Source: Cyclobacterium sp.
GTDB lineage: Bacteria > Bacteroidota > Bacteroidia > Cytophagales > Cyclobacteriaceae
Direction: 5' to 3'
DNA: 64,000 nucleotides
Assembly: GCF_014762705.1 (NCBI RefSeq)
Contig: NZ_JABURL010000094.1
Coordinates: 1-64,000, forward strand
Shown: positions 1-64,000 of the stretch, piece after piece
How the letters are laid out: each line of letters opens with the position of its first letter
Numbering within the stretch: the first letter of the stretch is position 1
The notes under the pieces: generated by a model
What the model was told of the DNA's origin: nothing
Seen by the model: the letters and a program-made list of their open reading frames with translations, nothing else
Databases searched by the model: none
Program-made: the position numbers and the translations under genes

Positions 1-965
1 GAAAACTGCGCCAAAAATGACAAATGATCCGAAATTCTCCAGGACATTAGAAAGGGTGATAAGGCCCTGGTCTTCAACAAGTGGGGGCCAAAATCAAAAA
101 CACCACCCGCTACGTATTTTATGGAGAGTTGGGGGATATGAAAGTGATTTTCAAACCAGGCAATTTGAGAATAAAATTTGGTTTGGTTATCGATTAGTGT
201 TCTTCGGATATGCCAAAGATCTTCAGGGACCGTAATACCTGTAGAAACAAAAGCCTCATAGCGTGGATCCCCCATTCTATCAATATTGAAATCGCCCAGC
301 AAAATTAAACTCTGGTCAAAGGACTGCATATTGCTGGCCCAGTCCTTCATCCATTCCGCAATGGCCTTCAATTCATTTTCTCTATCCGAGATTACTTTTC
401 CATACAAAACATGCATGCTTACCAATACAAAAGTCTTGTCTTCCACTTTAAAACCAACGGCATAGGGTGTCCTGGCAAACTGCCTTGAAAAAGCCCCTTC
501 TTTAATGCCTTTTATTTTTTCATTGGGAACCACCAATTCGCAGGCAAGTCCGGAAAGTTTTACCTTTCTGGTATCAAACAGAAAACCCAGTCTTTCGTCA
601 TTGCCTTTATTGCCACCTGAAACATCTGTTAAAATAAAGCTCCAGTGATTTCCCAAAACTTTCAGCATGTGCCGGAAAGCCTTTATGTTCCCCTTAATTT
701 CCTGTATGGCAACAATATCAAATCTTGCAATGATCTGGGCAATGGCCAGCAATGAATGCAGGTCCCTTTTGGGAGAATCCGCCGGTTCTGCCTCCCATTT
801 TTCTGTTAAATCTCCAAAAGTACGGATGTTCCAGGTAGCGATCAGGATGTTATGGTCTAGCTTTTTAAATGGCAGCTCCAGGTCCAGAACCTGATTCAGG
901 GCAGCGATTTCCTCCAGCACTGGTGCAGGTGGCTCTTCTAAAATTTTAATGGTTTTATGACTCAT
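1..965 (-). CDS. Endonuclease/exonuclease/phosphatase family protein, C-terminus cut by window edge
   Basis: The minus-strand frame starts at an ATG at 963-965 and stays open to base 1, giving 321 residues without the end of the gene. It reads as an endonuclease/exonuclease/phosphatase fold: an early TWNIRTFG core strand, the metal-binding glutamate in VAIQEIKG, LVSMHVLYG, and the GDFNIDR motif that carries catalytic Asp and Asn. The final SDH-type motif must lie beyond the edge. There is no signal peptide, so it is probably cytosolic. The family cleaves phosphodiester bonds in nucleic acids or phosphoinositides, and the substrate cannot be told here. The family assignment is secure; the biological role is unknown. 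Confidence 0.85.
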   Translation of the reverse strand, partial: MSHKTIKILEEPPAPVLEEIAALNQVLDLELPFKKLDHNILIATWNIRTFGDLTEKWEAEPADSPKRDLHSLLAIAQIIARFDIVAIQEIKGNIKAFRHMLKVLGNHWSFILTDVSGGNKGNDERLGFLFDTRKVKLSGLACELVVPNEKIKGIKEGAFSRQFARTPYAVGFKVEDKTFVLVSMHVLYGKVISDRENELKAIAEWMKDWASNMQSFDQSLILLGDFNIDRMGDPRYEAFVSTGITVPEDLWHIRRTLIDNQTKFYSQIAWFENHFHIPQLSIKYVAGGVFDFGPHLLKTRALSPFLMSWRISDHLSFLAQF

Positions 966-1110
966 TCCGAATGAAGGTGAAGGGTTTATAAAACAGTAAC
1001 TCAGGATAAAAATAAGCTTTTAAGCCTTTATTAAAAAATAAGCCTGATTTTGTCCTGTTTATAAATTTAAAAATTGGTCTTTTTCCCATTTTTCGAAAAA
1101 AATAAGAATG

Positions 1111-2388
1111 CTAAAGCAAGAGCCACCTGACAGTGGCAATCAATATACCGACCATACCGCCTACAACCGCCCCGTTTAAGCGGATATATTGCAGGTCATT
1201 TCCCACTTTTTCTTTAATCTGCAGCATGATGCCTTTATCATCCAGCTTACCCAGACTGCTTCTCACCATATTTCCCAGTTCATGATGGTACTGATTGACC
1301 AACTGGGTTACGCTGGCCCTGATCCACTGATCCAATTGGCTTCTGCTGTCACTGTCAGCTCTCAGATCTTCCAGGAACCGAATCAGTTGGTTTTGAATAA
1401 ACTGCATCAAAGGGGTATCAATGGTCACCAGTTGATCGGCAACATTTCCTTTCATTTGCAGCAAAACTTCCCGAATTATATCTTTGGTTCTGTCATTCAG
1501 TACCCAATTTTGCTTTAATTTTTCTATATATGCCAGGGTTTTTTCCTCTCCATTCTCCAGATTGTCAGCAAATTCCAATAGGTATTGGTCCAATTTCAGC
1601 CGCAAAGGATGGTTGGGATCATCCTTGGTCTCCTCAATCAGTGCCAGCGCCAAATCAAGAATCCGGTCGGTTAGCAAGTCCGGATCTATCCCTCCTGTTC
1701 TTCGACCAATCCATACAGCCGATTTTTTGACCCAATCCCTGTTAGCGTAAGCCGCCAATGCCTCCTTTAGTTTATTCAGCACAAGCATTCTGGTCTCCGG
1801 CTCCTGAATAGAAAGTGAAAACTGATTTAGTGCCATACTCATCAATTCATGGTGTTTCCTACCCGTAATGGCTTCCCGAAGCCACCTTCCAAGAGGCTTG
1901 GCCAGGTCAATATGCTGAAGCTTGTCCTTTAGAAATTTTTGTAGGAGAACAGGCAACTTAGGATGGTCCATTTCACCTGCAAAGCGGAGAAAAATTTGCC
2001 TGATAAAATCCAGTAGTTTGTCCACATTTTCTTTTGTTTCCAGGGACTGCAAAAGGGTTGTGGAAATCTGCATATTGGCTAACTTTTCCTGAAGTACCTC
2101 TGGAGAAAGCCATTTGGTGGTCACCAGCTCAACGATACCTTCTGTCAACTTTGCCCGGTTTTTTACAATAATATTTGTATGCTTCCGTACATAGGGAATG
2201 GGAATTTCATAAAAAAGGGCACTTACGGCAAACCAGTCAGCCAGCCCACCTATGGTGCCTGCTTCAAATCCGGTGGTCAGTATCCGCCAAAATGGCCCCT
2301 CCAACCATTTTAGGTGAAGCGCTGTTTCCAGGGAAACAAAACCAATAATGGCCAGCAATAGGGAGTAAATTCCGACTTTACTTTTCAA
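1111..2388 (-). CDS. DUF445 family membrane protein
   Basis: This 425-residue protein has one N-terminal membrane helix (about residues 5-25), the family signature AGTIGGLADWFAVSALF right after it, a long helical central part, and a C-terminal membrane helix (about 405-423). That layout, with an extended alpha-helical domain between two anchors, is typical of DUF445 (YjiN-like) proteins, whose function is not established. It is transcribed towards the phosphatase-fold gene at 1-965 with about 145 bases between, and away from the histidine kinase. No partner gene is evident. Confidence 0.85.
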   Translation of the reverse strand: MKSKVGIYSLLLAIIGFVSLETALHLKWLEGPFWRILTTGFEAGTIGGLADWFAVSALFYEIPIPYVRKHTNIIVKNRAKLTEGIVELVTTKWLSPEVLQEKLANMQISTTLLQSLETKENVDKLLDFIRQIFLRFAGEMDHPKLPVLLQKFLKDKLQHIDLAKPLGRWLREAITGRKHHELMSMALNQFSLSIQEPETRMLVLNKLKEALAAYANRDWVKKSAVWIGRRTGGIDPDLLTDRILDLALALIEETKDDPNHPLRLKLDQYLLEFADNLENGEEKTLAYIEKLKQNWVLNDRTKDIIREVLLQMKGNVADQLVTIDTPLMQFIQNQLIRFLEDLRADSDSRSQLDQWIRASVTQLVNQYHHELGNMVRSSLGKLDDKGIMLQIKEKVGNDLQYIRLNGAVVGGMVGILIATVRWLLL

Positions 2389-2776
2389 AGGATAATTTTT
2401 TTTACAAGGTACAAAAATGAAACAAAAACCAGGCTTTATTTGCGGCCAGAAAGGGTCAGTGATCCTTAGCGACCAATGGCTTTTAACTGTCTCCTATTGA
2501 GAATACCCTTAAATCTTAATCCAATAGCTAATTCAGCAAACGAATTTGCGGTGAAACTTATACCCACATTGTGAATGATGGCCAAACATCATGCCCTTCC
2601 TGCCGGTTAAAAATAATTCCAATAAGAAATGGCCGAGATGGTAAAGAGAAGCAACTATAATTGATTAAATTTACATCATGATATGTAGCGTTTATGGATA
2701 CATTTTTTCGACTGAATATAGCCTCAGCCGTTTTTAATGCAAGAAAGAGCGCTTTGGATAAAAGCCCAAATTTGCC
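2389..2776. other. Divergent intergenic region, no gene seen
   Basis: This stretch separates the DUF445 gene (minus) from the histidine kinase gene (plus), so promoters for both should lie here. I saw no convincing coding frame, RNA gene or strong inverted repeat, and no clear Bacteroidota-type promoter match that I would defend. Confidence 0.5.
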
Positions 2777-4132
2777 ATGTTGGAAAAGTATCGACTATAT
2801 ATATTAAAAACCTGTCTAACCCCTCACCAACCATCAGGGACTTTAAGCTATTGGAGAGATTATTTGTTCGTTTCAGCACTCATTTTTGTTATTCCATTGT
2901 GCACCATAGCCCTTATTCCGGGTCTTTACCTATCCTACCTATCAAACCTTTGGGGACTACTGATTTTTGACTGTATGGCCTTCCTTGGTTTTATTGGAAT
3001 AGCGGGTATTCCTGGAATACCTTTGTCTATCAGGAAGTGGATTTTTATAGCAATTACCTATATGGCTGGGTTCTTCCTGATCTATTTTTTAGGAAATTTT
3101 GGCCCTGGCTTATTATACCTGCTTTCGGTTTCGGTTTTCATGCTCCTGGTACTACCGGAAAAATATGCCTTCGTTAGTTTTATTTTGAATTTATTGACCT
3201 GCATTTTTTTTGGATGGCTGATCTATCGGGAGGATTTACAGCAATCTTACTTTTCCTCTACTGTAGACATCCAATCCTGGGTTGCCATCTCTTCAAACCT
3301 GGTTTTTTTAAGTGCGATGTTTTCCATATTGATTCCAATGTTATTTAAAGGGCTTCGTCAAAGCCTTGAAGAACAATCACAGCTGGAAACAGCACTTAAA
3401 CGACAAAAGGAAAAGTTGAAGCAATCCCTGACTGATCTTGAAACCAAAAATAATGAGCTGGAACATTTTACCTACGTGGCTTCTCACGATTTGCAGGAAC
3501 CCTTGCGCATGGTGACAGGTTTTCTGCAATTATTGGAAAAAAAATATGGGCATCTGTTGGACGCTAAAGGTAAAACCTATATCAATTTTGCTGTGGATGG
3601 TGCCCAGCGCATGCGACAACTTATTTTAGATTTATTGGCCTATTCACGGGTAAAAAAAATAGACGGGAAAGCCGAACCTGTGGATTTCAATCAACTTCTT
3701 GAGGAAATAAAATTGACCTTCCGCCCGGAAATAAAACGGCTAAAAGCAGAAATCACATCTGATACACTTCCCATTGTTCATGGCCATTCCAGCTTTTATT
3801 TTCTACTGCTTCAAAATCTCATTGGCAATGCATTGAAATATTCCAAAGCCAACATTCCTCCCAAAATTCACATTTACCTGGAAGAAAGAGAAAATGAATG
3901 GCTATTCCAGGTAGAGGACAATGGAATAGGAATAGACCCGGCTTATTTTGAAAAAATTTTCGTTCTATTCCAAAGGTTACATCAGCGAAAAGAATTCGAA
4001 GGTACTGGCATGGGGCTGGCGATCGTTAAAAAAATAATCACCAGCCTTGGAGGTGAGATATGGGTCAAATCCAGTCCGGGAGAAGGAGCCGTGTTTTTGT
4101 TTACCCTGCCCAAATTGGTTCAGGCAGCATAA
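2777..4132 (+). CDS. Membrane-bound sensor histidine kinase
   Basis: The 451-residue protein has about six hydrophobic helices in residues 28-190, a coiled coil (about 192-230), a dimerisation/phosphoacceptor domain with His237 in ASHDLQEPLR, and a C-terminal ATPase domain with N box (LIGNALKYSK), DNGIGID, and GTGMGLAIV boxes. It should autophosphorylate on His237 in response to a signal read by the membrane part, which matches no sensor domain I recognise. The phosphoacceptor type resembles phytochrome-like kinases. No response regulator is adjacent, so it is an orphan kinase. Its stop lies two bases from that of the convergent NYN gene. Confidence 0.9.
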   Translation: MLEKYRLYILKTCLTPHQPSGTLSYWRDYLFVSALIFVIPLCTIALIPGLYLSYLSNLWGLLIFDCMAFLGFIGIAGIPGIPLSIRKWIFIAITYMAGFFLIYFLGNFGPGLLYLLSVSVFMLLVLPEKYAFVSFILNLLTCIFFGWLIYREDLQQSYFSSTVDIQSWVAISSNLVFLSAMFSILIPMLFKGLRQSLEEQSQLETALKRQKEKLKQSLTDLETKNNELEHFTYVASHDLQEPLRMVTGFLQLLEKKYGHLLDAKGKTYINFAVDGAQRMRQLILDLLAYSRVKKIDGKAEPVDFNQLLEEIKLTFRPEIKRLKAEITSDTLPIVHGHSSFYFLLLQNLIGNALKYSKANIPPKIHIYLEERENEWLFQVEDNGIGIDPAYFEKIFVLFQRLHQRKEFEGTGMGLAIVKKIITSLGGEIWVKSSPGEGAVFLFTLPKLVQAA

Positions 4133-4134
4133 GC

Positions 4135-4872
4135 TCAGCTTTTGTTCCTTACGTAAATCAACTTGTATTTACCTTTTTGGTTTTCCCGCTGCTCTATTTC
4201 AAATTTATTGATGGAATTGATCAGCGGTGTTAATTTTTGAAAACCGTAATTCCTTGAATCGAAATTGGGCTGCTTTTTTTGCAGGAGGTTACCAACATCT
4301 CCCATAAATGCCCAACCGTCATCATCAGCCAAATCCGATATGGTGGAGGCAATCAAACGGATTAGCTTGGGATTGACTTTATCAACCTGCGGTTGTTTGG
4401 TGGATTTTTCTTTGCTTCCTGCAGATTCATCGGAGGCCTGTTGGAGGATTTCCAAATAGATGAATTTATCACAAGCCACAATAAAAGGATCAGGGGTCTT
4501 TTTTTCACCCATCCCAATTACCATCAAACCTGCTTCACGCAGCCTTGTTGCCAGTTTGGTAAAATCACTGTCACTGGAAACCAAACAAAAACCATTTACT
4601 TTTTCCGAATAAAGGATATCCATCGCATCAATGATCATGGCGGAGTCGGTGGCATTTTTCCCGGAGGTATAGCCATATTGCTGAATAGGGTTGATGGCAT
4701 TTTCCAACAGTACATTTTTCCACTTTCCCAATTGGGGCTTGGTCCAGTCACCATAAATTCTCTTAATGGTAGGATTGCCATATTTGGCCACCTCTTCCAT
4801 CATTTCCTTTATTTGGTTGGAAGGAACATTGTCCGCATCAATCAGAACAGCTATTTTAATATCGGCTTGCAT
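4135..4872 (-). CDS. NYN domain protein with C-terminal LOTUS/OST-HTH domain
   Basis: Residues 1-145 form an NYN (PIN-like) nuclease domain: LIDADN with Asp12 and Asp14, TDSAMIIDAMD, and SSDSDF with further acidic residues that would bind Mg2+. A polar linker with Lys, Ser and Gln leads to a C-terminal domain of about 70 residues (about 168-238) that looks like a LOTUS/OST-HTH fold with the pattern GWAFMGDVGNLL and FDSRNYGF. Known proteins of this architecture are putative RNA-binding ribonucleases related to LabA and limkain. It is monocistronic and convergent with the histidine kinase gene. Nuclease activity is inferred from the conserved acidic residues. Confidence 0.85.
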   Translation of the reverse strand: MQADIKIAVLIDADNVPSNQIKEMMEEVAKYGNPTIKRIYGDWTKPQLGKWKNVLLENAINPIQQYGYTSGKNATDSAMIIDAMDILYSEKVNGFCLVSSDSDFTKLATRLREAGLMVIGMGEKKTPDPFIVACDKFIYLEILQQASDESAGSKEKSTKQPQVDKVNPKLIRLIASTISDLADDDGWAFMGDVGNLLQKKQPNFDSRNYGFQKLTPLINSINKFEIEQRENQKGKYKLIYVRNKS

Positions 4873-4939
4873 AGGTTATTTTAAAAGTGATAAATCTTCG
4901 ACTGTGCGAAATTACGATTCTTTTCTGCAAACCTTGGTA

Positions 4940-5800
4940 TTATTTGACAATCAAAACCGGAAGGTGCTTGTCTGAAGCGATCAAACGTTCTGCCACAGAG
5001 CCTATCAGCAGGGTATCGTCGTCTGTTTTTCCTTTCTTCCCCAGTACAATCAGATCCGCTCCTTTTCGGATGGCAAAATCATAAATACTCCTGCTTACAG
5101 GTATATCCTCTCCCTTGATAATTTCCAGATCCTCCGTCAATCCAATTTTCTTCTTGAGTTTTGCATAATTTGAAACGGCTTTCTTTTCCAGTGCTTCCTT
5201 AAATTCGGAGGGTTTGCGAATATAAGGGAAATATTGCATACCTACTTTTAAAACATGTACGGGCAAAACTTCTGCCCCCGTATGCCCGGACAATATTTTA
5301 ACCATCTTCGCCAGGCTTTCGGAATAATCCGAAAAATCAATGGGCAAAACAATTTTTTGAATAGAAGCTTTTGAAGTTTCCGGAATAAAAAGCGTATTGG
5401 AGGAAGTTAGCCGAACCACTTTACTGCTAAATATACCCGTTCCACCATGTACCGATTTCTTCCCCAATAATACCAAATCGAATTTCTGTGCATCCACCCA
5501 TTCAACCAAACTATCCAGTTGCCCACCGGAATAGATTTTTACATTTATGCTACTTTTCCTTTCTTTGAAGACAGCTTCTACTTTGTCCAGGGCCTCCTCT
5601 TCCAGGATTTCATCCAGAGATTTATCCAAATATGGCAACATGTCGCCTATTTCTTTGGAAACTTCTTCCAGAGCCACAAAATGAATCAGTGTCAGCTGCT
5701 CAAAATCAAACTTTTCGTCCAATTGCTGTATGTATCGTAATAATAAATCATCCAGATCGGACAGGTCGATAAACAACCCTATTTTTTTAAGTTTATTCAT
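4940..5800 (-). CDS. Tandem universal stress protein (UspA family)
   Basis: The 286-residue protein contains two Usp domains (about 1-145 and 146-286). The second retains the nucleotide-binding pattern GKKGKTDDD followed by GSVAERLI; the first has the shorter GKKSVHGG followed by SSKVVRL, so it is probably degenerate. Its ATG overlaps the TGA of the upstream BCCT transporter gene (ATGA, 5797-5800), meaning the two are translationally coupled. Usp domains linked to transporters commonly sense ATP or regulate transport; a regulatory role for this transporter is an inference from the coupling. Confidence 0.9.
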   Translation of the reverse strand: MNKLKKIGLFIDLSDLDDLLLRYIQQLDEKFDFEQLTLIHFVALEEVSKEIGDMLPYLDKSLDEILEEEALDKVEAVFKERKSSINVKIYSGGQLDSLVEWVDAQKFDLVLLGKKSVHGGTGIFSSKVVRLTSSNTLFIPETSKASIQKIVLPIDFSDYSESLAKMVKILSGHTGAEVLPVHVLKVGMQYFPYIRKPSEFKEALEKKAVSNYAKLKKKIGLTEDLEIIKGEDIPVSRSIYDFAIRKGADLIVLGKKGKTDDDTLLIGSVAERLIASDKHLPVLIVK

Positions 5801-7401
5801 GATTTATCTTGTTTTTCCAGTTTTTTCATAATTACATCCGATAATCTTTTTTCGTAAGATTTGCGGTCCAGGTCTTTATCAAATTGACTCAGCCGTGCGT
5901 ATTCCTGCTGCAAACCTTTTTGAAGGGAATAGCACATGATGACCAAAATCACCAAAAAAGGTAAACCTGTGGTAATGGCTGCCGTCTGTAGGGCCGTCAA
6001 TCCCCCACCTATGAGCAAAACTGCTGCCACAGTTCCTTCTGTGGTTGCCCAGAATATCCGTTGCCCCACAGGAGCATCCAGCTTGCCTCCTGCAGTAATA
6101 CTGTCTATCACCAAAGAACCCGAATCAGAGGAGGTAACAAAAAAACTGGTTACCAATAAAATCCCGATAATGGAACCTATACCGCTAAATGGAAATTTTT
6201 CAAGAAACACAAACAAAGCAATGGAAACATCATCCGTAATCGATTCTGCTAAAACATGGTTGCCACTAAGCAAGCCTTCTTGCATGTCAATAAAGATGGC
6301 CGAACCTCCCAGGGCCGTAAGCCATAGAAATGTCAATAAAGTGGGCACCAGCAGTACCCCAAAAATAAACTCCTGAATGGTACGACCCCGGGAAACCCTG
6401 GCAATAAACATTCCTACAAAGGGAGACCAGGAAATCCACCAGGCCCAATAGAAAACCGTCCAGTCGCCTTGCCATCCATTATCCCGGTAAGCCTCCGTCC
6501 AGGTAGAAACTTCAATAATACTGGTGAGGTAATTTCCCATGTTTTGAACAAAACTTCGGAAAATAAATAGTGTAGGCCCTACGATCAGCACAAAAATCAA
6601 TAATATGGCTGCAATCCTTACATTCCATTGACTTAAAAATTTCACCCCTTTATCAATTCCAGAAACGACGGATATGGTGGCTATCAAGGTGATGCCAGCT
6701 ATTAACAATACCTGAACCATTACAGTGTTGGGAATGCCAAAAAGGTAAAACAAGCCTCCACTGACTTGTTGAACCCCCAAACCCAAAGAGGTGGCCAAAC
6801 CAAACAGCGTGGCCAGGACTGCCAATACATCTATGACATTCCCCATCCAGCCATTCATCCTTTCTCCCAACAAGGGGTAGAAAACAGATCTAATGGTAAG
6901 GGGTAATTTTCGGTTATAAGCAAAGAAAGCCAGTGCCAGGCCAACCACTGCATAAATGGCCCATGCATGAAAACCCCAGTGTAAAAACGTAAGGTTCATG
7001 GCCCTTTTGGCCGCTTCCAGGGTGTGCGCCTCACCATATGGTGGGACTGCATAATGATAAACAGGTTCGGCTACCCCCCAAAACAACAATCCAATGCCCA
7101 TACCGGCACTGAAAAGCATGGCAAACCAGGCTCCGGTAGTAAATTCGGGTTGGGCTTCCTTACCTCCCAGGCGAATAGCACCATACTTGCTGAATCCAAG
7201 GTAAAAACAGAAAATGATAAAGGTGTTGACTGCTATAATAAACAGCCATCCGGTTTTATCTGTAATGAAGGTTTTTATGTCAGTAAAAACCAAAGCCATG
7301 GGTTCTCCAACCCATAATGTAACCGTAATAAAGAGAATGATTAAGGCCACCGAAGGCCAAAATACAGGTGCATGGATATCAAAGTATTTATTTTTCATCA
7401 A
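5797..7401 (-). CDS. BCCT family transporter (betaine/choline/carnitine type)
   Basis: The 534-residue integral membrane protein has about twelve helices. Diagnostic features are the glycine-rich AGMGIGLLFWGVAEP segment (helix 3 of the family) and the aromatic WTVFYWAWWISWSPFVG motif (helix 8) that forms the trimethylammonium-binding box. BCCT carriers take up glycine betaine, choline, carnitine or DMSP, driven by Na+ or H+. The glycine-rich motif in helix 3 is of the type seen in Na+-coupled members (inference). It is followed with a 4-base overlap by a UspA gene and preceded by a porin gene (9 bases), suggesting an operon for uptake of compatible solutes across both membranes. Confidence 0.93.
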   Translation of the reverse strand: MMKNKYFDIHAPVFWPSVALIILFITVTLWVGEPMALVFTDIKTFITDKTGWLFIIAVNTFIIFCFYLGFSKYGAIRLGGKEAQPEFTTGAWFAMLFSAGMGIGLLFWGVAEPVYHYAVPPYGEAHTLEAAKRAMNLTFLHWGFHAWAIYAVVGLALAFFAYNRKLPLTIRSVFYPLLGERMNGWMGNVIDVLAVLATLFGLATSLGLGVQQVSGGLFYLFGIPNTVMVQVLLIAGITLIATISVVSGIDKGVKFLSQWNVRIAAILLIFVLIVGPTLFIFRSFVQNMGNYLTSIIEVSTWTEAYRDNGWQGDWTVFYWAWWISWSPFVGMFIARVSRGRTIQEFIFGVLLVPTLLTFLWLTALGGSAIFIDMQEGLLSGNHVLAESITDDVSIALFVFLEKFPFSGIGSIIGILLVTSFFVTSSDSGSLVIDSITAGGKLDAPVGQRIFWATTEGTVAAVLLIGGGLTALQTAAITTGLPFLVILVIMCYSLQKGLQQEYARLSQFDKDLDRKSYEKRLSDVIMKKLEKQDKS

Positions 7402-7410
7402 ACATCATTT

Positions 7411-8763
7411 TTAGAAATAATAACCAATATTTATATTTAATCTTGTGTTCCATCCGGGATCTTGGGCGGTGGGGTTAAGGGCTGAAACAGGTTGCCTGTA
7501 ATCCATTCCCCTACCGGTCCCCAATGCATTTCCACCGAAAGCATTGGTCAGCCAGGGGTGGTTGTACCCCATTGCCACATCAAAGTAAGCATATACCTGA
7601 CCGGCTGAGAGCAGGGCTCCAAAGACATTTTGTTGCGATTTCTTATATTCTTGAACCGGGCCCACAGGTCCGGAAGTAAATTTTTGCATCAAGGTATAAT
7701 CGTTATACAATTGGATGTGGCTAACGGGACCCCATTCCAGCGGAATATCATAGGCCAGGCCAAGGACATAAAGTGCAGCACTGTTGGCCACATCATAGGT
7801 TCCAAAACCATAAGCTCCCATTTGGACCACATCCAAAACTTCACCCGCATCATTTCTTACATCATTGTAGGTATAATAGATGGCTTCGGCTTTTACATTC
7901 CACGGACCCCAATTTCCATCATGATGTATAGCAGCCGACCAATGAGATCCTGAATGGGTACTTTGTATGTTGTACAATTCATGCCATTGAAATGAAAAAC
8001 CTGTTTCATGACCTGACCAATTTTTAGCTGCCCTGAGATTTACCTGATGGCGCTCAATATTGGAATTGCCCGGAACAGGTACCACATCATAGGAATACCT
8101 GGCAGTGGAAAATGCCCCGAAGGTAGCTTCATTGGTTCCCCTGGGTTCGGACAATACGAAATAAGCACCGTCTAACCGCCAACTATCTGTCTCATGCGAT
8201 AAGTGAAAACCCATTTGGTGATCATCTTCAAGCCCCAGGTAATAAGGCAACTGAAACCACCAGCTGTGGGAAGCGTAGGGCAATAGGCCAAAAGGAACCT
8301 GCGTAATGCCCATTTTCAGATTGGTGTTTTCGGTAAAGCGGTAGCCAAGCCAACCGTATTTCAGGAAATGGGTGTTGAAAGTGGGATAAAAGCGGTATTC
8401 AAAGGAAAGTTGAATCCCTTCACTGTAGGCATCTACATTGACTCTCCAGGTATCCCATGTCCATTCGTTCCTAAGAAAAGTTCCCAGAGGAAAGGTCTGG
8501 CCTTCATAATGAGTATACAGGTTATTTAACCGAAATGCCCCTCCAATTTTAAGCCAGGTAGTATCCCGGTTTATTGCCAGTTGGGGCTGATGAAGAAGTT
8601 CAAGTGTGCTTTTTTCATTCCCGTAATCATGACCCAGGTATAAGGGAATGTTTTTTCCTTTTCTATTCAAAGAATCTTCACCTCCAAGCGTATTTAATGC
8701 ATTAATAAAGAATAAAAAAATGAATAAACAATATCTCATGCGTTGGCTTTTGGTTCCTTTCAA
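7411..8763 (-). CDS. Outer-membrane porin-like beta-barrel protein
   Basis: The 450-residue frame has alternating hydrophobic/aromatic strands throughout and ends in IGYYF, the terminal aromatic residue expected by the outer-membrane assembly machinery. A better start is Met9 (8739), which directly begins a signal peptide (MRYCLFIFLFF). The mature protein resembles phosphate-selective/OprO-like porins of Bacteroidota in general form, although I cannot assign a family precisely. It lies 9 bases upstream of the BCCT transporter gene, so it probably supplies the outer-membrane route for the same solute. Confidence 0.75.
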   Translation of the reverse strand: MKGTKSQRMRYCLFIFLFFINALNTLGGEDSLNRKGKNIPLYLGHDYGNEKSTLELLHQPQLAINRDTTWLKIGGAFRLNNLYTHYEGQTFPLGTFLRNEWTWDTWRVNVDAYSEGIQLSFEYRFYPTFNTHFLKYGWLGYRFTENTNLKMGITQVPFGLLPYASHSWWFQLPYYLGLEDDHQMGFHLSHETDSWRLDGAYFVLSEPRGTNEATFGAFSTARYSYDVVPVPGNSNIERHQVNLRAAKNWSGHETGFSFQWHELYNIQSTHSGSHWSAAIHHDGNWGPWNVKAEAIYYTYNDVRNDAGEVLDVVQMGAYGFGTYDVANSAALYVLGLAYDIPLEWGPVSHIQLYNDYTLMQKFTSGPVGPVQEYKKSQQNVFGALLSAGQVYAYFDVAMGYNHPWLTNAFGGNALGTGRGMDYRQPVSALNPTAQDPGWNTRLNINIGYYF

Positions 8764-9247
8764 ATTTTAAATTATAAAAATTTAAAGGGAATAAAAACTT
8801 TTGAGACCATTCATTTATCTCAAAATCAATATTAACCATCATTTTAACCACCCATCATTTTAAGTTGAATAAAAAATTTACAAGCAAAATTCTTTTTGTG
8901 TTTTTCTTAAATAAAATGAATCCTTTAATTTATGGGATGTACAACCTATCCCTGTAAAAATCATTCGGGAGAAATCCCAATTGCAAAATTTATTCGATTT
9001 TGGTTACGATTCAATGAGGTGCTGATAAGAATTTCGAAAAATAATATCGAGCCTGCTTGATGCAGACAGGCTTGAAAAGACTATCATACTGTGAGATGCT
9101 CTAATAACCCTCCTCCCACAGATAGCCATCGGGGAGAGGGGGAGTTATGGGAACTTCTTCTGCGAGTCGCGACTGGCTATCCCGATAAATCGGGACAAGT
9201 TTTGGCCGTTTAAACAATGATAACCAGGTAAAAAGGATATTATTTCC
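8764..9247. other. Intergenic region with two small inverted repeats
   Basis: No gene is seen. Two hairpins stand out: AGCCTG/CAGGCT arms at 9050-9055 and 9067-9072, and TCCCGAT/ATCGGGA arms at 9180-9186 and 9189-9195. The DNA between them (about 9110-9200) is G-rich and unlike the AT-rich first half. The region contains the promoter for the porin-BCCT-UspA operon on its left side and the 3' end of the esterase gene on its right. Confidence 0.5.
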
Positions 9248-10090
9248 TTAAAAGTTTTTTTCAATAAATGCCTTTAGTTTTAAAGAGGAGTCCAACAGGT
9301 TAAGCCCAATCCAACCATGGCCTTCATTGGGATAAAAATGAAATTCATGGGTTACCTGCAGTTCTTGCAGCCGTTCTTTGAGGGAAATTCCCTGACTATT
9401 TGGGATAAGGGGATCCTTCCCCCCATAAAAAAGGATGGTTGGGGGAGCTTTGTCCTGCAGCTGAAACAGGGGACTTGCCGCCCGGAGCATTTCTTCATCC
9501 GCACCAAACACATCCAGCATTTCTTTGAGTTCTGAGTTTTGGGTATTCAGATAGGCTTCGTCCAGCAGGTTTGTAGGGCCCACAATGCTGCAAACCATTT
9601 GCACTTGCTCCTTTACATCTCGGGTATAACTCCATAGAAGGGCCAAATGCCCTCCTGCACTAGCTCCTACAAAGCCTACCTTTTCTCCAATCTGGTAATC
9701 GTCCCGGTTACTTTCCAAATGGCTTATCACCGAAGTAATATCCTCCAGCTGCATGGGGTAAGGCGAATGGTTTTGATCCGCCAACCTGTAGTTCATATTC
9801 ACCACAGCATAACCTGGCAATTGATCCCGCAAAAAGTCCTTGAAAGGATTCATATCGGATTTATTTCCTTCCATCCATCCTCCACCATGGAGTAACAGGA
9901 TGGTGGGGGTATTTTCATTTCTATTTGCAGGCAAATAAATGTCATACACCTGCCGCTCATGTTCACCATAAGCCACATTAGAAATGGATTTAAATTCAAG
10001 GTTTATTTGTTGCTGTGGTCCATCTTCCTGTGGGATACATGAGGCCAAAATCAAATTGAACCAAAGAAAAAAATATTTGAGATGCTTCAT
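9248..10090 (-). CDS. Alpha/beta hydrolase lipoprotein (esterase/lipase-like)
   Basis: The 280-residue protein starts with a lipoprotein signal (LILASC, lipid-modified Cys18). The hydrolase core has the oxyanion-hole motif HGGGW (68-72), the nucleophile elbow GASAGG with Ser144, an acid in GGKDPLIP (Asp226) and His258 in NEGHGW. The HGGGW type belongs to the BD-FAE/hormone-sensitive-lipase-like carboxylesterases that act on acylated small molecules or sugar esters. The gene stands alone, and AT-rich sequence follows its start, so an independent promoter is likely. Confidence 0.85.
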   Translation of the reverse strand: MKHLKYFFLWFNLILASCIPQEDGPQQQINLEFKSISNVAYGEHERQVYDIYLPANRNENTPTILLLHGGGWMEGNKSDMNPFKDFLRDQLPGYAVVNMNYRLADQNHSPYPMQLEDITSVISHLESNRDDYQIGEKVGFVGASAGGHLALLWSYTRDVKEQVQMVCSIVGPTNLLDEAYLNTQNSELKEMLDVFGADEEMLRAASPLFQLQDKAPPTILFYGGKDPLIPNSQGISLKERLQELQVTHEFHFYPNEGHGWIGLNLLDSSLKLKAFIEKNF

Positions 10091-10374
10091 TCCCTGTTAT
10101 AATTTTATTGAACAAAAATTAAATAATCCGGGAATTTAAAAATTATATTTTATCATTTTAAGAAAAATAAAAGATAAATTTTTATATGCATCATTTTACC
10201 TCTGATGTCAGCGAAAAAGCTTTTGATGCTAAAGATTTTCAAAAGGATTTATAATCCTACTTTCGGAAACATACCACCCCTTTTTCAAAGAAAGAACCTA
10301 TCCGGCTTGGATTTCTTATAAAATTAAAACCAAATTCACGGGACTATTGATAATGACCCTAAAAAAAGCAATTA

Positions 10375-11445
10375 TCAGGGTGACCTAAAACCCGGAGACC
10401 AGGCCTGAATGACCTGGTGGACAAATGCCAATTTTAGTTTTACCTCTGGATTGATCACAAAGGGATAGCTATCCTGTAGCCCCATACTTCGGTTCAAACT
10501 ATTTAATGCCAGAGAAAGTGGAATCCATTGATCAATTATTTGTTCAAAATCCGTACAGCAGTAAGCGTCTTTGGTAATTGAACTGGACATTATAGGCACA
10601 TCCTTAGGAAGTCTGGGAGCTAAAGTCAATCCAAATGAGTAGGCTGTCTCCAAAGTATCTACTATATGGAGGTAGTGAGCCCAGGTTTCTGCCCAATCTT
10701 CCCATGGATGAGAACTTGCATAGGCGGAAATATAATTTTCCTGCCAACCATTTGAACCAGATCTTTGATAATGGTTTTCAAGGGCTTGTTGATAAGAGGT
10801 CCTTTCATCTCCAAACAAACCCCTGAAATCAGACAAATTATCCGATCCTGCAATCAAAATATCCCAAAAATAATGACCAATTTCATGTCGGAAATGACCT
10901 AAAACCGTGCGGTAAACTTCATCCATTTGTTTTTTGGCCATTGCTCTTTCCACATCATCTGCCTCTGCAATATTCATGGTGATGATGCCAGAGGCATGGC
11001 CTGTCATTACCGGTTCATATTCTCCTGCAGCCTTAAATTCAAATCCCAGACCTCTCACAGGGTTCAGTTCCTTTGAACTAAAGGGCAGATTCCACCGCAA
11101 AATTGCATACAACAACCTGTGTTTGGCATTTTCTATGGTCTGCCATCTTTTTTTGTAGGCTGGGTTTGAAAGATCCGGAATGATCTGGTTGAGAACACAA
11201 GCCTTGCAATAGCGGTCAGTGGAAGCCATAGGGATCAACCAATTGCAACCTTCATGTTGTCGATTCAGGCAATAACGAAAAGGATTACCTGCTGAATCAA
11301 TCAACGAAGCATCGCTTCCCTGTTCGAAAAGGGCCATCAAATCCAATTTTTCGGGATCAAATCCCAACAGCGTACTGCAATGGCTGCATTTTGTGTTCTC
11401 AAAATAAGCGGGCTGAAGGCAATGCTTGCATTGGAAAAGTTTCAT
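10375..11445 (-). CDS. Putative zinc-binding metallopeptidase (COG4307-like)
   Basis: The start chosen is the ATG at 11443-11445 (an upstream ATG at 11484 adds 13 unlikely residues), because the protein then begins MKLFQCKHC. The N-terminus has CKHC and CSHC pairs forming a zinc ribbon, followed by further cysteines (YCLN...GC, CKAC). A zincin motif HEIGH appears in the middle with a downstream DWAETWAHYLHI that may offer the third ligand. The family is annotated as zinc-binding peptidase, but substrates are unknown. No signal peptide is present, so it is cytosolic. It shows no operon partner except a possible link to the upstream Uma2 gene. Confidence 0.8.
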   Translation of the reverse strand: MKLFQCKHCLQPAYFENTKCSHCSTLLGFDPEKLDLMALFEQGSDASLIDSAGNPFRYCLNRQHEGCNWLIPMASTDRYCKACVLNQIIPDLSNPAYKKRWQTIENAKHRLLYAILRWNLPFSSKELNPVRGLGFEFKAAGEYEPVMTGHASGIITMNIAEADDVERAMAKKQMDEVYRTVLGHFRHEIGHYFWDILIAGSDNLSDFRGLFGDERTSYQQALENHYQRSGSNGWQENYISAYASSHPWEDWAETWAHYLHIVDTLETAYSFGLTLAPRLPKDVPIMSSSITKDAYCCTDFEQIIDQWIPLSLALNSLNRSMGLQDSYPFVINPEVKLKLAFVHQVIQAWSPGFRSP

Positions 11446-11781
11446 GGTTCTAGTTTGATATAACACAAGCAATTTTTGAACCACAAATATTATATTTTTA
11501 AAAGGATGCGCAGCAAATAAATTGAGTTCTTCCGAAATCCTTAAGCCATTACGTATAGAGAAGGCAGTACCTCCAACCAGATAAAAACTTTCAATTCAGA
11601 AATAGCCTGAAGCACATCAGGCTAAAAAACGCCCCCAATTAATCAATCGGGCCTGGCATCATCCCCCCGATTTGAAAAATCCACCTCCTCAAAGAAATAT
11701 TCGAATACCCGTTTTTGATTCAAGTAAAGTTCTACATGATTGTGGGACTCCTCAGTCATGGTTAGGAACTCAATTGTTTCT
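11446..11781. other. Intergenic region with a small hairpin and a possible 38-codon frame
   Basis: Between the Uma2 gene and the peptidase gene there is a hairpin AGCCTGA/TCAGGCT (11604-11623, 7-bp stem, 6-base loop). A short minus-strand frame (11643-11759) is listed separately. Nothing else was recognised. Confidence 0.4.
11643..11759 (-). CDS. Possible short protein or gene fragment (38 residues)
   Basis: A minus-strand ATG at 11757-11759, 22 bases after the Uma2 stop, opens a 38-residue frame rich in Glu, Asp, Phe and Tyr (begins MTEESHNHVELYLNQ). It could be a small acidic protein co-transcribed with the Uma2 gene, or a leftover of a degraded gene. I recognise no family, and codon-level support is weak. 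Confidence 0.2.
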   Translation of the reverse strand: MTEESHNHVELYLNQKRVFEYFFEEVDFSNRGDDARPD

Positions 11782-12351
11782 TTAGCTCAAAATTAGCAGC
11801 TCTTTTACGGCGAATTTTCTACCCATTACGCTGAGCTCATCACCGGGTCGAAAAACCCGTGTTTCTGTATAGGCATCACCTTGGGGTTTCGAAAAATATT
11901 CAATTTGATTCGTATCCAGATCAATTATCCACAATTCCGGAATACCATGTGTAGCGTAAAGCGGAGCTTTTACTTCCCAGTCAAACCTGATGGAAGAACC
12001 GGCAACCTCAATGAGTACAAATACATCGGCAGGTCCGGGATGTGCCGATGTATAATAATCCGACCTAAATTTTAGTAGGGAAATATCCGGCTCAGGCTCA
12101 TTGTCATAATCTATTCTAATTGGATTTTGAACTCTAACAGTAGCTTCTCCATCCATAAGCTTATTCATTACCTTTGCGCAATAATCAACTATTGCTGCAT
12201 GCCTGCTTCCTATTGGGCTCATTTTAAATATCTCACCGTTTATAAGTTCTACACGGTCTTCAGGCTTTAGAATCCCTACTTCGGCCATTTTATAATATTC
12301 ATCCACATTGATCAAACGTTTCACTACTTCAGTTGCCATGATATTCAACAA
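11782..12351 (-). CDS. Uma2 family (DUF820) putative endonuclease
   Basis: The 189-residue protein has the Uma2 layout: an N-terminal region ending in VELINGEIFKMSP, then EPDISLLK, the VFVLIEVAGSS strand, and GIPELWIIDLDTNQIEYF. The acidic residues in PDI and IEV form the PD-(D/E)XK-like site. Translation may start at Met5 (12339) rather than the first ATG. Uma2 proteins are abundant in Bacteroidota and cyanobacteria, and their function is not established. It is the most divergent of three copies in this window (others at 13648-14259 and 47827-48453). Confidence 0.8.
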   Translation of the reverse strand: MLNIMATEVVKRLINVDEYYKMAEVGILKPEDRVELINGEIFKMSPIGSRHAAIVDYCAKVMNKLMDGEATVRVQNPIRIDYDNEPEPDISLLKFRSDYYTSAHPGPADVFVLIEVAGSSIRFDWEVKAPLYATHGIPELWIIDLDTNQIEYFSKPQGDAYTETRVFRPGDELSVMGRKFAVKELLILS

Positions 12352-12543
12352 TTTACCTTACTAAAGTTAGCCAATTAATCGGCTAATAACAACAGTCTAA
12401 ATTCCCAGTCAGGAAATTCTGCACATAAACAAGCTCCCATCCATCACGAAATCGGATTGGGGATCATGGTCCGGTTTGCATGACTGACCGGAATAATATA
12501 GATTTTTATTGTATAAAGAATTTTTGCAGACTTTTTGCCTTTT

Positions 12544-13398
12544 TTAATACGTTAAACCCTGCAAAAATTCAATGGACCTGGGCACCTGCTTGTAATAAAC
12601 CGGACTCTCGTCCTCTATGTAATAATGTTCAATACCCGCTTCCTTTGCCGCTTTCAGGATAGCTGGAAGATCCAGTTGGCCTGTGCCCAATACTACGTCG
12701 TTTTCCTTGGGAGTACCGCCGGACATGTTTCCTTCGACTCCTTTTTTAAGGTCTTTCAGGTGCATTAACCTAAACCTATCAGGATATTTATTGATCAATG
12801 CGGCAGGATCCTCTCCGGGGAAAAAGGTCCAGAGGATATCTATTTCATAGCTTACATATTCCGGATTGGTCTCCTCCATCATGTAATCGAAGAGAGTTCC
12901 GTTTTCATGGGGATAAAATTCGTACCCATGGTTGTGGTAACAAAAGGTGAGGTTATGCTCCTCCTTTAGGATTTTTCCTGCCTTATTAAAATCGGCAATG
13001 GCTTTCTTGGCATCTGCAAGGTCAAAAGGGGCCTCATGAGGAATCCAGGCCACCCTTACAAATTTTGCGCCCAGGGTTTTGGCATTTGCTGCCACTTCCT
13101 GGGTTTTATTGACCAAATCAGGATAACCCACGCCAAAGGAAGAGCAAAACATACCCCTTTCATCGAGCAGTTTTCGTATTTCTGCTGCCGTGGTCCCAAA
13201 CAGGTTGGAGAATTCCATGTCCTTGATGCCCATGGCCTGCAGGGTATCCAGGGTGGCGGCCACGTCTTTGGAGAAGCTATCCCGGTAAGTATAGGAAACC
13301 ATACCGGGCATTTCTTCGAAAATGGGCCGGTTGCCCTGAGCGAGGAGGCTATCCATGCTTATAAGCAGGAAAATTACAAAGGGGATTAATTTTTTCAT
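12544..13398 (-). CDS. Periplasmic sugar phosphate isomerase/epimerase-like TIM barrel
   Basis: The 284-residue protein starts with a signal peptide (hydrophobic stretch ending SLLAQG) and continues as an AP endonuclease 2/xylose isomerase-like TIM barrel. Visible metal-binding strand ends include FCYHNHGYEF, YEIDILW, MHLKDLK and HYYIEDES. Such exported members act on free sugars or keto-sugars rather than phosphates in Bacteroidota catabolic clusters. It precedes no tight operon partner, but a second, related protein lies at 14653-15645. The exact reaction cannot be told from sequence. Confidence 0.85.
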   Translation of the reverse strand: MKKLIPFVIFLLISMDSLLAQGNRPIFEEMPGMVSYTYRDSFSKDVAATLDTLQAMGIKDMEFSNLFGTTAAEIRKLLDERGMFCSSFGVGYPDLVNKTQEVAANAKTLGAKFVRVAWIPHEAPFDLADAKKAIADFNKAGKILKEEHNLTFCYHNHGYEFYPHENGTLFDYMMEETNPEYVSYEIDILWTFFPGEDPAALINKYPDRFRLMHLKDLKKGVEGNMSGGTPKENDVVLGTGQLDLPAILKAAKEAGIEHYYIEDESPVYYKQVPRSIEFLQGLTY

Positions 13399-13647
13399 TT
13401 TTTTAGGTCAATTTGGTTTAGGCTATCTGGACTACAATTTAGTTGATTTATTCAAATATGGCCAAAAAAATTAAAAACTGATTCGTATTAATCGCTAAGC
13501 CAAAAATTTGTTCAGGAAAAATCGGGGCCTTACTGATTTAAAATTTACCATCCTATCGAATTAAATTTCGAATGATTCGTTGAGATACTTTGGAGGATAG
13601 ATTCCGAACCGCTTTCCAACAAGTCATTTTTTGCGGTATTCATTACA

Positions 13648-14259
13648 TTAGTCCAAATCCTTAAAAACATATTCCAAATCCAACTGGAATCCGGAAATGC
13701 TTTTGGACGCAATAACATCCCCCGATGTAAAAAGTCTCGATGGGACATATTTCCCTTCCACCAGGGTGTAGGTCATAACGGTCTGCTCGTCCGGGTGAAT
13801 GATCCAATACTCGCCCACACCGCTTTCTTCATAGACTTCATATTTGTTTTTCAGCTCCTTTTTATTGCTGCCTGGCGAAAGAATCTCAATAATCAAATCC
13901 GGAGCACCTATACATCCCAACTGATCCAGTTTGCTTTTGTCACATATCACGCAGATATCCGGCTGGACAACTGTATCAATGTCCTCATTCCTTTTGGATT
14001 TTACAGGCAACCGTACATCGAAGGGTGCTTCATAGACCTCGCAGTGTCGTTCCTCCAGAAAATTAAAAATTTTAGCGAAAACTTTACCAGAAATTTTCTG
14101 GTGGATTCTCCTGGGTGCAGCCGCTGCCTGCCGAAACACCTTGCCTTTGATCAACTCCACCATTTCATCCATCTGCCATTCAAGGTAATCGGAATAGGAA
14201 TACCTTCCGTATTCGGTAAAAGGCTCGTTAACCTTGTTTCCGGCTTTTTTCTGCTTCAT
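13648..14259 (-). CDS. Uma2 family (DUF820) putative endonuclease, fused in frame to a sigma relic upstream
   Basis: The chosen start is the ATG at 14257-14259 (MKQKKAG), because from there the 203 residues align along their whole length with the complete Uma2 protein at 47827-48453: shared segments include EMVELIKGKVF, APFDVRLPVKSK, VVQPDICV, GCIGAPDL and KYEVYE. The frame is open for a further 121 codons upstream, but these come from a sigma-factor relic. The PD/E residues of the nuclease-like site are kept. A promoter of its own is not obvious, so expression may rely on readthrough from the sugar isomerase gene upstream. Confidence 0.8.
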   Translation of the reverse strand: MKQKKAGNKVNEPFTEYGRYSYSDYLEWQMDEMVELIKGKVFRQAAAAPRRIHQKISGKVFAKIFNFLEERHCEVYEAPFDVRLPVKSKRNEDIDTVVQPDICVICDKSKLDQLGCIGAPDLIIEILSPGSNKKELKNKYEVYEESGVGEYWIIHPDEQTVMTYTLVEGKYVPSRLFTSGDVIASKSISGFQLDLEYVFKDLD

Positions 14260-14370
14260 TATACTAATATAATGGAATTGGATATAATTACCCAAGAGGC
14301 AGTGTATTGCCGCTAATTGTCCTAAGTAAAAAATACTATTCTTACAATAATAGAAAATATAAAAAATCCA

Positions 14371-14652
14371 TTTTTCAGGATCATTTTGATCCATCAGGAG
14401 GTAATCTTGTAAATCATCAACAAGTACTTTTCCGGAATCCCGCTTTTTATTGGTTTTTAAATAAATCAGGCACTCGTGTTTCACCATTTTAAGAAGGTAG
14501 CCTTCCAAATTCTGAATAGCCATCAGGGATTCTTTCTTGCGCAGTAATTTGAGAAAAACCTGGCCTACCACTTCTTCCGCCTGATCAAACCTGAGGACAA
14601 AAAGCAGGGCCAGCCTGATCAACCGTGTATGGTAATGATCAAAAAATTTAAA
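14371..14652 (-). pseudogene. ECF sigma factor fragment (region 2 only)
   Basis: The frame directly after the stop of the isomerase gene (14653) reads FDHYHTRLIRLALLFV, then FDQAEEVVGQVFLKLLRKK and LEGYLLKMVKHECLIYLKTNKKR. This is sigma-70 region 2 of an ECF factor: the AEEVVGQVF helix is the core-binding signature. The first 15-20 residues of region 2 and the whole of region 4 are missing, and the relic reads in frame into the Uma2 gene. It therefore cannot be a working sigma factor. The break points suggest loss by illegitimate recombination. Confidence 0.75.
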
Positions 14653-15645
14653 TCATTCAAACTGCTTTACATAATCCAGAAATTTTTTGGCGGTGGCATC
14701 CAGGTTTTCAATCGTGCCACCACCTTCCAGCACTTCGCACATTTCATAGACCAGGTAGCCCTGGTAGCCGATTTCTTTCAGGGCTCCGATAAAATTCTCA
14801 TAATCAATAATCCCCTCCCCCATGGCCGTAGCCCGCATAACAGGTTTATCGGATTGATAGTTGGTAAGCGCATGTACGTACTGGTACCTGGGTAGCGGCC
14901 TATAATCTGCCAAAATGGTATTTGCCAGGAAAGGCTTCATCTTCAATACGGAATTTCTGATTTCCTCCTTGCTCAGTCCTTCCAAAGTGGGAGACCAGGC
15001 ATCCCAGCCCGACATGACGTTGGGCATGTTAATTTCTTTCAAAAGCCAGTGCATGGCATCATGGTGAATGGCGATATCATGGTGATTTTGGACCACCAAG
15101 GTCACCCCATACTTCTGTGCCTCTTTGGCGGCAAGGGTGATTCCTTCCACTACCATGGCATACTGTTTATCATAGGGAATACCCGGCCTTTCATAGCCAG
15201 TAAAGATGCGGATCATTTTTGTACCCAGATCACCGGCCAGTTCCGCCAGTTGCCCGATATAGGCTGCCTGTATCTCGCTATGGGGTATTCCGGGCTTGTC
15301 CATGCCTGCGGTAAAATCCGAATATCCTGCAAGTCCTACCAGAGTTAAATCCAGCTCCGCTATCCTACTTTTTAGTTGTGTGCGCGCTTCTTTATCGTAA
15401 TCCAAAATAGAAAGATGTGGGGCTTTTGCCATGAGCATTACACCATCATATCCCAATTCACTGGCTTTGACTAAAAATTCATCCACTGAAAGTACGGCTT
15501 GTCCGCGCCACAGGCCGGAATAGCCAATGGAATGCAGGCAGGTTTTCACTTTAAAATCAGCCGAATCGCCCGTAGGTAAAGCCTGTGTAAACGCCTTGCC
15601 GACAGTAAGCAAGAAAATTATACCGATGAATACGTAATTTTTCAT
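14653..15645 (-). CDS. Periplasmic sugar phosphate isomerase/epimerase-like TIM barrel
   Basis: The 330-residue protein has a signal peptide (hydrophobic stretch ending GKAFTQ) and a xylose isomerase-like TIM barrel, with strand ends such as LVVQNHHDI, NVMSGWDAW, ILADYRP and GYLVYEMCE. It starts 11 bases after the stop of the Gfo/Idh oxidoreductase gene, so the two form an operon, a frequent pairing in Bacteroidota for oxidation and isomerisation of sugars such as 3-keto derivatives (inference). It is distinct in sequence from the other isomerase at 12544-13398. Confidence 0.87.
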   Translation of the reverse strand: MKNYVFIGIIFLLTVGKAFTQALPTGDSADFKVKTCLHSIGYSGLWRGQAVLSVDEFLVKASELGYDGVMLMAKAPHLSILDYDKEARTQLKSRIAELDLTLVGLAGYSDFTAGMDKPGIPHSEIQAAYIGQLAELAGDLGTKMIRIFTGYERPGIPYDKQYAMVVEGITLAAKEAQKYGVTLVVQNHHDIAIHHDAMHWLLKEINMPNVMSGWDAWSPTLEGLSKEEIRNSVLKMKPFLANTILADYRPLPRYQYVHALTNYQSDKPVMRATAMGEGIIDYENFIGALKEIGYQGYLVYEMCEVLEGGGTIENLDATAKKFLDYVKQFE

Positions 15646-15656
15646 AGTGGGTAAAA

Positions 15657-17066
15657 TTAAAGTTTTGCAGGAAAGGAAAATGGTTCTCTGTATATCTTGG
15701 ACAGGTAAGTATCAGCTTCTGCATCGTTGGCAAATTGCTCCCTATCTCCCAGAAATCTCAATTCACGCTTCACCCGGTAGGAAATATTCGCCAGTAGTGG
15801 CAATGCGGAGGAATAAAACCCTTCCTGCATGGTGCACTGAAGCTGGTTTTGGTCTCCGGACCGGATGGCCTCCAGGAAGTTGGAAAACAAGCTGGCTTCC
15901 TGGGCTGAATCACCTACTTCAGAGCCCGCAAAAGGTTCGGTCTCCCGTTGGCGAAACGCCCTCCAGGTGTTGCCTGAAATTTCCAACCATCCATTCGAGC
16001 CATAAAATAGGTTGCCCACTTCCTTGCCATCGCTTCCTTCATAGTTGGTATATCTTCCCCTGGCTTCATATTCCAGCAAGGTGCCATCGGCATAGGTAAA
16101 GGATGCCGTTTGGATATTTGGCGTTTCCTGCATGGATCGATCATGCCCATAGGTCTCCACATCCCCATAGACCATGGTCCCCGGAGTACAGTTGTTTGGC
16201 CTGCAATCATCCTCGTTGAAACCATAAATTCCTCCTCTGGAATAAACCCTTTCCGGATGTTCGTACTTTTGAAGTCCCCAGCGGGCGATGTCTAATTGGT
16301 GGGTACCAGTATTGCCAGAATCCCCATTGCCCGTATCCCAGTACCAGTGCCAGTTGTAATGACTCCGCTTCTCATTATAGGGTCGGTAAGGAGCCGGACC
16401 CAACCATTGGTCGTAGTGGAAAGCTGGCGGTGGATCACTGTCTTTTGCCGTACCGTATGAGTTGCGCAGCTTGTAGGTAAGAGCGCGGGCCATGTACACC
16501 TTTCCTATTTCGCCTTCATGAAGAAATTGGATGGCATCCCTAACATTTGTATACGCGCGATTGGTCAATCCAACCTGTACCGTCAATCCACTCTTTTGAG
16601 CTGCCTCCACCATTTTCCTGCCTTCCCAAATCGTATGTGAGGCCGGTTTTTCCACATAAACATGTTTCCCTGCCTGACAAGCCCAAACCGTGGCCAGGGC
16701 ATGCCAGTGATTGGGTGTAGCCATGGAAACGGCATCGATTTCTTTGTTTTCCAGCACTTTCCGTATATCCCATTCCAGCTCAGGTTTGATACCCGTTTTA
16801 TCAAATACTATTTTCGATTTGGCATCAAAAAGTGCTTCATCGGTGTCGCAAAGCACTTTTAAAGCCACATTATGACTGTCCTTCAGCCTGCAATAATTAT
16901 TGATGTGGACGGTCCCCTGGTTCCGGATGCCAATTTGGGCGAGGTGGATACGATCATTAGAACCTATAATAGAGGCATAACTTTTGGCACTGAATCCCAA
17001 ACCACCAACCACAATTCCTGCTGAGCTTATGGTGGTTTTTTTTAAAAATTCCCTGCGTTTTGTCAT
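15657..17066 (-). CDS. Exported Gfo/Idh/MocA family oxidoreductase
   Basis: The 469-residue protein begins with a twin-arginine-type leader (TKRREFLKKTT) followed by a hydrophobic, glycine-rich segment. The Rossmann part contains a nucleotide-binding loop (IGIRNQG), the SMATPNHWHA strand and the diagnostic EKPASH motif; the C-terminal half is the usual beta-sheet dimer/substrate domain. Export through Tat fits a protein that folds around NAD(P) before translocation, as known for glucose-fructose oxidoreductase. It is first in an operon with the sugar isomerase-like gene and is transcribed divergently from a sigma factor gene at 17269. Confidence 0.9.
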   Translation of the reverse strand: MTKRREFLKKTTISSAGIVVGGLGFSAKSYASIIGSNDRIHLAQIGIRNQGTVHINNYCRLKDSHNVALKVLCDTDEALFDAKSKIVFDKTGIKPELEWDIRKVLENKEIDAVSMATPNHWHALATVWACQAGKHVYVEKPASHTIWEGRKMVEAAQKSGLTVQVGLTNRAYTNVRDAIQFLHEGEIGKVYMARALTYKLRNSYGTAKDSDPPPAFHYDQWLGPAPYRPYNEKRSHYNWHWYWDTGNGDSGNTGTHQLDIARWGLQKYEHPERVYSRGGIYGFNEDDCRPNNCTPGTMVYGDVETYGHDRSMQETPNIQTASFTYADGTLLEYEARGRYTNYEGSDGKEVGNLFYGSNGWLEISGNTWRAFRQRETEPFAGSEVGDSAQEASLFSNFLEAIRSGDQNQLQCTMQEGFYSSALPLLANISYRVKRELRFLGDREQFANDAEADTYLSKIYREPFSFPAKL

Positions 17067-17268
17067 GATAAAATAAATTTAGCGGTGTATGATCAGGATA
17101 TTAAACATTTATTTTAAATATTTAAAATGAAAACAAATTTTTTTGGGTTCCTTGTATCTCTTAAGGGCCTTAATTCTTACCTAAATACAGAAAAGTTACT
17201 ATTGTAAGCAAAAATATTTTTATCCTGCAAACAACCCCCCTTGTCATTATTTACGTGATGTAAACAAT

Positions 17269-17844
17269 ATGAACCTGCATGAATCCCCGGAACTGAAAAA
17301 AATTATTGAGCAATGCTGCAAAGGCAAAACGAAGGCGCAATACGAGCTATTTAAATCTACCTATCCCTATGCCATGAGTATCTGCGCTCGCTTTTCATCC
17401 GGTCCCGAGGAAGCCAAAGAAATTCTCAACGACGGGTTCCTGAAAGTTTTTACGCAGATCAAGCGGTATTCACCAGATCTATCGTTTGCCGGCTGGTTAA
17501 GAAGAATCCTAATCAATACCGCCATAGATCATTATCGGAAAAATAAAAAATACAATAACCAACATGTGGAAATCGGGCAGGATGTAGACAGGCCGGATGC
17601 TGAAAGGACCTTATCCCATTTGCATGCTGAAGATATCCTTAAGTTGGTGCAATGTCTCCCTCCGGGCTACCGGATGGTTTTCACCTTACATGTCGTGGAA
17701 GCTTTCAGCCACAAAGAAATAGCCGAAAAACTTGGGATTTCAATGGGCACTTCTAAATCAAATCTCTCCAAGGCAAGGCTGAAACTTCAGCAGGCACTGA
17801 ATAATATTTCTACTTCAACGCAACAGGTATATGGAAAAGGATAA
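17269..17844 (+). CDS. ECF RNA polymerase sigma factor
   Basis: The 191-residue protein has sigma region 2 (about 25-95, with EEAKEILNDGFLKVF and FAGWLRRILINTAIDHYRK) and region 4 (about 125-180, with LPPGYRMVFTLHVVEAFSHKEIAEKLGISMGTSKS, written here only as landmarks around the helix-turn-helix). It overlaps the start of the next gene by 14 bases, which pairs it with a membrane protein that probably acts as its anti-sigma factor. It is not associated with a SusC gene, unlike the sigma factor at 43788-44387. Confidence 0.9.
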   Translation: MNLHESPELKKIIEQCCKGKTKAQYELFKSTYPYAMSICARFSSGPEEAKEILNDGFLKVFTQIKRYSPDLSFAGWLRRILINTAIDHYRKNKKYNNQHVEIGQDVDRPDAERTLSHLHAEDILKLVQCLPPGYRMVFTLHVVEAFSHKEIAEKLGISMGTSKSNLSKARLKLQQALNNISTSTQQVYGKG

Positions 17845-19129
17845 AATGGATCGCCTGATCAAGGAAAAACTGGAAGATTACCATCCTGAATTTTCGGAAG
17901 CTGCCTGGACGGATTTTTTGCCACATCTGAAGAAAATTCCCTGGTGGAGAACCTGGTGGGCGGTTGTCCCTGTTTCAGGGTTATTTTTATTGGGAACTTT
18001 TATATACTTCCAATACCCCGGACCCGAAACACAACAAACCTCTTCCATTCAGATAGAAGAAAAAGCCCCAAATATTAATTCACTATCGGAGGGAACTGAC
18101 AAATCGAATCAACCCTTCCCTAATTACAATGAATCTGAGGGCTATAAAATCGAAAAGAATCAGGATTTATCAGAAGATTTAAACGAAGAAATTAAAGAAG
18201 AAAACCACGGGAACCCAACCGGAATAAAGGGCAATGCTGGAAAAAGAAAGAAAATAGCATTCCTAAAAAAATATTCAGAGGATAAAAAGAAGGCTTCTGC
18301 AGTAAATAATGTTAGATCAAAGCGACACTATTACAGTTACCGTCAGAAAAACCCTCAAAGCTATTTTAGCCTGGATACCCTGTCTCAGCAGGAACTGCTC
18401 CGTCACTTGCTGACAATTGAGGACAGCACCTCAAGCATTCCCTCTGCCACCGTGAAGGGGACTGGAGCCGTGTATAAAATTAAAGAGCCTTTACATTGGG
18501 ATCTAACCGTAAGTCCGGTTGTAAGTTGGCTTTATCCTGTAGATGGTTTCAGCACCACGCGCCTACCCTATTCGGAAGAATTATTTTCCTGGCGTTTTCC
18601 CGGATTGAATATGGCCTTGATAATCAACCAAAAGTGGTCTGTTTCTGCAGGGGTGTTGGGTGGCAATACCGACAATTATATTTCAATTGGTGAAGGCTAT
18701 CCTATTGAAAACCTGACGCATTTCCCCGATTGGTCAGAGGTAACCTATCCAGTAGGCCATATCTGGATCGAATCTAAGCAACTACTCTTTCCATTTTCCA
18801 TCAAATACCATCAAAAAATCATTGGTGATTTTGGTATGAACCTTAAAATTGGTCTACTGGCACATCATATTGGAGATCAAAAATTTGCTTACAATAAACC
18901 TATATTTGCCTCGTCTTTAGGCCTTTCTACTTCAGTTTCTCAAAACACATGGCAACTGTCTTACCTGGAGGGGGGCTTGGGTTTTACCTATGATTTGAGT
19001 AAGCGGTTTTCCACCTATTTAGAAGGTGAATATTGGAAAGGCATTCAACCCATTGGCGGTGAACAACACAAATACCATCTTATGGGCGTTTCAATTGGGG
19101 TTAATTATCATTTGTTTCCGAAAGAATAA
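17831..19129 (+). CDS. Membrane-anchored putative anti-sigma protein with C-terminal beta-rich domain
   Basis: The 432-residue protein has a short N-terminal cytoplasmic part (residues 1-35: acidic and basic, MDRLIKEKLEDYHPEF), one membrane helix (about 40-60, beginning TWWAVVPVSG), a long polar low-complexity linker (about 65-170, Lys/Glu/Asn-rich) and a C-terminal domain (about 215-432) with alternating strands and PorT/outer-membrane beta-barrel-like repeats, ending VSIGVNYHLF. Its ATG lies inside the sigma gene, so they are co-translated. The N-terminal part would bind the sigma factor. The family was not recognised with certainty; the role is inferred from layout and neighbour. Confidence 0.65.
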   Translation: MEKDKMDRLIKEKLEDYHPEFSEAAWTDFLPHLKKIPWWRTWWAVVPVSGLFLLGTFIYFQYPGPETQQTSSIQIEEKAPNINSLSEGTDKSNQPFPNYNESEGYKIEKNQDLSEDLNEEIKEENHGNPTGIKGNAGKRKKIAFLKKYSEDKKKASAVNNVRSKRHYYSYRQKNPQSYFSLDTLSQQELLRHLLTIEDSTSSIPSATVKGTGAVYKIKEPLHWDLTVSPVVSWLYPVDGFSTTRLPYSEELFSWRFPGLNMALIINQKWSVSAGVLGGNTDNYISIGEGYPIENLTHFPDWSEVTYPVGHIWIESKQLLFPFSIKYHQKIIGDFGMNLKIGLLAHHIGDQKFAYNKPIFASSLGLSTSVSQNTWQLSYLEGGLGFTYDLSKRFSTYLEGEYWKGIQPIGGEQHKYHLMGVSIGVNYHLFPKE

Positions 19130-19239
19130 AAATGGGTGCACAAATATCCAATGCTTTCTTTTAATAGCATTTTTTTTTACTTTTAGCCTTAACTGTAAAA
19201 TAACTATGGCCATATCGCCATGATACAATCCATTTAATT

Positions 19240-22182
19240 TTGCCCAAAATGCCATATAATTTATTCAAGTCAAGACCTGCCAGCTTTAGCATGGTCATCT
19301 TTTGCATGACTATCCTGGTCATCTCATTATTCACCCTCAGTTGTAAAAAAGAAGTTCAGGAGGAGCCTTTTTCATTGGGTGAAAAATATTATGATGACAG
19401 TACCGGGCTGTATTTACCTGAGGATTTAGAAGCCACCTTATGGGCGGAATCCCCCCAGTTTTTCAATCCCACGAATATGGATGTGGATGCAAAAGGGCGG
19501 ATTTGGGTGACAGAGGCACTCAATTACCGCTTGTTCCGGAATGATCCTGAAAAGTTTAAAAACCATGAATCGGGAGATCGGGTAATGATACTGGAAGACA
19601 AAGATGGAGACGGGGTGGCCGAAACTTCTAAGGTTTTCGTGCAAGACGAGGATTTAACCGCCCCATTGGGAATTTCTGTAATAGGCAACAAGGTCATTGT
19701 TTCCAGCGGGCCTTCCATTATCATTTATACCGATGAAAACGGCGATGACAAACCCGATAACAAAGAAGTGTTTTTAACCGGTTTTGGGGGCCTGGACCAT
19801 GACCATGGATTACATGCCGTGGTGGCCGGACCCGATGGGAAATATTACTTCAATGCCGGCAATGCAGGACCACACATTGTCACCGATAAAAGCAGCTGGA
19901 CGCTGCGATCAGGAAGTTTATACAATGGGGGTTCGCCGCATATGAAAGATAACGAACCGGGCATGGTCAGCGATGATGGCAAAATGTGGGTAGGTGGTAT
20001 TGCCTTAAGGGTTAATCCCGACGGCACCGGTATGAAAGTGCTGGGCCATAACTTCCGGAATTCTTACGAATTGGCCCTGGACTCCTATGGCAATATGTGG
20101 CAAAATGACAACGATGATGATGGCAACAAGGGCGTTCGCGTTTCCTGGCTGATGGAAGGCGGCAATATGGGCTATTTCAATACCGATGGATCCAGGAAAT
20201 GGCAGGCCGACCGGCGTCCCGGTCAAGCTACTGTAACCGCCCACTGGCACCAGGACGATCCCGGGGTAATTCCGCTCGGGGACAGCACAGGTGCCGGTTC
20301 TCCTACAGGTGTAACTTTCTACGAGAGTGATTTGATGGGGGAAAAATACCGGGGCACCTTACTGGCAGGGGAAGCAGGCAGAAATGTAATTTTGGCTTAC
20401 AAACCCGAAACCAAGGGTGCCGGATTTGTTTTAAAGCGACACAACCTGATCACCTCCCTTAGGGAAGAAGAGGTGGAAGAAGCCAAAAGTCGGGCCACGG
20501 ATGAAGATAAATCCAAATGGTTCCGTCCCAGCGATGTGCTGGTAGGAACGGATGGAGCCATCTATGTGGCCGATTGGTATGACGGTATGGTTGGAGGCCA
20601 TAGGATGATTGACAGTACGGGCTATGGCCGCATATACCGCATCACGCCTAAGGGTAAAAACCTCCCAAAACCTGAAATCGACCTCTCCACTACAAGCGGA
20701 CAAATAGTTGCTTTATTGAACCCGGCTGTCAATGTTCGGAATGCGGGCTTTGCCTTGCTGGCAGCACAAGGCAGCCAGGCCATTGAGGAGGTCAGGGCTG
20801 TTTTGGAAGATGACAACCCTTACCACCAGGCCAGGGCCATCTGGCTCTTGGCTCAAATGGGCGATGAAGGGGTTTTGGAAGTAGAAAAACAACTGGAAGC
20901 CGGAAATCCGGATCTGCGCTTGACTGCTTTCAGGGCTTTGCGTCAGGTTAAATCAGATATCTTACCCTATGCAGGGGAATTAAGTGCAGATCCCTCGCCT
21001 AAGGTCAGACGTGAGGTAGCAGTGGCCCTGAGGGATATGCCTCTGGAAGCGGTAGAAGAAACCTTGATTCAGTTGGCTTCCCAACACGAAGGTACAGACC
21101 GCTATTATGTAGAAGCCCTGGGATTGGCTATGGACGGAAAAGAAGCAGAAATTTATCCTGCCCTGGAACAGGAACTTGGATCTGATCCCATTAATTGGCA
21201 ACCTGGATATGCGGATTTGATGTGGCGCCTGCATCCCAGCCAGGCCATCCCCGGATTGAAAGAAAGGGCCATGACAAATCAACTAACCGCTGCCCAGAAA
21301 CAAAAAGCGGTTACCGCCCTGGGTTTTATCAATGAACAGGAAGCGGTAAATGCCATGCAGGAAATTGCGGCATCAGAAATTGCCGGTGTAAAGGACCAGG
21401 CTTTGTGGTGGCTGAGGTACAGGAGAAACAATGACTGGAACGGTTTTGATATGGAAATTCCGGAATTGAAAGCAAACCTCAGTCCTGAAATCCAGAAGGA
21501 GATGCTGGCTTTGAAATCCACTATTGAAAGTAGCAACGCCGCAACAGCCGAAAAAATTCAGGCAGCCAAAGCCATGGCCAGGGATAAAACCGGAGGACTG
21601 ATGCTCCTTGGACTGGCAGAAAAAGAAGCATTATCCCCTGAATTGAAAGCAGCCGTCAGCGAGGTGATTTTCGACAACCCGGAACAGGCCATTCAGGTGC
21701 TGGCAGGAGATTATTTTGACCATCCATCCCCTGAAACAGCTTACTCCCTTGCCAACATCACGGCATTGGACAGTGACCCCGTAAAAGGAAAACAAATATA
21801 CCAGGGCAAATGTGCCACCTGCCACCAAATAGGGAATGAAGGCAGGAATATCGGACCAAACCTGAGCATGATTGGGGCCAAGCTGGATCAGGAAGGCTTA
21901 TTGGATGCGATCACCAATCCAAGTGCCGGGGTAGCCTTTGGTTATGAAATGTGGCTTATCACTTTAAAAGATGGGACGGTGGCTGCAGGCTTCCTGCAGG
22001 CGGATGGGCCGATAGTCGTACTGGAAGGAATGCAAAATGAGGCTTATAACATTTCCTCAGAAGACATTGCATCCCGGAAAAGGTTCAATACCAGCATCAT
22101 GCCTGATCCCGCACAACTGGACATGAATGAAGCAGATTTGGCTCATCTTACGGCTTATTTGAGCGGATTACGTTCAGAGTAG
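19240..22182 (+). CDS. PVC-type cytochrome c lipoprotein with beta-propeller dehydrogenase-like and HEAT-like domains
   Basis: The 980-residue protein starts with a lipoprotein signal (LFTLSC). Residues about 45-480 form a six-bladed beta-propeller of the soluble glucose dehydrogenase/PVC membrane-bound dehydrogenase type (WVTEALNYRLF, HGLHAVVAGPDGK, GDSTGAGSPTG, VADWYDG). Residues about 490-840 are HEAT-like helical repeats, and a cytochrome c domain follows with heme site CATCH (Cys858-Cys861-His862) and a distal Met in the C-terminus. Family members are thought to be periplasmic sugar or alcohol dehydrogenases that pass electrons to a cytochrome. It is followed by the GguC/AraD1 gene after 62 bases. 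Confidence 0.87.
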   Translation: MPKMPYNLFKSRPASFSMVIFCMTILVISLFTLSCKKEVQEEPFSLGEKYYDDSTGLYLPEDLEATLWAESPQFFNPTNMDVDAKGRIWVTEALNYRLFRNDPEKFKNHESGDRVMILEDKDGDGVAETSKVFVQDEDLTAPLGISVIGNKVIVSSGPSIIIYTDENGDDKPDNKEVFLTGFGGLDHDHGLHAVVAGPDGKYYFNAGNAGPHIVTDKSSWTLRSGSLYNGGSPHMKDNEPGMVSDDGKMWVGGIALRVNPDGTGMKVLGHNFRNSYELALDSYGNMWQNDNDDDGNKGVRVSWLMEGGNMGYFNTDGSRKWQADRRPGQATVTAHWHQDDPGVIPLGDSTGAGSPTGVTFYESDLMGEKYRGTLLAGEAGRNVILAYKPETKGAGFVLKRHNLITSLREEEVEEAKSRATDEDKSKWFRPSDVLVGTDGAIYVADWYDGMVGGHRMIDSTGYGRIYRITPKGKNLPKPEIDLSTTSGQIVALLNPAVNVRNAGFALLAAQGSQAIEEVRAVLEDDNPYHQARAIWLLAQMGDEGVLEVEKQLEAGNPDLRLTAFRALRQVKSDILPYAGELSADPSPKVRREVAVALRDMPLEAVEETLIQLASQHEGTDRYYVEALGLAMDGKEAEIYPALEQELGSDPINWQPGYADLMWRLHPSQAIPGLKERAMTNQLTAAQKQKAVTALGFINEQEAVNAMQEIAASEIAGVKDQALWWLRYRRNNDWNGFDMEIPELKANLSPEIQKEMLALKSTIESSNAATAEKIQAAKAMARDKTGGLMLLGLAEKEALSPELKAAVSEVIFDNPEQAIQVLAGDYFDHPSPETAYSLANITALDSDPVKGKQIYQGKCATCHQIGNEGRNIGPNLSMIGAKLDQEGLLDAITNPSAGVAFGYEMWLITLKDGTVAAGFLQADGPIVVLEGMQNEAYNISSEDIASRKRFNTSIMPDPAQLDMNEADLAHLTAYLSGLRSE

Positions 22183-22244
22183 GATTCAGACCCAATTTTT
22201 AATATTGGATCATGATTACGCCTCTATCAACTTAAATCAATCCC

Positions 22245-23207
22245 ATGAGAATTGTACAATTTAAAAATAAGGATTCTGCTTCTCAGGTAGGGATGGTAGA
22301 AAGAGACTATCTCCGTATAGTAAAAGGAATATCCAGTACCTATGCCCTGACCCAAAAAGTATTTGAGACAGGAAAATCCATTTCAGATCTGGTAGAAGAA
22401 CATTTGGGAAGGGAAACCCAAGCCTATGAACCGCTTATTGCGAATAATCAAATCCAATTGCCCCTTTCACATCCGGACCCTTACCGGTCGTGGATTACGG
22501 GAACAGGCCTGACCCATCTGGGATCGGCTGCTTCCCGGGACAAAATGCACCAAAAACTTGAAAGCAGTAAGCCCGACGAACTGACAGATTCCATGAAGAT
22601 GTTTCAGATGGGATTGGAAGGTGGAAAAATGCATGGGCATGATCCTGGAGTTCAGCCCGAGTGGTTTTACAAAGGCAATGGACTTTGTGTGGTACCTTCG
22701 GGACATACCCTGGTTTCCCCTCCCTTTGCCCTTGATGGAGGAGAGGAACCCGAACTGGCTGGACTGTATGTTATCGACCCGCATGGCAAGCCGTTTCGGG
22801 TTGGTTTTACCCTGGGCAATGAATTTTCGGACCATAAAATGGAAAAAATCAATTACCTCTACCTGGCCCATTCCAAACTCAGGCCCAGTGCATATGGGCC
22901 GGAACTGCTTGTCAGCGATCTACCGGATCACTTACAGGGGCTGAGTTCCATCAAAAGAGGCGATAAAGTAGTTTGGCAAAAAGAATTTCTTACCGGCAAT
23001 GCCAATATGAGTCATAATATCGCCAACCTGGAACACCACCATTTCAAATATGAGCTTTTCAGACAGCCTGGCGATGTACATGTGCATTATTTTGGTACTG
23101 CAGTAGCCAGTTTTGCGGATGGCATAGAAGTGCAGGATGGAGACCGGTTTGAAATATCCATTCCGGAAATGGGAAAACCATTGATCAACCCTTTAAAGCA
23201 GTTGTAG
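22245..23207 (+). CDS. GguC/AraD1 family protein (fumarylacetoacetate hydrolase fold)
   Basis: The 320-residue cytosolic protein has the fumarylacetoacetate hydrolase fold with conserved ITGTGLTHLGSAASRD, GGEEPELAG, FTLGNEFSDHKMEK and the C-terminal HVHYFGTAVASFADG. This combination is characteristic of the AraD1/GguC group; members have been linked to 2-keto-3-deoxy-L-pentonate dehydratase activity in oxidative L-arabinose breakdown. Here it lies directly downstream of a periplasmic dehydrogenase-like protein, consistent with a non-phosphorylating sugar route: oxidation in the periplasm, then dehydration in the cytosol (inference). A 2-keto-acid aldolase or dehydrogenase partner is not in the window. 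Confidence 0.85.
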   Translation: MRIVQFKNKDSASQVGMVERDYLRIVKGISSTYALTQKVFETGKSISDLVEEHLGRETQAYEPLIANNQIQLPLSHPDPYRSWITGTGLTHLGSAASRDKMHQKLESSKPDELTDSMKMFQMGLEGGKMHGHDPGVQPEWFYKGNGLCVVPSGHTLVSPPFALDGGEEPELAGLYVIDPHGKPFRVGFTLGNEFSDHKMEKINYLYLAHSKLRPSAYGPELLVSDLPDHLQGLSSIKRGDKVVWQKEFLTGNANMSHNIANLEHHHFKYELFRQPGDVHVHYFGTAVASFADGIEVQDGDRFEISIPEMGKPLINPLKQL

Positions 23208-23702
23208 CTCTATCTTAGCATCCGACCCTTTACTTCAGATCATTTCTTGTTAAGGTATTACAAACAAGTCCCATAGAAGAATTGGATGTGCCAATTTAAG
23301 GCAGCACCTGAGGTAAAGACCGAATAGGCGTAATAAGATAAGGGAGCTGGCTGGATCTGGTACTTTACGGGGAAAAAGCAATAAAAACAAGTACCTGCAA
23401 AGCCAAAAACATAGGTTCTGCCGCATGGTTTTGAATTGGAGTCCTGTCTTTATTTTTGAGCTTTTCTAGCAATTGCCAGGTACCTATTGAGTCTTAGCTT
23501 ACCTCAGGATCAGAGATCCCGGATTATTGGGTTAAGTTTGTCCAAGATACAAATTAAACCCACGACCTGAAACTAAATGGCAAATGGGACGAACATCTGT
23601 TTCACATTGGGTCATTGCCCTGTCAATTTATTTTCGTAGAAGAAAGGTGCTTTTCCTATTCGAAAACAGGATTGAAGCCGCAGCGTATTTTACGGTATTC
23701 TT
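23208..23702. other. Convergent intergenic region, no gene seen
   Basis: The 495 bases between the stops of the GguC gene (plus) and the nitrilase gene (minus) contain no frame with recognisable protein features and no clear terminator hairpin. Its size and mixed composition suggest decayed coding DNA, but I recognise nothing in any frame. Confidence 0.4.
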
Positions 23703-24704
23703 TTAGTAAATACTGGTTCGGTCGGCTGATTTGGGATCTGCAATTACTTCCCCGCTGTTCAATTTTCCCTGAATAGCATTTGGTCGAAAAGGTTTGCTCG
23801 CATCATAATAATTTCGAGACAGATCAATATCTGATATCAGCACTCCTGGCTCATTTGGGGGGAGCTTATTTTGTATCAGTCCATCCGGCGTAATGAAATG
23901 ACCCGGCCAACTTTCCGGAGCCGAAGAATTGGTCAAGGACATATAAAAATAGTTGGAAGCCGCCATTGCTTGCGATGTAACAGGCATGATCAAGGGGTGA
24001 ATACTTCCCTTTTTCTGCCGGGCGTTATAAAATGATTGGAAAACAATATCTGCATTTAGATTTCTGTATTCCCGATACAGTTCCGGAAACCTGATATCGT
24101 AGCATATCAGCAACCCACAGGTAACACCGTTTAGCTGAAAGGTAACAAAATGATCACCGGGTGAAAAGTAATTCAAATCACCGGAGGTGCAAAACCGTTT
24201 ATCATATCTGTCTACAACCTCACCGGAAGCATTGATGACATACAAGCTATTGTGCGGCTTGTTTCCCTCGCTTAACTGATGCATGGATCCTAAAACCACC
24301 CAAAGACTCAGCTCTTTTGCCAAATTTCTGATCGAGTCGGTTGCATGAAACAATTCTTCCCAATTGAAATCGTCTATTGAATGCATGTCCACACCAGGGT
24401 ATCCCGATAATGCGCATTCCGGAAAATGAACGATATCTGCCTTCTTGAGTTTTGCTTCGACCATTTGCCGCTTTATCCAGCCGTAATTATCTAATATGTT
24501 TGCTGAAATAGGAAATTGGCAGGAAGCTATCCGGATTTTTCCACTTTCAGAAACAGTTGACATTCGTGCACTACCAGGCTCAGTCCCCAAATGGACAATT
24601 GAGTTTCCCTGCCTCGCCCAGCCCAAATCGACTGCCGAAGAATAAATTATCAGAAACATCCAAAGGTATAAGTGAAGCCGGGTTAAATTATTTTTCTTTT
24701 CCAC
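23703..24704 (-). CDS. Secreted carbon-nitrogen hydrolase (nitrilase superfamily)
   Basis: The 333-residue protein has an N-terminal signal or anchor (about residues 11-30) and a nitrilase-superfamily domain from about residue 56. The triad is complete: Glu96 (FPECALSGYPG), Lys169 (RYDKRFC) and Cys201 (LLICYDIRFPE). These enzymes hydrolyse amides, carbamoyl groups or nitriles through a thioester intermediate. Export is unusual, since most members are cytosolic, although the hydrophobic start followed by about 25 polar residues is clear. The next gene on the same strand (upstream, 24795) is a secreted esterase. Confidence 0.88.
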   Translation of the reverse strand: MEKKNNLTRLHLYLWMFLIIYSSAVDLGWARQGNSIVHLGTEPGSARMSTVSESGKIRIASCQFPISANILDNYGWIKRQMVEAKLKKADIVHFPECALSGYPGVDMHSIDDFNWEELFHATDSIRNLAKELSLWVVLGSMHQLSEGNKPHNSLYVINASGEVVDRYDKRFCTSGDLNYFSPGDHFVTFQLNGVTCGLLICYDIRFPELYREYRNLNADIVFQSFYNARQKKGSIHPLIMPVTSQAMAASNYFYMSLTNSSAPESWPGHFITPDGLIQNKLPPNEPGVLISDIDLSRNYYDASKPFRPNAIQGKLNSGEVIADPKSADRTSIY

Positions 24705-24794
24705 GATTATTCAGAATAGGGACAAATTGTTCAAAACCAATTGAATATACAAAAAAAAATAATTATCTGCCAGTCTGTACAAAGTTTCAATAAG

Positions 24795-25685
<891 letters not shown>

Positions 25686-25702
25686 CTATTGGCTTTTTGT
25701 TT

Positions 25703-26704
25703 TTATTTCATATGGGGATTTCTCAGGCTGGGAAAATCAGCAGTAGGAAAATCAGGTGGAACCGGAAAATCCACCTTGCCAGTTGCCAGCCATTCGGCTA
25801 CCCTCACTACGGTGGTTTGATACCCCACGCAGCGGTAAGCCGGGGGATAGGTTTCCCCTTCCCAAAGGTGTCCTAAACTGGAATTGTACACTTTGCCTTT
25901 TCCGTAACCCACCACCCACTCTACAGGCCAGTTTTGATGGGTACTAGTGCTGTCATAAGCATAAGACAGTACCTCAATATTTTTAGCATCACCTCGGGGA
26001 AAGTAATAAACTTCGGTATTTACCGTCTGCCAGGCATCCGGATATCCCTGATTGATTGGGTGTCTGTTTAAAATTTGGATAAGGGCATTGAAACGGTCAC
26101 CATGCCCGGTGCCTCTCCCCTCACCCGGGGGGTATCGTTTTACATTTCCCTGTGAGTCAATTTCCAATGCCGTACCCACCGATTGGGATCTCCAACCCAA
26201 CCCTATCATTTCATTGTAAGCTTCCCAATGGGCAAATGCGTTGTTCGCCGAATGAAGGATATATAATCCACCTCCCTTGGCCACGTATTTTTCTAATGCC
26301 CTTTCGGCTTCTTTGGGCCACCTTAAGCTGGAATTATGGATATTATTGGTGTTTTGAATGACCACGGTATATTTGTCAAATTTGGGAAGCCACGATTTCC
26401 TTGCTATGCTGTCTTTAGGAACTGTGCTTATGTCAACTTTAAATAATCCGCTTTCTTCCAAAATCCATTGCGTAACGGTCGATGTTTGTTGCCAATCGTG
26501 GTTCCTGAACCCATCCACAATTAAAACGGCAAGCTTTTCGTTCTGCTGGGCCTGAATTTCGGGATTAATTACCAAAAATAAATTTATCAAAAACACCAAC
26601 CGGATCCAATGCACCAAAATAGATCGTCCACCAAAATTACTGAAGAAGGAAATGATGTGTCCCATGGGTTTTTGGATAATTGGGTAGATTTTCAAAATTA
26701 ACAT
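25703..26704 (-). CDS. ThuA domain-containing protein
   Basis: The protein has a hydrophobic N-terminus and then a ThuA-like glutamine amidotransferase-type fold: KLAVLIVDGFRNHDWQQ, KYVAKGGGLYILHSANNAF, RGTGHGDRF and the C-terminal PVEWVVGYGKGKVYNSSLGH with final TTVVRVAEWLATG. The frame allows starts at 26704 or at Met14 (26665). The hydrophobic helix at residues about 33-52 then acts as signal peptide ending EIQAQ. ThuA proteins are linked to trehalose/sucrose use and to periplasmic 3-keto-sugar metabolism. The nearby secreted esterase and sulfatase fit that setting. The catalytic role is not established. Confidence 0.85.
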   Translation of the reverse strand: MLILKIYPIIQKPMGHIISFFSNFGGRSILVHWIRLVFLINLFLVINPEIQAQQNEKLAVLIVDGFRNHDWQQTSTVTQWILEESGLFKVDISTVPKDSIARKSWLPKFDKYTVVIQNTNNIHNSSLRWPKEAERALEKYVAKGGGLYILHSANNAFAHWEAYNEMIGLGWRSQSVGTALEIDSQGNVKRYPPGEGRGTGHGDRFNALIQILNRHPINQGYPDAWQTVNTEVYYFPRGDAKNIEVLSYAYDSTSTHQNWPVEWVVGYGKGKVYNSSLGHLWEGETYPPAYRCVGYQTTVVRVAEWLATGKVDFPVPPDFPTADFPSLRNPHMK

Positions 26705-26951
26705 TCAAGTTAATCTAAAAAATATAATTAAGTTCAATATTCGGTAAATAAAAACATGATTTGGGAGCCGTAATGGCAAAAAGAAGGGTTGTTTTTGGCA
26801 GATGAAAAGTATTGGCCTTCGACAAGCTCAGGCACCACAGGGACCAGGTTGGGAGATAGAACTTAAGGAATACAAAGTATTTAAACCAACCTATTCATTA
26901 ACTCCTGGCAAATCCTTTCTTGCTTCCATGTCAAATCCAATTGCTGCCTAC

Positions 26952-28403
26952 TTATTCACTTTGCTCTTTTTTTTGTTTTCGGAAATAATCATTGTTGTCA
27001 TAGCGGGATGTCGCAGCCCACTTCACGTTGATTTTTGGTAGGTACTGCGCCAGCTCCGATTTGACAGGTGCAAATTTTTCCTCAGTGGCTACATTGTACC
27101 ACTCATTTGGATCTGCCGCCAGGTCATACAATTCTTCGGAACCATCCTCATAGCGGATGTAGCGATATTCCTGGCTGACAACCGCATGGTTGTTCCGGGC
27201 CCATGTAGTAATTGCAGGGGTTGCCCATTTACTCTTGGGATTTTCCAGCAAGGGAAAGATGCTTTCGGCTTCAATATTTGGGGGGTTGGGGAGCTTGGCC
27301 AGGTCCGTAAGTGTCGGATAAATCGAGAATAACTCCACAGGAGCGTCCACACGCTGGTTTTTTGGGATTCCGGGACCGGCAAAGATCAGTGGGGAGATGG
27401 TGGCCCTGTTCCAAAGTGCCACTTTGGCAAAGGTGCCTTTTTCTCCCAGCCGGTAGCCATGATCAGACCAGAGTACCACAATGGTATTTTCCGCATGGGG
27501 ACTTTCTTCCAAGGCATTCAACAACTCCCCAATATAGTGGTCAACAAAAGATACACAAGCCAGATAAGCATGAAGTATATTTTTCCATTGCCCGTTTTCT
27601 ATGGCCCATTCTGTCGTAGGCATCATGGGTAAATCATCAATTTTCAAGGCTATCTCTGGCAGGTCATCCCTGTCATTTTTAAGGTATGCCGGGTAATGGA
27701 TCTTTGTTCTGTCGTAAAGGTCAAACCATTTTTGCGGTACATGCCAAGGCACATGAGGACGAAGAAAACCCACGGAGAGGAAAAAGGGTTGATCATATTC
27801 TTTTTGAATCCTTTCAATGGCCCATTTGGCCGATCGGTAATCCGGCATCTGATCGTCTCTTTCGGGGAAGGCACCCCAGTCCGTGGAGGTGCCCTTTTTG
27901 TCCCAATGGAAGCTTTGTGCCGGTGCCGGACCAAAGCCAGGCTCCCTGCCCCCGCTTTCATCCAATAAGCCGTCGGGCGCATGGTTATGGAAAATTTTTC
28001 CCACACCCATGGTATAATAGCCGGCATCCTTAAAATATTGATGCATGAAAGTGGCCTGTTGGGTGGCTTCGTTAGTTTCCTTGATTTGGTTGTCCTGGAT
28101 AAAACCATAAATCCCCGTAGTGGAAGGCCTCAAGCCGGTCATAATGGCCATTCTGGAGGGACTGCACATGGGTGCCTGGCATTGGGCGTTGCCAAACAAA
28201 ACACCCCTGGAAATCAGACGGTCCAGATTGGGGGTCAAGGCATCCGGATGGCCCATTCCACCGATAAAATCGTTCAGATCGTCCACGGAGATCATCAGGA
28301 TATTGGGTGGCGAAGCTTGCCGGGCCTGTAACAAGCCCGTGTTTAAAACAAATAGGAAAATTAAAAAGGAAAAAACAGGATAGTTTTTTTTCATTACCGG
28401 CAA
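26952..28403 (-). CDS. Secreted sulfatase (S1 family, iduronate-2-sulfatase-like)
   Basis: The 483-residue protein has a signal peptide (hydrophobic stretch in the first 28 residues; Met4 is an equally plausible start) and the sulfatase N-terminus NILMISVDDLNDF with metal-binding Asp41-Asp42. Cys80 of the CSPSR motif (80-84) is the residue converted to formylglycine. Downstream, LWSDHGYRLGEKGTFAKVALW provides the Asp-His metal and substrate ligands. The LNDF and GFLRPHVPWHVP patterns resemble S1_7-type iduronate-2-sulfatases. A formylglycine-generating enzyme is not in the window. A small membrane protein gene lies directly upstream. Confidence 0.93.
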   Translation of the reverse strand: MPVMKKNYPVFSFLIFLFVLNTGLLQARQASPPNILMISVDDLNDFIGGMGHPDALTPNLDRLISRGVLFGNAQCQAPMCSPSRMAIMTGLRPSTTGIYGFIQDNQIKETNEATQQATFMHQYFKDAGYYTMGVGKIFHNHAPDGLLDESGGREPGFGPAPAQSFHWDKKGTSTDWGAFPERDDQMPDYRSAKWAIERIQKEYDQPFFLSVGFLRPHVPWHVPQKWFDLYDRTKIHYPAYLKNDRDDLPEIALKIDDLPMMPTTEWAIENGQWKNILHAYLACVSFVDHYIGELLNALEESPHAENTIVVLWSDHGYRLGEKGTFAKVALWNRATISPLIFAGPGIPKNQRVDAPVELFSIYPTLTDLAKLPNPPNIEAESIFPLLENPKSKWATPAITTWARNNHAVVSQEYRYIRYEDGSEELYDLAADPNEWYNVATEEKFAPVKSELAQYLPKINVKWAATSRYDNNDYFRKQKKEQSE

Positions 28404-28406
28404 AAT

Positions 28407-28709
28407 TCAGATTAATTCCATATGGTAAAGCACCAAAAATAAGACCAACAGGTTTAGTACCGTCCTTAAAATAGCAAAAAACCAGTTCCTACGAATATTT
28501 TTTTCTTCCTCGTCATTCAGGATCTGGTAAAAAAGTATAGCTATCAAGATGATATTAACCGTCAAAATAAGTAATGACAGGTACCCCACCCAATGGGGCC
28601 AGTACAAATATACCATCAAACCATTGAGTACATAGGCAGTCACGGTCAGGATACTCGTATTGCTATGCAGTTCCCTGGGATGAAAAAAAGATATTGGATT
28701 GGCTTCCAT
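28407..28709 (-). CDS. Small three-helix membrane protein, unknown
   Basis: The 100-residue protein has about three hydrophobic helices (about 21-38, 40-62 and 79-97) separated by a polar loop EEEKNIRRNW. It ends three bases before the ATG of the sulfatase gene, so the two are co-transcribed and probably translationally linked. I recognise no family. Its position suggests a role related to the sulfatase or to the same sugar pathway, but this is inference only. Confidence 0.65.
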   Translation of the reverse strand: MEANPISFFHPRELHSNTSILTVTAYVLNGLMVYLYWPHWVGYLSLLILTVNIILIAILFYQILNDEEEKNIRRNWFFAILRTVLNLLVLFLVLYHMELI

Positions 28710-28852
28710 GCTTTTAATTTGGATAAAAAATCAGGGATTATCAAGGCCTGAGCTATTAATTTGAGCTAAGCCACAAAAATAATTGAGGTGGCTATTTTTT
28801 CCATGAGGCAAACAACCGTCTTTTTATTTTCTCCGGCTCAATAAATGACGAC

Positions 28853-29236
28853 TTAGGGGTAATACAACAAATCGTACCCCACAACTTGCTTCAGTTTTTT
28901 ATCCAAAGTCCAGAGTTTGAGTTCGTTTTTCTGAACTGCATTAAAAATTATCGCATCGATTATTCCTACTCCATGATGAACCAATCCAGAATGATAAGCA
29001 AGTAAACCTGATGCCATCACCAAAAAAGGTTCATCCAAAGCGGGAACCAAAGATGCATACTCCAGAATAACATTTACCTCTCTTTTGCTTTTTGCACCTT
29101 GCAAAAGTTCTGCAAAAATAAGCTCAAGACCAAACACCCTGCCATTTTCAAGAAGTTCCTGGCAAATATCAAAGAAGCTGGGATTTCCTTTCAGGTATTC
29201 AATCCAGATGGAAGTATCGAACACAACCCCTCTCAT
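28853..29236 (-). CDS. vapC: PIN-domain ribonuclease toxin (VapC family)
   Basis: The 127-residue protein begins VVFDTSIWIEYLKG (first catalytic Asp followed by TSIWIEYL, a PIN signature), and has LIFAELLQG (conserved Glu) and GVGIIDAIIFNAV (Asp), plus the closing LWTLDKKL (Asp). These acidic residues build the Mg2+ site of a VapC ribonuclease. Its ATG overlaps the antitoxin stop (ATGA at 29233-29236), the usual arrangement. Targets of VapC toxins are tRNA or rRNA; the target here is unknown. Confidence 0.9.
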   Translation of the reverse strand: MRGVVFDTSIWIEYLKGNPSFFDICQELLENGRVFGLELIFAELLQGAKSKREVNVILEYASLVPALDEPFLVMASGLLAYHSGLVHHGVGIIDAIIFNAVQKNELKLWTLDKKLKQVVGYDLLYYP

Positions 29237-29439
29237 TCGCGATTCAAGTCCCGTATTTCCTTCGCAGCGTACCTGAACGCCAATGGTTCATTCAAAACCG
29301 TGGTTCCCAATTGCTTGATTTTTTGGGTTCTGATGTAGGCAATTAAAGCAATTTTTACCGTTTCTGTGATTGTATCTGCCTTGGATAATTCCATGGCTTC
29401 CGCTATCAACTCGTCAGGAATAATGGCTGTAACTTTCAT
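29233..29439 (-). CDS. vapB: Ribbon-helix-helix antitoxin (VapB/DUF2191-like)
   Basis: The 68-residue protein has an N-terminal ribbon-helix-helix DNA-binding part (MKVTAIIPDELIAEAM, then TITETVKIALIAYI) and a basic-acidic C-terminal tail that would wrap the toxin. It directly precedes and overlaps the VapC gene. Such pairs autorepress from their own promoter, which must lie in the AT-rich DNA to the right (29440-29500; the sequence tacgataaagtatcgta at 29460-29476 is a near-perfect palindrome and a candidate operator). Confidence 0.88.
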   Translation of the reverse strand: MKVTAIIPDELIAEAMELSKADTITETVKIALIAYIRTQKIKQLGTTVLNEPLAFRYAAKEIRDLNRE

Positions 29440-29784
29440 ACTATTAACTTTTTACGAATATACGATAAAGTATCGTATGATTACCAGTTATTAAAAGCAA
29501 AATTTTAATCAATTTGGACTTAGGAGTTTTTACTGAAATTGGTGGAGCTATAAGCGATTTATTTCCCACAATAGAAAAAACCAAAGGTCTCCCCTATGCA
29601 CCAGGGATCTCTTTAACCCGGATTATGTATTAGCCTTCGTGACGAGGGCTTAAAACGCGAGAAAATCAATCACTTTGGATAGTGAGGCGTAGTCACCCCT
29701 ACGGTGAACTCGAAAAGTGGAGCGAAGCGGGTGATTTTGAAGCGTTTTAAGTCCGAAGTAGAAAATCTAATGCATATTTCGGGT
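29440..29784. other. Intergenic region holding the vapBC promoter side and a large palindrome
   Basis: The right part (29440-29500) is the likely promoter of vapBC with an operator-like palindrome. From 29615 to 29785 lies a long imperfect inverted repeat, described separately. No gene is seen. Confidence 0.6.
29460..29476. promoter_or_regulatory. Candidate operator palindrome upstream of vapBC
   Basis: TACGATA and TATCGTA arms around a three-base centre sit about 20 bases upstream of the antitoxin start. A palindrome at this position is what a ribbon-helix-helix antitoxin would bind to autoregulate. This is a sequence-only proposal. Confidence 0.5.
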
Positions 29785-29785
29785 T
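29615..29785. repeat. Large imperfect palindrome, MITE-like or REP-like
   Basis: Arm 1 (29615-29673) and arm 2 (29731-29785) are imperfect reverse complements: AACCCG...TTAG facing CTAA...CGGGTT at the outer ends, CTTAAAACGC facing GCGTTTTAAG in the middle, and AATCAATCAC facing GTGATTTT near the centre. The inner 57 bases contain smaller symmetric pieces (CGTAG/CTACG, TCACC/GGTGA). The element starts exactly at the stop codon of the 29785-30882 gene, so it might also terminate transcription. It carries no coding frame. Confidence 0.6.
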
Positions 29786-30882
29786 TAATGATCAGGACTA
29801 TTGCCATGCTTCTCCAGAAACTCCAGTACCTGACGCTCCACAAAACTGTTTTCATGGGGTATCATTCTGCCTAGTGCTCCATTAAATTTGGCTGAATTTA
29901 TCCCATGATCTGAATATAACTTCAGTAGCTTTACCAGCTGCGGACCAGTCATCTGGTTAAGGTTCGTCATTGAATGGTTCACCACATCCGGATTTAAATG
30001 GGCTGCTTCAGCCAATTGATCAAAAATCAGGTTTTCTATGCCATGGTCTACCTTACCGATAAGCTTGAAAAGTTGAAGTTGTAAATCCTCCGATCCCAGC
30101 TGTTCAATTGTAAGTGATTTCAATAACAGGTAGGACTGGAAATATTCTTCTTCAAGTAAGATTTTAATTAATCCATCCATTACCAAATCATTTAATTCCG
30201 GGAGTATGTCAAGCCGCTCCAATGCCCAGGTTCTGTCACTCTGATCGGTACTTTGCAGGATCTTTGTAAACAGATAGGGATCAAAGCTGCTTTCTGTCAG
30301 ACCTATAACTTGCTGTTGAACCGGGCCGTGGACGACATGGTATAATTTATGGGTAGTATAGGCAGCCCCAGGCACCACATAATCCAGCACATCCTTTGCC
30401 GTAGCACCAGATACCCCATCTGCTGAATGGCTTACTGTGTCCGTATTTTTGATTAAATCCTCAAAAGCATAATTTCCCAATGGCAGAAATGGATCTGCCA
30501 GCAGTTGATGCAATTGTTCGTATTCCATTGGTGAAAAAGGATCATGATCATATTTGCTCAGAAACTCTCCATCTTGCAGCTCGAAACCCAGGTACCTGCC
30601 GGTAATGTTCCAGTAGACCCTTATTTTCAAGGGACGACACTTGTTGTCAAAGCATACTCCGGTGTGCAAATCCATAAAATAATTCAGCGGAATACTGACA
30701 GTTCCGTCTTCCTGGCGCATTTCCTGCCGGTACAGGGAATCATTAATGGATATGGTGATCAAGCTGGAAGAATCAGATATGGATATGGTAGCAGGTTGAA
30801 AATACCTGATATCCTCCTTTTTTTCTAAAAAAAACAGGACCAATGAAAGCCCGATCGAAAATCCCTTTATCCAATTGATCAT
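29785..30882 (-). CDS. Unknown protein with FMN-binding-type DGVSGAT motif and helical repeats
   Basis: The 365-residue protein has a hydrophobic N-terminus (about 5-20), a beta-rich part with a Cys-containing FDNKCRPLKIRVYW segment (78-91), and DGVSGATAKD at 155-164, the motif used in NqrC/RnfG/NosR-type FMN-binding domains where Thr161 would receive FMN covalently via ApbE. The C-terminal 180 residues are helical and HEAT-like. It starts 24 bases after the FAD oxidoreductase gene, so both are one operon. Assignment as a flavinylated electron carrier rests on the motif alone; no ApbE gene is nearby. Confidence 0.55.
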   Translation of the reverse strand: MINWIKGFSIGLSLVLFFLEKKEDIRYFQPATISISDSSSLITISINDSLYRQEMRQEDGTVSIPLNYFMDLHTGVCFDNKCRPLKIRVYWNITGRYLGFELQDGEFLSKYDHDPFSPMEYEQLHQLLADPFLPLGNYAFEDLIKNTDTVSHSADGVSGATAKDVLDYVVPGAAYTTHKLYHVVHGPVQQQVIGLTESSFDPYLFTKILQSTDQSDRTWALERLDILPELNDLVMDGLIKILLEEEYFQSYLLLKSLTIEQLGSEDLQLQLFKLIGKVDHGIENLIFDQLAEAAHLNPDVVNHSMTNLNQMTGPQLVKLLKLYSDHGINSAKFNGALGRMIPHENSFVERQVLEFLEKHGNSPDH

Positions 30883-30906
30883 GTATCTCTGCTTTGTAGG
30901 TTTTGC

Positions 30907-32286
30907 TTAAGCTTCCGGTACAATCCCTCCATGCATCTTTAGCATATTTTTCAACTCATCAAGGGGGACCTTAGCCGGGGTAACCTTGAGTTTAATCGCC
31001 AAAACGGCCGCTGCTGCCGCCGCTTGTCCCATGCCCATACAGGATGCCTGAACCCTCAATGCTGAATTGGCCAGCCGGTCACTGCTCAGACAACGCCCGG
31101 CAACCAAAAAATTCTGGCTGTTTTTTGGTATCAATGCCCTTAGTGGGATGGTGGCCACAATGTCTTCTTTGAGAAATTCCTGATAAATAGATTCCCCATC
31201 TCTATGCAAATCAATGGGATAAAAAGAATAAGACAAGGAATCGGGAAACACTTTTCCGGAAACATAGTCTTCATGGGTGACCTTATAAAGTCCGTCAATC
31301 CGGTAGGTTTCCCGAACGGCAGTTTCAGTCTGGGCATCCATTAATTTTAATTTTTCACATCCCGGAAATGTTCGCAATTTCCTGATCAGGTTCAATAGGG
31401 ACGCTCTACCTTCTATATTGGCTTTTGTATGCAGCTCGGCTGTAGAAGAGTCGGCCCCATGCACATAAACGTAGTTATAGGGCACGGTAGGTGGGAAATT
31501 ATTAACGGATGAATCCACTTTCACGTCCTCATTAATCAGCATATTTTGCCTAAGCCTGCCATGGTATTCCTGTGGAATTTTAGAAAGGTCCAGGGATTCA
31601 AAATCATAGCCTCCAATCCGAAAGATAAAGGATCCTGGTTGTGTATCTTTCTCTCTTAATAAGTCAAATCCAGCAATTGAGGCGGCGGCGGCATTACCGG
31701 AACAATCGATGATCTGATCACAAATGATTTCATTGGCAACTCCTTTCCCAACCGTTTTGACGGTCCATTTTCCATTGGTAAAATTAATGGTTGTGGGCGT
31801 TTCATAATAGTGAATGCCAACGCCTGCATCAAGGCACTTTTCCTCTGCCAGCAAGGCATAAAGTGCCTTATTGACGGTTACCTGATGCCTCCAATGACGA
31901 ATGGTGTCATTGTTGGGAATGATAGAGAAATTAGGGAGGATATCATCGTTTAGTTTTACCGCATCCATCACCAGCTCCCATCCTATTCCTCCGATAATCT
32001 GCTTCCCCCAGGCATGAAATATCCCGGGGAAGGATACCCCTCCGGTGGTAGTCGTCCCTCCCAATTGGCTGCCACTTTCTATCAGGGTAGTTTTGGCCCC
32101 TGCTCTTCCTGCCTGTATGGCTGCCACAACGCCGGCAGTTCCCCCACCGACAATCAAAATTTCGGTTTCAATTTTTTGCTTTTTGATGGTATATGGTGCT
32201 GCCAGCATTTCCCCTTTTGTAAGCTGCGGGGCGGTCAGTCCTACTGATATCGCTCCCATTCTGGCAATCATTTCTCTTCTTTTCAT
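30907..32286 (-). CDS. FAD-dependent oxidoreductase (FAD_oxidored family), exported
   Basis: The 459-residue protein has a twin-arginine-like start (MKRREMIARMGAIS), then the FAD Rossmann motif ILIVGGGTAGVVAA (GGGTAG at 47-52) and TTLIESGSQLGGTTTTGGV, matching the FAD-dependent oxidoreductase family that includes sugar or secondary-metabolite oxidases. The C-terminal LVAGRCLSSDRLANSALRVQ segment is the second FAD contact. Its partner downstream is the DGVSGAT protein, which could take electrons from it. The substrate is not known. Between it and RhaT lies a SusD scar, so it may once have belonged to a SusCD locus. Confidence 0.88.
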   Translation of the reverse strand: MKRREMIARMGAISVGLTAPQLTKGEMLAAPYTIKKQKIETEILIVGGGTAGVVAAIQAGRAGAKTTLIESGSQLGGTTTTGGVSFPGIFHAWGKQIIGGIGWELVMDAVKLNDDILPNFSIIPNNDTIRHWRHQVTVNKALYALLAEEKCLDAGVGIHYYETPTTINFTNGKWTVKTVGKGVANEIICDQIIDCSGNAAAASIAGFDLLREKDTQPGSFIFRIGGYDFESLDLSKIPQEYHGRLRQNMLINEDVKVDSSVNNFPPTVPYNYVYVHGADSSTAELHTKANIEGRASLLNLIRKLRTFPGCEKLKLMDAQTETAVRETYRIDGLYKVTHEDYVSGKVFPDSLSYSFYPIDLHRDGESIYQEFLKEDIVATIPLRALIPKNSQNFLVAGRCLSSDRLANSALRVQASCMGMGQAAAAAAVLAIKLKVTPAKVPLDELKNMLKMHGGIVPEA

Positions 32287-32350
32287 CTTATATTGGGTTT
32301 GTATAACGCAGACCTCCAGGCTTTAAAAACCTGGAAGTCTGCTATAATAA

Positions 32351-32440
32351 TCAATAACCGGGGTTTTGGTCTGTTGCCGGATCAATGGCACCATTGAAAT
32401 TGGTTTCCTGTAAAGGAATGGACCCAAGGTTATGTTTCTT
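32351..32440 (-). pseudogene. C-terminal relic of a SusD/RagB family gene
   Basis: In the minus frame ending at a TGA at 32351-32353 the last 29 codons read KKHNLGSIPLQETNFN, then GAIDPATDQNPGY. The ending I-P-x-x-E-x-x-x-N-x-A-I-D-x-A-x-x-QNPGY is the typical SusD C-terminus. Upstream, the frame is closed and overlaps the 3' end of the RhaT gene by 11 bases, so the rest of the SusD gene has been deleted. It marks a deletion junction directly at the RhaT stop. Confidence 0.75.
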
Positions 32441-33488
32441 TAAAATTTCCAATCCCTACTATGAATATGGACATAATAATGATAACAATTCCTGAGGCTA
32501 TGGTCCACTTGGTTTTTGTTGAAGTTTCCTTCCACTCTTTTCGGTAAAAGCCCCAAAAATTAGCAGTTAAAATAATTGTTGACATATGCAGTATCCATGA
32601 ACTTGCACCATTACCCAGCTTACTTTCGCCCATTCCGTAAAAAAAGAACTGTAAAAACCAGATTGTCCCCGCAATTGCTGCAAACATATAATTATTAAAT
32701 AAGGGAGTTGTTTTATTGTAAAAATCTTTATGTGTACGATTTTTTAAGCTCAAAAATGTTGTCCAAATAAAGTTGGTGGTAAAACCTCCCCACAAAATTA
32801 CTACAAAACTAACATTGTTTTGATAAAGCGGGTTAAATCCTGCCTCCACAGCGGCATTTGCCAAAGGTTTCCCAGCCTCAATTCCATAGTTGAAAAATGC
32901 ACTGAGAATACCCGAAAAAATGGCAATTATCAATCCTTTCACCAGGCTAAAATCCTTTATACTTTTTCTTTTCTGTTCTTCCGATAGTTCTCGTTCTTTC
33001 ATCATACCGGCCCTTCCCGAGACAGCAATACCTGTCAGGCAAAGAAGGACACCCAATAATACCAAACGGCCTCCGGTACTGTTTATCATATCAGTAAATG
33101 AAACTTTCCCAACGGCAGGGTATAAATTGTAGTATATTGATGGAACCAAGGCCCCAAAAGCTGCTGAAAAACCCAAAACGACAGAACTACCCAAAGACAT
33201 GCCCAGGTACCTTATTCCCAGGCCGTAAGTTAATCCTCCGATGCCCCACAAAACTCCCATTAAAAAAGTAAAAAAAATAATATTCATTGAAGAACTACTG
33301 ATAATTTGCATAAAATCAGGAACTGTAAGCCAAGCCGCCAGAGGAGGCACTATTATCCATGAAAAAAGACCTCCTACGATCCAGTAACTTTCCCAAGCCC
33401 AACCTTTTACTTTATCAAATGGCATGTAAAAACTACCTGCGGAAAATCCACCTATTGAGTGGAAAATTATTCCAAAAATTGCTTGCAT
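32430..33488 (-). CDS. rhaT: L-rhamnose/proton symporter (RhaT family)
   Basis: The 352-residue membrane protein has about ten helices and the RhaT family patterns, with IFGIIFHSIGGFSAGSFYMPF at the start, WGIGGLTYGLGIRYLG in the middle and YGMGESKLGNGASSWILHMST near the end. RhaT imports L-rhamnose (and sometimes L-mannose/lyxose) with protons. The setting supports sugar use: a glycosidase relic lies 130 bases upstream and an L-fucose/L-arabinose isomerase-family gene beyond it. It lies between two gene fragments, so it is part of a rearranged locus, although its own frame is intact. Confidence 0.88.
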   Translation of the reverse strand: MQAIFGIIFHSIGGFSAGSFYMPFDKVKGWAWESYWIVGGLFSWIIVPPLAAWLTVPDFMQIISSSSMNIIFFTFLMGVLWGIGGLTYGLGIRYLGMSLGSSVVLGFSAAFGALVPSIYYNLYPAVGKVSFTDMINSTGGRLVLLGVLLCLTGIAVSGRAGMMKERELSEEQKRKSIKDFSLVKGLIIAIFSGILSAFFNYGIEAGKPLANAAVEAGFNPLYQNNVSFVVILWGGFTTNFIWTTFLSLKNRTHKDFYNKTTPLFNNYMFAAIAGTIWFLQFFFYGMGESKLGNGASSWILHMSTIILTANFWGFYRKEWKETSTKTKWTIASGIVIIIMSIFIVGIGNFKET

Positions 33489-33618
33489 TGATTAGTGAAT
33501 TTTGAATTTGGTTAAGGTACAAAAAACAAGCATAGCCTGGGTAATCTGAGGCTTTTTGTAAGGCTGAAATAGCTCAAAGACATACCGGTATTTACATAGA
33601 TTTAGGCTTGCATTGACA

Positions 33619-33933
33619 TTAGAATACTTTTGCCTGTAAAATAGTAACCGGCCCCAATAAACCTGATGGTTCCAATAGTATTTCGTCAATGGGTCTGTCT
33701 CTATAATCATGTTTCAAATCGGTGTTGGTGGAGATGAATTTCTTTTTATTGTGTAAAGTCTGGTCACCGGCTACACGATTGTAAAATGAATTCACTACTT
33801 TAATTTCAAGGATATTGTCGACTTTTTGTAGTGCATCGCTAATTTCTACCCGAAATGGCGATGTGCAGACGATGCCTTTGTCTCGTCCATTTATTTTTAC
33901 CTCGGCAATACCCATATCTTTTATGATTTGGAG
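33619..33933 (-). pseudogene. C-terminal relic of a glycoside hydrolase (GH106/GH2-like)
   Basis: The frame reads DMGIAEVKINGRDKGIV, TSPFRVEISDALQK, NILEIKVVNSFYNRVAGDQ and EPSGLLGPVTI, the galactose-binding-like C-terminal domain of GH106 alpha-L-rhamnosidases and related GH2-type enzymes. Only about 104 residues remain, and no matching catalytic domain is found upstream before the isomerase gene at 34084. The 35 codons before it in the same frame are unrelated AT-rich sequence. The neighbouring RhaT gene supports a rhamnoside-degrading origin. Confidence 0.7.
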
Positions 33934-34083
33934 TTGCCAATATTTCGTAAGCAAATTTTTAATATTAATAAATAACTTCAAAATACGCCAATAATTTTTC
34001 AATAAATGTGTCCTGAAACCTTTACTATTTTCCCACATTTATTCTTATTTTTTTTTCTAGTATTCAAAAATTTGCTGTAATAA

Positions 34084-35496
34084 TTAACAAATTTTTACCA
34101 CATCGATATTCAAAATTTGACCCAACTTTTCAATTTTGTCAGCAATATGTCCAAGTCCAATAGCACAATGATGTGCCGGTCCCTGTTTAGACCATTGATC
34201 CATAAACATTTTAGCACCAATAGGGAATTTATAGCGGCTATTGGTGTTTCCGATTTGCAATACAGGCCCAGCCACTGATTCGCCTTCTGCGATTAAAAAG
34301 AATAAACCATCTTTTCCTTCCACCACAGAGAGTAAAGTCACCCGTCCGTTTTTTACATTCATTTGAATGGACAAACCTTTCCCGGGCTTGCCATGATAAA
34401 CGGGCAGTGGAACCAATTTTACTTTTTCCTCGGCAATGGCGGGATGTGCAGGCCCATCGTGACCCAGATAGATGGCATCATCTTTAAAATCCATCAGGTA
34501 GAATTCAGAAAAGGAGCCTCCTGCCCCAAATTCAGCCATTATTTTCATGGCCTGTGCATTTTTTACCTCACATTCTCCAGCTACAGGAATGTTTTTCCCG
34601 GTTAATAAGGTATTGCCGGCTATTACTGATGTTACTATATTTTCATATTCGTTTCCGGATTCGCCTTCATAGTAATAAGCCATCGCTCCAAGAGCGTGGG
34701 CTTCGACCAGCTTATCCAATGCTACCGATGTTTTGGCTGCCCTTTCGATCTCACTTTTCTCACACTCAGGTGAGACCTCAAATGAGTTTGAAAATTCTTC
34801 AATCTTTGAGAGCACTTCGCCTTCTGTGGCTGCATCCCTGTATTTTTTCAATTCACACATTTCCAGCAATTCGATGTGCGTGCCGAATGCAGTGCATTGT
34901 TTTGTCAGGTCGGTATAAACATCCAACATTCCACCATAGTAATGGCCAAGAACCCCAAGCCGATTGTTTCTCATTTTAGCGGCAACCCTTGCTGCCTCCG
35001 TCCAGGCTTTTATTTCCGACCAGGCTTGTTCATCTTTTAAATAACCGGTCACAATATCATATGGGATGCCAGACCGGTTAAACACACTTGCAATTTCAGG
35101 TACTGAACAGGCCTGACAATGTTCCAACCAGACACCGGTCATTTTTCCACGGTCATCAAGCGCATTGAATTTTTCGTAATCTAATTGGGGAACAGGTTGA
35201 AGATTTAAAATAACGATTGGTGCCTTTACTTTTTGCGCTATGGGTAATACGGTTGACGACAAAGCATAAGTTGAAACATAAAGAAAAACAATTTCTACAT
35301 CCTCTTTCTTAAGCAATTCAGCAGCTTCGCGTGCTCTTTCTGGATTATCTATCATTCCTGCATCGACTACTTCCAAACCAGAGCCTGATATTTTGTTTTT
35401 AATTTGTTCCTGATATCCTCTCAGGTTATCGAGCAATCCCTCAAATTGTGGCCAGTAGGTGTCAAGTCCAATTCCGAATAGTCCGACTTTTATCAT
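34084..35496 (-). CDS. L-fucose/L-arabinose isomerase family protein
   Basis: The 470-residue cytosolic protein has the fold of L-arabinose/L-fucose isomerases. Likely metal ligands are Glu in VAGECEVKNA, Asp in EFYLMDFKDD, His in GHDGPAHPAI and His in GPAHHCAIGLGH, matching the E-E-H-H site with one Glu replaced by Asp, or aligned differently. The natural substrate cannot be read from sequence; L-rhamnose, L-fucose or L-arabinose are all possible. It lies downstream of the sulfatase-SusCD genes and upstream of RhaT, supporting isomerisation of a sugar released and imported by the locus. Confidence 0.8.
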   Translation of the reverse strand: MIKVGLFGIGLDTYWPQFEGLLDNLRGYQEQIKNKISGSGLEVVDAGMIDNPERAREAAELLKKEDVEIVFLYVSTYALSSTVLPIAQKVKAPIVILNLQPVPQLDYEKFNALDDRGKMTGVWLEHCQACSVPEIASVFNRSGIPYDIVTGYLKDEQAWSEIKAWTEAARVAAKMRNNRLGVLGHYYGGMLDVYTDLTKQCTAFGTHIELLEMCELKKYRDAATEGEVLSKIEEFSNSFEVSPECEKSEIERAAKTSVALDKLVEAHALGAMAYYYEGESGNEYENIVTSVIAGNTLLTGKNIPVAGECEVKNAQAMKIMAEFGAGGSFSEFYLMDFKDDAIYLGHDGPAHPAIAEEKVKLVPLPVYHGKPGKGLSIQMNVKNGRVTLLSVVEGKDGLFFLIAEGESVAGPVLQIGNTNSRYKFPIGAKMFMDQWSKQGPAHHCAIGLGHIADKIEKLGQILNIDVVKIC

Positions 35497-35719
35497 GTCT
35501 GATTATTTTAAACTATTTTTAATTTTCATTTCCTATTAGTATAAGTCCCATACTTTAATAAGCTCATTGGTCTGATGATGGCTTTAGCAGAATTACGAAA
35601 ATAATGTGGTCCGGCCATGAGGCGAACAATAGGTATCAATTGTTAAATTTATTGAACTTTTATACAAACTGGGACAAAAAATGCTCCAAGGATAAGTAAA
35701 TCAATCCCTTAAACCTAGG

Positions 35720-37210
35720 TTAATTATTTTTGAATCCCGGACTTTGCACTTTGGTCTCATAATTTTTATAGGGAATTTCATGTCCCCTTTCCGTATTCAC
35801 TTCGTAGCCCCAAATGGTCAAATATTGTTCTTTAGGTAGAAACAGATCACCCCTCTCTTTAAGTTTGGCCTGGAGTGTTTCATCAAGTTTATTTTGAATG
35901 TCCCGGTAACTTATATTGTTAAGCAAATTCTCCATTTGATAGGGGTCTTCCAAATTATCATACAAAAGCCATGGTTGATCCTGGTTTCGAACATAGGTAT
36001 AGCGTGCCGTTCTTATGCCTCTATAAGGGATCCCTTCGTGGTAGCCGGCAAAAGGATAAACACTCATTATCAAAGCAGCCCGATCATCCTCAATCTTGTC
36101 ATTTGAAATAAAATGGGTAAGATCTTCACCCTCAATTGAGCTGGGTATGGAGACTTCTGCTATGGATAACAAAGTGGGTAGAATATCGGGCGTATTAATT
36201 GGTGCATTTATCTCATATCCTTCGTTCCCGTAAACTGCCGGATACTTTATTAGAAAAGGAACACGTATGGACTCATCCCAGGGACGTTGTTTCTCTTTGG
36301 GTGGCTCTCCTTGTGAACCCAGCATTTCTCCATGGTCTGCAGTAAAAACTACTATTGTATTTTCTGCTTGACCTGTCTCTTCAAGCGTCTTCATTAAATT
36401 ACCTATACAAAGGTCCAGTGCCAGGATATGGGCATAATAACCCTGAGCCTCTTTTCGAGCTTCCTCTTGCCTCCATTCAGGCACATTAGGACGAAGTTTT
36501 ATGGAATCTAAAGGATATTTCTCTTTTAATTCAGCGGGCGCTGTATGATGCGGGAAATGGGGTATGCCATAGGAAATCATCAGTAAAAATGGTTTTTCAT
36601 CGGAAGAATGTTCTCGGATGTAGTTCTGAGCATCTTTGGTCTGAGCATAGGCATCATAACCTTCCCACTTAAGCTTTGTAGTATCCTCATTCGCATAATA
36701 AAAAGAATTGTTATAGTCGTGTGTACATTCCAGTGCTTTCCAATACTCAAACCCTTGGCGGCGATTTTTAGGAATAAAACTTTCCCTACCATGCCCGTCC
36801 AAATGCCATTTCCCAATGTATCCTGTTTTATATCCTGCTTCCTTAAAGATTTCAGCCATGCAAAGTTCCTCACTTGGCAAGTACAAATCATTCATAAACA
36901 TTCCTGTACTCAGTGGAAAACGACCCGTCATGAGTGCCGCTCGGTAGGGAGTACATACAGGACTTACAGCCACTGCATTTTTAAAATTAATTGCACTGGC
37001 CGCTAGCCGATCCAGATTTGGGGTATTTGCATTTGGGTCTCCACTGTAGCCCACAGCCTGGGCCCGTAGTTGATCTGCAAGAATATATATTATATTAGGT
37101 TTTGTTGATTTTTCAGAAGCTTGATTACTATTTTGAGTACACATACTCAGCATAAGAAAGCAACAAATCATTAGGTATTTTTTAAGTATGGTTAAGTGCT
37201 GTGCCATCAT
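35720..37210 (-). CDS. Sulfatase lipoprotein (S1 family)
   Basis: The 496-residue protein has a lipoprotein signal (LMLSMC, Cys24) and the sulfatase fold with NIIYILADQLRAQAVGY and Cys86 in CTPYR (86-90), the formylglycine site (the C-x-P-x-R consensus is kept). VVFTADHGEMLGSQG supplies further metal ligands. It lies 161 bases downstream of SusD, so it is most likely part of the SusCD transcription unit and acts on a sulfated glycan at the cell surface or in the periplasm. The subfamily cannot be fixed from sequence; it differs clearly from the sulfatase at 26952-28403. Confidence 0.92.
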   Translation of the reverse strand: MMAQHLTILKKYLMICCFLMLSMCTQNSNQASEKSTKPNIIYILADQLRAQAVGYSGDPNANTPNLDRLAASAINFKNAVAVSPVCTPYRAALMTGRFPLSTGMFMNDLYLPSEELCMAEIFKEAGYKTGYIGKWHLDGHGRESFIPKNRRQGFEYWKALECTHDYNNSFYYANEDTTKLKWEGYDAYAQTKDAQNYIREHSSDEKPFLLMISYGIPHFPHHTAPAELKEKYPLDSIKLRPNVPEWRQEEARKEAQGYYAHILALDLCIGNLMKTLEETGQAENTIVVFTADHGEMLGSQGEPPKEKQRPWDESIRVPFLIKYPAVYGNEGYEINAPINTPDILPTLLSIAEVSIPSSIEGEDLTHFISNDKIEDDRAALIMSVYPFAGYHEGIPYRGIRTARYTYVRNQDQPWLLYDNLEDPYQMENLLNNISYRDIQNKLDETLQAKLKERGDLFLPKEQYLTIWGYEVNTERGHEIPYKNYETKVQSPGFKNN

Positions 37211-37371
37211 TTTTTGTGAATTTTAATTATTCAATTGAGCTCATTTCTACTTTAATCTGCGATACCGAAACCAGTAATCCAATGAACCTATCATTTATGT
37301 CAAGCTTAACCTACTGATTTCAGATTAGCCGGAAATTTATTCTCTGTCTGGTTTTCAACCTTCCTATCTCA

Positions 37372-38898
37372 TTAATCAGTTGGATTTTGATCGATAAATG
37401 GAGCTAAATTCAGTTCACCGCTTGGTATTTGATACAATAATTTATTTGGCGTCATCACCCAGCAGGTTTCATCATATGGCAGAAAATTTGGTGGAGGTGT
37501 TGTTGGATTGGCTAACTCTACCTGTCCATACGCCGTCATCACTTCAATCGCCTTGTCCGTTCTTAACAGATCAAACCAACGATGATTTTCAAAGGCCAAT
37601 TCAACCCTTCTTTCATGAGCGATAGCTGTGCGAAATGCATCCTGATCGGGCAAATCAGTAGGAGTCAAATCGGGCAAGTTAGCCCTGGACCTGATTTCAT
37701 TCAAATAGGTAAATGGTAATCCAGTACTATATGCTTGCTCATTGATGGCTTCAGCTAATAAGAGCAATACGTCTGCATAGCGATATATTGGCCAGTTGTC
37801 TGGTGTTGTAGCAAAATTTGGATCAACATCATTGTCGTACTTCTTCACATAGGGTACCGTGAGGTTATTCCTATCAAAAAACCCGATTGAAACATCTTTT
37901 CTAATATCATTGACTTCATACGTATTGACCATGTCCAAAGTGGGAATGTTTCTTCCTCCACCATTTCCCGGTCCAACAAAAACGGTCCCTCCGGAACCTA
38001 CCGGAGCAAATTGGTAAATAAAATTACTAGCCTCTCCGGCAGTTCCATCTAAATACTGCACTTCAAAAATTGACTCCTTACTATTTTTCATGGCCGGATC
38101 AAAAAGATCCGCATAGCTGGGAAGAATTTCAAAAAGACCGGAATTTACAATATCTTCCAATTCACTTTGCGCCAAACTATAGTTGCGATTATCTTTACTT
38201 GTCATGTATACTTTAGCCAGCAACATCCTGGCAGTATAACTGGTAACCCGCCCCCTGTTGCCACCGGTATAAGTGGGTTCTAACGAAGAAATGGCAAATT
38301 GCGCATCCGCGATAATGGACTGGTAAACTTCTGAAACAGGTGCCCTTTCAATGGCAAATGCTTGTTCTGCTGAAGTTATAGGTTCTAAAAGCAGTGGAAC
38401 ATCACCCCAGTATTGAACCGCAATAAAATGGAAATAGGCTCTGAAAAACCGCAATTCTCCTTCCAGTCGCTGCGCCAAAGCAGGGTCGATTTCGGCAGTT
38501 TCCAATTGATTTAAGGGAACATTGCAATCCTTTATCGCATTGTAAATAGTATTCCATGGACCGGCAATGGAATTGGCATCGGAGGTTTCTTTAAATTGGT
38601 CTAAAAAGCCAAGTTGTGCCGCACCTCCTAAGGATCCCTGATCGTTCGCATTATCGTAGGTTGTATTATCAGATCTACCTTCCTGTAAGACATGAGCACT
38701 TAAAATAAAGGTTTGAAGGTCTCCATACACGGCATTTGTCGCCTGAATAAAATCATCATCCGTCTGATAAAAGTCCGCCTCGGTGGTATAATGCTGTGGT
38801 GTAACGGTTAAGAAATCTTCACTACATCCAAAACCAACAAATATGGTGCACACAAAGCAACAAATTTCTATATTTAGTTTACTCGTATATTTTCTCAT
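37372..38898 (-). CDS. SusD/RagB family glycan-binding lipoprotein
   Basis: The 508-residue protein starts with a lipoprotein signal (VGFGCSED, Cys25) and has the SusD pattern: FYQTDDDFIQATNAVYGDL, RFFRAYFHFIAVQYWGDVPLL, the tetratricopeptide-like helices, YADVLLLLAEAINEQ and RRVELAFENHRWFDL near the C-terminus. SusD proteins sit on the outer membrane surface over the SusC channel and bind the incoming glycan. The gene starts 27 bases after the SusC gene, in the usual order. Together with the downstream sulfatase this marks a sulfated-glycan locus. Confidence 0.95.
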   Translation of the reverse strand: MRKYTSKLNIEICCFVCTIFVGFGCSEDFLTVTPQHYTTEADFYQTDDDFIQATNAVYGDLQTFILSAHVLQEGRSDNTTYDNANDQGSLGGAAQLGFLDQFKETSDANSIAGPWNTIYNAIKDCNVPLNQLETAEIDPALAQRLEGELRFFRAYFHFIAVQYWGDVPLLLEPITSAEQAFAIERAPVSEVYQSIIADAQFAISSLEPTYTGGNRGRVTSYTARMLLAKVYMTSKDNRNYSLAQSELEDIVNSGLFEILPSYADLFDPAMKNSKESIFEVQYLDGTAGEASNFIYQFAPVGSGGTVFVGPGNGGGRNIPTLDMVNTYEVNDIRKDVSIGFFDRNNLTVPYVKKYDNDVDPNFATTPDNWPIYRYADVLLLLAEAINEQAYSTGLPFTYLNEIRSRANLPDLTPTDLPDQDAFRTAIAHERRVELAFENHRWFDLLRTDKAIEVMTAYGQVELANPTTPPPNFLPYDETCWVMTPNKLLYQIPSGELNLAPFIDQNPTD

Positions 38899-38925
38899 GA
38901 TTAATTTAATTATATTAATAAATGA

Positions 38926-41900
38926 TCAAAGCGTGATACTTGCACCCAGTGTAATGGTACGGGGAACCGGGTATGAAAAATCATCCACACCAATCCTGCT
39001 GGGATTACCACCATTTTGACTTACCTCTGGGTTATAACCTGTATATTCAGTGAACTTAAATAAGTTCTGAGCACTGAGGGTAAACCGAACATTGGATATA
39101 AATTCAGTTCTGTCGATCAGTGCGGCAGGTAATTGGTAGCCAAGCGTTATATTTTTTATCCAAAGATGATCACCGTTTTCCACATAAACATTTGATACAA
39201 AGTGTTGTCCAGGGTAGTAAATAGCAGGAATACGACCAGCACCGGGGTTTTCCGGAGACTTCCATCTTGTCAGGAATGCCTCATCTACATTCCATCTTCC
39301 TACTTCATTATACGATGCTTCATAAAGTGCATTGGCTATTTGATAGCCAAATGATCCCGTCATTAATATAGAAAGGGAAAGGTTTTTATAGGAAAATTGG
39401 TTATTAAAACCTAAAACAGTTCGAGGATGGGGATTACCAATATTCGTCTTATCCTGAGCATTAATAATTCCATCATTATTTACGTCTCTATAGATATATC
39501 CTCCAAAGTCTTTTGCTCCTGGATATCCATATAAATCAGGGTCATCCAATTGTTCACGGGTATTGAAAATGCCATCTATTTGATATCCATACAAAGATCC
39601 TACAGGTATTCCTTCCTCTGTGATATTATCCCCTATAATGATCCTTTCAATCTGTTCTGGCATCGAAGTGACTATATTTCGCAACAGAGACACATTTAGA
39701 TTACCATTCCACATAAAATCGTTTATCTGATGGGATCCAACCGCCTCAAAATCCCAACCCTTGTTCTGCATTTCACCAACGTTGATCCTACTGGATGAAA
39801 AACCCGAAGCCTGTGGCACTGACACATTAAATAACATGTCTTCAGTGGTTTTTTCATAGTAATCCACTTTTAGCCCAAATTGATCCTCAAAAAACCCTAA
39901 TGATAGTCCAATATCAAATTGCTTGGATGTTTCCCATTTCAAATTTTCTGAGCCAAGTGATGCAAGGGCTTTTCCGGTAACAATTGCACTGTTTAAAACA
40001 TAGTTGTAGTTGTTGTTCAAGTTATTCAAATTGGGAATGGATAAGATTTGTCCATATTGGTCAAAATCACCAATGGCACTATTACCGGTAATTCCATAAC
40101 TAGACCTGATTTTCAACTCATTTATAAAAAAATCTTTGGGGTAAAAACTTTCCTCTGAAACTCTCCAACCGATGGAGGCCGAAGGGAAATTCCCATATTT
40201 GTTTTTGGCCCCAAATCTGGAAGACCCTTCTCGTCTGAAATTCACTTCAGCAAGATATTTACCATTAAAGTCATAATTTAACCTTCCAAAAAAGGCTGCA
40301 AGCGCCCAATTGCTACGATCTGTAACTGCAGCTGATACCTGAGACGCTTCCAGGAAATTGATATTATTGTCGTTGGGAAAATTGGAGGCATTGATAGAGG
40401 ACATTTCTCCGGATTGTTTCTGTGAAGTATACCCTAATAATGTGCCAAATGAATGCATGCCTATCCTTCTATCGTAACTTAAGAGATTATCAAATCCCCA
40501 ATTTGTAATGTTAAAGTTTACATTGGTAGCACTATTGGTCAGCGGTGGCCTTCCTCCGTTGCCAATTGCAGGCCTTCCCACAGTGGTTGGGATAAATACA
40601 TTATTCGTAGTGGTCAATAGCCTACTATAAACCCGTGGTCTGAAATGTAATCCTTCAATGATTTTAATATCTAAATTCATCCCGGCATAAATGTCTCGAC
40701 TTATGGTTTGATCTTTTGTAACTTTAGACTTAAACAATGGATTGGCGAATGAAAAATATCCAGGAGAATCTCCATCAATATATGGAACAAGTTCACCGTT
40801 TTCATCATAGGGTGATTTCAACGGGCTTAAGGTCATAGCTGTCATAGAAATCCCTCTTGGTCCCAGCTCAGGCGTTTCATTACTTTCAGTATGTGAAACA
40901 GATAAATTGGCTCCCGCACTCAACCAATCATTAAATTTACCATCAACATTTGTCCTTAGCGAATATCGTTTGAAATTGGTGTTGGGCAATAATCCATCCT
41001 GATCCAAGTAGCCAGCTGAAACAGCGCCTCTAAGTTTTTCACTTCCTCCTCTATAAGTAAGATTATGGCTCTGAAACCGGGCATCTGAACCCTCCTGAAA
41101 AACTTCATCCTGCCAATTCGTTCCTGGACCATAATTGGGATCAGCCAAAACATCGAGGTAAATTTGAGGAACTGGATTGGATGTATTATTTCGAGCATTC
41201 AATTCCTGAATTCGCTCCACGTTATATTGTGCATACTGCTGTGCATTTAAAAAGGTAGGCCTCCAATTTTGAGGAAGATAGTTGTATCCTCCACTTACTG
41301 TATACTCAACCTGGCTCTGAGCTTCTTTTGCTCTAACAGTTTCTATCAAAACCACTCCATTGGACCCTCTGGCACCATAAATTGAAGTAGATGCCGCATC
41401 CTTAAGTACAGTGATTTTTTCAATATCGTTTGCACTTAAACTGGATGGAATATCACCCACTGGGTTTCCGTCAATTACAACAAGGGGAGATACACCAGCA
41501 TTGATTGAACTAAGGCCCCGAACTTGAATACTGGGAGTTGACCCTGGAGCTCCGTTATTGTCCCTAACAGTTATTCCAGATGCTCTCCCTTGTAGAAGTT
41601 GACCTGGTTGAGATAATGGTAAACTTTTTAACTCAGAGGTATTTACTTCAGAAATAGCCGAGGTAACCTTGGCTCTCTCCTGGGTGCCATACCCTGTAAC
41701 AACTACCTCTTCCAATGAAGATTGGTCTTCCCCCAATGTAACATTAATAGTATTTTGCATCCCAACAACTATTGATTTGGATTCATATCCTATATAGGAA
41801 AATACTAAAGTTGCATTTTCCGGAACAGTTATAGAATAATACCCATCAATATCTGTTACAGTTCCAGATGTGGTTCCACTTACGGTAATAGATGCCCCAG

Positions 41901-42360
41901 GCAAGGGTTCCCCGTTTTCATCGGTAACCCTTCCGGTTATGTTAATCTCCAACAATGCTTCAACATTGGCGACACGCTCCAACTCTTTTGCTTGCTGAGG
42001 GACTTTCCTGACATGAATATTCCGGTTAACCTGTTTGAAATACAAACCCGTTTGCCGGCCAATTAGTGATAGTAAGTCATAAACCGTCTGGGTTCCCCCG
42101 GCAGTAGTGACCCTTGGAGTACCTTTTAATTCCCTATCTGTATACACAAAACTAAACCCGGTCATTTTCTCAATGGTGGAAAATGCCTTTTCGATTTTGG
42201 TATCTTCAAGGGTTAAGGTGATCATTACTTCTTCAATATCCTTGATCTGTGCATTGCCATTCCAGGCAAACAGAAAACTCATAGAAAGGAATTGAATCAG
42301 AAACGCATAGGTAAATAGTTTGGTCATGCGTATAACATGTAATAGTATAAGATTTTTCAT
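38926..42360 (-). CDS. SusC/RagA TonB-dependent outer-membrane transporter with N-terminal STN domain
   Basis: The 1144-residue protein has a signal sequence (about 1-38), an STN domain (about 45-130; ITLTLEDTKIEKAFSTIEK), a carboxypeptidase-regulatory-like domain (about 143-225; ITGRVTDENGEPLPGAS), a TonB plug (about 228-345; VVVTGYGTQERAKVTSAIS, DASSTSIYGARGSNGV-like segment) and a 22-strand barrel to the C-terminal aromatic residue region. The STN domain is the contact for the FecR-type anti-sigma protein upstream, so substrate passage is likely to feed back on the sigma factor. It pairs with SusD downstream. Substrate: probably a sulfated glycan (inference from neighbours). Confidence 0.95.
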   Translation of the reverse strand: MKNLILLHVIRMTKLFTYAFLIQFLSMSFLFAWNGNAQIKDIEEVMITLTLEDTKIEKAFSTIEKMTGFSFVYTDRELKGTPRVTTAGGTQTVYDLLSLIGRQTGLYFKQVNRNIHVRKVPQQAKELERVANVEALLEINITGRVTDENGEPLPGASITVSGTTSGTVTDIDGYYSITVPENATLVFSYIGYESKSIVVGMQNTINVTLGEDQSSLEEVVVTGYGTQERAKVTSAISEVNTSELKSLPLSQPGQLLQGRASGITVRDNNGAPGSTPSIQVRGLSSINAGVSPLVVIDGNPVGDIPSSLSANDIEKITVLKDAASTSIYGARGSNGVVLIETVRAKEAQSQVEYTVSGGYNYLPQNWRPTFLNAQQYAQYNVERIQELNARNNTSNPVPQIYLDVLADPNYGPGTNWQDEVFQEGSDARFQSHNLTYRGGSEKLRGAVSAGYLDQDGLLPNTNFKRYSLRTNVDGKFNDWLSAGANLSVSHTESNETPELGPRGISMTAMTLSPLKSPYDENGELVPYIDGDSPGYFSFANPLFKSKVTKDQTISRDIYAGMNLDIKIIEGLHFRPRVYSRLLTTTNNVFIPTTVGRPAIGNGGRPPLTNSATNVNFNITNWGFDNLLSYDRRIGMHSFGTLLGYTSQKQSGEMSSINASNFPNDNNINFLEASQVSAAVTDRSNWALAAFFGRLNYDFNGKYLAEVNFRREGSSRFGAKNKYGNFPSASIGWRVSEESFYPKDFFINELKIRSSYGITGNSAIGDFDQYGQILSIPNLNNLNNNYNYVLNSAIVTGKALASLGSENLKWETSKQFDIGLSLGFFEDQFGLKVDYYEKTTEDMLFNVSVPQASGFSSSRINVGEMQNKGWDFEAVGSHQINDFMWNGNLNVSLLRNIVTSMPEQIERIIIGDNITEEGIPVGSLYGYQIDGIFNTREQLDDPDLYGYPGAKDFGGYIYRDVNNDGIINAQDKTNIGNPHPRTVLGFNNQFSYKNLSLSILMTGSFGYQIANALYEASYNEVGRWNVDEAFLTRWKSPENPGAGRIPAIYYPGQHFVSNVYVENGDHLWIKNITLGYQLPAALIDRTEFISNVRFTLSAQNLFKFTEYTGYNPEVSQNGGNPSRIGVDDFSYPVPRTITLGASITL

Positions 42361-42517
42361 ACCTTTACTTTGTTTGTTTTAAAACTATAATGAATGGTTT
42401 TGAATAAACATGCCCCGGAATTCCGTTAGCTAGTTTTTCCGGAGATCGATTTGGTCGGGGATGTTGGCGCATTCCCGACCTTTCTTAAAATTGGGGTTAT
42501 TTCATAGGCAAATTTTC

Positions 42518-43633
42518 TTATTCTTTAAATATGATTTTTACATCTTCCTTTTCAATTGTGAAATCAAATCTTGCCGAAAACTTTAGTCCTTCAAGAACGT
42601 TTTCCAAGGTCTCGTCCTGAAATTTTCCCGAAAGCAACACGGGATTGAGGGGCTTATTTTTTACTGAAATTTGGACCCCATACCAATTTTCCAGGACCCT
42701 GATGGCTTCCACCAATGATGTTTCCTGAAAAATGATCCTTTTTTTTGTCCATCCCATCACCAGGTCCTGGTCAAAGCCGGTTTTTTCCAACCTGTCCTTT
42801 TCCATATCGATTTTTAAGGCTTCTCCCGGAAGTAAAGTGATTGGCTCTTCCATTAGCTCTTCCTTGTTTATGGCTACCTTTCCGGTCAGCAGAGAAACGT
42901 CCAATGTTTCTCCCTCATAGGCCTTGACATTGAAGCTGGTACCCAGAGCTATGGTCGTTGTTTCCCTGGAATTGACGATAAAAGGTCTCAGTGAATCCCT
43001 GGCTACCCTGAAAAAAGCTTCTCCTTTTAATTGAACTTCCCTCCTGCCCTTCTCAAAATTTTTGATGTACCTCAATTCACTTCCTGAATTCAGAATAACC
43101 AGGGACCCATCACTTAAGGTAAGATGCGATTTTACACCGGGAATGGTCTTGTGTTCTACATATTCCATAACAGGTGAATGGAGCTCGGGAATAACGGGAA
43201 CGGACACCAGCCAACCTGAAAGGTAGCCCAGGCCAATGGCCAAGGCCAGGATACAGGCCACCCTGAAACTGAATTTGGCAAAAGGATTATACCGGGTTGA
43301 GCTGTTTGAAGCCCCTCTTTCCAAAGTGCTATAGGAATGGATAGGGATAACTTTATCCTCCTTTATACACCCATTCCCCATATATGCAGCTGACATTTTG
43401 AAATCAATATTCCTCCACATCTCCGAAATCTCAGCCTCAGAAAGTTTGGGTTGATTTTTGGTGTTCAAGCTGAGAATGAGTGCACGCGCTTTTTTGGCTT
43501 CTTTGTATTTGGAAGGATTTTTGGCCAATAATCGCTCCCAAAAAATATTCGATGTTGCATTGGGTTGCATCACCCATTTTTTGAATGATGGGTCCAAAAC
43601 AAAATCTTCTGCGGTATAATTGGAAATATCCAT
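42518..43633 (-). CDS. FecR family anti-sigma factor
   Basis: The 371-residue protein has a cytoplasmic N-terminus of about 130 residues, one membrane helix (about 130-152; VACILALAIGLGYLSGW), and a periplasmic FecR domain (TIPGVKSHLTLSDGSLVILNSGSELRY, QLKGEAFFRVARD, FNVKAYEGETLDVSLLTGKV) followed by a C-terminal secretin-like region (SLVEAIRVLENWYGVQISV). It is placed between the sigma factor and the SusC gene, the classic arrangement in which it relays a signal from the STN domain of SusC to the ECF factor. Confidence 0.93.
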   Translation of the reverse strand: MDISNYTAEDFVLDPSFKKWVMQPNATSNIFWERLLAKNPSKYKEAKKARALILSLNTKNQPKLSEAEISEMWRNIDFKMSAAYMGNGCIKEDKVIPIHSYSTLERGASNSSTRYNPFAKFSFRVACILALAIGLGYLSGWLVSVPVIPELHSPVMEYVEHKTIPGVKSHLTLSDGSLVILNSGSELRYIKNFEKGRREVQLKGEAFFRVARDSLRPFIVNSRETTTIALGTSFNVKAYEGETLDVSLLTGKVAINKEELMEEPITLLPGEALKIDMEKDRLEKTGFDQDLVMGWTKKRIIFQETSLVEAIRVLENWYGVQISVKNKPLNPVLLSGKFQDETLENVLEGLKFSARFDFTIEKEDVKIIFKE

Positions 43634-43787
43634 TTTATAACAAATTCACCCACATAAGTACCGAACTTTAAAAACCTATCCTTATTCGGTGGAATTTTTT
43701 TTATAAATACAGAAAAATCAAATATCAATATAAAAAGGAGACTTTATGTTAATAAAAACAAGTAAATGATACTGATTTGACAATGAA

Positions 43788-44387
43788 TCAGGTAAAAAAT
43801 GCAAGTAGAAAAAACCAAACCAATACCATTCGCTTCTTTAAATTAGCCAGGGCCTTCCAGGCAAGCGTATAAACAGATTGCACATTGATTCCCATGATCT
43901 TAGAAATATCTTCATAAGAATGATTTTCGTAATACAGCAGGTGGATCACCTCTTTTTGCCGGGATGGGATTTGACCAAGGGCATTATTAAGACTGATTTT
44001 TTTTTCTAAAGACATAAAGGATGCTCCTGCGCCCGTCTCTTGCTCCACTTCTGTTTCCAGGTCCGTGTCCAGGTGACCATACCGTTTTTTATCCTTGCCT
44101 ACCTCTTTGTGAATTTTATTGCTAAGGCATTTAAAAAGGTACAGTTTAACATTATCAGTGGCTTTTACGGTATGTCTGTATTGCCAGATTTGCAAAAATA
44201 CTTCCTGTATGCAATCTTTTACCAAACTGCGGTCCCCCTTGATGGACATGCCCAGCCTGAAAAGTTCCCGGGTGTATTTTACATACAAGGCTTCCATTCC
44301 AGCCCTTTCATCATTTGTGATTTGCATCCAGTATACCGCATCATCGGCATTTTGGTCAGGCTTAGTAAAATCATTATCTTGGTACAT
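43788..44387 (-). CDS. ECF RNA polymerase sigma factor (FecI-like, SusCD-linked)
   Basis: The 199-residue protein has region 2 (about 35-90; FRLGMSIKGDRSLVKDCIQEVFLQIWQYR) and region 4 (about 130-185; IPSRQKEVIHLLYYENHSYEDISKIMGI). It lies 154 bases upstream of the FecR gene on the same strand and is therefore the sigma partner controlling the SusC-SusD-sulfatase genes. A short hydrophobic C-terminal tail (VLVWFFLLAFFT) after region 4 is unusual; it may be a read-in tail without function. Confidence 0.92.
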   Translation of the reverse strand: MYQDNDFTKPDQNADDAVYWMQITNDERAGMEALYVKYTRELFRLGMSIKGDRSLVKDCIQEVFLQIWQYRHTVKATDNVKLYLFKCLSNKIHKEVGKDKKRYGHLDTDLETEVEQETGAGASFMSLEKKISLNNALGQIPSRQKEVIHLLYYENHSYEDISKIMGINVQSVYTLAWKALANLKKRMVLVWFFLLAFFT

Positions 44388-44792
44388 GTAAAGTAATCCG
44401 GGTTTATTGCCATCTAAAATACGTACAAATCAATGAATTTAAAAAGGATTTGGTGTTTATTGCTCATATGCCAGTAAATACCTGTATTATTTCCAATTCA
44501 ATCAAAATGATATTTCCATGTTCCCATCAAAATTATTTTATTTTAAGGACGATGGTACCATCCCCAACAGTCCACTACCTCTGCTGGGAAAAGAAAGTGG
44601 GTTAGTGAGCATTTGGACCCGGTAAGGTTGCCTTGCAAGTTCATATACCGTAATTTTACTTTGACAGGTTAATAATTTATTTTCCATCGGAAAAGAACCG
44701 GCATTAGGTTCTTACTTCCCTTCGGATTTGGGTTTTAACTTGAACCGGAAAATCGAAAAACCGGAAGGTTTACTGATTGAAAAAAAAACCAA
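44388..44792. other. Divergent intergenic region, promoters expected, no gene seen
   Basis: The region separates the sigma-factor gene (minus) from the aldo/keto reductase gene (plus). It is AT-rich with purine-rich runs before the plus-strand start. I saw no additional gene, RNA or strong repeat. Confidence 0.45.
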
Positions 44793-45899
44793 ATGAACAG
44801 CAGAAGAAATTTTATCCAAAAATCCCTGCAGGTTGGTTTGACAGCTGGAATGGCTACCTACCTACCCGGATATGGACTTACCAACACAGAGAATACGAAA
44901 GAAAAAATGAATAGAATTAAAGTAAATTTACCAGCCAACTTTGGCCTTGGAGGCGTAGCCATAGGGAATGGTTTCAGACCAACTACTGATGAACAGGCAC
45001 AATTGGCATTGGAAGGTGCCTGGGAGGCCGGCGTCCGGTTTTTTGATACTTCTCCCTGGTATGGATTGGGTTTAAGCGAACGACGTTTTGGGCGTTTTCT
45101 ACACAATCAAAAACGAGAAGAATATGTACTGGCCACAAAGGTCGGCAGGATATTAAAGGCGGCCAAGGGCCCACCAACAAACAACTCCTGGAAACAGGCC
45201 TCTCCTTTTGACTATGAGTACGACTACAGTGCTTCAGGGGTGCGCAGGTCTATAGAGGACAGCTTGCAAAGAATGGGCATCAACAGTCTGGATATTGTTT
45301 TTATCCACGACCTTTCTCCTGAAAATGGAGATATGAAGAACAATTGGATGGAATATTTCAAAGTGGCAGCCAAAGGTGCCATGCCCGAACTTACCAAAAT
45401 GAAGGAGGAAGGATTGATCAAAGGTTGGGGCCTGGGAGTAAACCGCATAGAACCAATATTGGAAACCTTTAAAGTAGCGGATCCCGACGTATGTCTTTCA
45501 GCAACCCAATATTCGCTGATGTACCATGAGGATGCCCTTGATCGGTTGTTTCCCTCTTGTGAAGAAAAAGGAGTGGACATCGTTGTGGGTGCTCCACTGA
45601 ATGCCGGCTTCCTGGCTGGCATAGACCGTTACAATTACTGGGGAAAAATGCCGGAAGGCTTTAAGGAAAAGCGGCGACAAATGACGGAAATTGCCACACG
45701 ACATGGGATTGACCTGATCGCTGCTGCTTTGCAATTTTCTGCCGCACCTTTGGTGGTTTCTGCTGTGATTCCAGGTACAAGATATCCGGATCAGGCCAAG
45801 GCCAATGTAAAAGCAATGCAGGTGAAAATACCACAGGCATTTTGGGAAGAGCTGGTAGAGAAGAAACTGATTTCGGAAAAAGCTCCCTGGCCACAGTGA
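44793..45899 (+). CDS. Aldo/keto reductase (exported, sugar dehydrogenase-like)
   Basis: The 368-residue protein opens with a twin-arginine-type signal (NSRRNFIQKSLQVGLTAGM) and continues as an aldo/keto reductase. The tetrad is visible: Asp in FFDTSPWYGLGLSERRFG with Tyr, Lys in VLATKVGRI, and His in IVFIHDLSP. It resembles L-fucose dehydrogenase/D-threo-aldose 1-dehydrogenase. Tat export fits cofactor loading in the cytosol. It may oxidise a sugar from the neighbouring locus; it is alone on this strand. Substrate unproven. Confidence 0.88.
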   Translation: MNSRRNFIQKSLQVGLTAGMATYLPGYGLTNTENTKEKMNRIKVNLPANFGLGGVAIGNGFRPTTDEQAQLALEGAWEAGVRFFDTSPWYGLGLSERRFGRFLHNQKREEYVLATKVGRILKAAKGPPTNNSWKQASPFDYEYDYSASGVRRSIEDSLQRMGINSLDIVFIHDLSPENGDMKNNWMEYFKVAAKGAMPELTKMKEEGLIKGWGLGVNRIEPILETFKVADPDVCLSATQYSLMYHEDALDRLFPSCEEKGVDIVVGAPLNAGFLAGIDRYNYWGKMPEGFKEKRRQMTEIATRHGIDLIAAALQFSAAPLVVSAVIPGTRYPDQAKANVKAMQVKIPQAFWEELVEKKLISEKAPWPQ

Positions 45900-46025
45900 T
45901 TTGCTTACACCTTTAGAGGCCTTGATAGCTGCCCCCTTGATTTCTGAGCCTATTTCTGCTTCCATTCCAACACTATAATTGATGATGGTCAGGTATTAAA
46001 GTAAGCTTGCATTTACTTCCCCAAT

Positions 46026-47525
46026 TCAATATTGTTTGTATAGTTCCAACAGAGCATACATAAAATCTGGGCCTCCTGTAATGGCTTCATAATGATTGTG
46101 TTGATTGCTTGCTTTTGGCAATGGAGTTCCATCAGAAAGAAATAAATCGATGCCCAGCCACGCGAAGTATTTCGCCCGCTTGAAAAACTTTTCCTCTCCT
46201 GTTAATTGGTAGGTATTGATCATGAGTTCCACCACTTTGGCAAATGCATCAGGTTTTTGCAATTCATTTTCATCAGGACTTGCCGCAAGATACTGCTCTG
46301 CTGCAGCAACTATGAGTGTTTTGTATTTATCTGCCAGTTGCGGATGATTTTCTTTTAATTGCAAATACCTGGAATAAAGCAAATTAGCTAAATCGGCATG
46401 GGTGGAATACCCGTAACCTGTAGCCCAAACTGCTGTATAAGGAATATTCATGGACCGCTGCCTGGGTTCGCCTGTTTTTGCATGAAGGGTAACGGAAAAG
46501 CCCCCGCCTTCAGCAATGTAGTGGTCTGTTCTATGAAAATCCATATCCTGCTGTATGGCCAATTTCTCCATTCGGGTGGCCAGGTTTTCATCAAGAAATT
46601 TGATTTTATCTGCTGCGTCCCATAGACATCTGGCCATTTCAAGATTATTGTTCAGCCAAACTACATTGATATGGTCCCCTTGCTCTGCCCTTCCCGCAAT
46701 CAGGTAACCGGATGCTGCTATTTTGCTATTCTCTTCCATGCGGACCAATACAGTGGAAATCGCATTTATCAAGTCTCCTCTTCTACTTTTCCCTTTGTTC
46801 TCCTCCCGAACATAAGCATCTGTCCAGGTTGAAATCATTTGCCCGGCATATCGGGGGAATTCAAATCCCTGATACGTTTCGCGACTTGACCAACGGGCAT
46901 GTCTGGAATAATCCCCGGTCTCCTTGCTGTCAATTTGATTGTCCCATAAACCCAGTGCAAAACGCCAACTCTCTTCAGGTGCCAACCGGTAACATTGGTC
47001 CCAGAACGGCCATTCACCATTGATCTCGTGCATGTCTGTTCCCCCTACCGATTCGCTGCGAAAATCCCAAAAAAGGTGTTCTCCCCAGGCCATTAATCCG
47101 GTTTCGGGACTTTGACAATGGTCAAAGAAATATTTCAAGGATTTATCTGCTTCACGGGCATATTTTTCCTCAGCAGTAATATCAGTCAGCTGGTAAAGGA
47201 TGGCATACAAGGATCGGTCTTCCTGAGGATTGGCCCCTCCCAATGACCGGTCACTTTTACGAACACCCTGAATCTCACCAAAACTTTCTGTAGATCCAAG
47301 GGTCATTCCGGACCTGTCAAGCGCTGCTGCGAATAGGGGCGATTGCAAATCACCATAGTTGTCCCTGCCTTTTTCAATCATGGCATCTGCATATGCCTTT
47401 ACCTTTTTCAAGAGCCTGTCCTTTTCATTCTCTTCATTGGAAACAAAGGAGTACAGGCCCAGTATGAACAAACCTGAAAATAGCACTACAAACCGCTTCA
47501 TATCATTTGCATTCTTCATTTTCAT
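46026..47525 (-). CDS. Exported alpha/alpha-toroid protein, probable glycan lyase or hydrolase
   Basis: The 499-residue protein has a signal peptide or anchor near the start (Met9, KRFVVLFSGLFILGLYSF) and then a helical-barrel fold rich in Trp, Tyr and His: DNYGDLQSPLFAAALDRSG, GANPQEDRSLYAILYQLT, LMAWGEHLFWDF and HNHYEAITGGPDFMYAL near the end. The layout recalls pectate-lyase-like or unsaturated-glucuronyl hydrolase-like (alpha/alpha)6 barrels, and close relatives appear in planctomycetes and Bacteroidota under unknown function. I cannot name the catalytic acid with confidence. It is convergent with the aldo/keto reductase gene. Confidence 0.6.
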   Translation of the reverse strand: MKMKNANDMKRFVVLFSGLFILGLYSFVSNEENEKDRLLKKVKAYADAMIEKGRDNYGDLQSPLFAAALDRSGMTLGSTESFGEIQGVRKSDRSLGGANPQEDRSLYAILYQLTDITAEEKYAREADKSLKYFFDHCQSPETGLMAWGEHLFWDFRSESVGGTDMHEINGEWPFWDQCYRLAPEESWRFALGLWDNQIDSKETGDYSRHARWSSRETYQGFEFPRYAGQMISTWTDAYVREENKGKSRRGDLINAISTVLVRMEENSKIAASGYLIAGRAEQGDHINVVWLNNNLEMARCLWDAADKIKFLDENLATRMEKLAIQQDMDFHRTDHYIAEGGGFSVTLHAKTGEPRQRSMNIPYTAVWATGYGYSTHADLANLLYSRYLQLKENHPQLADKYKTLIVAAAEQYLAASPDENELQKPDAFAKVVELMINTYQLTGEEKFFKRAKYFAWLGIDLFLSDGTPLPKASNQHNHYEAITGGPDFMYALLELYKQY

Positions 47526-47826
47526 AACGCACGTATTTTTTCAACCTTATTCCCCACAGTAAAAACAGATTTATCTTCTCCATAATTAAAAGGACCTTCG
47601 AGTGCCCCCTGTTAAAAGACCAATCCAAACCAAAAAACAGGATGTAATCTCCAATAAGGGAAATACAGCCTGTTTCCCCTCTTTAAAACAGATCTCATAC
47701 AATTAATGGACGGGTGATGCCCCATCTGATTGAGGAAATTAAAAATACAGATAATTATTTAAAACAATAAGACCTGGAAATGTAAGCGGGAATATTTTGA
47801 TGCCGGGATAAAACTTTGCTTCCAAA
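47526..47826. other. Divergent intergenic region, no gene seen
   Basis: AT-rich DNA between the helical-barrel gene and the plus-strand Uma2 gene. I saw no additional gene, RNA or strong repeat. It should contain both promoters. Confidence 0.4.
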
Positions 47827-48453
47827 TTGTTATATTCAGGTATGGAAAAAGAAAAGGCCAAACCTTCGGTAAAAGAACCTGATTTAAGTTATGGGGGGTA
47901 TACCTATGCAGATTATCTGTCCTGGGATATGGAAGAAATGGTCGAACTGATCAAGGGCAAAGTTTTCAAAAAAACTGCCGCAGCTCCAAACAGGATTCAT
48001 CAACGTCTGACGGGAGACCTTTATACAGAACTAAACATGTTCTTGAAAGGCAAAACCTGCCAGGCCTATATCGCCCCTTTTGATGTCCGGCTTCCAGTCA
48101 AATCCAAAAAAGACGATAAAATATATACTGTTGTACAACCGGATATCTGCGTGGTCTGTGACCTTGACAAATTAGACGACAGGGGCTGCATTGGAGCACC
48201 TGACCTGGTGGTGGAAGTACTCTCCCCGGGCAACAAACAACTTGAACTACACCATAAATACGAGGTGTACGAAGCATCCGGGGTAAAGGAATATTGGCTG
48301 ATGGATGCAGCCGGACAGACCCTATTAATTTACACCCTGGTCCAAGGCAAGTACCAAAGTTCCCGCCTGATGACTTCCGGGGATAGGGCAAAGTCTTCTG
48401 TCATTTTGGGATTTGAACTGGACCTGGAAGCATTTTTTGCGGAAATTAAATGA
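47827..48453 (+). CDS. Uma2 family (DUF820) putative endonuclease
   Basis: The 208-residue protein is a complete Uma2 copy and the closest relative of the protein at 13648-14259, sharing EMVELIKGKVF, APFDVRLPVKSK, VVQPDICV, GCIGAPDL, VEVLSPG and KYEVYEASG. It stands alone on the plus strand. Its frame has no extra upstream fusion. The Met6 position (MEKEKAKP) is the more natural start. Function unknown, as for the family. Confidence 0.82.
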   Translation: MLYSGMEKEKAKPSVKEPDLSYGGYTYADYLSWDMEEMVELIKGKVFKKTAAAPNRIHQRLTGDLYTELNMFLKGKTCQAYIAPFDVRLPVKSKKDDKIYTVVQPDICVVCDLDKLDDRGCIGAPDLVVEVLSPGNKQLELHHKYEVYEASGVKEYWLMDAAGQTLLIYTLVQGKYQSSRLMTSGDRAKSSVILGFELDLEAFFAEIK

Positions 48454-48942
48454 AATTAGTTGACCAATAAGTGGCTACTGGCCAAAACCTAAACCAGGTA
48501 TAAGAGAAACTTTTCCAAAGTTTATTACTTATTCTAATTCCTCCTGTTGATCAAAATCTAACTTTGGAAAAGTTAGTGGCCGTTTTTGGAAGAACTTTTC
48601 CAAAGTTTTTTCTTGTTCTAATTCAGCCTGATGATAGAGAGCTTACTTTGGATAAGTTATTGACTGTCTTTCAATAGGATTATTATCAAATACGCCAAAT
48701 TCTTCTACTAATTTTTTCCTGTAGGGTGACTTTGGCTGGATTACCATTATCCTCAGTATGGCCAACTTTCCAATAGGCTCGATTTCATCAGGGTTAATTT
48801 AACCATGAAAGGGGGTATTGGGTAAAATATTTTTTTACGAAATTATCCTTGCGCTGAGGTAAAGTTAATTTTGTATTTTCAGCATTTATGATTTTTGCCA
48901 GACGATACTTGTTCCGCCTTAAATCAAAAAACTCATCCCAAA
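48454..48942. other. Convergent intergenic region with tandem palindromes
   Basis: This 489-base space between Uma2 (plus) and DUF502 (minus) contains no gene but holds tandem copies of a palindrome-bearing unit of about 84-85 bases (48508-48660, with a weaker third copy to about 48745). Beyond that there is nothing I recognise. Confidence 0.6.
48508..48660. repeat. Tandem 84-85 base units, each with an inverted repeat
   Basis: Copy 1 has arms AACTTTTCCAAAGTT (48508-48522) and AACTTTGGAAAAGTT (48560-48574), a perfect 15-bp inverted repeat around a loop containing TTCTAATTC. Copy 2 has arms at 48593-48607 and 48644-48658 with two mismatches, also around TTCTAATTC. The spacing between equivalent points is 84-85 bases. 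Each unit could form a hairpin on either strand. It may act as a bidirectional terminator or be a short repeat element. A degenerate third unit seems to follow with GACTTTGG at 48728-48735. Confidence 0.7.
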
Positions 48943-49614
48943 TTAATCAACTGGCGCCTGCTGCTTAAGTCCATCTTTTTCAACAAACAATATAGAAGAA
49001 CCCGTACCCATACCCACAATAGACCGCATTGCTTTTTCAGGTTCTATGTCTAAGAATTTCAGTTGGGATACCGGGACATGGTAAATATTCCCATTCATAG
49101 GATTTGGAGCGGTGGGTACAAAAATCGTGTATATTTGCTCTGATACTGATTCGGTAACAAATCCTGTAAGCAATACGCCGGTATTAAAGGCATCCACAAG
49201 CACAACTTGGCTAAAGGGCATTTTTTTAAGACCTGTAAACTGGGCAATGGTTTCCTGTATGGTTGAATACAAAGGTATTTGTAATAAATACCTGTATTCA
49301 AAAACCTTGAACATGCGTTTGCTTCTTCCATTATTGAGTATCAAACCGATCACGAAAATAATTGCAATGAGAATAAGCAATGCCAGGATATTGATAATGA
49401 GGGTCGGTGATTCGGAGCCATTATCCAATAAAGCACTGATTGGCGAAACCAAATTAAAAACGAATTTAAAAATAATGGATAGTAAAAATAATATGATGAT
49501 GATGGGTAATATTAGGAATAAACCATTCAATAATGTTTTGATAAAGAAGGATTTGGTCCAGAAACTTTCTTTTGGGAATGTGTCCCCGGCTGGCAATGGT
49601 GCGGTGTTTTTCAT
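48943..49614 (-). CDS. DUF502 family membrane protein
   Basis: The 223-residue protein has two hydrophobic helices (about 27-55 and 70-93) and then the DUF502 pattern: YRYLLQIPLYSTIQETIAQF, VVLVDAFNTGVLLTGFVTE and FVPTAPNPMNGNIYHVP. Family members are conserved in Bacteroidota and plants (COV-like), and their function is unknown. It lies alone, reading towards the palindrome array. The start Met is supported by the direct onset of the first helix after a short polar leader. Confidence 0.88.
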   Translation of the reverse strand: MKNTAPLPAGDTFPKESFWTKSFFIKTLLNGLFLILPIIIILFLLSIIFKFVFNLVSPISALLDNGSESPTLIINILALLILIAIIFVIGLILNNGRSKRMFKVFEYRYLLQIPLYSTIQETIAQFTGLKKMPFSQVVLVDAFNTGVLLTGFVTESVSEQIYTIFVPTAPNPMNGNIYHVPVSQLKFLDIEPEKAMRSIVGMGTGSSILFVEKDGLKQQAPVD

Positions 49615-49828
49615 CGATTATTTGGGTTAAAATATCATTGATTCTGACTAAAAAATCTACAATACATGGTGCCTTTACACAGATTAAAAACGCAATCTCC
49701 CTCTTTTCCATCCGGCCAGAGGTAAGAAAAAGGAAGATCTTTTCACAATGGGCAAAATCCGTGCCCTTTTATCTCCTCTGATCCGATTGACAATTCGGAG
49801 AGCTGACTGCTAAAAAGCAAGCTACAAA

Positions 49829-51142
49829 TCAATCGGTATTGCCTGCTTTGTTTACCCAAAGTTCCGTTCCATTACCTAAAGCTACCAAATCAAACTGACC
49901 GAAACTGCCCAGTACATCTGCATCTCCGGAAAAGGAGGCATACTGAAACTGAGGCGTGCTCCACTTTTCCTTTAACCAATCTGAAGGTTGAAGTGTCATT
50001 TGCTGAAGGGATGTGTCTGCAACCTCCGCCAGATTTTCTGCCAAAAACCCCTGACTGCTATCCGGAAGCCTGATCCTCAGCCAGCCGTCGGTTACGCCTT
50101 CAATTTTAAAAAGAGCCTGATTTTCCAACTTGCCCAAAATCCTAAAGCCGGTACCGGGACCTTGACGTAAATTGACCAGGCTCGCCTTTACCCTTCCCCA
50201 ATGGTCCAGCATTACCGAATCAGTCAGCGAAAGGTTGGGTAGATCGGGAGCCGGTTGGAAAAAATACAGCGGATCTACACTATTCCATCCCGGCGCATAA
50301 ATTCCAAAATGAAGGTGCGGTGCGGTGGTTCGCGCATTTCCCGTATTGCCCACCGTACCCAGGGTATCCCCAGGCTTAACCCTACTGCCCGAAGCGACCA
50401 TCTGACTATCGAGATGGGCGTAATAAAAGGAGTATCTGCCTGAAGAGATCCTTACCGTTTTTCCTCCCAGCCGGTTGTTAGCTACCCTGGTGACCCTACC
50501 ATCGCTGACAGCAAGTACAGGTGTGCCGCTCGGCGCGAAAATATCCACTCCTTCGTGTTTTCTCCTGCCTCCGTCTCTCGGATCACCAAAAAAACTGGCT
50601 ATATTCAAATAATTTTTATTCAACAGCGGAAAACTCAGGCTGGCAGCATAGCTGACGGACAATTCCACCAAGCCACCTTTAAGCAATTCCGGCTGCAGGC
50701 GAAGCAGAAAGTTTTCTTCAGATCCGACAGGATACCGTCCAAATGATCCTTCTTCTTCAGGTCTCAATTTCTTCAATTCACCGTCTTCCTGCACCTCAAA
50801 AAGATCAGTAAACCATACCGCACTGGTATCGGAAAGCACTTTCAAATCTATTGTAATTTCCTGTCCTTCATTTGCGGAAAACACAAAGGAAACCGCCTCC
50901 GGCTCAGCAGGGTCAAACCGCACGAGTTCCCTGTAAGGAAGCTCTACCCGGTTAGTATCTGAAAGTGCCGCTTTTCCTGCCTCCTCCCAATCCCTAACCA
51001 TAGCGTAGTCTTTCAGGTTGGAAGCCTTGAGCCCCTGCAGGTATTTGTCATAGGGACTTCCGGATCGCAATAGCTGCTCAATTTTTGTTCCCTGACAAGA
51101 CAGACACAGACACAACAATATATAAAGCGATATTTTTCTCAT
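49829..51142 (-). CDS. M23 peptidase lipoprotein with SH3-type domain
   Basis: The 437-residue protein has a lipoprotein signal (LCLCLSCQG, Cys16), an N-terminal beta-rich domain, an M23 peptidase domain (KHEGVDIFAP for the first His-Asp pair and HLHFG for the final His ligands) and a bacterial SH3-like domain (VNLRQGPGTGFRILG). M23 enzymes cleave peptidoglycan cross-links, so this should act on the cell wall in the periplasm. It is monocistronic as far as visible. Confidence 0.92.
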   Translation of the reverse strand: MRKISLYILLCLCLSCQGTKIEQLLRSGSPYDKYLQGLKASNLKDYAMVRDWEEAGKAALSDTNRVELPYRELVRFDPAEPEAVSFVFSANEGQEITIDLKVLSDTSAVWFTDLFEVQEDGELKKLRPEEEGSFGRYPVGSEENFLLRLQPELLKGGLVELSVSYAASLSFPLLNKNYLNIASFFGDPRDGGRRKHEGVDIFAPSGTPVLAVSDGRVTRVANNRLGGKTVRISSGRYSFYYAHLDSQMVASGSRVKPGDTLGTVGNTGNARTTAPHLHFGIYAPGWNSVDPLYFFQPAPDLPNLSLTDSVMLDHWGRVKASLVNLRQGPGTGFRILGKLENQALFKIEGVTDGWLRIRLPDSSQGFLAENLAEVADTSLQQMTLQPSDWLKEKWSTPQFQYASFSGDADVLGSFGQFDLVALGNGTELWVNKAGNTD

Positions 51143-51284
51143 CTGCTATTTCCTCTTTCTAAGGCCATCATATCCAATCCAACAAAGTGACAAATCATAT
51201 TATAAATGAGTATTCGAAACCTGATGTCGGAAAATCTCAACAGCCTGTAGATTTCTGGTTTTGTATGATTTCCTCATAAATGCA

Positions 51285-51316
51285 AAGAGCCTGCCCATTT
51301 GCACAGGCAGGCTCTT
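51285..51316 (-). terminator. Strong hairpin, probable terminator after the PfpI-like gene
   Basis: AAGAGCCTGCC (51285-51295) and GGCAGGCTCTT (51306-51316) form a perfect 11-bp stem with a 10-base loop. It lies 26 bases after the stop of the minus-strand PfpI/DJ-1-like gene (51342). The following U-run is short, so termination may be partial. Confidence 0.55.
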
Positions 51317-51341
51317 CTATCAAGCTAATCCATTATAAAAA

Positions 51342-51902
51342 TTACAGCGTTTTCTGCTCTTCATGAATTCCCTCCCTGATCTCTTCGATGAGTTTTTTAT
51401 TGAAGGCAGGCAGATCGTCCGGCTTGCGGGCAGTTACCAGCGCTGAATCACAAACGCATTCGCTGTCTGTCCATGCTACTCCTGCATTAATCAGGTCAGT
51501 TTTGATTGAGGGCCAGGAGGTCATTTCTCTGCCATCCAGCGCACCTGCTTCGATCAATACCTGTGGGCCATGACAAATGGCTGCGACGGGTTTTCCCTTC
51601 GCAAAAAAGGCTTTGATAAACTCAATTGCCTCTTTATTTGTCCTCAGCTTGTCTGGATTAATAACACCTCCCGGAAGCACAAGGGCATGGTAATCTCCGG
51701 GTTTGGCATCCCTTAGTGGCTTGTCTATTTTGACTTCATCAGACCAGTTGCCGTCTTTCCAACCTTTGATCGAACTGGCCGGGGAAATGACATGTACAGT
51801 AGCACCCGCCTCTTCAAGGGCTTTTTTGGGGCTTTTCAATTCACTTTCCTCAAATCCGGTTTCGGTTAAAATGGCTACGGTCTTATCTTTTAGCGTTGGC
51901 AT
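51342..51902 (-). CDS. DJ-1/PfpI family type 1 glutamine amidotransferase-like protein
   Basis: The 186-residue protein has the PfpI pattern: VAILTETGFEESEL at the start, GDYHALVLPGGVINPDKLR, and the nucleophile elbow VAAICHGPQVL with the catalytic Cys, followed by ALVTARKPDDLPAF. Members include glyoxalase III-like/deglycase enzymes (YhbO type) and stress-linked proteases. A hairpin terminator follows. It is on the same strand as the mutasome genes, 229 bases beyond the stop of dnaE2, but the gap argues for a separate unit. Confidence 0.9.
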   Translation of the reverse strand: MPTLKDKTVAILTETGFEESELKSPKKALEEAGATVHVISPASSIKGWKDGNWSDEVKIDKPLRDAKPGDYHALVLPGGVINPDKLRTNKEAIEFIKAFFAKGKPVAAICHGPQVLIEAGALDGREMTSWPSIKTDLINAGVAWTDSECVCDSALVTARKPDDLPAFNKKLIEEIREGIHEEQKTL

Positions 51903-52131
51903 ATTAATAAATAGTTTGGTTAAACAATCGTTTTTATTCCCCAGGGCCAGATCATTACTGCCGCCGGAGATATCACAATAGGCCCAAGTACCATGCCATT
52001 TAAATAACTATTTTAAAAAAACATAACATATCCAATTTTTTAAAGTATAAAACCTTTCAAAAGAACCCCCTATTACCTTTTTATAGGATTTATTTCAATT
52101 TAGCTATTGGGAAAAACGGACTAACCAACAC

Positions 52132-55100
52132 TCATTTGAAATCTCTGGAAGGAAACAATTCCCCCTGTTGGCCCTTCTCTCCTGAGGAGGATTGGGGTAT
52201 TTTTTTACCAAACTTTCCTTTACCTGCAGGACTTTGACCTGGAGGATCCGCTTTTAGCAGTCTGTTTAGGTTATGGCAGGAGCGTACCACCACATGGATG
52301 ACTTCTCCTTCTACCTGAAGTTTACCCGAAACCATCAATAACCTGGATTGCAGGATGACGGACCGGTATTTTTCAAATGTTTTGGCCCATACTACCAGGT
52401 TGGCAAAGCCGGTCTCGTCTTCGATGGTGATAAAAAGCACCCCTTTGGCAGTGCCCGGGCGCTGCCTTACCGTAATCAGACCGCACACTTTGACAAAAGC
52501 CCCGTCTTTCATTTTTCCCAAATGGACCGTAGGACTCACCCGCAACTGATCCAGACGCTCACGCACATGGCTAAGGGGATGGGATTTCAGGGAAAGTGTA
52601 GTACTGGCATAATCCCGAAGCACCTGCTCCATGGGAGGTATAGCAGGAAGCACTACTTTCTTTTCGGTGGGCGTTTCCTGAACCTGCCCGGTAAACACCC
52701 CAATAGGCCTTCCCTGAAGCGCCAACACATCCCAAAGAGCCTGTCTGCGGTCCAGGCCCAGCGACCGAAAAGCATCTGCATCGGCCAGGCGCTCCAGGGC
52801 AGCCTTGGGTACGCCGGCATTGATCAGGTCGGTGATATGGACGTAGGGTTTTTTCCTTTGCTCCACCAGCAGTTGCATGTCTGCCTCATGCAAGCCTTTC
52901 ACTTGACGGAAACCCAACCGGATGGATAAATACTGACCGGATTTTTCTTCAAACACATGATCCCAGCAGGAGCGGTTTACATCTACAGGCCTCACTTCCA
53001 CTCCATGCTTGCGGGCATCATTGACGATCTGTGCCGGTCTGTAAAAACCCATGGGCTGGCTATTGAGCAGGGCAGTAGCAAAGACATCCGGGTAGTGGTA
53101 CTTCAGCCAACAGGAAACATAGACCAGCAAGGCAAAACTGGCCGCATGGCTCTCGGGAAAACCATAACTTCCAAATCCTTCCAACTGCCGGAAAACCCGC
53201 CTGGCAAAATCCTCCTCATAGCCACGGGCCACCATACCTCCTACGAGCTTTTTCTCATACTGACTCACCAGGCCATGGGCTTTGAAGGTTGCCATACTTC
53301 GCCGCAGTCCATCTGCTTCTGCCGGGGTAAAGCCTGCCGCTACAATGGCAATCTCCATGGCCTGCTCCTGAAACAGGGGCACCCCCAGCGTGCGCCCCAG
53401 AATCTCCTCCAGTTCGCGGGAGGGATATTCCACCGGCTCTTCTCCCCTGCGTCTTTTGAGGTAGGGGTGCACCATATCTCCCTGTATCGGTCCCGGTCTT
53501 ACAATCGCCACCTCGATCACCAGATCGTAAAAGGTCCTGGGCTTCAGACGTGGCAACATCGACATCTGGGCACGGCTCTCTATCTGAAATACCCCCAGGG
53601 TGTCCGCATGACTGATCATCTCGTATACCCTAGGGTCATCTTGGGGAATGTTAGCCAGGGTGAGGTGCCGGCCATAATGGGCCCGAACCAGGTCAAAGGC
53701 CTTTCGTATACAGGTAAGCATGCCCAATGCCAGCACGTCCACTTTCAGAAAACCCAGGGCATCGATGTCGTCCTTGTCCCATTCGATGCAGGTGCGGTTT
53801 TCCATCCGCGCTTGCAGTACCGGACAGAGGTTGGAGAGCTGGTCCCGGGTGATTACAAACCCCCCGGTATGCTGGCCTAACTGTCTTGGAAAACCCATGT
53901 ACTGCCAGGTAAGCAGCAGTGTCTTTCGCAAATGGGTATCCCGCGGGTCAAATCCTTGAGAGGACACTTTCTCCCCTTGCAGCCATTCTTTCGTCAGTTC
54001 GTGTCCCGACTTTGCAAGCCGGTCTACCGCATCCAATGACAAGCCCATCGCTTTCCCCACATCTCGGACTGCCCCTTTCCAATGCAATCGCGTAACAGTG
54101 GCCACAATGCCTGCGCGGTCCCGGCCATACTTTTCATAAATATACTGCATCACCTCCTCCCTGCGCTCGTGCTCAAAATCCACGTCTATATCCGGCGGTT
54201 CGTTGCGGGCATCAGACATAAAGCGGGCAAAAAGCAGCTTGAACTTGGAAGGGTCCACCGAGGTAATGCCCAGGCAATAGCAGACTACCGAATTGGCTGC
54301 CGACCCCCTTCCCTGACAAAGAATACCCCGCTTACGGGCAAAGCGCACCAGGTCGTATACCGTCAGAAAATAAGAAGCATATTCCTTGCGGGCGATAAAT
54401 TCCAACTCCTGCTGTATGGTATTCTTGAGCGTTTCGGAAAGTTGCTCTCCAAAACTGCTCCGGGCTCCTTCCCAGGTCCGCAATTCCAGTTCTTCCTGTG
54501 TGCTACGGCCTTCACTGCTGATTTCTTCGGGGTACTGGTAAGTCAATTGATCCAGCGAAAATTGGCAGGAGTCAGTAATTTCCTCTGCCCGGCGAAGGGC
54601 GGCCGGGTACTCCCGAAACAGGCGGTGCATTTCTTCCCGGGATTTCAGGTAACGTTCAGCATTGGGATGCAGGCGAAAGCCCGCACTTTGAATGGTACAT
54701 TTTTCCCGGATGCAGGTCAGCACATCCTGCAGGGCCCTCCTTCCCGGCACATGGTAGTGCACGTCATTGACCGCTACCATGGGTATACCCAGGCTTTTCT
54801 CCCACTGTGCTATGCGAAACAGCCGCTTCTGATCGCTACCATTGTACGTAAAAGCGGCGGCCAGGTAAAGGTTGTCACCTATTGCCTCCCGATATTCCTC
54901 CAGAGAAGAATAAAAGGACGGCTCAAAATCCAGGTGGGCATTCAGGCTAGTTGGAGGAACTGCAATAAATACGCTGTCCCGGGCATGGGCGTATACATCC
55001 GCCTTGTACAGGTGGCAGATCCCCTTCTCTGCCCGGAGATTGCCCAGGCTGAGTAGAGAAGAGAGTCGGCCGTAGGCTTCCCGGTCTCTGGGATAAGCCA

Positions 55101-55335
55101 ACAGGCTGGGACCATCCAGCAAGTCCAGACGGCAAGCCGGAATGAAGCGAAGACCGGACTCCCTGGCTGCCTTGTGTGCCCGGACAATTCCCGCAAGGGT
55201 ATTCCGATCGGTGAGAGCCAGAGCTTCGTAGCCCAGTTCAATGGCTTGCTGGACCAATTCTTCCGGATGCGAGCCGCCCCTAAGAAAGGAAAAATTGGAA
55301 GTCACCTGCAGTTCGCTATAGGCTGTTGTTTGCAT
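52132..55335 (-). CDS. dnaE2: Error-prone DNA polymerase DnaE2
   Basis: The 1067-residue protein has an N-terminal PHP domain (SNFSFLRGGSHPEELVQQA, TDRNTLAGIVRAH), a Pol III alpha-type palm with PDIDVDFEHERREEV and DALGFLKVDVLALGML carrying the catalytic Asp residues, and a C-terminal OB-fold domain (FVKVCGLITVRQRPGTAKG). The family makes mutagenic lesion bypass with ImuB. It follows imuA and imuB on the same strand with 39 bases to imuB. The high G+C in this stretch, compared with its flanks, was seen by eye. Confidence 0.95.
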   Translation of the reverse strand: MQTTAYSELQVTSNFSFLRGGSHPEELVQQAIELGYEALALTDRNTLAGIVRAHKAARESGLRFIPACRLDLLDGPSLLAYPRDREAYGRLSSLLSLGNLRAEKGICHLYKADVYAHARDSVFIAVPPTSLNAHLDFEPSFYSSLEEYREAIGDNLYLAAAFTYNGSDQKRLFRIAQWEKSLGIPMVAVNDVHYHVPGRRALQDVLTCIREKCTIQSAGFRLHPNAERYLKSREEMHRLFREYPAALRRAEEITDSCQFSLDQLTYQYPEEISSEGRSTQEELELRTWEGARSSFGEQLSETLKNTIQQELEFIARKEYASYFLTVYDLVRFARKRGILCQGRGSAANSVVCYCLGITSVDPSKFKLLFARFMSDARNEPPDIDVDFEHERREEVMQYIYEKYGRDRAGIVATVTRLHWKGAVRDVGKAMGLSLDAVDRLAKSGHELTKEWLQGEKVSSQGFDPRDTHLRKTLLLTWQYMGFPRQLGQHTGGFVITRDQLSNLCPVLQARMENRTCIEWDKDDIDALGFLKVDVLALGMLTCIRKAFDLVRAHYGRHLTLANIPQDDPRVYEMISHADTLGVFQIESRAQMSMLPRLKPRTFYDLVIEVAIVRPGPIQGDMVHPYLKRRRGEEPVEYPSRELEEILGRTLGVPLFQEQAMEIAIVAAGFTPAEADGLRRSMATFKAHGLVSQYEKKLVGGMVARGYEEDFARRVFRQLEGFGSYGFPESHAASFALLVYVSCWLKYHYPDVFATALLNSQPMGFYRPAQIVNDARKHGVEVRPVDVNRSCWDHVFEEKSGQYLSIRLGFRQVKGLHEADMQLLVEQRKKPYVHITDLINAGVPKAALERLADADAFRSLGLDRRQALWDVLALQGRPIGVFTGQVQETPTEKKVVLPAIPPMEQVLRDYASTTLSLKSHPLSHVRERLDQLRVSPTVHLGKMKDGAFVKVCGLITVRQRPGTAKGVLFITIEDETGFANLVVWAKTFEKYRSVILQSRLLMVSGKLQVEGEVIHVVVRSCHNLNRLLKADPPGQSPAGKGKFGKKIPQSSSGEKGQQGELFPSRDFK

Positions 55336-55374
55336 GTTTTGTATGTATCTGATCTTTGGATAAATTTTTCCGGA

Positions 55375-56865
55375 TCAGGAAAAATAGCCGTGCAAAAACC
55401 ATTGGGGTTTTCCTTTTCCGTAAAGCCCCAGCCGGAAAAGCCAGTACCTGCCTCCCTCGGTATCTTCCACACAGTAATAATCCCGGGGTGGCCCGGTCTG
55501 CAGCCACCACTCCTGCTCAATGCGCTCCGGCCCGTCGGCACGGGCCACCCGAACCAACTTGCCCTGATGCTTGAAATGCAGGGGAGGGTAATCGGGCAAT
55601 GGTACCATGACCGAAATGGGCTCCGGCACAGACAGCAGGTGCATGGGACGAACCGAATCGGGCCAATCCGTATCGGGTTTTTCGTCCAGGGAGCACGCAG
55701 GACGCACCGAATGCTCCGGCCAATGCCGCTCCTCCGGCAGGTACCGCTGCATGTGTCCCGAACCCAGCCTGGTACCTATCCGGTCTACCAACTCTGCCAC
55801 CGCAGCCGGATCTCCGGAACGGTGCCAAAGCTGCTCCTGTGGCAGTTGAACCTTTTCCACCATTAATCCTTCCAGGTAAAACAGCTCTATTCCCAATGCC
55901 GGCTCCAGGGATGGAATTTTCAGAGAAAAAAGCCGGAAAAGGTGCTCCGGATTGTGGGAAGCACGACCGGTACCAATGGAAATTTCTACCGTCTTCCCAT
56001 CTACGCGCAGACCTTTGAAAACGGCCTTGCGCAGCCCCTTCCCTTCCCGGATCAGGCGCTGGCAAAGCCTGTCCAGCAGCTTCCGAAGGGCGATCTCAAT
56101 GCCCCTGGCGGTGCGAATGGGCTCCAGACAGGGCAGTTGCTCTTCATAGGGAACCCGGGGCAGTACGGGTTGAAAGGCCTCCTCTTCCTCACCGAGGGCC
56201 TGCCCCAGCCGAAACAGCAGTTCCTCACCAAATCTCCTGCGCAAGGTAGCTGCGGGCAAGTCTATAAACTGTTCGATTTGCCGGAAACCCAATTTATCCA
56301 AGCCTTCCAGAGTCCGGGCTTCCAGTCGAAGGGCAGCGGGTGGCAAAGGCAGCAAGGCTTCCCGCTGCATTCCCTTCCCGGCGATACAGGCCTGTTCACC
56401 GTAACGTGCCAGTGCCCATGCCGCCCCGATGGTATCGGCAATGGCCGCCCGTACATGGTAGCCCTTGCTTTCCAATGCGGAAACCAAAGCTTGCAGATAA
56501 GCGGATTCTCCTCCCCAGAGATGTGGGCAACCTGAAATATCCAGCATCAAGCCGGAAGGAGGATCTGCAGCAGGCAATGGAGTATACTGCAGGCACCAGC
56601 CAGCCAGCCGGTGGAGGAGTCGCTTGCTCCAGCCAGGCTTATCGGCATAGACCTGTATATCCGGGAAAATGGCCCTGGCATCAGCCACAGCCTTACCCGG
56701 TCGGATGCCTCGTGCATAAGCCTCCCGGCTACTTGCCTGCACCACAGCCCGACCCCGTTCGTTACCCGCCAAAACGAAGGGTTTTCCCCGTAGTTCCGGA
56801 TATCGAATGGCCAGCCGGTCCGTAATCAGGTGACTAAACCAGAGAGATAAAAACCGCTTAGGCAT
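55375..56865 (-). CDS. imuB: ImuB-like Y-family polymerase homologue
   Basis: The start is set at the ATG at 56863-56865 (MPKRFLSLWF); an upstream frame extension to 57078 is part of imuA read in another frame. The 496-residue protein has the Y-family fold, but LSLWFSHL stands where the catalytic D-x-D region of DinB would be, and MLDISGCP replaces the DEAYLD-like acidic site. ImuB proteins are catalytically dead and recruit DnaE2 and the sliding clamp. It overlaps imuA by 8 bases. Confidence 0.9.
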   Translation of the reverse strand: MPKRFLSLWFSHLITDRLAIRYPELRGKPFVLAGNERGRAVVQASSREAYARGIRPGKAVADARAIFPDIQVYADKPGWSKRLLHRLAGWCLQYTPLPAADPPSGLMLDISGCPHLWGGESAYLQALVSALESKGYHVRAAIADTIGAAWALARYGEQACIAGKGMQREALLPLPPAALRLEARTLEGLDKLGFRQIEQFIDLPAATLRRRFGEELLFRLGQALGEEEEAFQPVLPRVPYEEQLPCLEPIRTARGIEIALRKLLDRLCQRLIREGKGLRKAVFKGLRVDGKTVEISIGTGRASHNPEHLFRLFSLKIPSLEPALGIELFYLEGLMVEKVQLPQEQLWHRSGDPAAVAELVDRIGTRLGSGHMQRYLPEERHWPEHSVRPACSLDEKPDTDWPDSVRPMHLLSVPEPISVMVPLPDYPPLHFKHQGKLVRVARADGPERIEQEWWLQTGPPRDYYCVEDTEGGRYWLFRLGLYGKGKPQWFLHGYFS

Positions 56866-57601
56866 AATTTTTTCTGTTTTGAACAATTTTTTGTGACTGC
56901 TGATGGAAAAGCTCCTGAAAACCCTCTCCATCCCATTGCAATTGCCAGTGGCCCGGTTTTCCGTTTCGTGCCTTGAGCAAGGATACCTTCCAGGCAGGCC
57001 AGCCCATGCCCGGCATTCCTGCCGGCACTGTACTGGGTAACGGAGCCAGCTTCCAGCGGGTGGCACAGGCCAGAGCATGCAGGCTTCGGGGTTGGTGCCG
57101 GTGGAGAAAGCCAGTGACCCGGCTCCGCTCTACCGCCAACTGCAGGCGCTGGGATTCGGAAAAGCCCAACTCCCTCATTTCCCCTACCACCGCTACCAGC
57201 GCTTCACAACTTAAGGCCTGCTCCAACGTCCACAGCAGGTCCTTTTCCCTGGGAACATTCACAAAAAGCACCCGCTCCGGAGCTAGCCCAAAACACTTTA
57301 AAGCAGGAGGAAAGACCTGGGGACAGGTACCCAGCCAAAGGCAAAATCCGCCTTTCTGCATCAGCATGCCCAGAATAACTGCCAGAAAACCCTGAGTGGA
57401 AGCAGCCTCGGAAGAATTGTGGCTGATAAATTCGTGGTTGGCGGCCAGGGGAAATGCCCTGCCGGGGAAGGCCTCATGTAAGGGTCCCAATTGCAGTCTG
57501 GAATCGGTTTGCTGTCCTTTTTGGGGAATATACCCTTCCAGCTCCATAATTTCCTGCTTTAATTGCCTGAGTTGCTCGATTTTATCACTATTAAGTTTCA
57601 T
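56858..57601 (-). CDS. imuA: ImuA family protein (RecA-like fold, SOS mutagenesis)
   Basis: The start is set at Met13 (57601, MKLNSDKIEQLRQLKQEI), giving 247 residues; the upstream extension to 57637 runs into the regulatory region. The protein is RecA-like in outline (GFLAVILGMLMQKGGFCLWL, RVLFVNVPREKDLLWTLEQAL, LVAVVGEMRELGF), but no proper Walker A GxxGxGKT is visible, as is common for ImuA. It is first in the imuA-imuB-dnaE2 operon and divergent from the LexA-like gene. Confidence 0.85.
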   Translation of the reverse strand: MKLNSDKIEQLRQLKQEIMELEGYIPQKGQQTDSRLQLGPLHEAFPGRAFPLAANHEFISHNSSEAASTQGFLAVILGMLMQKGGFCLWLGTCPQVFPPALKCFGLAPERVLFVNVPREKDLLWTLEQALSCEALVAVVGEMRELGFSESQRLQLAVERSRVTGFLHRHQPRSLHALACATRWKLAPLPSTVPAGMPGMGWPAWKVSLLKARNGKPGHWQLQWDGEGFQELFHQQSQKIVQNRKNYA

Positions 57602-57671
57602 GGTTTCCGCAGAATGAGTATATTTGACACGATTCATAACAAAATTTTGACTCTAATAATACCAAACTTCG
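57602..57671. promoter_or_regulatory. Shared divergent control region of the mutasome and its LexA-like regulator
   Basis: Only 70 bases separate imuA (minus) and the regulator (plus). Two direct repeats TTTGAC at 57623-57628 and 57646-57651, 23 bases apart, stand out. On the minus strand, TTTG then 19 bases then TACTCATT resembles the Bacteroidota promoter form (TTTG, TAnnTTTG) and would place the start near the imuA ATG. The regulator most likely binds this region and represses both directions until cleaved. Confidence 0.45.
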
Positions 57672-58475
57672 ATGAAAAAGTCAAAAAACTTTTTTCCAGG
57701 AAACCTGAAATTTCTCCGGGACCGGAGGGGGCTGACCCAGCAAGGGCTGGCAACAGACCTGGAACTGACCAGGTCCAAACTCAATGCGTTGGAATCCGGG
57801 CAGACCAAGGCGCCTGCTCCCGAGGATTTTCTGGCGATATCCAGCTATTTCGGTATCAGCATCGACAGCCTGATACGGGTAGACCTGCGCACACTGGGGG
57901 AACTAAAATTGCGGGAGCTGGAAGCGGGAAACGACGTTTACATGCGGGGCGGCAACCTGCGGGTGTTGGCCATCAGCGTGGATAAAGGTAACCAGGAAAA
58001 TGTGGAATACGTACCCATCAAAGCCAAAGCAGGCTACCTTTCCGGGTACAACGACCCTGAGTTTATTGCCTCCCTACCCCGATTTTCCTTACCCAATCTA
58101 CCGAGACAGGGTACCTACCGGATATTTCCTACTGTGGGGGATTCCATGTTGCCCATTCCGGGGGGCAGCGACATCATCACGAGGTACCAGGACGACTGGA
58201 CGGCCCTAAAGCCGGATACCCCCTGTGTGGTGATCCTGAGTGGACAGCAGGACTTTGTTTTTAAATTGGTGACCTTACAGGCTGAAGGGCAGCTACTCCT
58301 TCGCTCCCTGAACCCCATCTTTGCCCCCTATACCGTGCCTGTGGACGAGGTAGCAGAGATCTGGAAGTTTCATGCCTATACCAGCAAAGAAATCCCCGAA
58401 CCCGAAACCGACCTGCAGCAGCTGGTCCGGGCGGTCCGGGACATGCAATTGGAGCTTAAGGGGAAGAAGAGATAG
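57672..58475 (+). CDS. LexA-like repressor: XRE helix-turn-helix plus S24 self-cleaving domain
   Basis: The 267-residue protein has an XRE-type helix-turn-helix (about 10-66; LRDRRGLTQQGLATDL) and an S24 peptidase domain. The candidate cleavage bond is Ala120-Gly121 (KAKAGYLSGY), the nucleophile Ser158 (VGDSMLPIPGG) and the general base Lys198 (FVFKLV), 40 residues apart as in LexA. It is therefore able to cleave itself after RecA activation (inference). Divergence from the imuA-imuB-dnaE2 operon marks it as its regulator. Confidence 0.9.
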   Translation: MKKSKNFFPGNLKFLRDRRGLTQQGLATDLELTRSKLNALESGQTKAPAPEDFLAISSYFGISIDSLIRVDLRTLGELKLRELEAGNDVYMRGGNLRVLAISVDKGNQENVEYVPIKAKAGYLSGYNDPEFIASLPRFSLPNLPRQGTYRIFPTVGDSMLPIPGGSDIITRYQDDWTALKPDTPCVVILSGQQDFVFKLVTLQAEGQLLLRSLNPIFAPYTVPVDEVAEIWKFHAYTSKEIPEPETDLQQLVRAVRDMQLELKGKKR

Positions 58476-58798
58476 GGAGTTCAATGAATTTTCATATATA
58501 ATAACTGCAGCTGAAGCAGTAGGCAATTGACTATAAGGATCCAGGTTCTAAATGAATATTACCTCAACAGGAATCTGGCTTTAGCAAAAAGAATACCTTA
58601 TATCTAACCTTCCATATAGCAGGCCCATTTGTATGCCGAATTGGAGGTTGACTTTTTAGCGATTGCTTATTAGATTTAATAAGTAATTGATATTGCATGT
58701 TGCAACTAATCGATCAAAAGAATGAAAGTTGCCTTCCAAATAATTCACCTTTGGGAAGAAGCCTCATTCCGAGTTTGGATAGCCCACTCAATCAAATC
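58476..58798. other. Intergenic region, AT-rich, no gene seen
   Basis: Sequence here shifts to AT-rich, unlike the mutasome genes to the left. It holds the region upstream of the small peptide frame at 58799. A longer frame starting at 58697 exists, but its first 34 residues do not look like protein with a signal peptide. No promoter match I would defend. Confidence 0.4.
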
Positions 58799-58960
58799 AT
58801 GAACATTTCCTTTAAAATCAAAAAACTAAAAAACCGATTTATAATTGGGAGTGTAGCCATGGCCACTTTATTTATGGCATTTGGATCCTACGGGTCTTTT
58901 AATCCATTTGAGATCGGTTTTTACACCTCCATAGGGGCTGGGATAGGTGGTTCTATGTAA
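58799..58960 (+). CDS. Small secreted-type peptide, possibly interrupted by an in-frame stop
   Basis: The 53-residue frame from the ATG at 58799 has a basic start (KIKKLKNRF) and a hydrophobic stretch (IIGSVAMATLFMAFG), then SYGSFNPFEIGF and TSIGAGIGGSM before a TAA at 58958-58960. The same frame goes on for 15 codons after the TAA (AIMGLNGCWVGIKPK) to a TGA at 59006-59008. Either the first stop is a mutation or the tail is not translated. An alternative upstream start is 58697. It has a peptide-precursor shape; no family recognised. Confidence 0.5.
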   Translation: MNISFKIKKLKNRFIIGSVAMATLFMAFGSYGSFNPFEIGFYTSIGAGIGGSM

Positions 58961-59019
58961 GCTATTATGGGTTTAAATGGCTGCTGGGTAGGAATAAAAC
59001 CTAAATGATTTGTTTATTC

Positions 59020-59083
59020 ACCTCCTGACAAAATACATTTCATCCGTAGGAGGTTCAAAATAGTGGACCTGCTATTTTTTTTT
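59020..59083 (+). terminator. Two hairpins, the second followed by a T run
   Basis: ACCTCCT (59020-59026) pairs with AGGAGGT (59048-59054), and AAAATAG (59057-59063) pairs with CTATTTT (59072-59078) around an 8-base loop, followed by TTTTT to 59083. The second hairpin with its T run is a reasonable rho-independent terminator for the plus-strand peptide gene. It also lies beyond the end of the convergent minus-strand genes. Confidence 0.6.
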
Positions 59084-59162
59084 GCCGCTAAAGCCACCGA
59101 CCTGATGGTAGTTAACCAAAATTTTAGTATTTGGTATTACCAATTTAGGACACAACCCTGAA

Positions 59163-59345
59163 TTAACTTTGCTGCTTTTTCCTGTTTACAATAATAAACC
59201 AGTAAATCAAGGTACCTATAAAAACAAAGGCACTAAATAAAATTCCCCAACCGTACAGGTAATGATCAGAAAGGACTTTTAACGCAGCAAAAACAATGAC
59301 TCCCAGCGCAGCTAATCCTAGAATAACTAATATCTCTTTCATCAT
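59163..59345 (-). CDS. Small two-helix membrane protein
   Basis: The 60-residue protein has two hydrophobic helices (about 5-23 and 32-52) and a basic tail (NRKKQQS). Its ATG-ATG follows directly on the stop codon of the 44-residue peptide gene, so the two are co-translated. No family recognised. A membrane protein of this size next to a small peptide gene is the layout of a bacteriocin-immunity pair, but this is only inference. Confidence 0.6.
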   Translation of the reverse strand: MMKEILVILGLAALGVIVFAALKVLSDHYLYGWGILFSAFVFIGTLIYWFIIVNRKKQQS

Positions 59346-59480
59346 CTATTTACTTATTTCTTTAATGGCACATCCTAATGCAGCTCCAACTACACAAAAG
59401 GGACTTAATACCCAACACCCAAACGTTCCAACCGGGTCATCATCCCAATCATCAAAAAGCTTATCTATAGCACTATCCAT
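59346..59480 (-). CDS. 44-residue peptide with three cysteines, candidate bacteriocin or signalling peptide
   Basis: A minus-strand ATG at 59478-59480 opens a 44-codon frame to a TAG at 59346-59348. The first 15 residues are acidic (MDSAIDKLFDDWDDD) and the remainder is hydrophobic, with Cys22, Cys29 and Cys37 (TFGCWVLSPFC, then ALGCAIKEISK). It lies 9 bases after the stop of the lipoprotein gene upstream and abuts the two-helix protein gene. No double-glycine leader is seen. No family recognised; the frame is supported by tight packing with neighbours. Confidence 0.5.
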   Translation of the reverse strand: MDSAIDKLFDDWDDDPVGTFGCWVLSPFCVVGAALGCAIKEISK

Positions 59481-59489
59481 ACAATTTCC

Positions 59490-59993
59490 CTATCCTTTCA
59501 AGCTCGGACGGTCTGAATTTAATCCCAACGCTTCTGAATTATAGATAAATTGATTTCCGCTATTCAAAGATTTGAATGAAATTGAAGGTCTACTTCTATC
59601 TTTAGCATTATATTCATTAAAATTAGCCAAAATAAAATCAGCTTCTTTTCCGGAATCCAAGACTTGTACGAACACTTCTTCATATTCATCTTGAAAGGTA
59701 AAAGAAACTGCTGACCTACCATTTTCAAATTCAAACAATCCAATATCTCCTAAATTATTTGAAACTCTCAATGATATATTAGGCGGTTTCTTATCATTTG
59801 ATTTTTGATTTAAAGAACTTAATGCGCTAATAACTAAAGGGTCTTCTGGAGATAGATTTTTAAAATTCTTCACATGATTTTGAGCATCGCTTGAATTTTG
59901 AAAATTAGAATTAATATCTTCTTCCATAAAATCACCACAAAACCAAAACAACAACATAGGAAAAACTAAGATCAGTTTAACAGTAGGTTTCAT
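59490..59993 (-). CDS. Small lipoprotein, unknown
   Basis: The start chosen is the ATG at 59991-59993, where a lipoprotein signal begins (VFPMLLFWFCGD, Cys19); the frame continues upstream to 60101 but without protein character. The 167-residue protein is polar and rich in Asn, Ser and Asp after the Cys. It lacks recognisable motifs. With the 44-residue peptide and the two-helix protein it forms a tight three-gene unit. The DNA is AT-rich compared with both flanks, which suggests recent acquisition. Confidence 0.6.
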   Translation of the reverse strand: MKPTVKLILVFPMLLFWFCGDFMEEDINSNFQNSSDAQNHVKNFKNLSPEDPLVISALSSLNQKSNDKKPPNISLRVSNNLGDIGLFEFENGRSAVSFTFQDEYEEVFVQVLDSGKEADFILANFNEYNAKDRSRPSISFKSLNSGNQFIYNSEALGLNSDRPSLKG

Positions 59994-60277
59994 GTTATTA
60001 AGAATAAAGTGATAACAAGACCAATCAGGCTCGTAAATTACCTGGCTACTCACTTGTTTAATGTCGTTTTTCACTTTCACATCGCCGACGTTGGGTGGCA
60101 AACCCTAAAAAACCCTTATATAATATGGTGAAATTGTTTATTATATTGACAAAATGATGAATTTAAAATAATAAAATAATAAATAATAATTAAATTTTTA
60201 CATTGAAAAAAATTAAAGTCTTCACTTCTCTTTAAACTATGCTATAGTATTTTAAACACCCCAGAATACTAATTTTA

Positions 60278-61867
60278 TTAGTTTCCTCCAAAAAAATCCT
60301 TCCAGGCCTCCGCCTTCAGGGCCTTGTCTTCGGGGCCGGTATAAATTAGCAGGCGGTAGCGGATGGTTTCCGATTCTCCGGCTGCCAGGCCCCAGTCACC
60401 CAGTATTTGCCGGGAAGGACCCAGGCCCATTTGGCTGTCTACACGCCAGGGTGTGGGGAAAGCCGCATTGTCCGGATGATCCAGGATGGCAATCCGGGCA
60501 AAATCCTCCCTCCCATCCAGCTTGATGCCTATATCGCTCCAGATGGCCCGCTGACCTTCCAGCTCCATCCCTTCCTGTCCGGAAGCACCCAGGATTTCAC
60601 CTATGGTCTCGGGCACCCAGGGCATGCGTACAAACAGGCCTCCCACATAAAATTTACCCATTACCACCTCCTTTTTGGCTTCCCCCTGCCATTCCAGGTC
60701 CAGTACGTAGCGGTCGGCATAGGCCTGTAGGGACCAGTTTTGGGTTTCCACCATAAGAACCTCTCCTGCTTCATCAAGCATTTCGTATATGGTCTGCCAA
60801 CGAACTTTCTCCCCGCTGTCCTGCTGCACACTTGCCGATATCCGCCGCCAATAATCCCGGTTCCAATTCATAAAGAAATCGCGCTCATTTACCCGCTTCA
60901 GGCCCCAGTAAATGCCGGTTTGGTGGGGATGGTGGTCCGGGCGGTATTCGGTCAGCTCTCCCTTTCCATCTGGTGCCAGAATGGGATGCAGGTAGGGCCG
61001 TTGGTCCGATATTGTCCGTTGGGTCAGGATGGGTGCTGTTTTGTCTGCTGCACGCACGGCGATACGACCGGCTTGCCGATCCTGTTCGATGCGAAGGGAA
61101 AGGGGGTTCTGTGCCCGGGGCTCCCCGGAGGAAGGCAGCAAGCTGACCACCAGAACCTGATCTTCCATTGGTCTGAGCGCCAGGCTTCCCTTTTGGATTC
61201 GGATATTGCGAAACCGGATGGAAAAACTACCCTGGGGATCGTTTTCATTGTTGGCATGCAGTTGCAGGCCAATAAATCCCCGGAGGTAGCGATCGTCTTC
61301 CAAATGGGCAACGGGCACCCCGTTTACCCAGGTTCGGATAATGGGACCGACCGCTTCAATGCGGTAATGGTTCCATTGAAAACCGTCTTTATCATCCCTT
61401 TTGAAGGCCCCTTTAGCTGCCGGACCCATTTTCTCGGGCGGGTAAATCCAGCCCCGGTCGGCTCCTTCTTCATAGATGGCCCCGCTCCATTGCTGGGGCT
61501 TGGGATCTACTTCCATCTGATAGCCATGCACCCGGCCGCTTTTGTATTCCGGGTAGCTCTGGGATCGAAATTGAATGCCCGAATTATTCATCAGCGTATC
61601 CACGGAGACTTCCAACTCGAGCACAAAATCACCGAATTGCTGCTCGGTGCACAAAAATCCGTTGGGCTGACCCGGAACGGTGCTCCCGACGATCATTCCG
61701 TCCCTTACCTCCCATTTATGGGCTCCATTCAATTCCTTCCAGCCGCTAAGGTCTTTGCCGTTGAATAGGGATTGCCAGACCGGTTCCTGAGCCGGCATTG
61801 TGAATGGTGCAAGGAAGCCTGTATAAAGAAGCAGTAAAAAGGAAGTAAGGGTTGGTGATTTCATCAT
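60278..61867 (-). CDS. Secreted DUF1080 (3-keto-glycoside hydrolase-like) fused to a PmoA/DUF6807 domain
   Basis: The 529-residue protein has a signal peptide (to about residue 26), a DUF1080 concanavalin-like domain (about 29-230; WQSLFNGKDLSGWKE, NSGIQFRSQ, GYQMEVDPKPQQWSGAIYEE) and a C-terminal PmoA/DUF6807 part (about 245-529; RPYLHPILAPDGKGELTEYRPDHHPHQTGIYWG). DUF1080 proteins are known as 3-keto-disaccharide hydrolases; PmoA-type domains are linked to methane oxidation genes only by name, and function in this fusion is unknown. It lies 37 bases downstream of the PQQ-dehydrogenase gene, as one operon. Confidence 0.88.
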   Translation of the reverse strand: MMKSPTLTSFLLLLYTGFLAPFTMPAQEPVWQSLFNGKDLSGWKELNGAHKWEVRDGMIVGSTVPGQPNGFLCTEQQFGDFVLELEVSVDTLMNNSGIQFRSQSYPEYKSGRVHGYQMEVDPKPQQWSGAIYEEGADRGWIYPPEKMGPAAKGAFKRDDKDGFQWNHYRIEAVGPIIRTWVNGVPVAHLEDDRYLRGFIGLQLHANNENDPQGSFSIRFRNIRIQKGSLALRPMEDQVLVVSLLPSSGEPRAQNPLSLRIEQDRQAGRIAVRAADKTAPILTQRTISDQRPYLHPILAPDGKGELTEYRPDHHPHQTGIYWGLKRVNERDFFMNWNRDYWRRISASVQQDSGEKVRWQTIYEMLDEAGEVLMVETQNWSLQAYADRYVLDLEWQGEAKKEVVMGKFYVGGLFVRMPWVPETIGEILGASGQEGMELEGQRAIWSDIGIKLDGREDFARIAILDHPDNAAFPTPWRVDSQMGLGPSRQILGDWGLAAGESETIRYRLLIYTGPEDKALKAEAWKDFFGGN

Positions 61868-61904
61868 TATTTTAGGTTTTTGTGAAAGTATACGCCTGGT
61901 TTCA

Positions 61905-64000
61905 TCAATCGGGCAGGGCGAAGGCGATGACGGAATCTCCGTGAGGGGTACCGTTTTTCCCTCCCCCGCCGGCAGTAATGACCAGGTACTGTTTTCCAGC
62001 TACCTGGTAGACGCTGGGAGTGGCATAGCCTCCTGCGGGGAGTTGGTATTCCCACAGCACCTGTCCGGAGAAGGTATCAAAAGCCCGGATTTTTTCATCC
62101 GGAGTGCCGGCAATAAACACCAGGTTTCCGGCCGTCACCACCGGGCCGCCGAAGCTTTTGGCACCGGTATTCCGAATCCCTTTTTCCACCAGCTCAGGAT
62201 ACTCTCCTAAAGGAACCTTCCACAGGATCTCCCCTTTGTTCATGTCAACAGCGTTGAGGGTGCCCCAGGGAGGGGCAATGGCGGGATACCCATCCTGGTC
62301 CACGAAAAAGGGAGCCACATTTGCATAGCGTGGTACCTGGTTGGTATTGTCTGAAGTATTCGCAGCCCTGTCTTGCTCCCGGTCTCCTGCACTTTGGCGC
62401 AGGTAAGCCACAATGTCCTCGAGCTGCCGCTCTGAATACCTGGCAAACGCAGGCATCATGCCCCGGCCGTAAGTCAGAACGGCTTTGATGGAATCATCAC
62501 TGATCTGCAGGTCTTGAAGTGGCGGATAGAGGGGAAGGTTGCCTTTTTTGTCGATCCCGTGGCAGGCGGTACAGGATGTATTGTACAATGCCTGACCTCG
62601 CAAAAGTTGTGAGGCAGAAGCGGTATCCGCCTCCTCATTCAGGGGAACCAGGCTGTGGATGGTGGGGGCTTCGTTGATATTGACATACAGTACGTTGGTA
62701 GTCGGATCAAATGCGGCGCCACCCCATTCGGCACCGCCCTGATGACCCGGCATGGTGATCACTCCTGCCCTGGAGGCCGGGGTGTACAGGGGACCGGTTT
62801 CGTGCTGCCTGAAGATCTCAAGCACATATTCCCGCGTTTCAGGCGTAATGTTGCTCAGATCTGCCTCACGAAGGCTGGTCCGGTTCAGCGGAGGTGGTTT
62901 TAAAGGAAAAGGCTGGCTGGGCCAGGCTTCCTCTCCAGGTACCTTGGAGGGAGGAACGGGCAGGTCAACCACCGGAAACACCGGTTCACCTGTCTCCCGA
63001 TCCAGCACAAAGGTAAGCCCCTGCTTGGTGAGTTGTACCACGATATCCCGGGTCCCCCCGTCTGCAGTGACCGTAGCCAATACGGGAGCCGGAGGCAAGT
63101 CGTAATCCCAGATGTCGTGCCGCAGGGTCTGGTAATGCCAGATGCGCTTGCCGGTGCTGGCGTCCAGGGCAACTACACAATTGGCAAACAGGTTTTCTCC
63201 CTTGCGCATCCCGCCGTAAATAAAATCCGGTGCAGGAGAACCCGTCGCAAAAAACACCCAGCCCCTTTCTTCGTCCACTGTCAACCCACCCCAGGGATTG
63301 GTACCCCCATAGCTCACACCTTCTTCAAATTCCCAGGTATCGTAGCCAAATTCTCCGGGCTGGGGAATGGTATGAAATATCCATTTAAATTCCCCGGTTA
63401 GCGCATTGTATCCACGTACGTCCCCAGGTGTGGATGGTGCTCCCTCGGGGGTTCTTCCACCGATGATGAGCATGTCCTTATACACCATGCCTTGGGTAGT
63501 GGCCTCAAAGTCTACCTGCTCCGGATCCTGGGGCAGGTTTTTCCGCAAATCGATCCATCCGTTTTCTCCAAAGGAGGTAATCAGCTCACCGCTGAGGGCA
63601 TCGATAGCGTAAACACGATCCTTCACAAAGTTCAGGATGCGTTTATTATCTCCCTTTTCATCTTCCCAGTAGGTGAGGCCGCGATTTCTACCTCGAAAAG
63701 GTCTTTCATCATTCCGGTAATCATCCGGTCGAAAAATCCACAATTCCTCTCCGGTGGTGGCATCCAGTGCGACGGCATTTACTTCCGGAGTAGTGAAATA
63801 AAGCCGACTATCGATAACGATTGGATTGGCATACATGCCAGGTCCCACGGGATTGCCATGGTGGTATTCCCAGACTTTTTTCAGTGACTGTACATTTCCG
63901 GTATGGATTTGGTTCAACTCGGAATATTGGATGCCGGATGAATGCCCGCGGTAAATCCCCCAGTCCGTATGGTTGTTGAGCCGGCTCTGGTAAGTCTGAT
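61905..64000 (-). CDS. PQQ-dependent dehydrogenase with cytochrome c domain, N-terminus cut by window edge
   Basis: The minus frame is open to base 64000, so the start is outside; 698 residues remain. The N-terminal part reads NNHTDWGIYRGHSSGIQYSELNQI, the entry of an eight-bladed PQQ beta-propeller, with GGLTYWEDEKGD, GGTNPWGGLTVDE, IWHYQTLRHDIWDYD and GHQGGAEWGGAAFDP blades. A cytochrome c domain inserted late in the propeller has the heme site CTACH, followed by PAFARYSERQLEDIV. Such quinohemoproteins oxidise alcohols or sugars in the periplasm and give electrons to the respiratory chain. The DUF1080-PmoA gene is downstream in the operon. Confidence 0.92.
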   Translation of the reverse strand, partial: QTYQSRLNNHTDWGIYRGHSSGIQYSELNQIHTGNVQSLKKVWEYHHGNPVGPGMYANPIVIDSRLYFTTPEVNAVALDATTGEELWIFRPDDYRNDERPFRGRNRGLTYWEDEKGDNKRILNFVKDRVYAIDALSGELITSFGENGWIDLRKNLPQDPEQVDFEATTQGMVYKDMLIIGGRTPEGAPSTPGDVRGYNALTGEFKWIFHTIPQPGEFGYDTWEFEEGVSYGGTNPWGGLTVDEERGWVFFATGSPAPDFIYGGMRKGENLFANCVVALDASTGKRIWHYQTLRHDIWDYDLPPAPVLATVTADGGTRDIVVQLTKQGLTFVLDRETGEPVFPVVDLPVPPSKVPGEEAWPSQPFPLKPPPLNRTSLREADLSNITPETREYVLEIFRQHETGPLYTPASRAGVITMPGHQGGAEWGGAAFDPTTNVLYVNINEAPTIHSLVPLNEEADTASASQLLRGQALYNTSCTACHGIDKKGNLPLYPPLQDLQISDDSIKAVLTYGRGMMPAFARYSERQLEDIVAYLRQSAGDREQDRAANTSDNTNQVPRYANVAPFFVDQDGYPAIAPPWGTLNAVDMNKGEILWKVPLGEYPELVEKGIRNTGAKSFGGPVVTAGNLVFIAGTPDEKIRAFDTFSGQVLWEYQLPAGGYATPSVYQVAGKQYLVITAGGGGKNGTPHGDSVIAFALPD

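Follow-up and report, generated by a model that had tools for sequence, protein, structure and literature searches.

The 44-residue cysteine peptide encoded on the minus strand of the Cyclobacterium sp. DNA analysed here (a stretch of 64,000 nucleotides, referred to as the window) very probably represents the C-terminal tail of a lipoprotein gene that has been split by an in-frame stop codon, because relatives encode body and tail as a single lipoprotein. On this comparison of sequences, the unit in the window has most likely arisen by decay from a cassette of two genes, which as far as sampled is restricted to Cyclobacteriaceae.

The unit comprises three minus-strand frames, all present as the earlier note had described them, with gaps of 9 and 0 bases between them. 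The lipoprotein body (59490..59993, minus strand, 167 aa) carries a lipoprotein-type signal, recognized by eye as ..LLFWFC-GDF.., and ends at an in-frame TAG (59490-59492, minus strand). The 9-base gap after this stop consists of three sense codons (59481..59489, minus strand), which lead in the same phase to the ATG of the 44-residue frame (59346..59480, minus strand), with cysteines at positions 22, 29, and 37, corresponding to the conserved cysteine-rich C-terminal tail of the intact lipoprotein. The third frame (59163..59345, minus strand, 60 aa) encodes a candidate immunity or partner protein of the membrane, in which inspection reveals two hydrophobic stretches, taken by eye to be helices, and no cysteine; comparison with relatives places its conserved start at the second ATG (59342), giving 59 aa. 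Body, peptide, and membrane frames have G+C contents of 30%, 39%, and 34%, respectively, compared with 44% for the window, confirming the AT-rich character previously noticed. Upstream of the lipoprotein lies an AT-rich leader (59994..60277, minus strand) common to the window and two species with an intact gene, part of which (60073-60214) also occurs in a further genome of the genus (G010); as to whether the leader is a genome-wide repeat, only one copy was found in the window's genome. By its length alone, a 44-codon frame is within chance, since among 2,000 random 831-bp sequences of the same G+C content, 52% harbor a complete frame that starts with ATG and runs for 44 codons or longer. It is the conservation across genomes of the genus that identifies the frame as coding DNA.

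The unit is flanked in the window by a 3-keto-disaccharide hydrolase/DUF6807 gene (60278-61867) and by a helix-turn-helix (HTH) regulator (57672-58475). Convergent with it is a small membrane-type gene (58799-59004, plus strand), which is frameshifted near its end in the window. Its homologue in C. roseum encodes 68 aa (L003 5340-5546, minus strand), and the frame is also open at loci L006 and L008; a 12-residue string of this gene was not found in L002, L005, or L007, and the gene has no Pfam match at E up to 0.01. The region 52132-58475 contains genes that, going by their translations, look like a dnaE2-imuB-imuA mutagenesis cassette, and the divergent HTH regulator beside them has a GDSM motif that resembles LexA-like S24 proteins. 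Pfam recognizes only the HTH part of this regulator and returns no match for 56858-57637, and Rfam has nothing in 58400-60500 at E up to 1.

Body and tail form one continuous frame in Cyclobacterium jeungdonense (G002, locus L005) and Cyclobacterium sp. SYSU L10401 (G009, locus L006), each of which encodes a single 215-aa lipoprotein. The bodies of these proteins are 84-86% identical to that of the window, and a search with the intact protein recovers the window's genome as one 215-position match containing 1 TAG. When 245 genomes of the family were searched with both intact proteins, matches were obtained in 29 genomes, those at E ≥0.005, with the exception of G042, being taken as chance without inspection. 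The sole further match that is nearly full length and free of stops (positions 11-212, E 3.4e-35) comes from another genus (G124), where a lipoprotein of 206 aa counted from its ATG has a lipoprotein-type start and a similar body and tail, with 38% identity overall. Across the three genomes, the intact lipoprotein thus has 206-215 residues and a conserved, hydrophobic, cysteine-rich tail of 44-48 residues with four cysteines, following the pattern C-M-x2-A-I-D-K-L-[FY]-D-D-W-x2-D-P-x-G-T-F-G-C-W-x5-C-x2-G-x4-C-x-I-K. The tail is better conserved than the body, with 25 of 48 positions invariant among the three proteins versus 52 of 167. In all three genomes, the lipoprotein is directly followed by a small two-helix membrane gene; in G124, the two genes overlap by one base, between the stop of the lipoprotein and the start of the two-helix protein (59 aa). 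Immediately upstream, the intact pair of G124 is preceded by a gene judged by eye to be transposase-like (L090 3940-5121).

The suggestion that gene finders overlooked a separate 44-residue peptide gene in the window is therefore not supported, as the same residues are the tail of one lipoprotein frame in all three of these genomes. Among homologues, the peptide did not occur as a gene of its own, the tail-only frames of C. roseum and C. salsum being a consequence of body loss. An apparent short gene with conserved cysteines that turns out to be the tail of a split longer gene is a trap for surveys of small open reading frames.

The membrane gene is found in 10 of the 12 genomes of the genus, in none of the ten with a stop. 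The two genes are adjacent, and the putative immunity gene persists without the putative toxin: the lipoprotein is intact in 3 of the 15 genomes that hold the membrane gene. These 15 are the ten of the genus, four outside it (G042, G045, G115, and G029), and G124, which is included by adjacency and build only: its membrane protein is 21% identical to that of the window and is absent from the profile matches, and homology here accordingly rests on position and build. The exceptions among the copies are a truncated gene in G029 and a TTG start in G042. The profile matched 19 genomes, of which six with E ≥0.001 (G048, G064, G074, G098, G138, and G233) were left uninspected, as was a second weak match in C. 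jeungdonense. In named genomes, relatives of the membrane protein occur at 7 loci, all in Cyclobacterium, with flanking DNA that aligns on both sides. Cyclobacterium xiamenense has a second copy, 48-49% identical (L038 1501-1680; G011:C17:109926-110105), at another site after a frame that appears by eye to be sulfatase-like, and without a lipoprotein tail.

In the membrane gene, dN/dS is 0.08-0.46 in pairs with ten or more changes. Between C. roseum and C. plantarum, neither of which has an intact lipoprotein, 10 synonymous and 4 non-synonymous changes give a dN/dS of 0.09 (P 1e-4 with a naive neutral share, 3e-3 with the share lowered to 0.68). Of nine pairs tested, two were not significant with the naive share (0.057 and 0.082) and three with the lowered share. 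The value is 0.46 for G001 and G010 and 0.87, on four changes, for C. xiamenense and C. lianum, and the gene is near-neutral between G045 and G115 (dN/dS about 0.8, P 0.33). The lipoprotein body, compared between the window and the two intact species of the genus, has a dN/dS of 0.36, whereas the two flanking genes are lower, at 0.04-0.13.

The cassette also shows signs of having moved between species. Between C. jeungdonense and sp. SYSU L10401, dS is 0.010 for the body, 0.082 for the tail, and 0.026 for the membrane gene, as opposed to 0.99 and 1.13 for flanking genes. With a body dS this low beside flanking values near 1, slow evolution was rejected as the reason for the low divergence of the cassette in this pair. 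Compared in steps of 150 bases, these two genomes are 97-99% identical along a tract of ~1 kb that spans leader, lipoprotein, and membrane gene; identity is 69-94% in the upstream flank, as far as it was covered, and 90-91% in the 300 bases that follow downstream. The membrane gene of C. xiamenense and C. lianum is likewise 100% identical over its first 150 bases, between flanks of 71-96%. The simplest account is recombination at this site, by which either the whole cassette or just the membrane gene has been exchanged.

Lipoprotein, tail, and membrane protein were compared with Pfam and NCBIfam, and no family reached its curated cut-off. Weaker matches were not accepted as homology. Among them were those of the membrane protein to SLATT_3 (E 0.0052; 16.8 bits, cut-off 45), of the G124 lipoprotein to SNaCT1 (E 0.0024; 18.2 bits, cut-off 27), and of the G124 tail to sublancin (E 0.03; 14.9 bits, cut-off 26.9). 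Scans that left out the G124 membrane protein gave weak matches in PHROGs (best E 0.0072, for the membrane protein, to an entry of unknown function) and one in PADLOC (E 0.013). The best match to a solved structure (E 0.38) was taken as chance, and a structure predicted for the intact protein from two alignment rows reached a mean pLDDT of 42, too poor for a fold search. No relative was found in viral contigs by tblastn, nor any match in plasmids with the G124 tail as query. Profiles of the tail and of the whole protein, run over overlapping draws of 390 family, 390 order, and 296 phylum genomes, returned no further convincing member; in one of these searches, seven matches outside the window's genome were taken as chance uninspected, and G671 was left uninspected in another. 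Tail-profile matches in G114 and G635 were inspected and rejected, as were seven weak profile matches outside the genome of origin (one of them, L119, by its surrounding frame only). In the searches of the genus with tail, body, and membrane protein, matches at E ≥0.07 were taken as chance. A literature query for Cyclobacterium and bacteriocin yielded, judging by titles and the opening lines of abstracts, work on cancer microbiota only, and a nameless family is not searchable by name.

What the intact pair does is a matter of two main readings. It could, as a real possibility, be a non-antagonistic pair, an ordinary envelope complex such as a stress or assembly factor that is repeatedly lost as dispensable. 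The weak matches just described are consistent with this, as no toxin or immunity family is recovered above cut-off, and so are the loss of the lipoprotein in many lineages and the drift-like rates between G045 and G115. In most lineages seen, however, the membrane gene persists beyond the lipoprotein, and between species the cassette is far more alike than its flanks, which would be unusual for a dispensable housekeeping pair.

Alternatively, the intact pair may have a bacteriocin-like role, possible if somewhat doubtful, with the lipoprotein as an antibacterial precursor and the membrane protein as its immunity partner. Such a pair would fit the data because one partner is lost while the other is retained and because the genes appear to be exchanged between species. 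In this scheme, the intact lipoprotein would carry the tail to the cell surface, where the tail, freed or still tethered, might disturb the membrane of neighboring cells, and the two-helix membrane protein would protect the producer and thus act as the immunity protein. Cells that have lost the lipoprotein would stay protected as long as the shield is retained, and the immunity gene would then outlive the toxin. The earlier proposal of a bacteriocin or signalling peptide with an immunity or export partner can be retained in part: the adjacent pair of lipoprotein tail and membrane protein recurs in more than one genus, and decay and exchange are compatible with it, but a separate peptide gene is not supported. 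An independent bacteriocin or signal gene is unlikely in the window's genome, and any weapon that the pair may represent has most likely fallen into disuse there.

The route of decay differs between lineages. A 44-residue frame with a start codon and without a stop is kept in five of the 12 genomes of the genus, namely the window's own (G000), C. jeungdonense, sp. SYSU L10401, C. roseum (G007), and C. salsum (G008, with a TTG start), in C. jeungdonense and sp. SYSU L10401 within the longer frame; the expectation that homologues would keep the frame is borne out for these five, but not for the rest. In C. roseum and C. salsum, the tail directly follows the hydrolase gene, and only the last few codons of the body remain. 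The tail of C. xiamenense (G011) is open but begins after a stop and has no start, that of C. plantarum (G005) contains a stop, and C. lianum (G003) has none. In G010, the body is gone, and part of the leader (73% identity to 60073-60214) is joined to half a tail with stops, while in G001 the membrane gene is present and the tail finds no match. The other two genomes of the genus, G004 and G006, have no credible match to either gene; a 42-base match to the leader (E 2.4e-4) sits right where a G006 contig ends, and the G006 locus may have been lost in an assembly gap. Outside the genus, broken tails lie beside a membrane-gene homologue in G045, G115, and G042, and G029 has the homologue but no tail.

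Could the detached tail now be a small gene in its own right? Ribosomes would have to restart at the ATG nine bases on, and the 44-residue cysteine peptide would have to work without the body. The tail frame, with its ATG or TTG start, is open and nearly unchanged in the window, C. roseum, and C. salsum, all of which lack an intact single-frame lipoprotein, and separate translation of the peptide would likewise produce such constancy. The detached tails differ by 2-8 changes per pair (1-5 synonymous, 1-4 non-synonymous), too few to test selection. We nevertheless consider an independent tail gene improbable: the detached peptide has no export signal sequence evident by eye, its start is lost in C. 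xiamenense, the frame is broken in C. plantarum, G010, G045, and G115, and where the gene is intact, in two genera, it encodes one continuous lipoprotein. Still less probable is a sequencing or assembly error in a gene that is intact in the living strain. The split and intact forms do differ by a single codon, and one genome of the species was seen, but the assembly has a rated completeness of 100% and a contamination of 0.51, and several relatives also carry broken forms.

Returning to the antibacterial reading, we tentatively raise the idea, unlikely as it may be on balance, that the cassette could be an antibacterial of a new kind in Bacteroidota, carried by a lipoprotein: a lipoprotein of ~210 residues would present or release a membrane-active, four-cysteine tail of 44-48 residues beside a two-helix immunity protein, and species of Cyclobacterium would time and again shed the toxin while retaining immunity and exchanging the cassette among themselves. 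An intact family with no match above the Pfam and NCBIfam cut-offs offers a compact, testable candidate for lipoprotein-borne antagonism in Cyclobacteriaceae, and natural intact, split, tail-only, and membrane-gene-only lineages are available for comparison.

In build, the cassette recalls the known systems BcpT/BcpI, SitA/SitI, and Cdz, and Fab1 and halocin C8 offer parallels for C-terminal activation; membership in any of these systems is not claimed. The active part of halocin C8-like precursors is cysteine-rich. This C-terminal part is released from a longer precursor (PMC12893001); the cassette differs in the four cysteines of its intact tail and in its separate membrane partner gene, and the halocin C8 family TIGR04449 is absent from the NCBIfam scans at E up to 10, with 0 matches in the window's genome at E up to 1. 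The two-peptide bacteriocin Cdz of Caulobacter is described as CdzC/D with glycine zippers and type I secretion, with CdzI for immunity (PMC5380434). A small hydrophobic effector and a small transmembrane immunity protein would be common to both, but the effector of the cassette would be a lipoprotein tail.

SitA of Myxococcus is a lipoprotein toxin with a C-terminal effector and an adjacent immunity gene, sitI (PMC5562445), resembling the cassette in its lipoprotein, its C-terminal part, and its adjacent candidate immunity gene. The C-terminal domains of SitA described in that work act as nucleases in the cytoplasm, and the system involves sitB as well as outer membrane exchange (PMC5562445), whereas the cassette pairs a short, hydrophobic, cysteine-containing tail with a partner in the membrane. 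Fab1 of Bacteroides fragilis, with a precursor of about 50 kDa, a 28-kDa active C-terminal fragment, and an immunity gene (RFab1) downstream (PMC8406203), comes from the same phylum and likewise combines the C-terminal part of a precursor with a candidate immunity gene downstream, but the precursor of the cassette has about 210 residues and its tail 44-48.

In BcpT/BcpI of Phocaeicola, BcpT is described as a plasmid-borne lipoprotein precursor of 499 aa with a signal peptidase II site and an active C-terminal part, which C11 proteases cleave at two LTR sites, and BcpI as a 57-aa protein, itself a lipoprotein, encoded just downstream (PMC9308784). The precursor of the cassette is, in contrast, 206-215 aa long and lies on large contigs, and inspection found no LTR processing site in the three intact proteins; its partner, unlike BcpI, is a two-helix membrane protein without cysteine instead of a small lipoprotein. 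A lipobox recognizable by eye and a conserved tail might make the intact lipoprotein a signal peptidase II precursor with an active C-terminal part, and the two systems share their phylum and a very small gene just downstream of the putative lipoprotein precursor.
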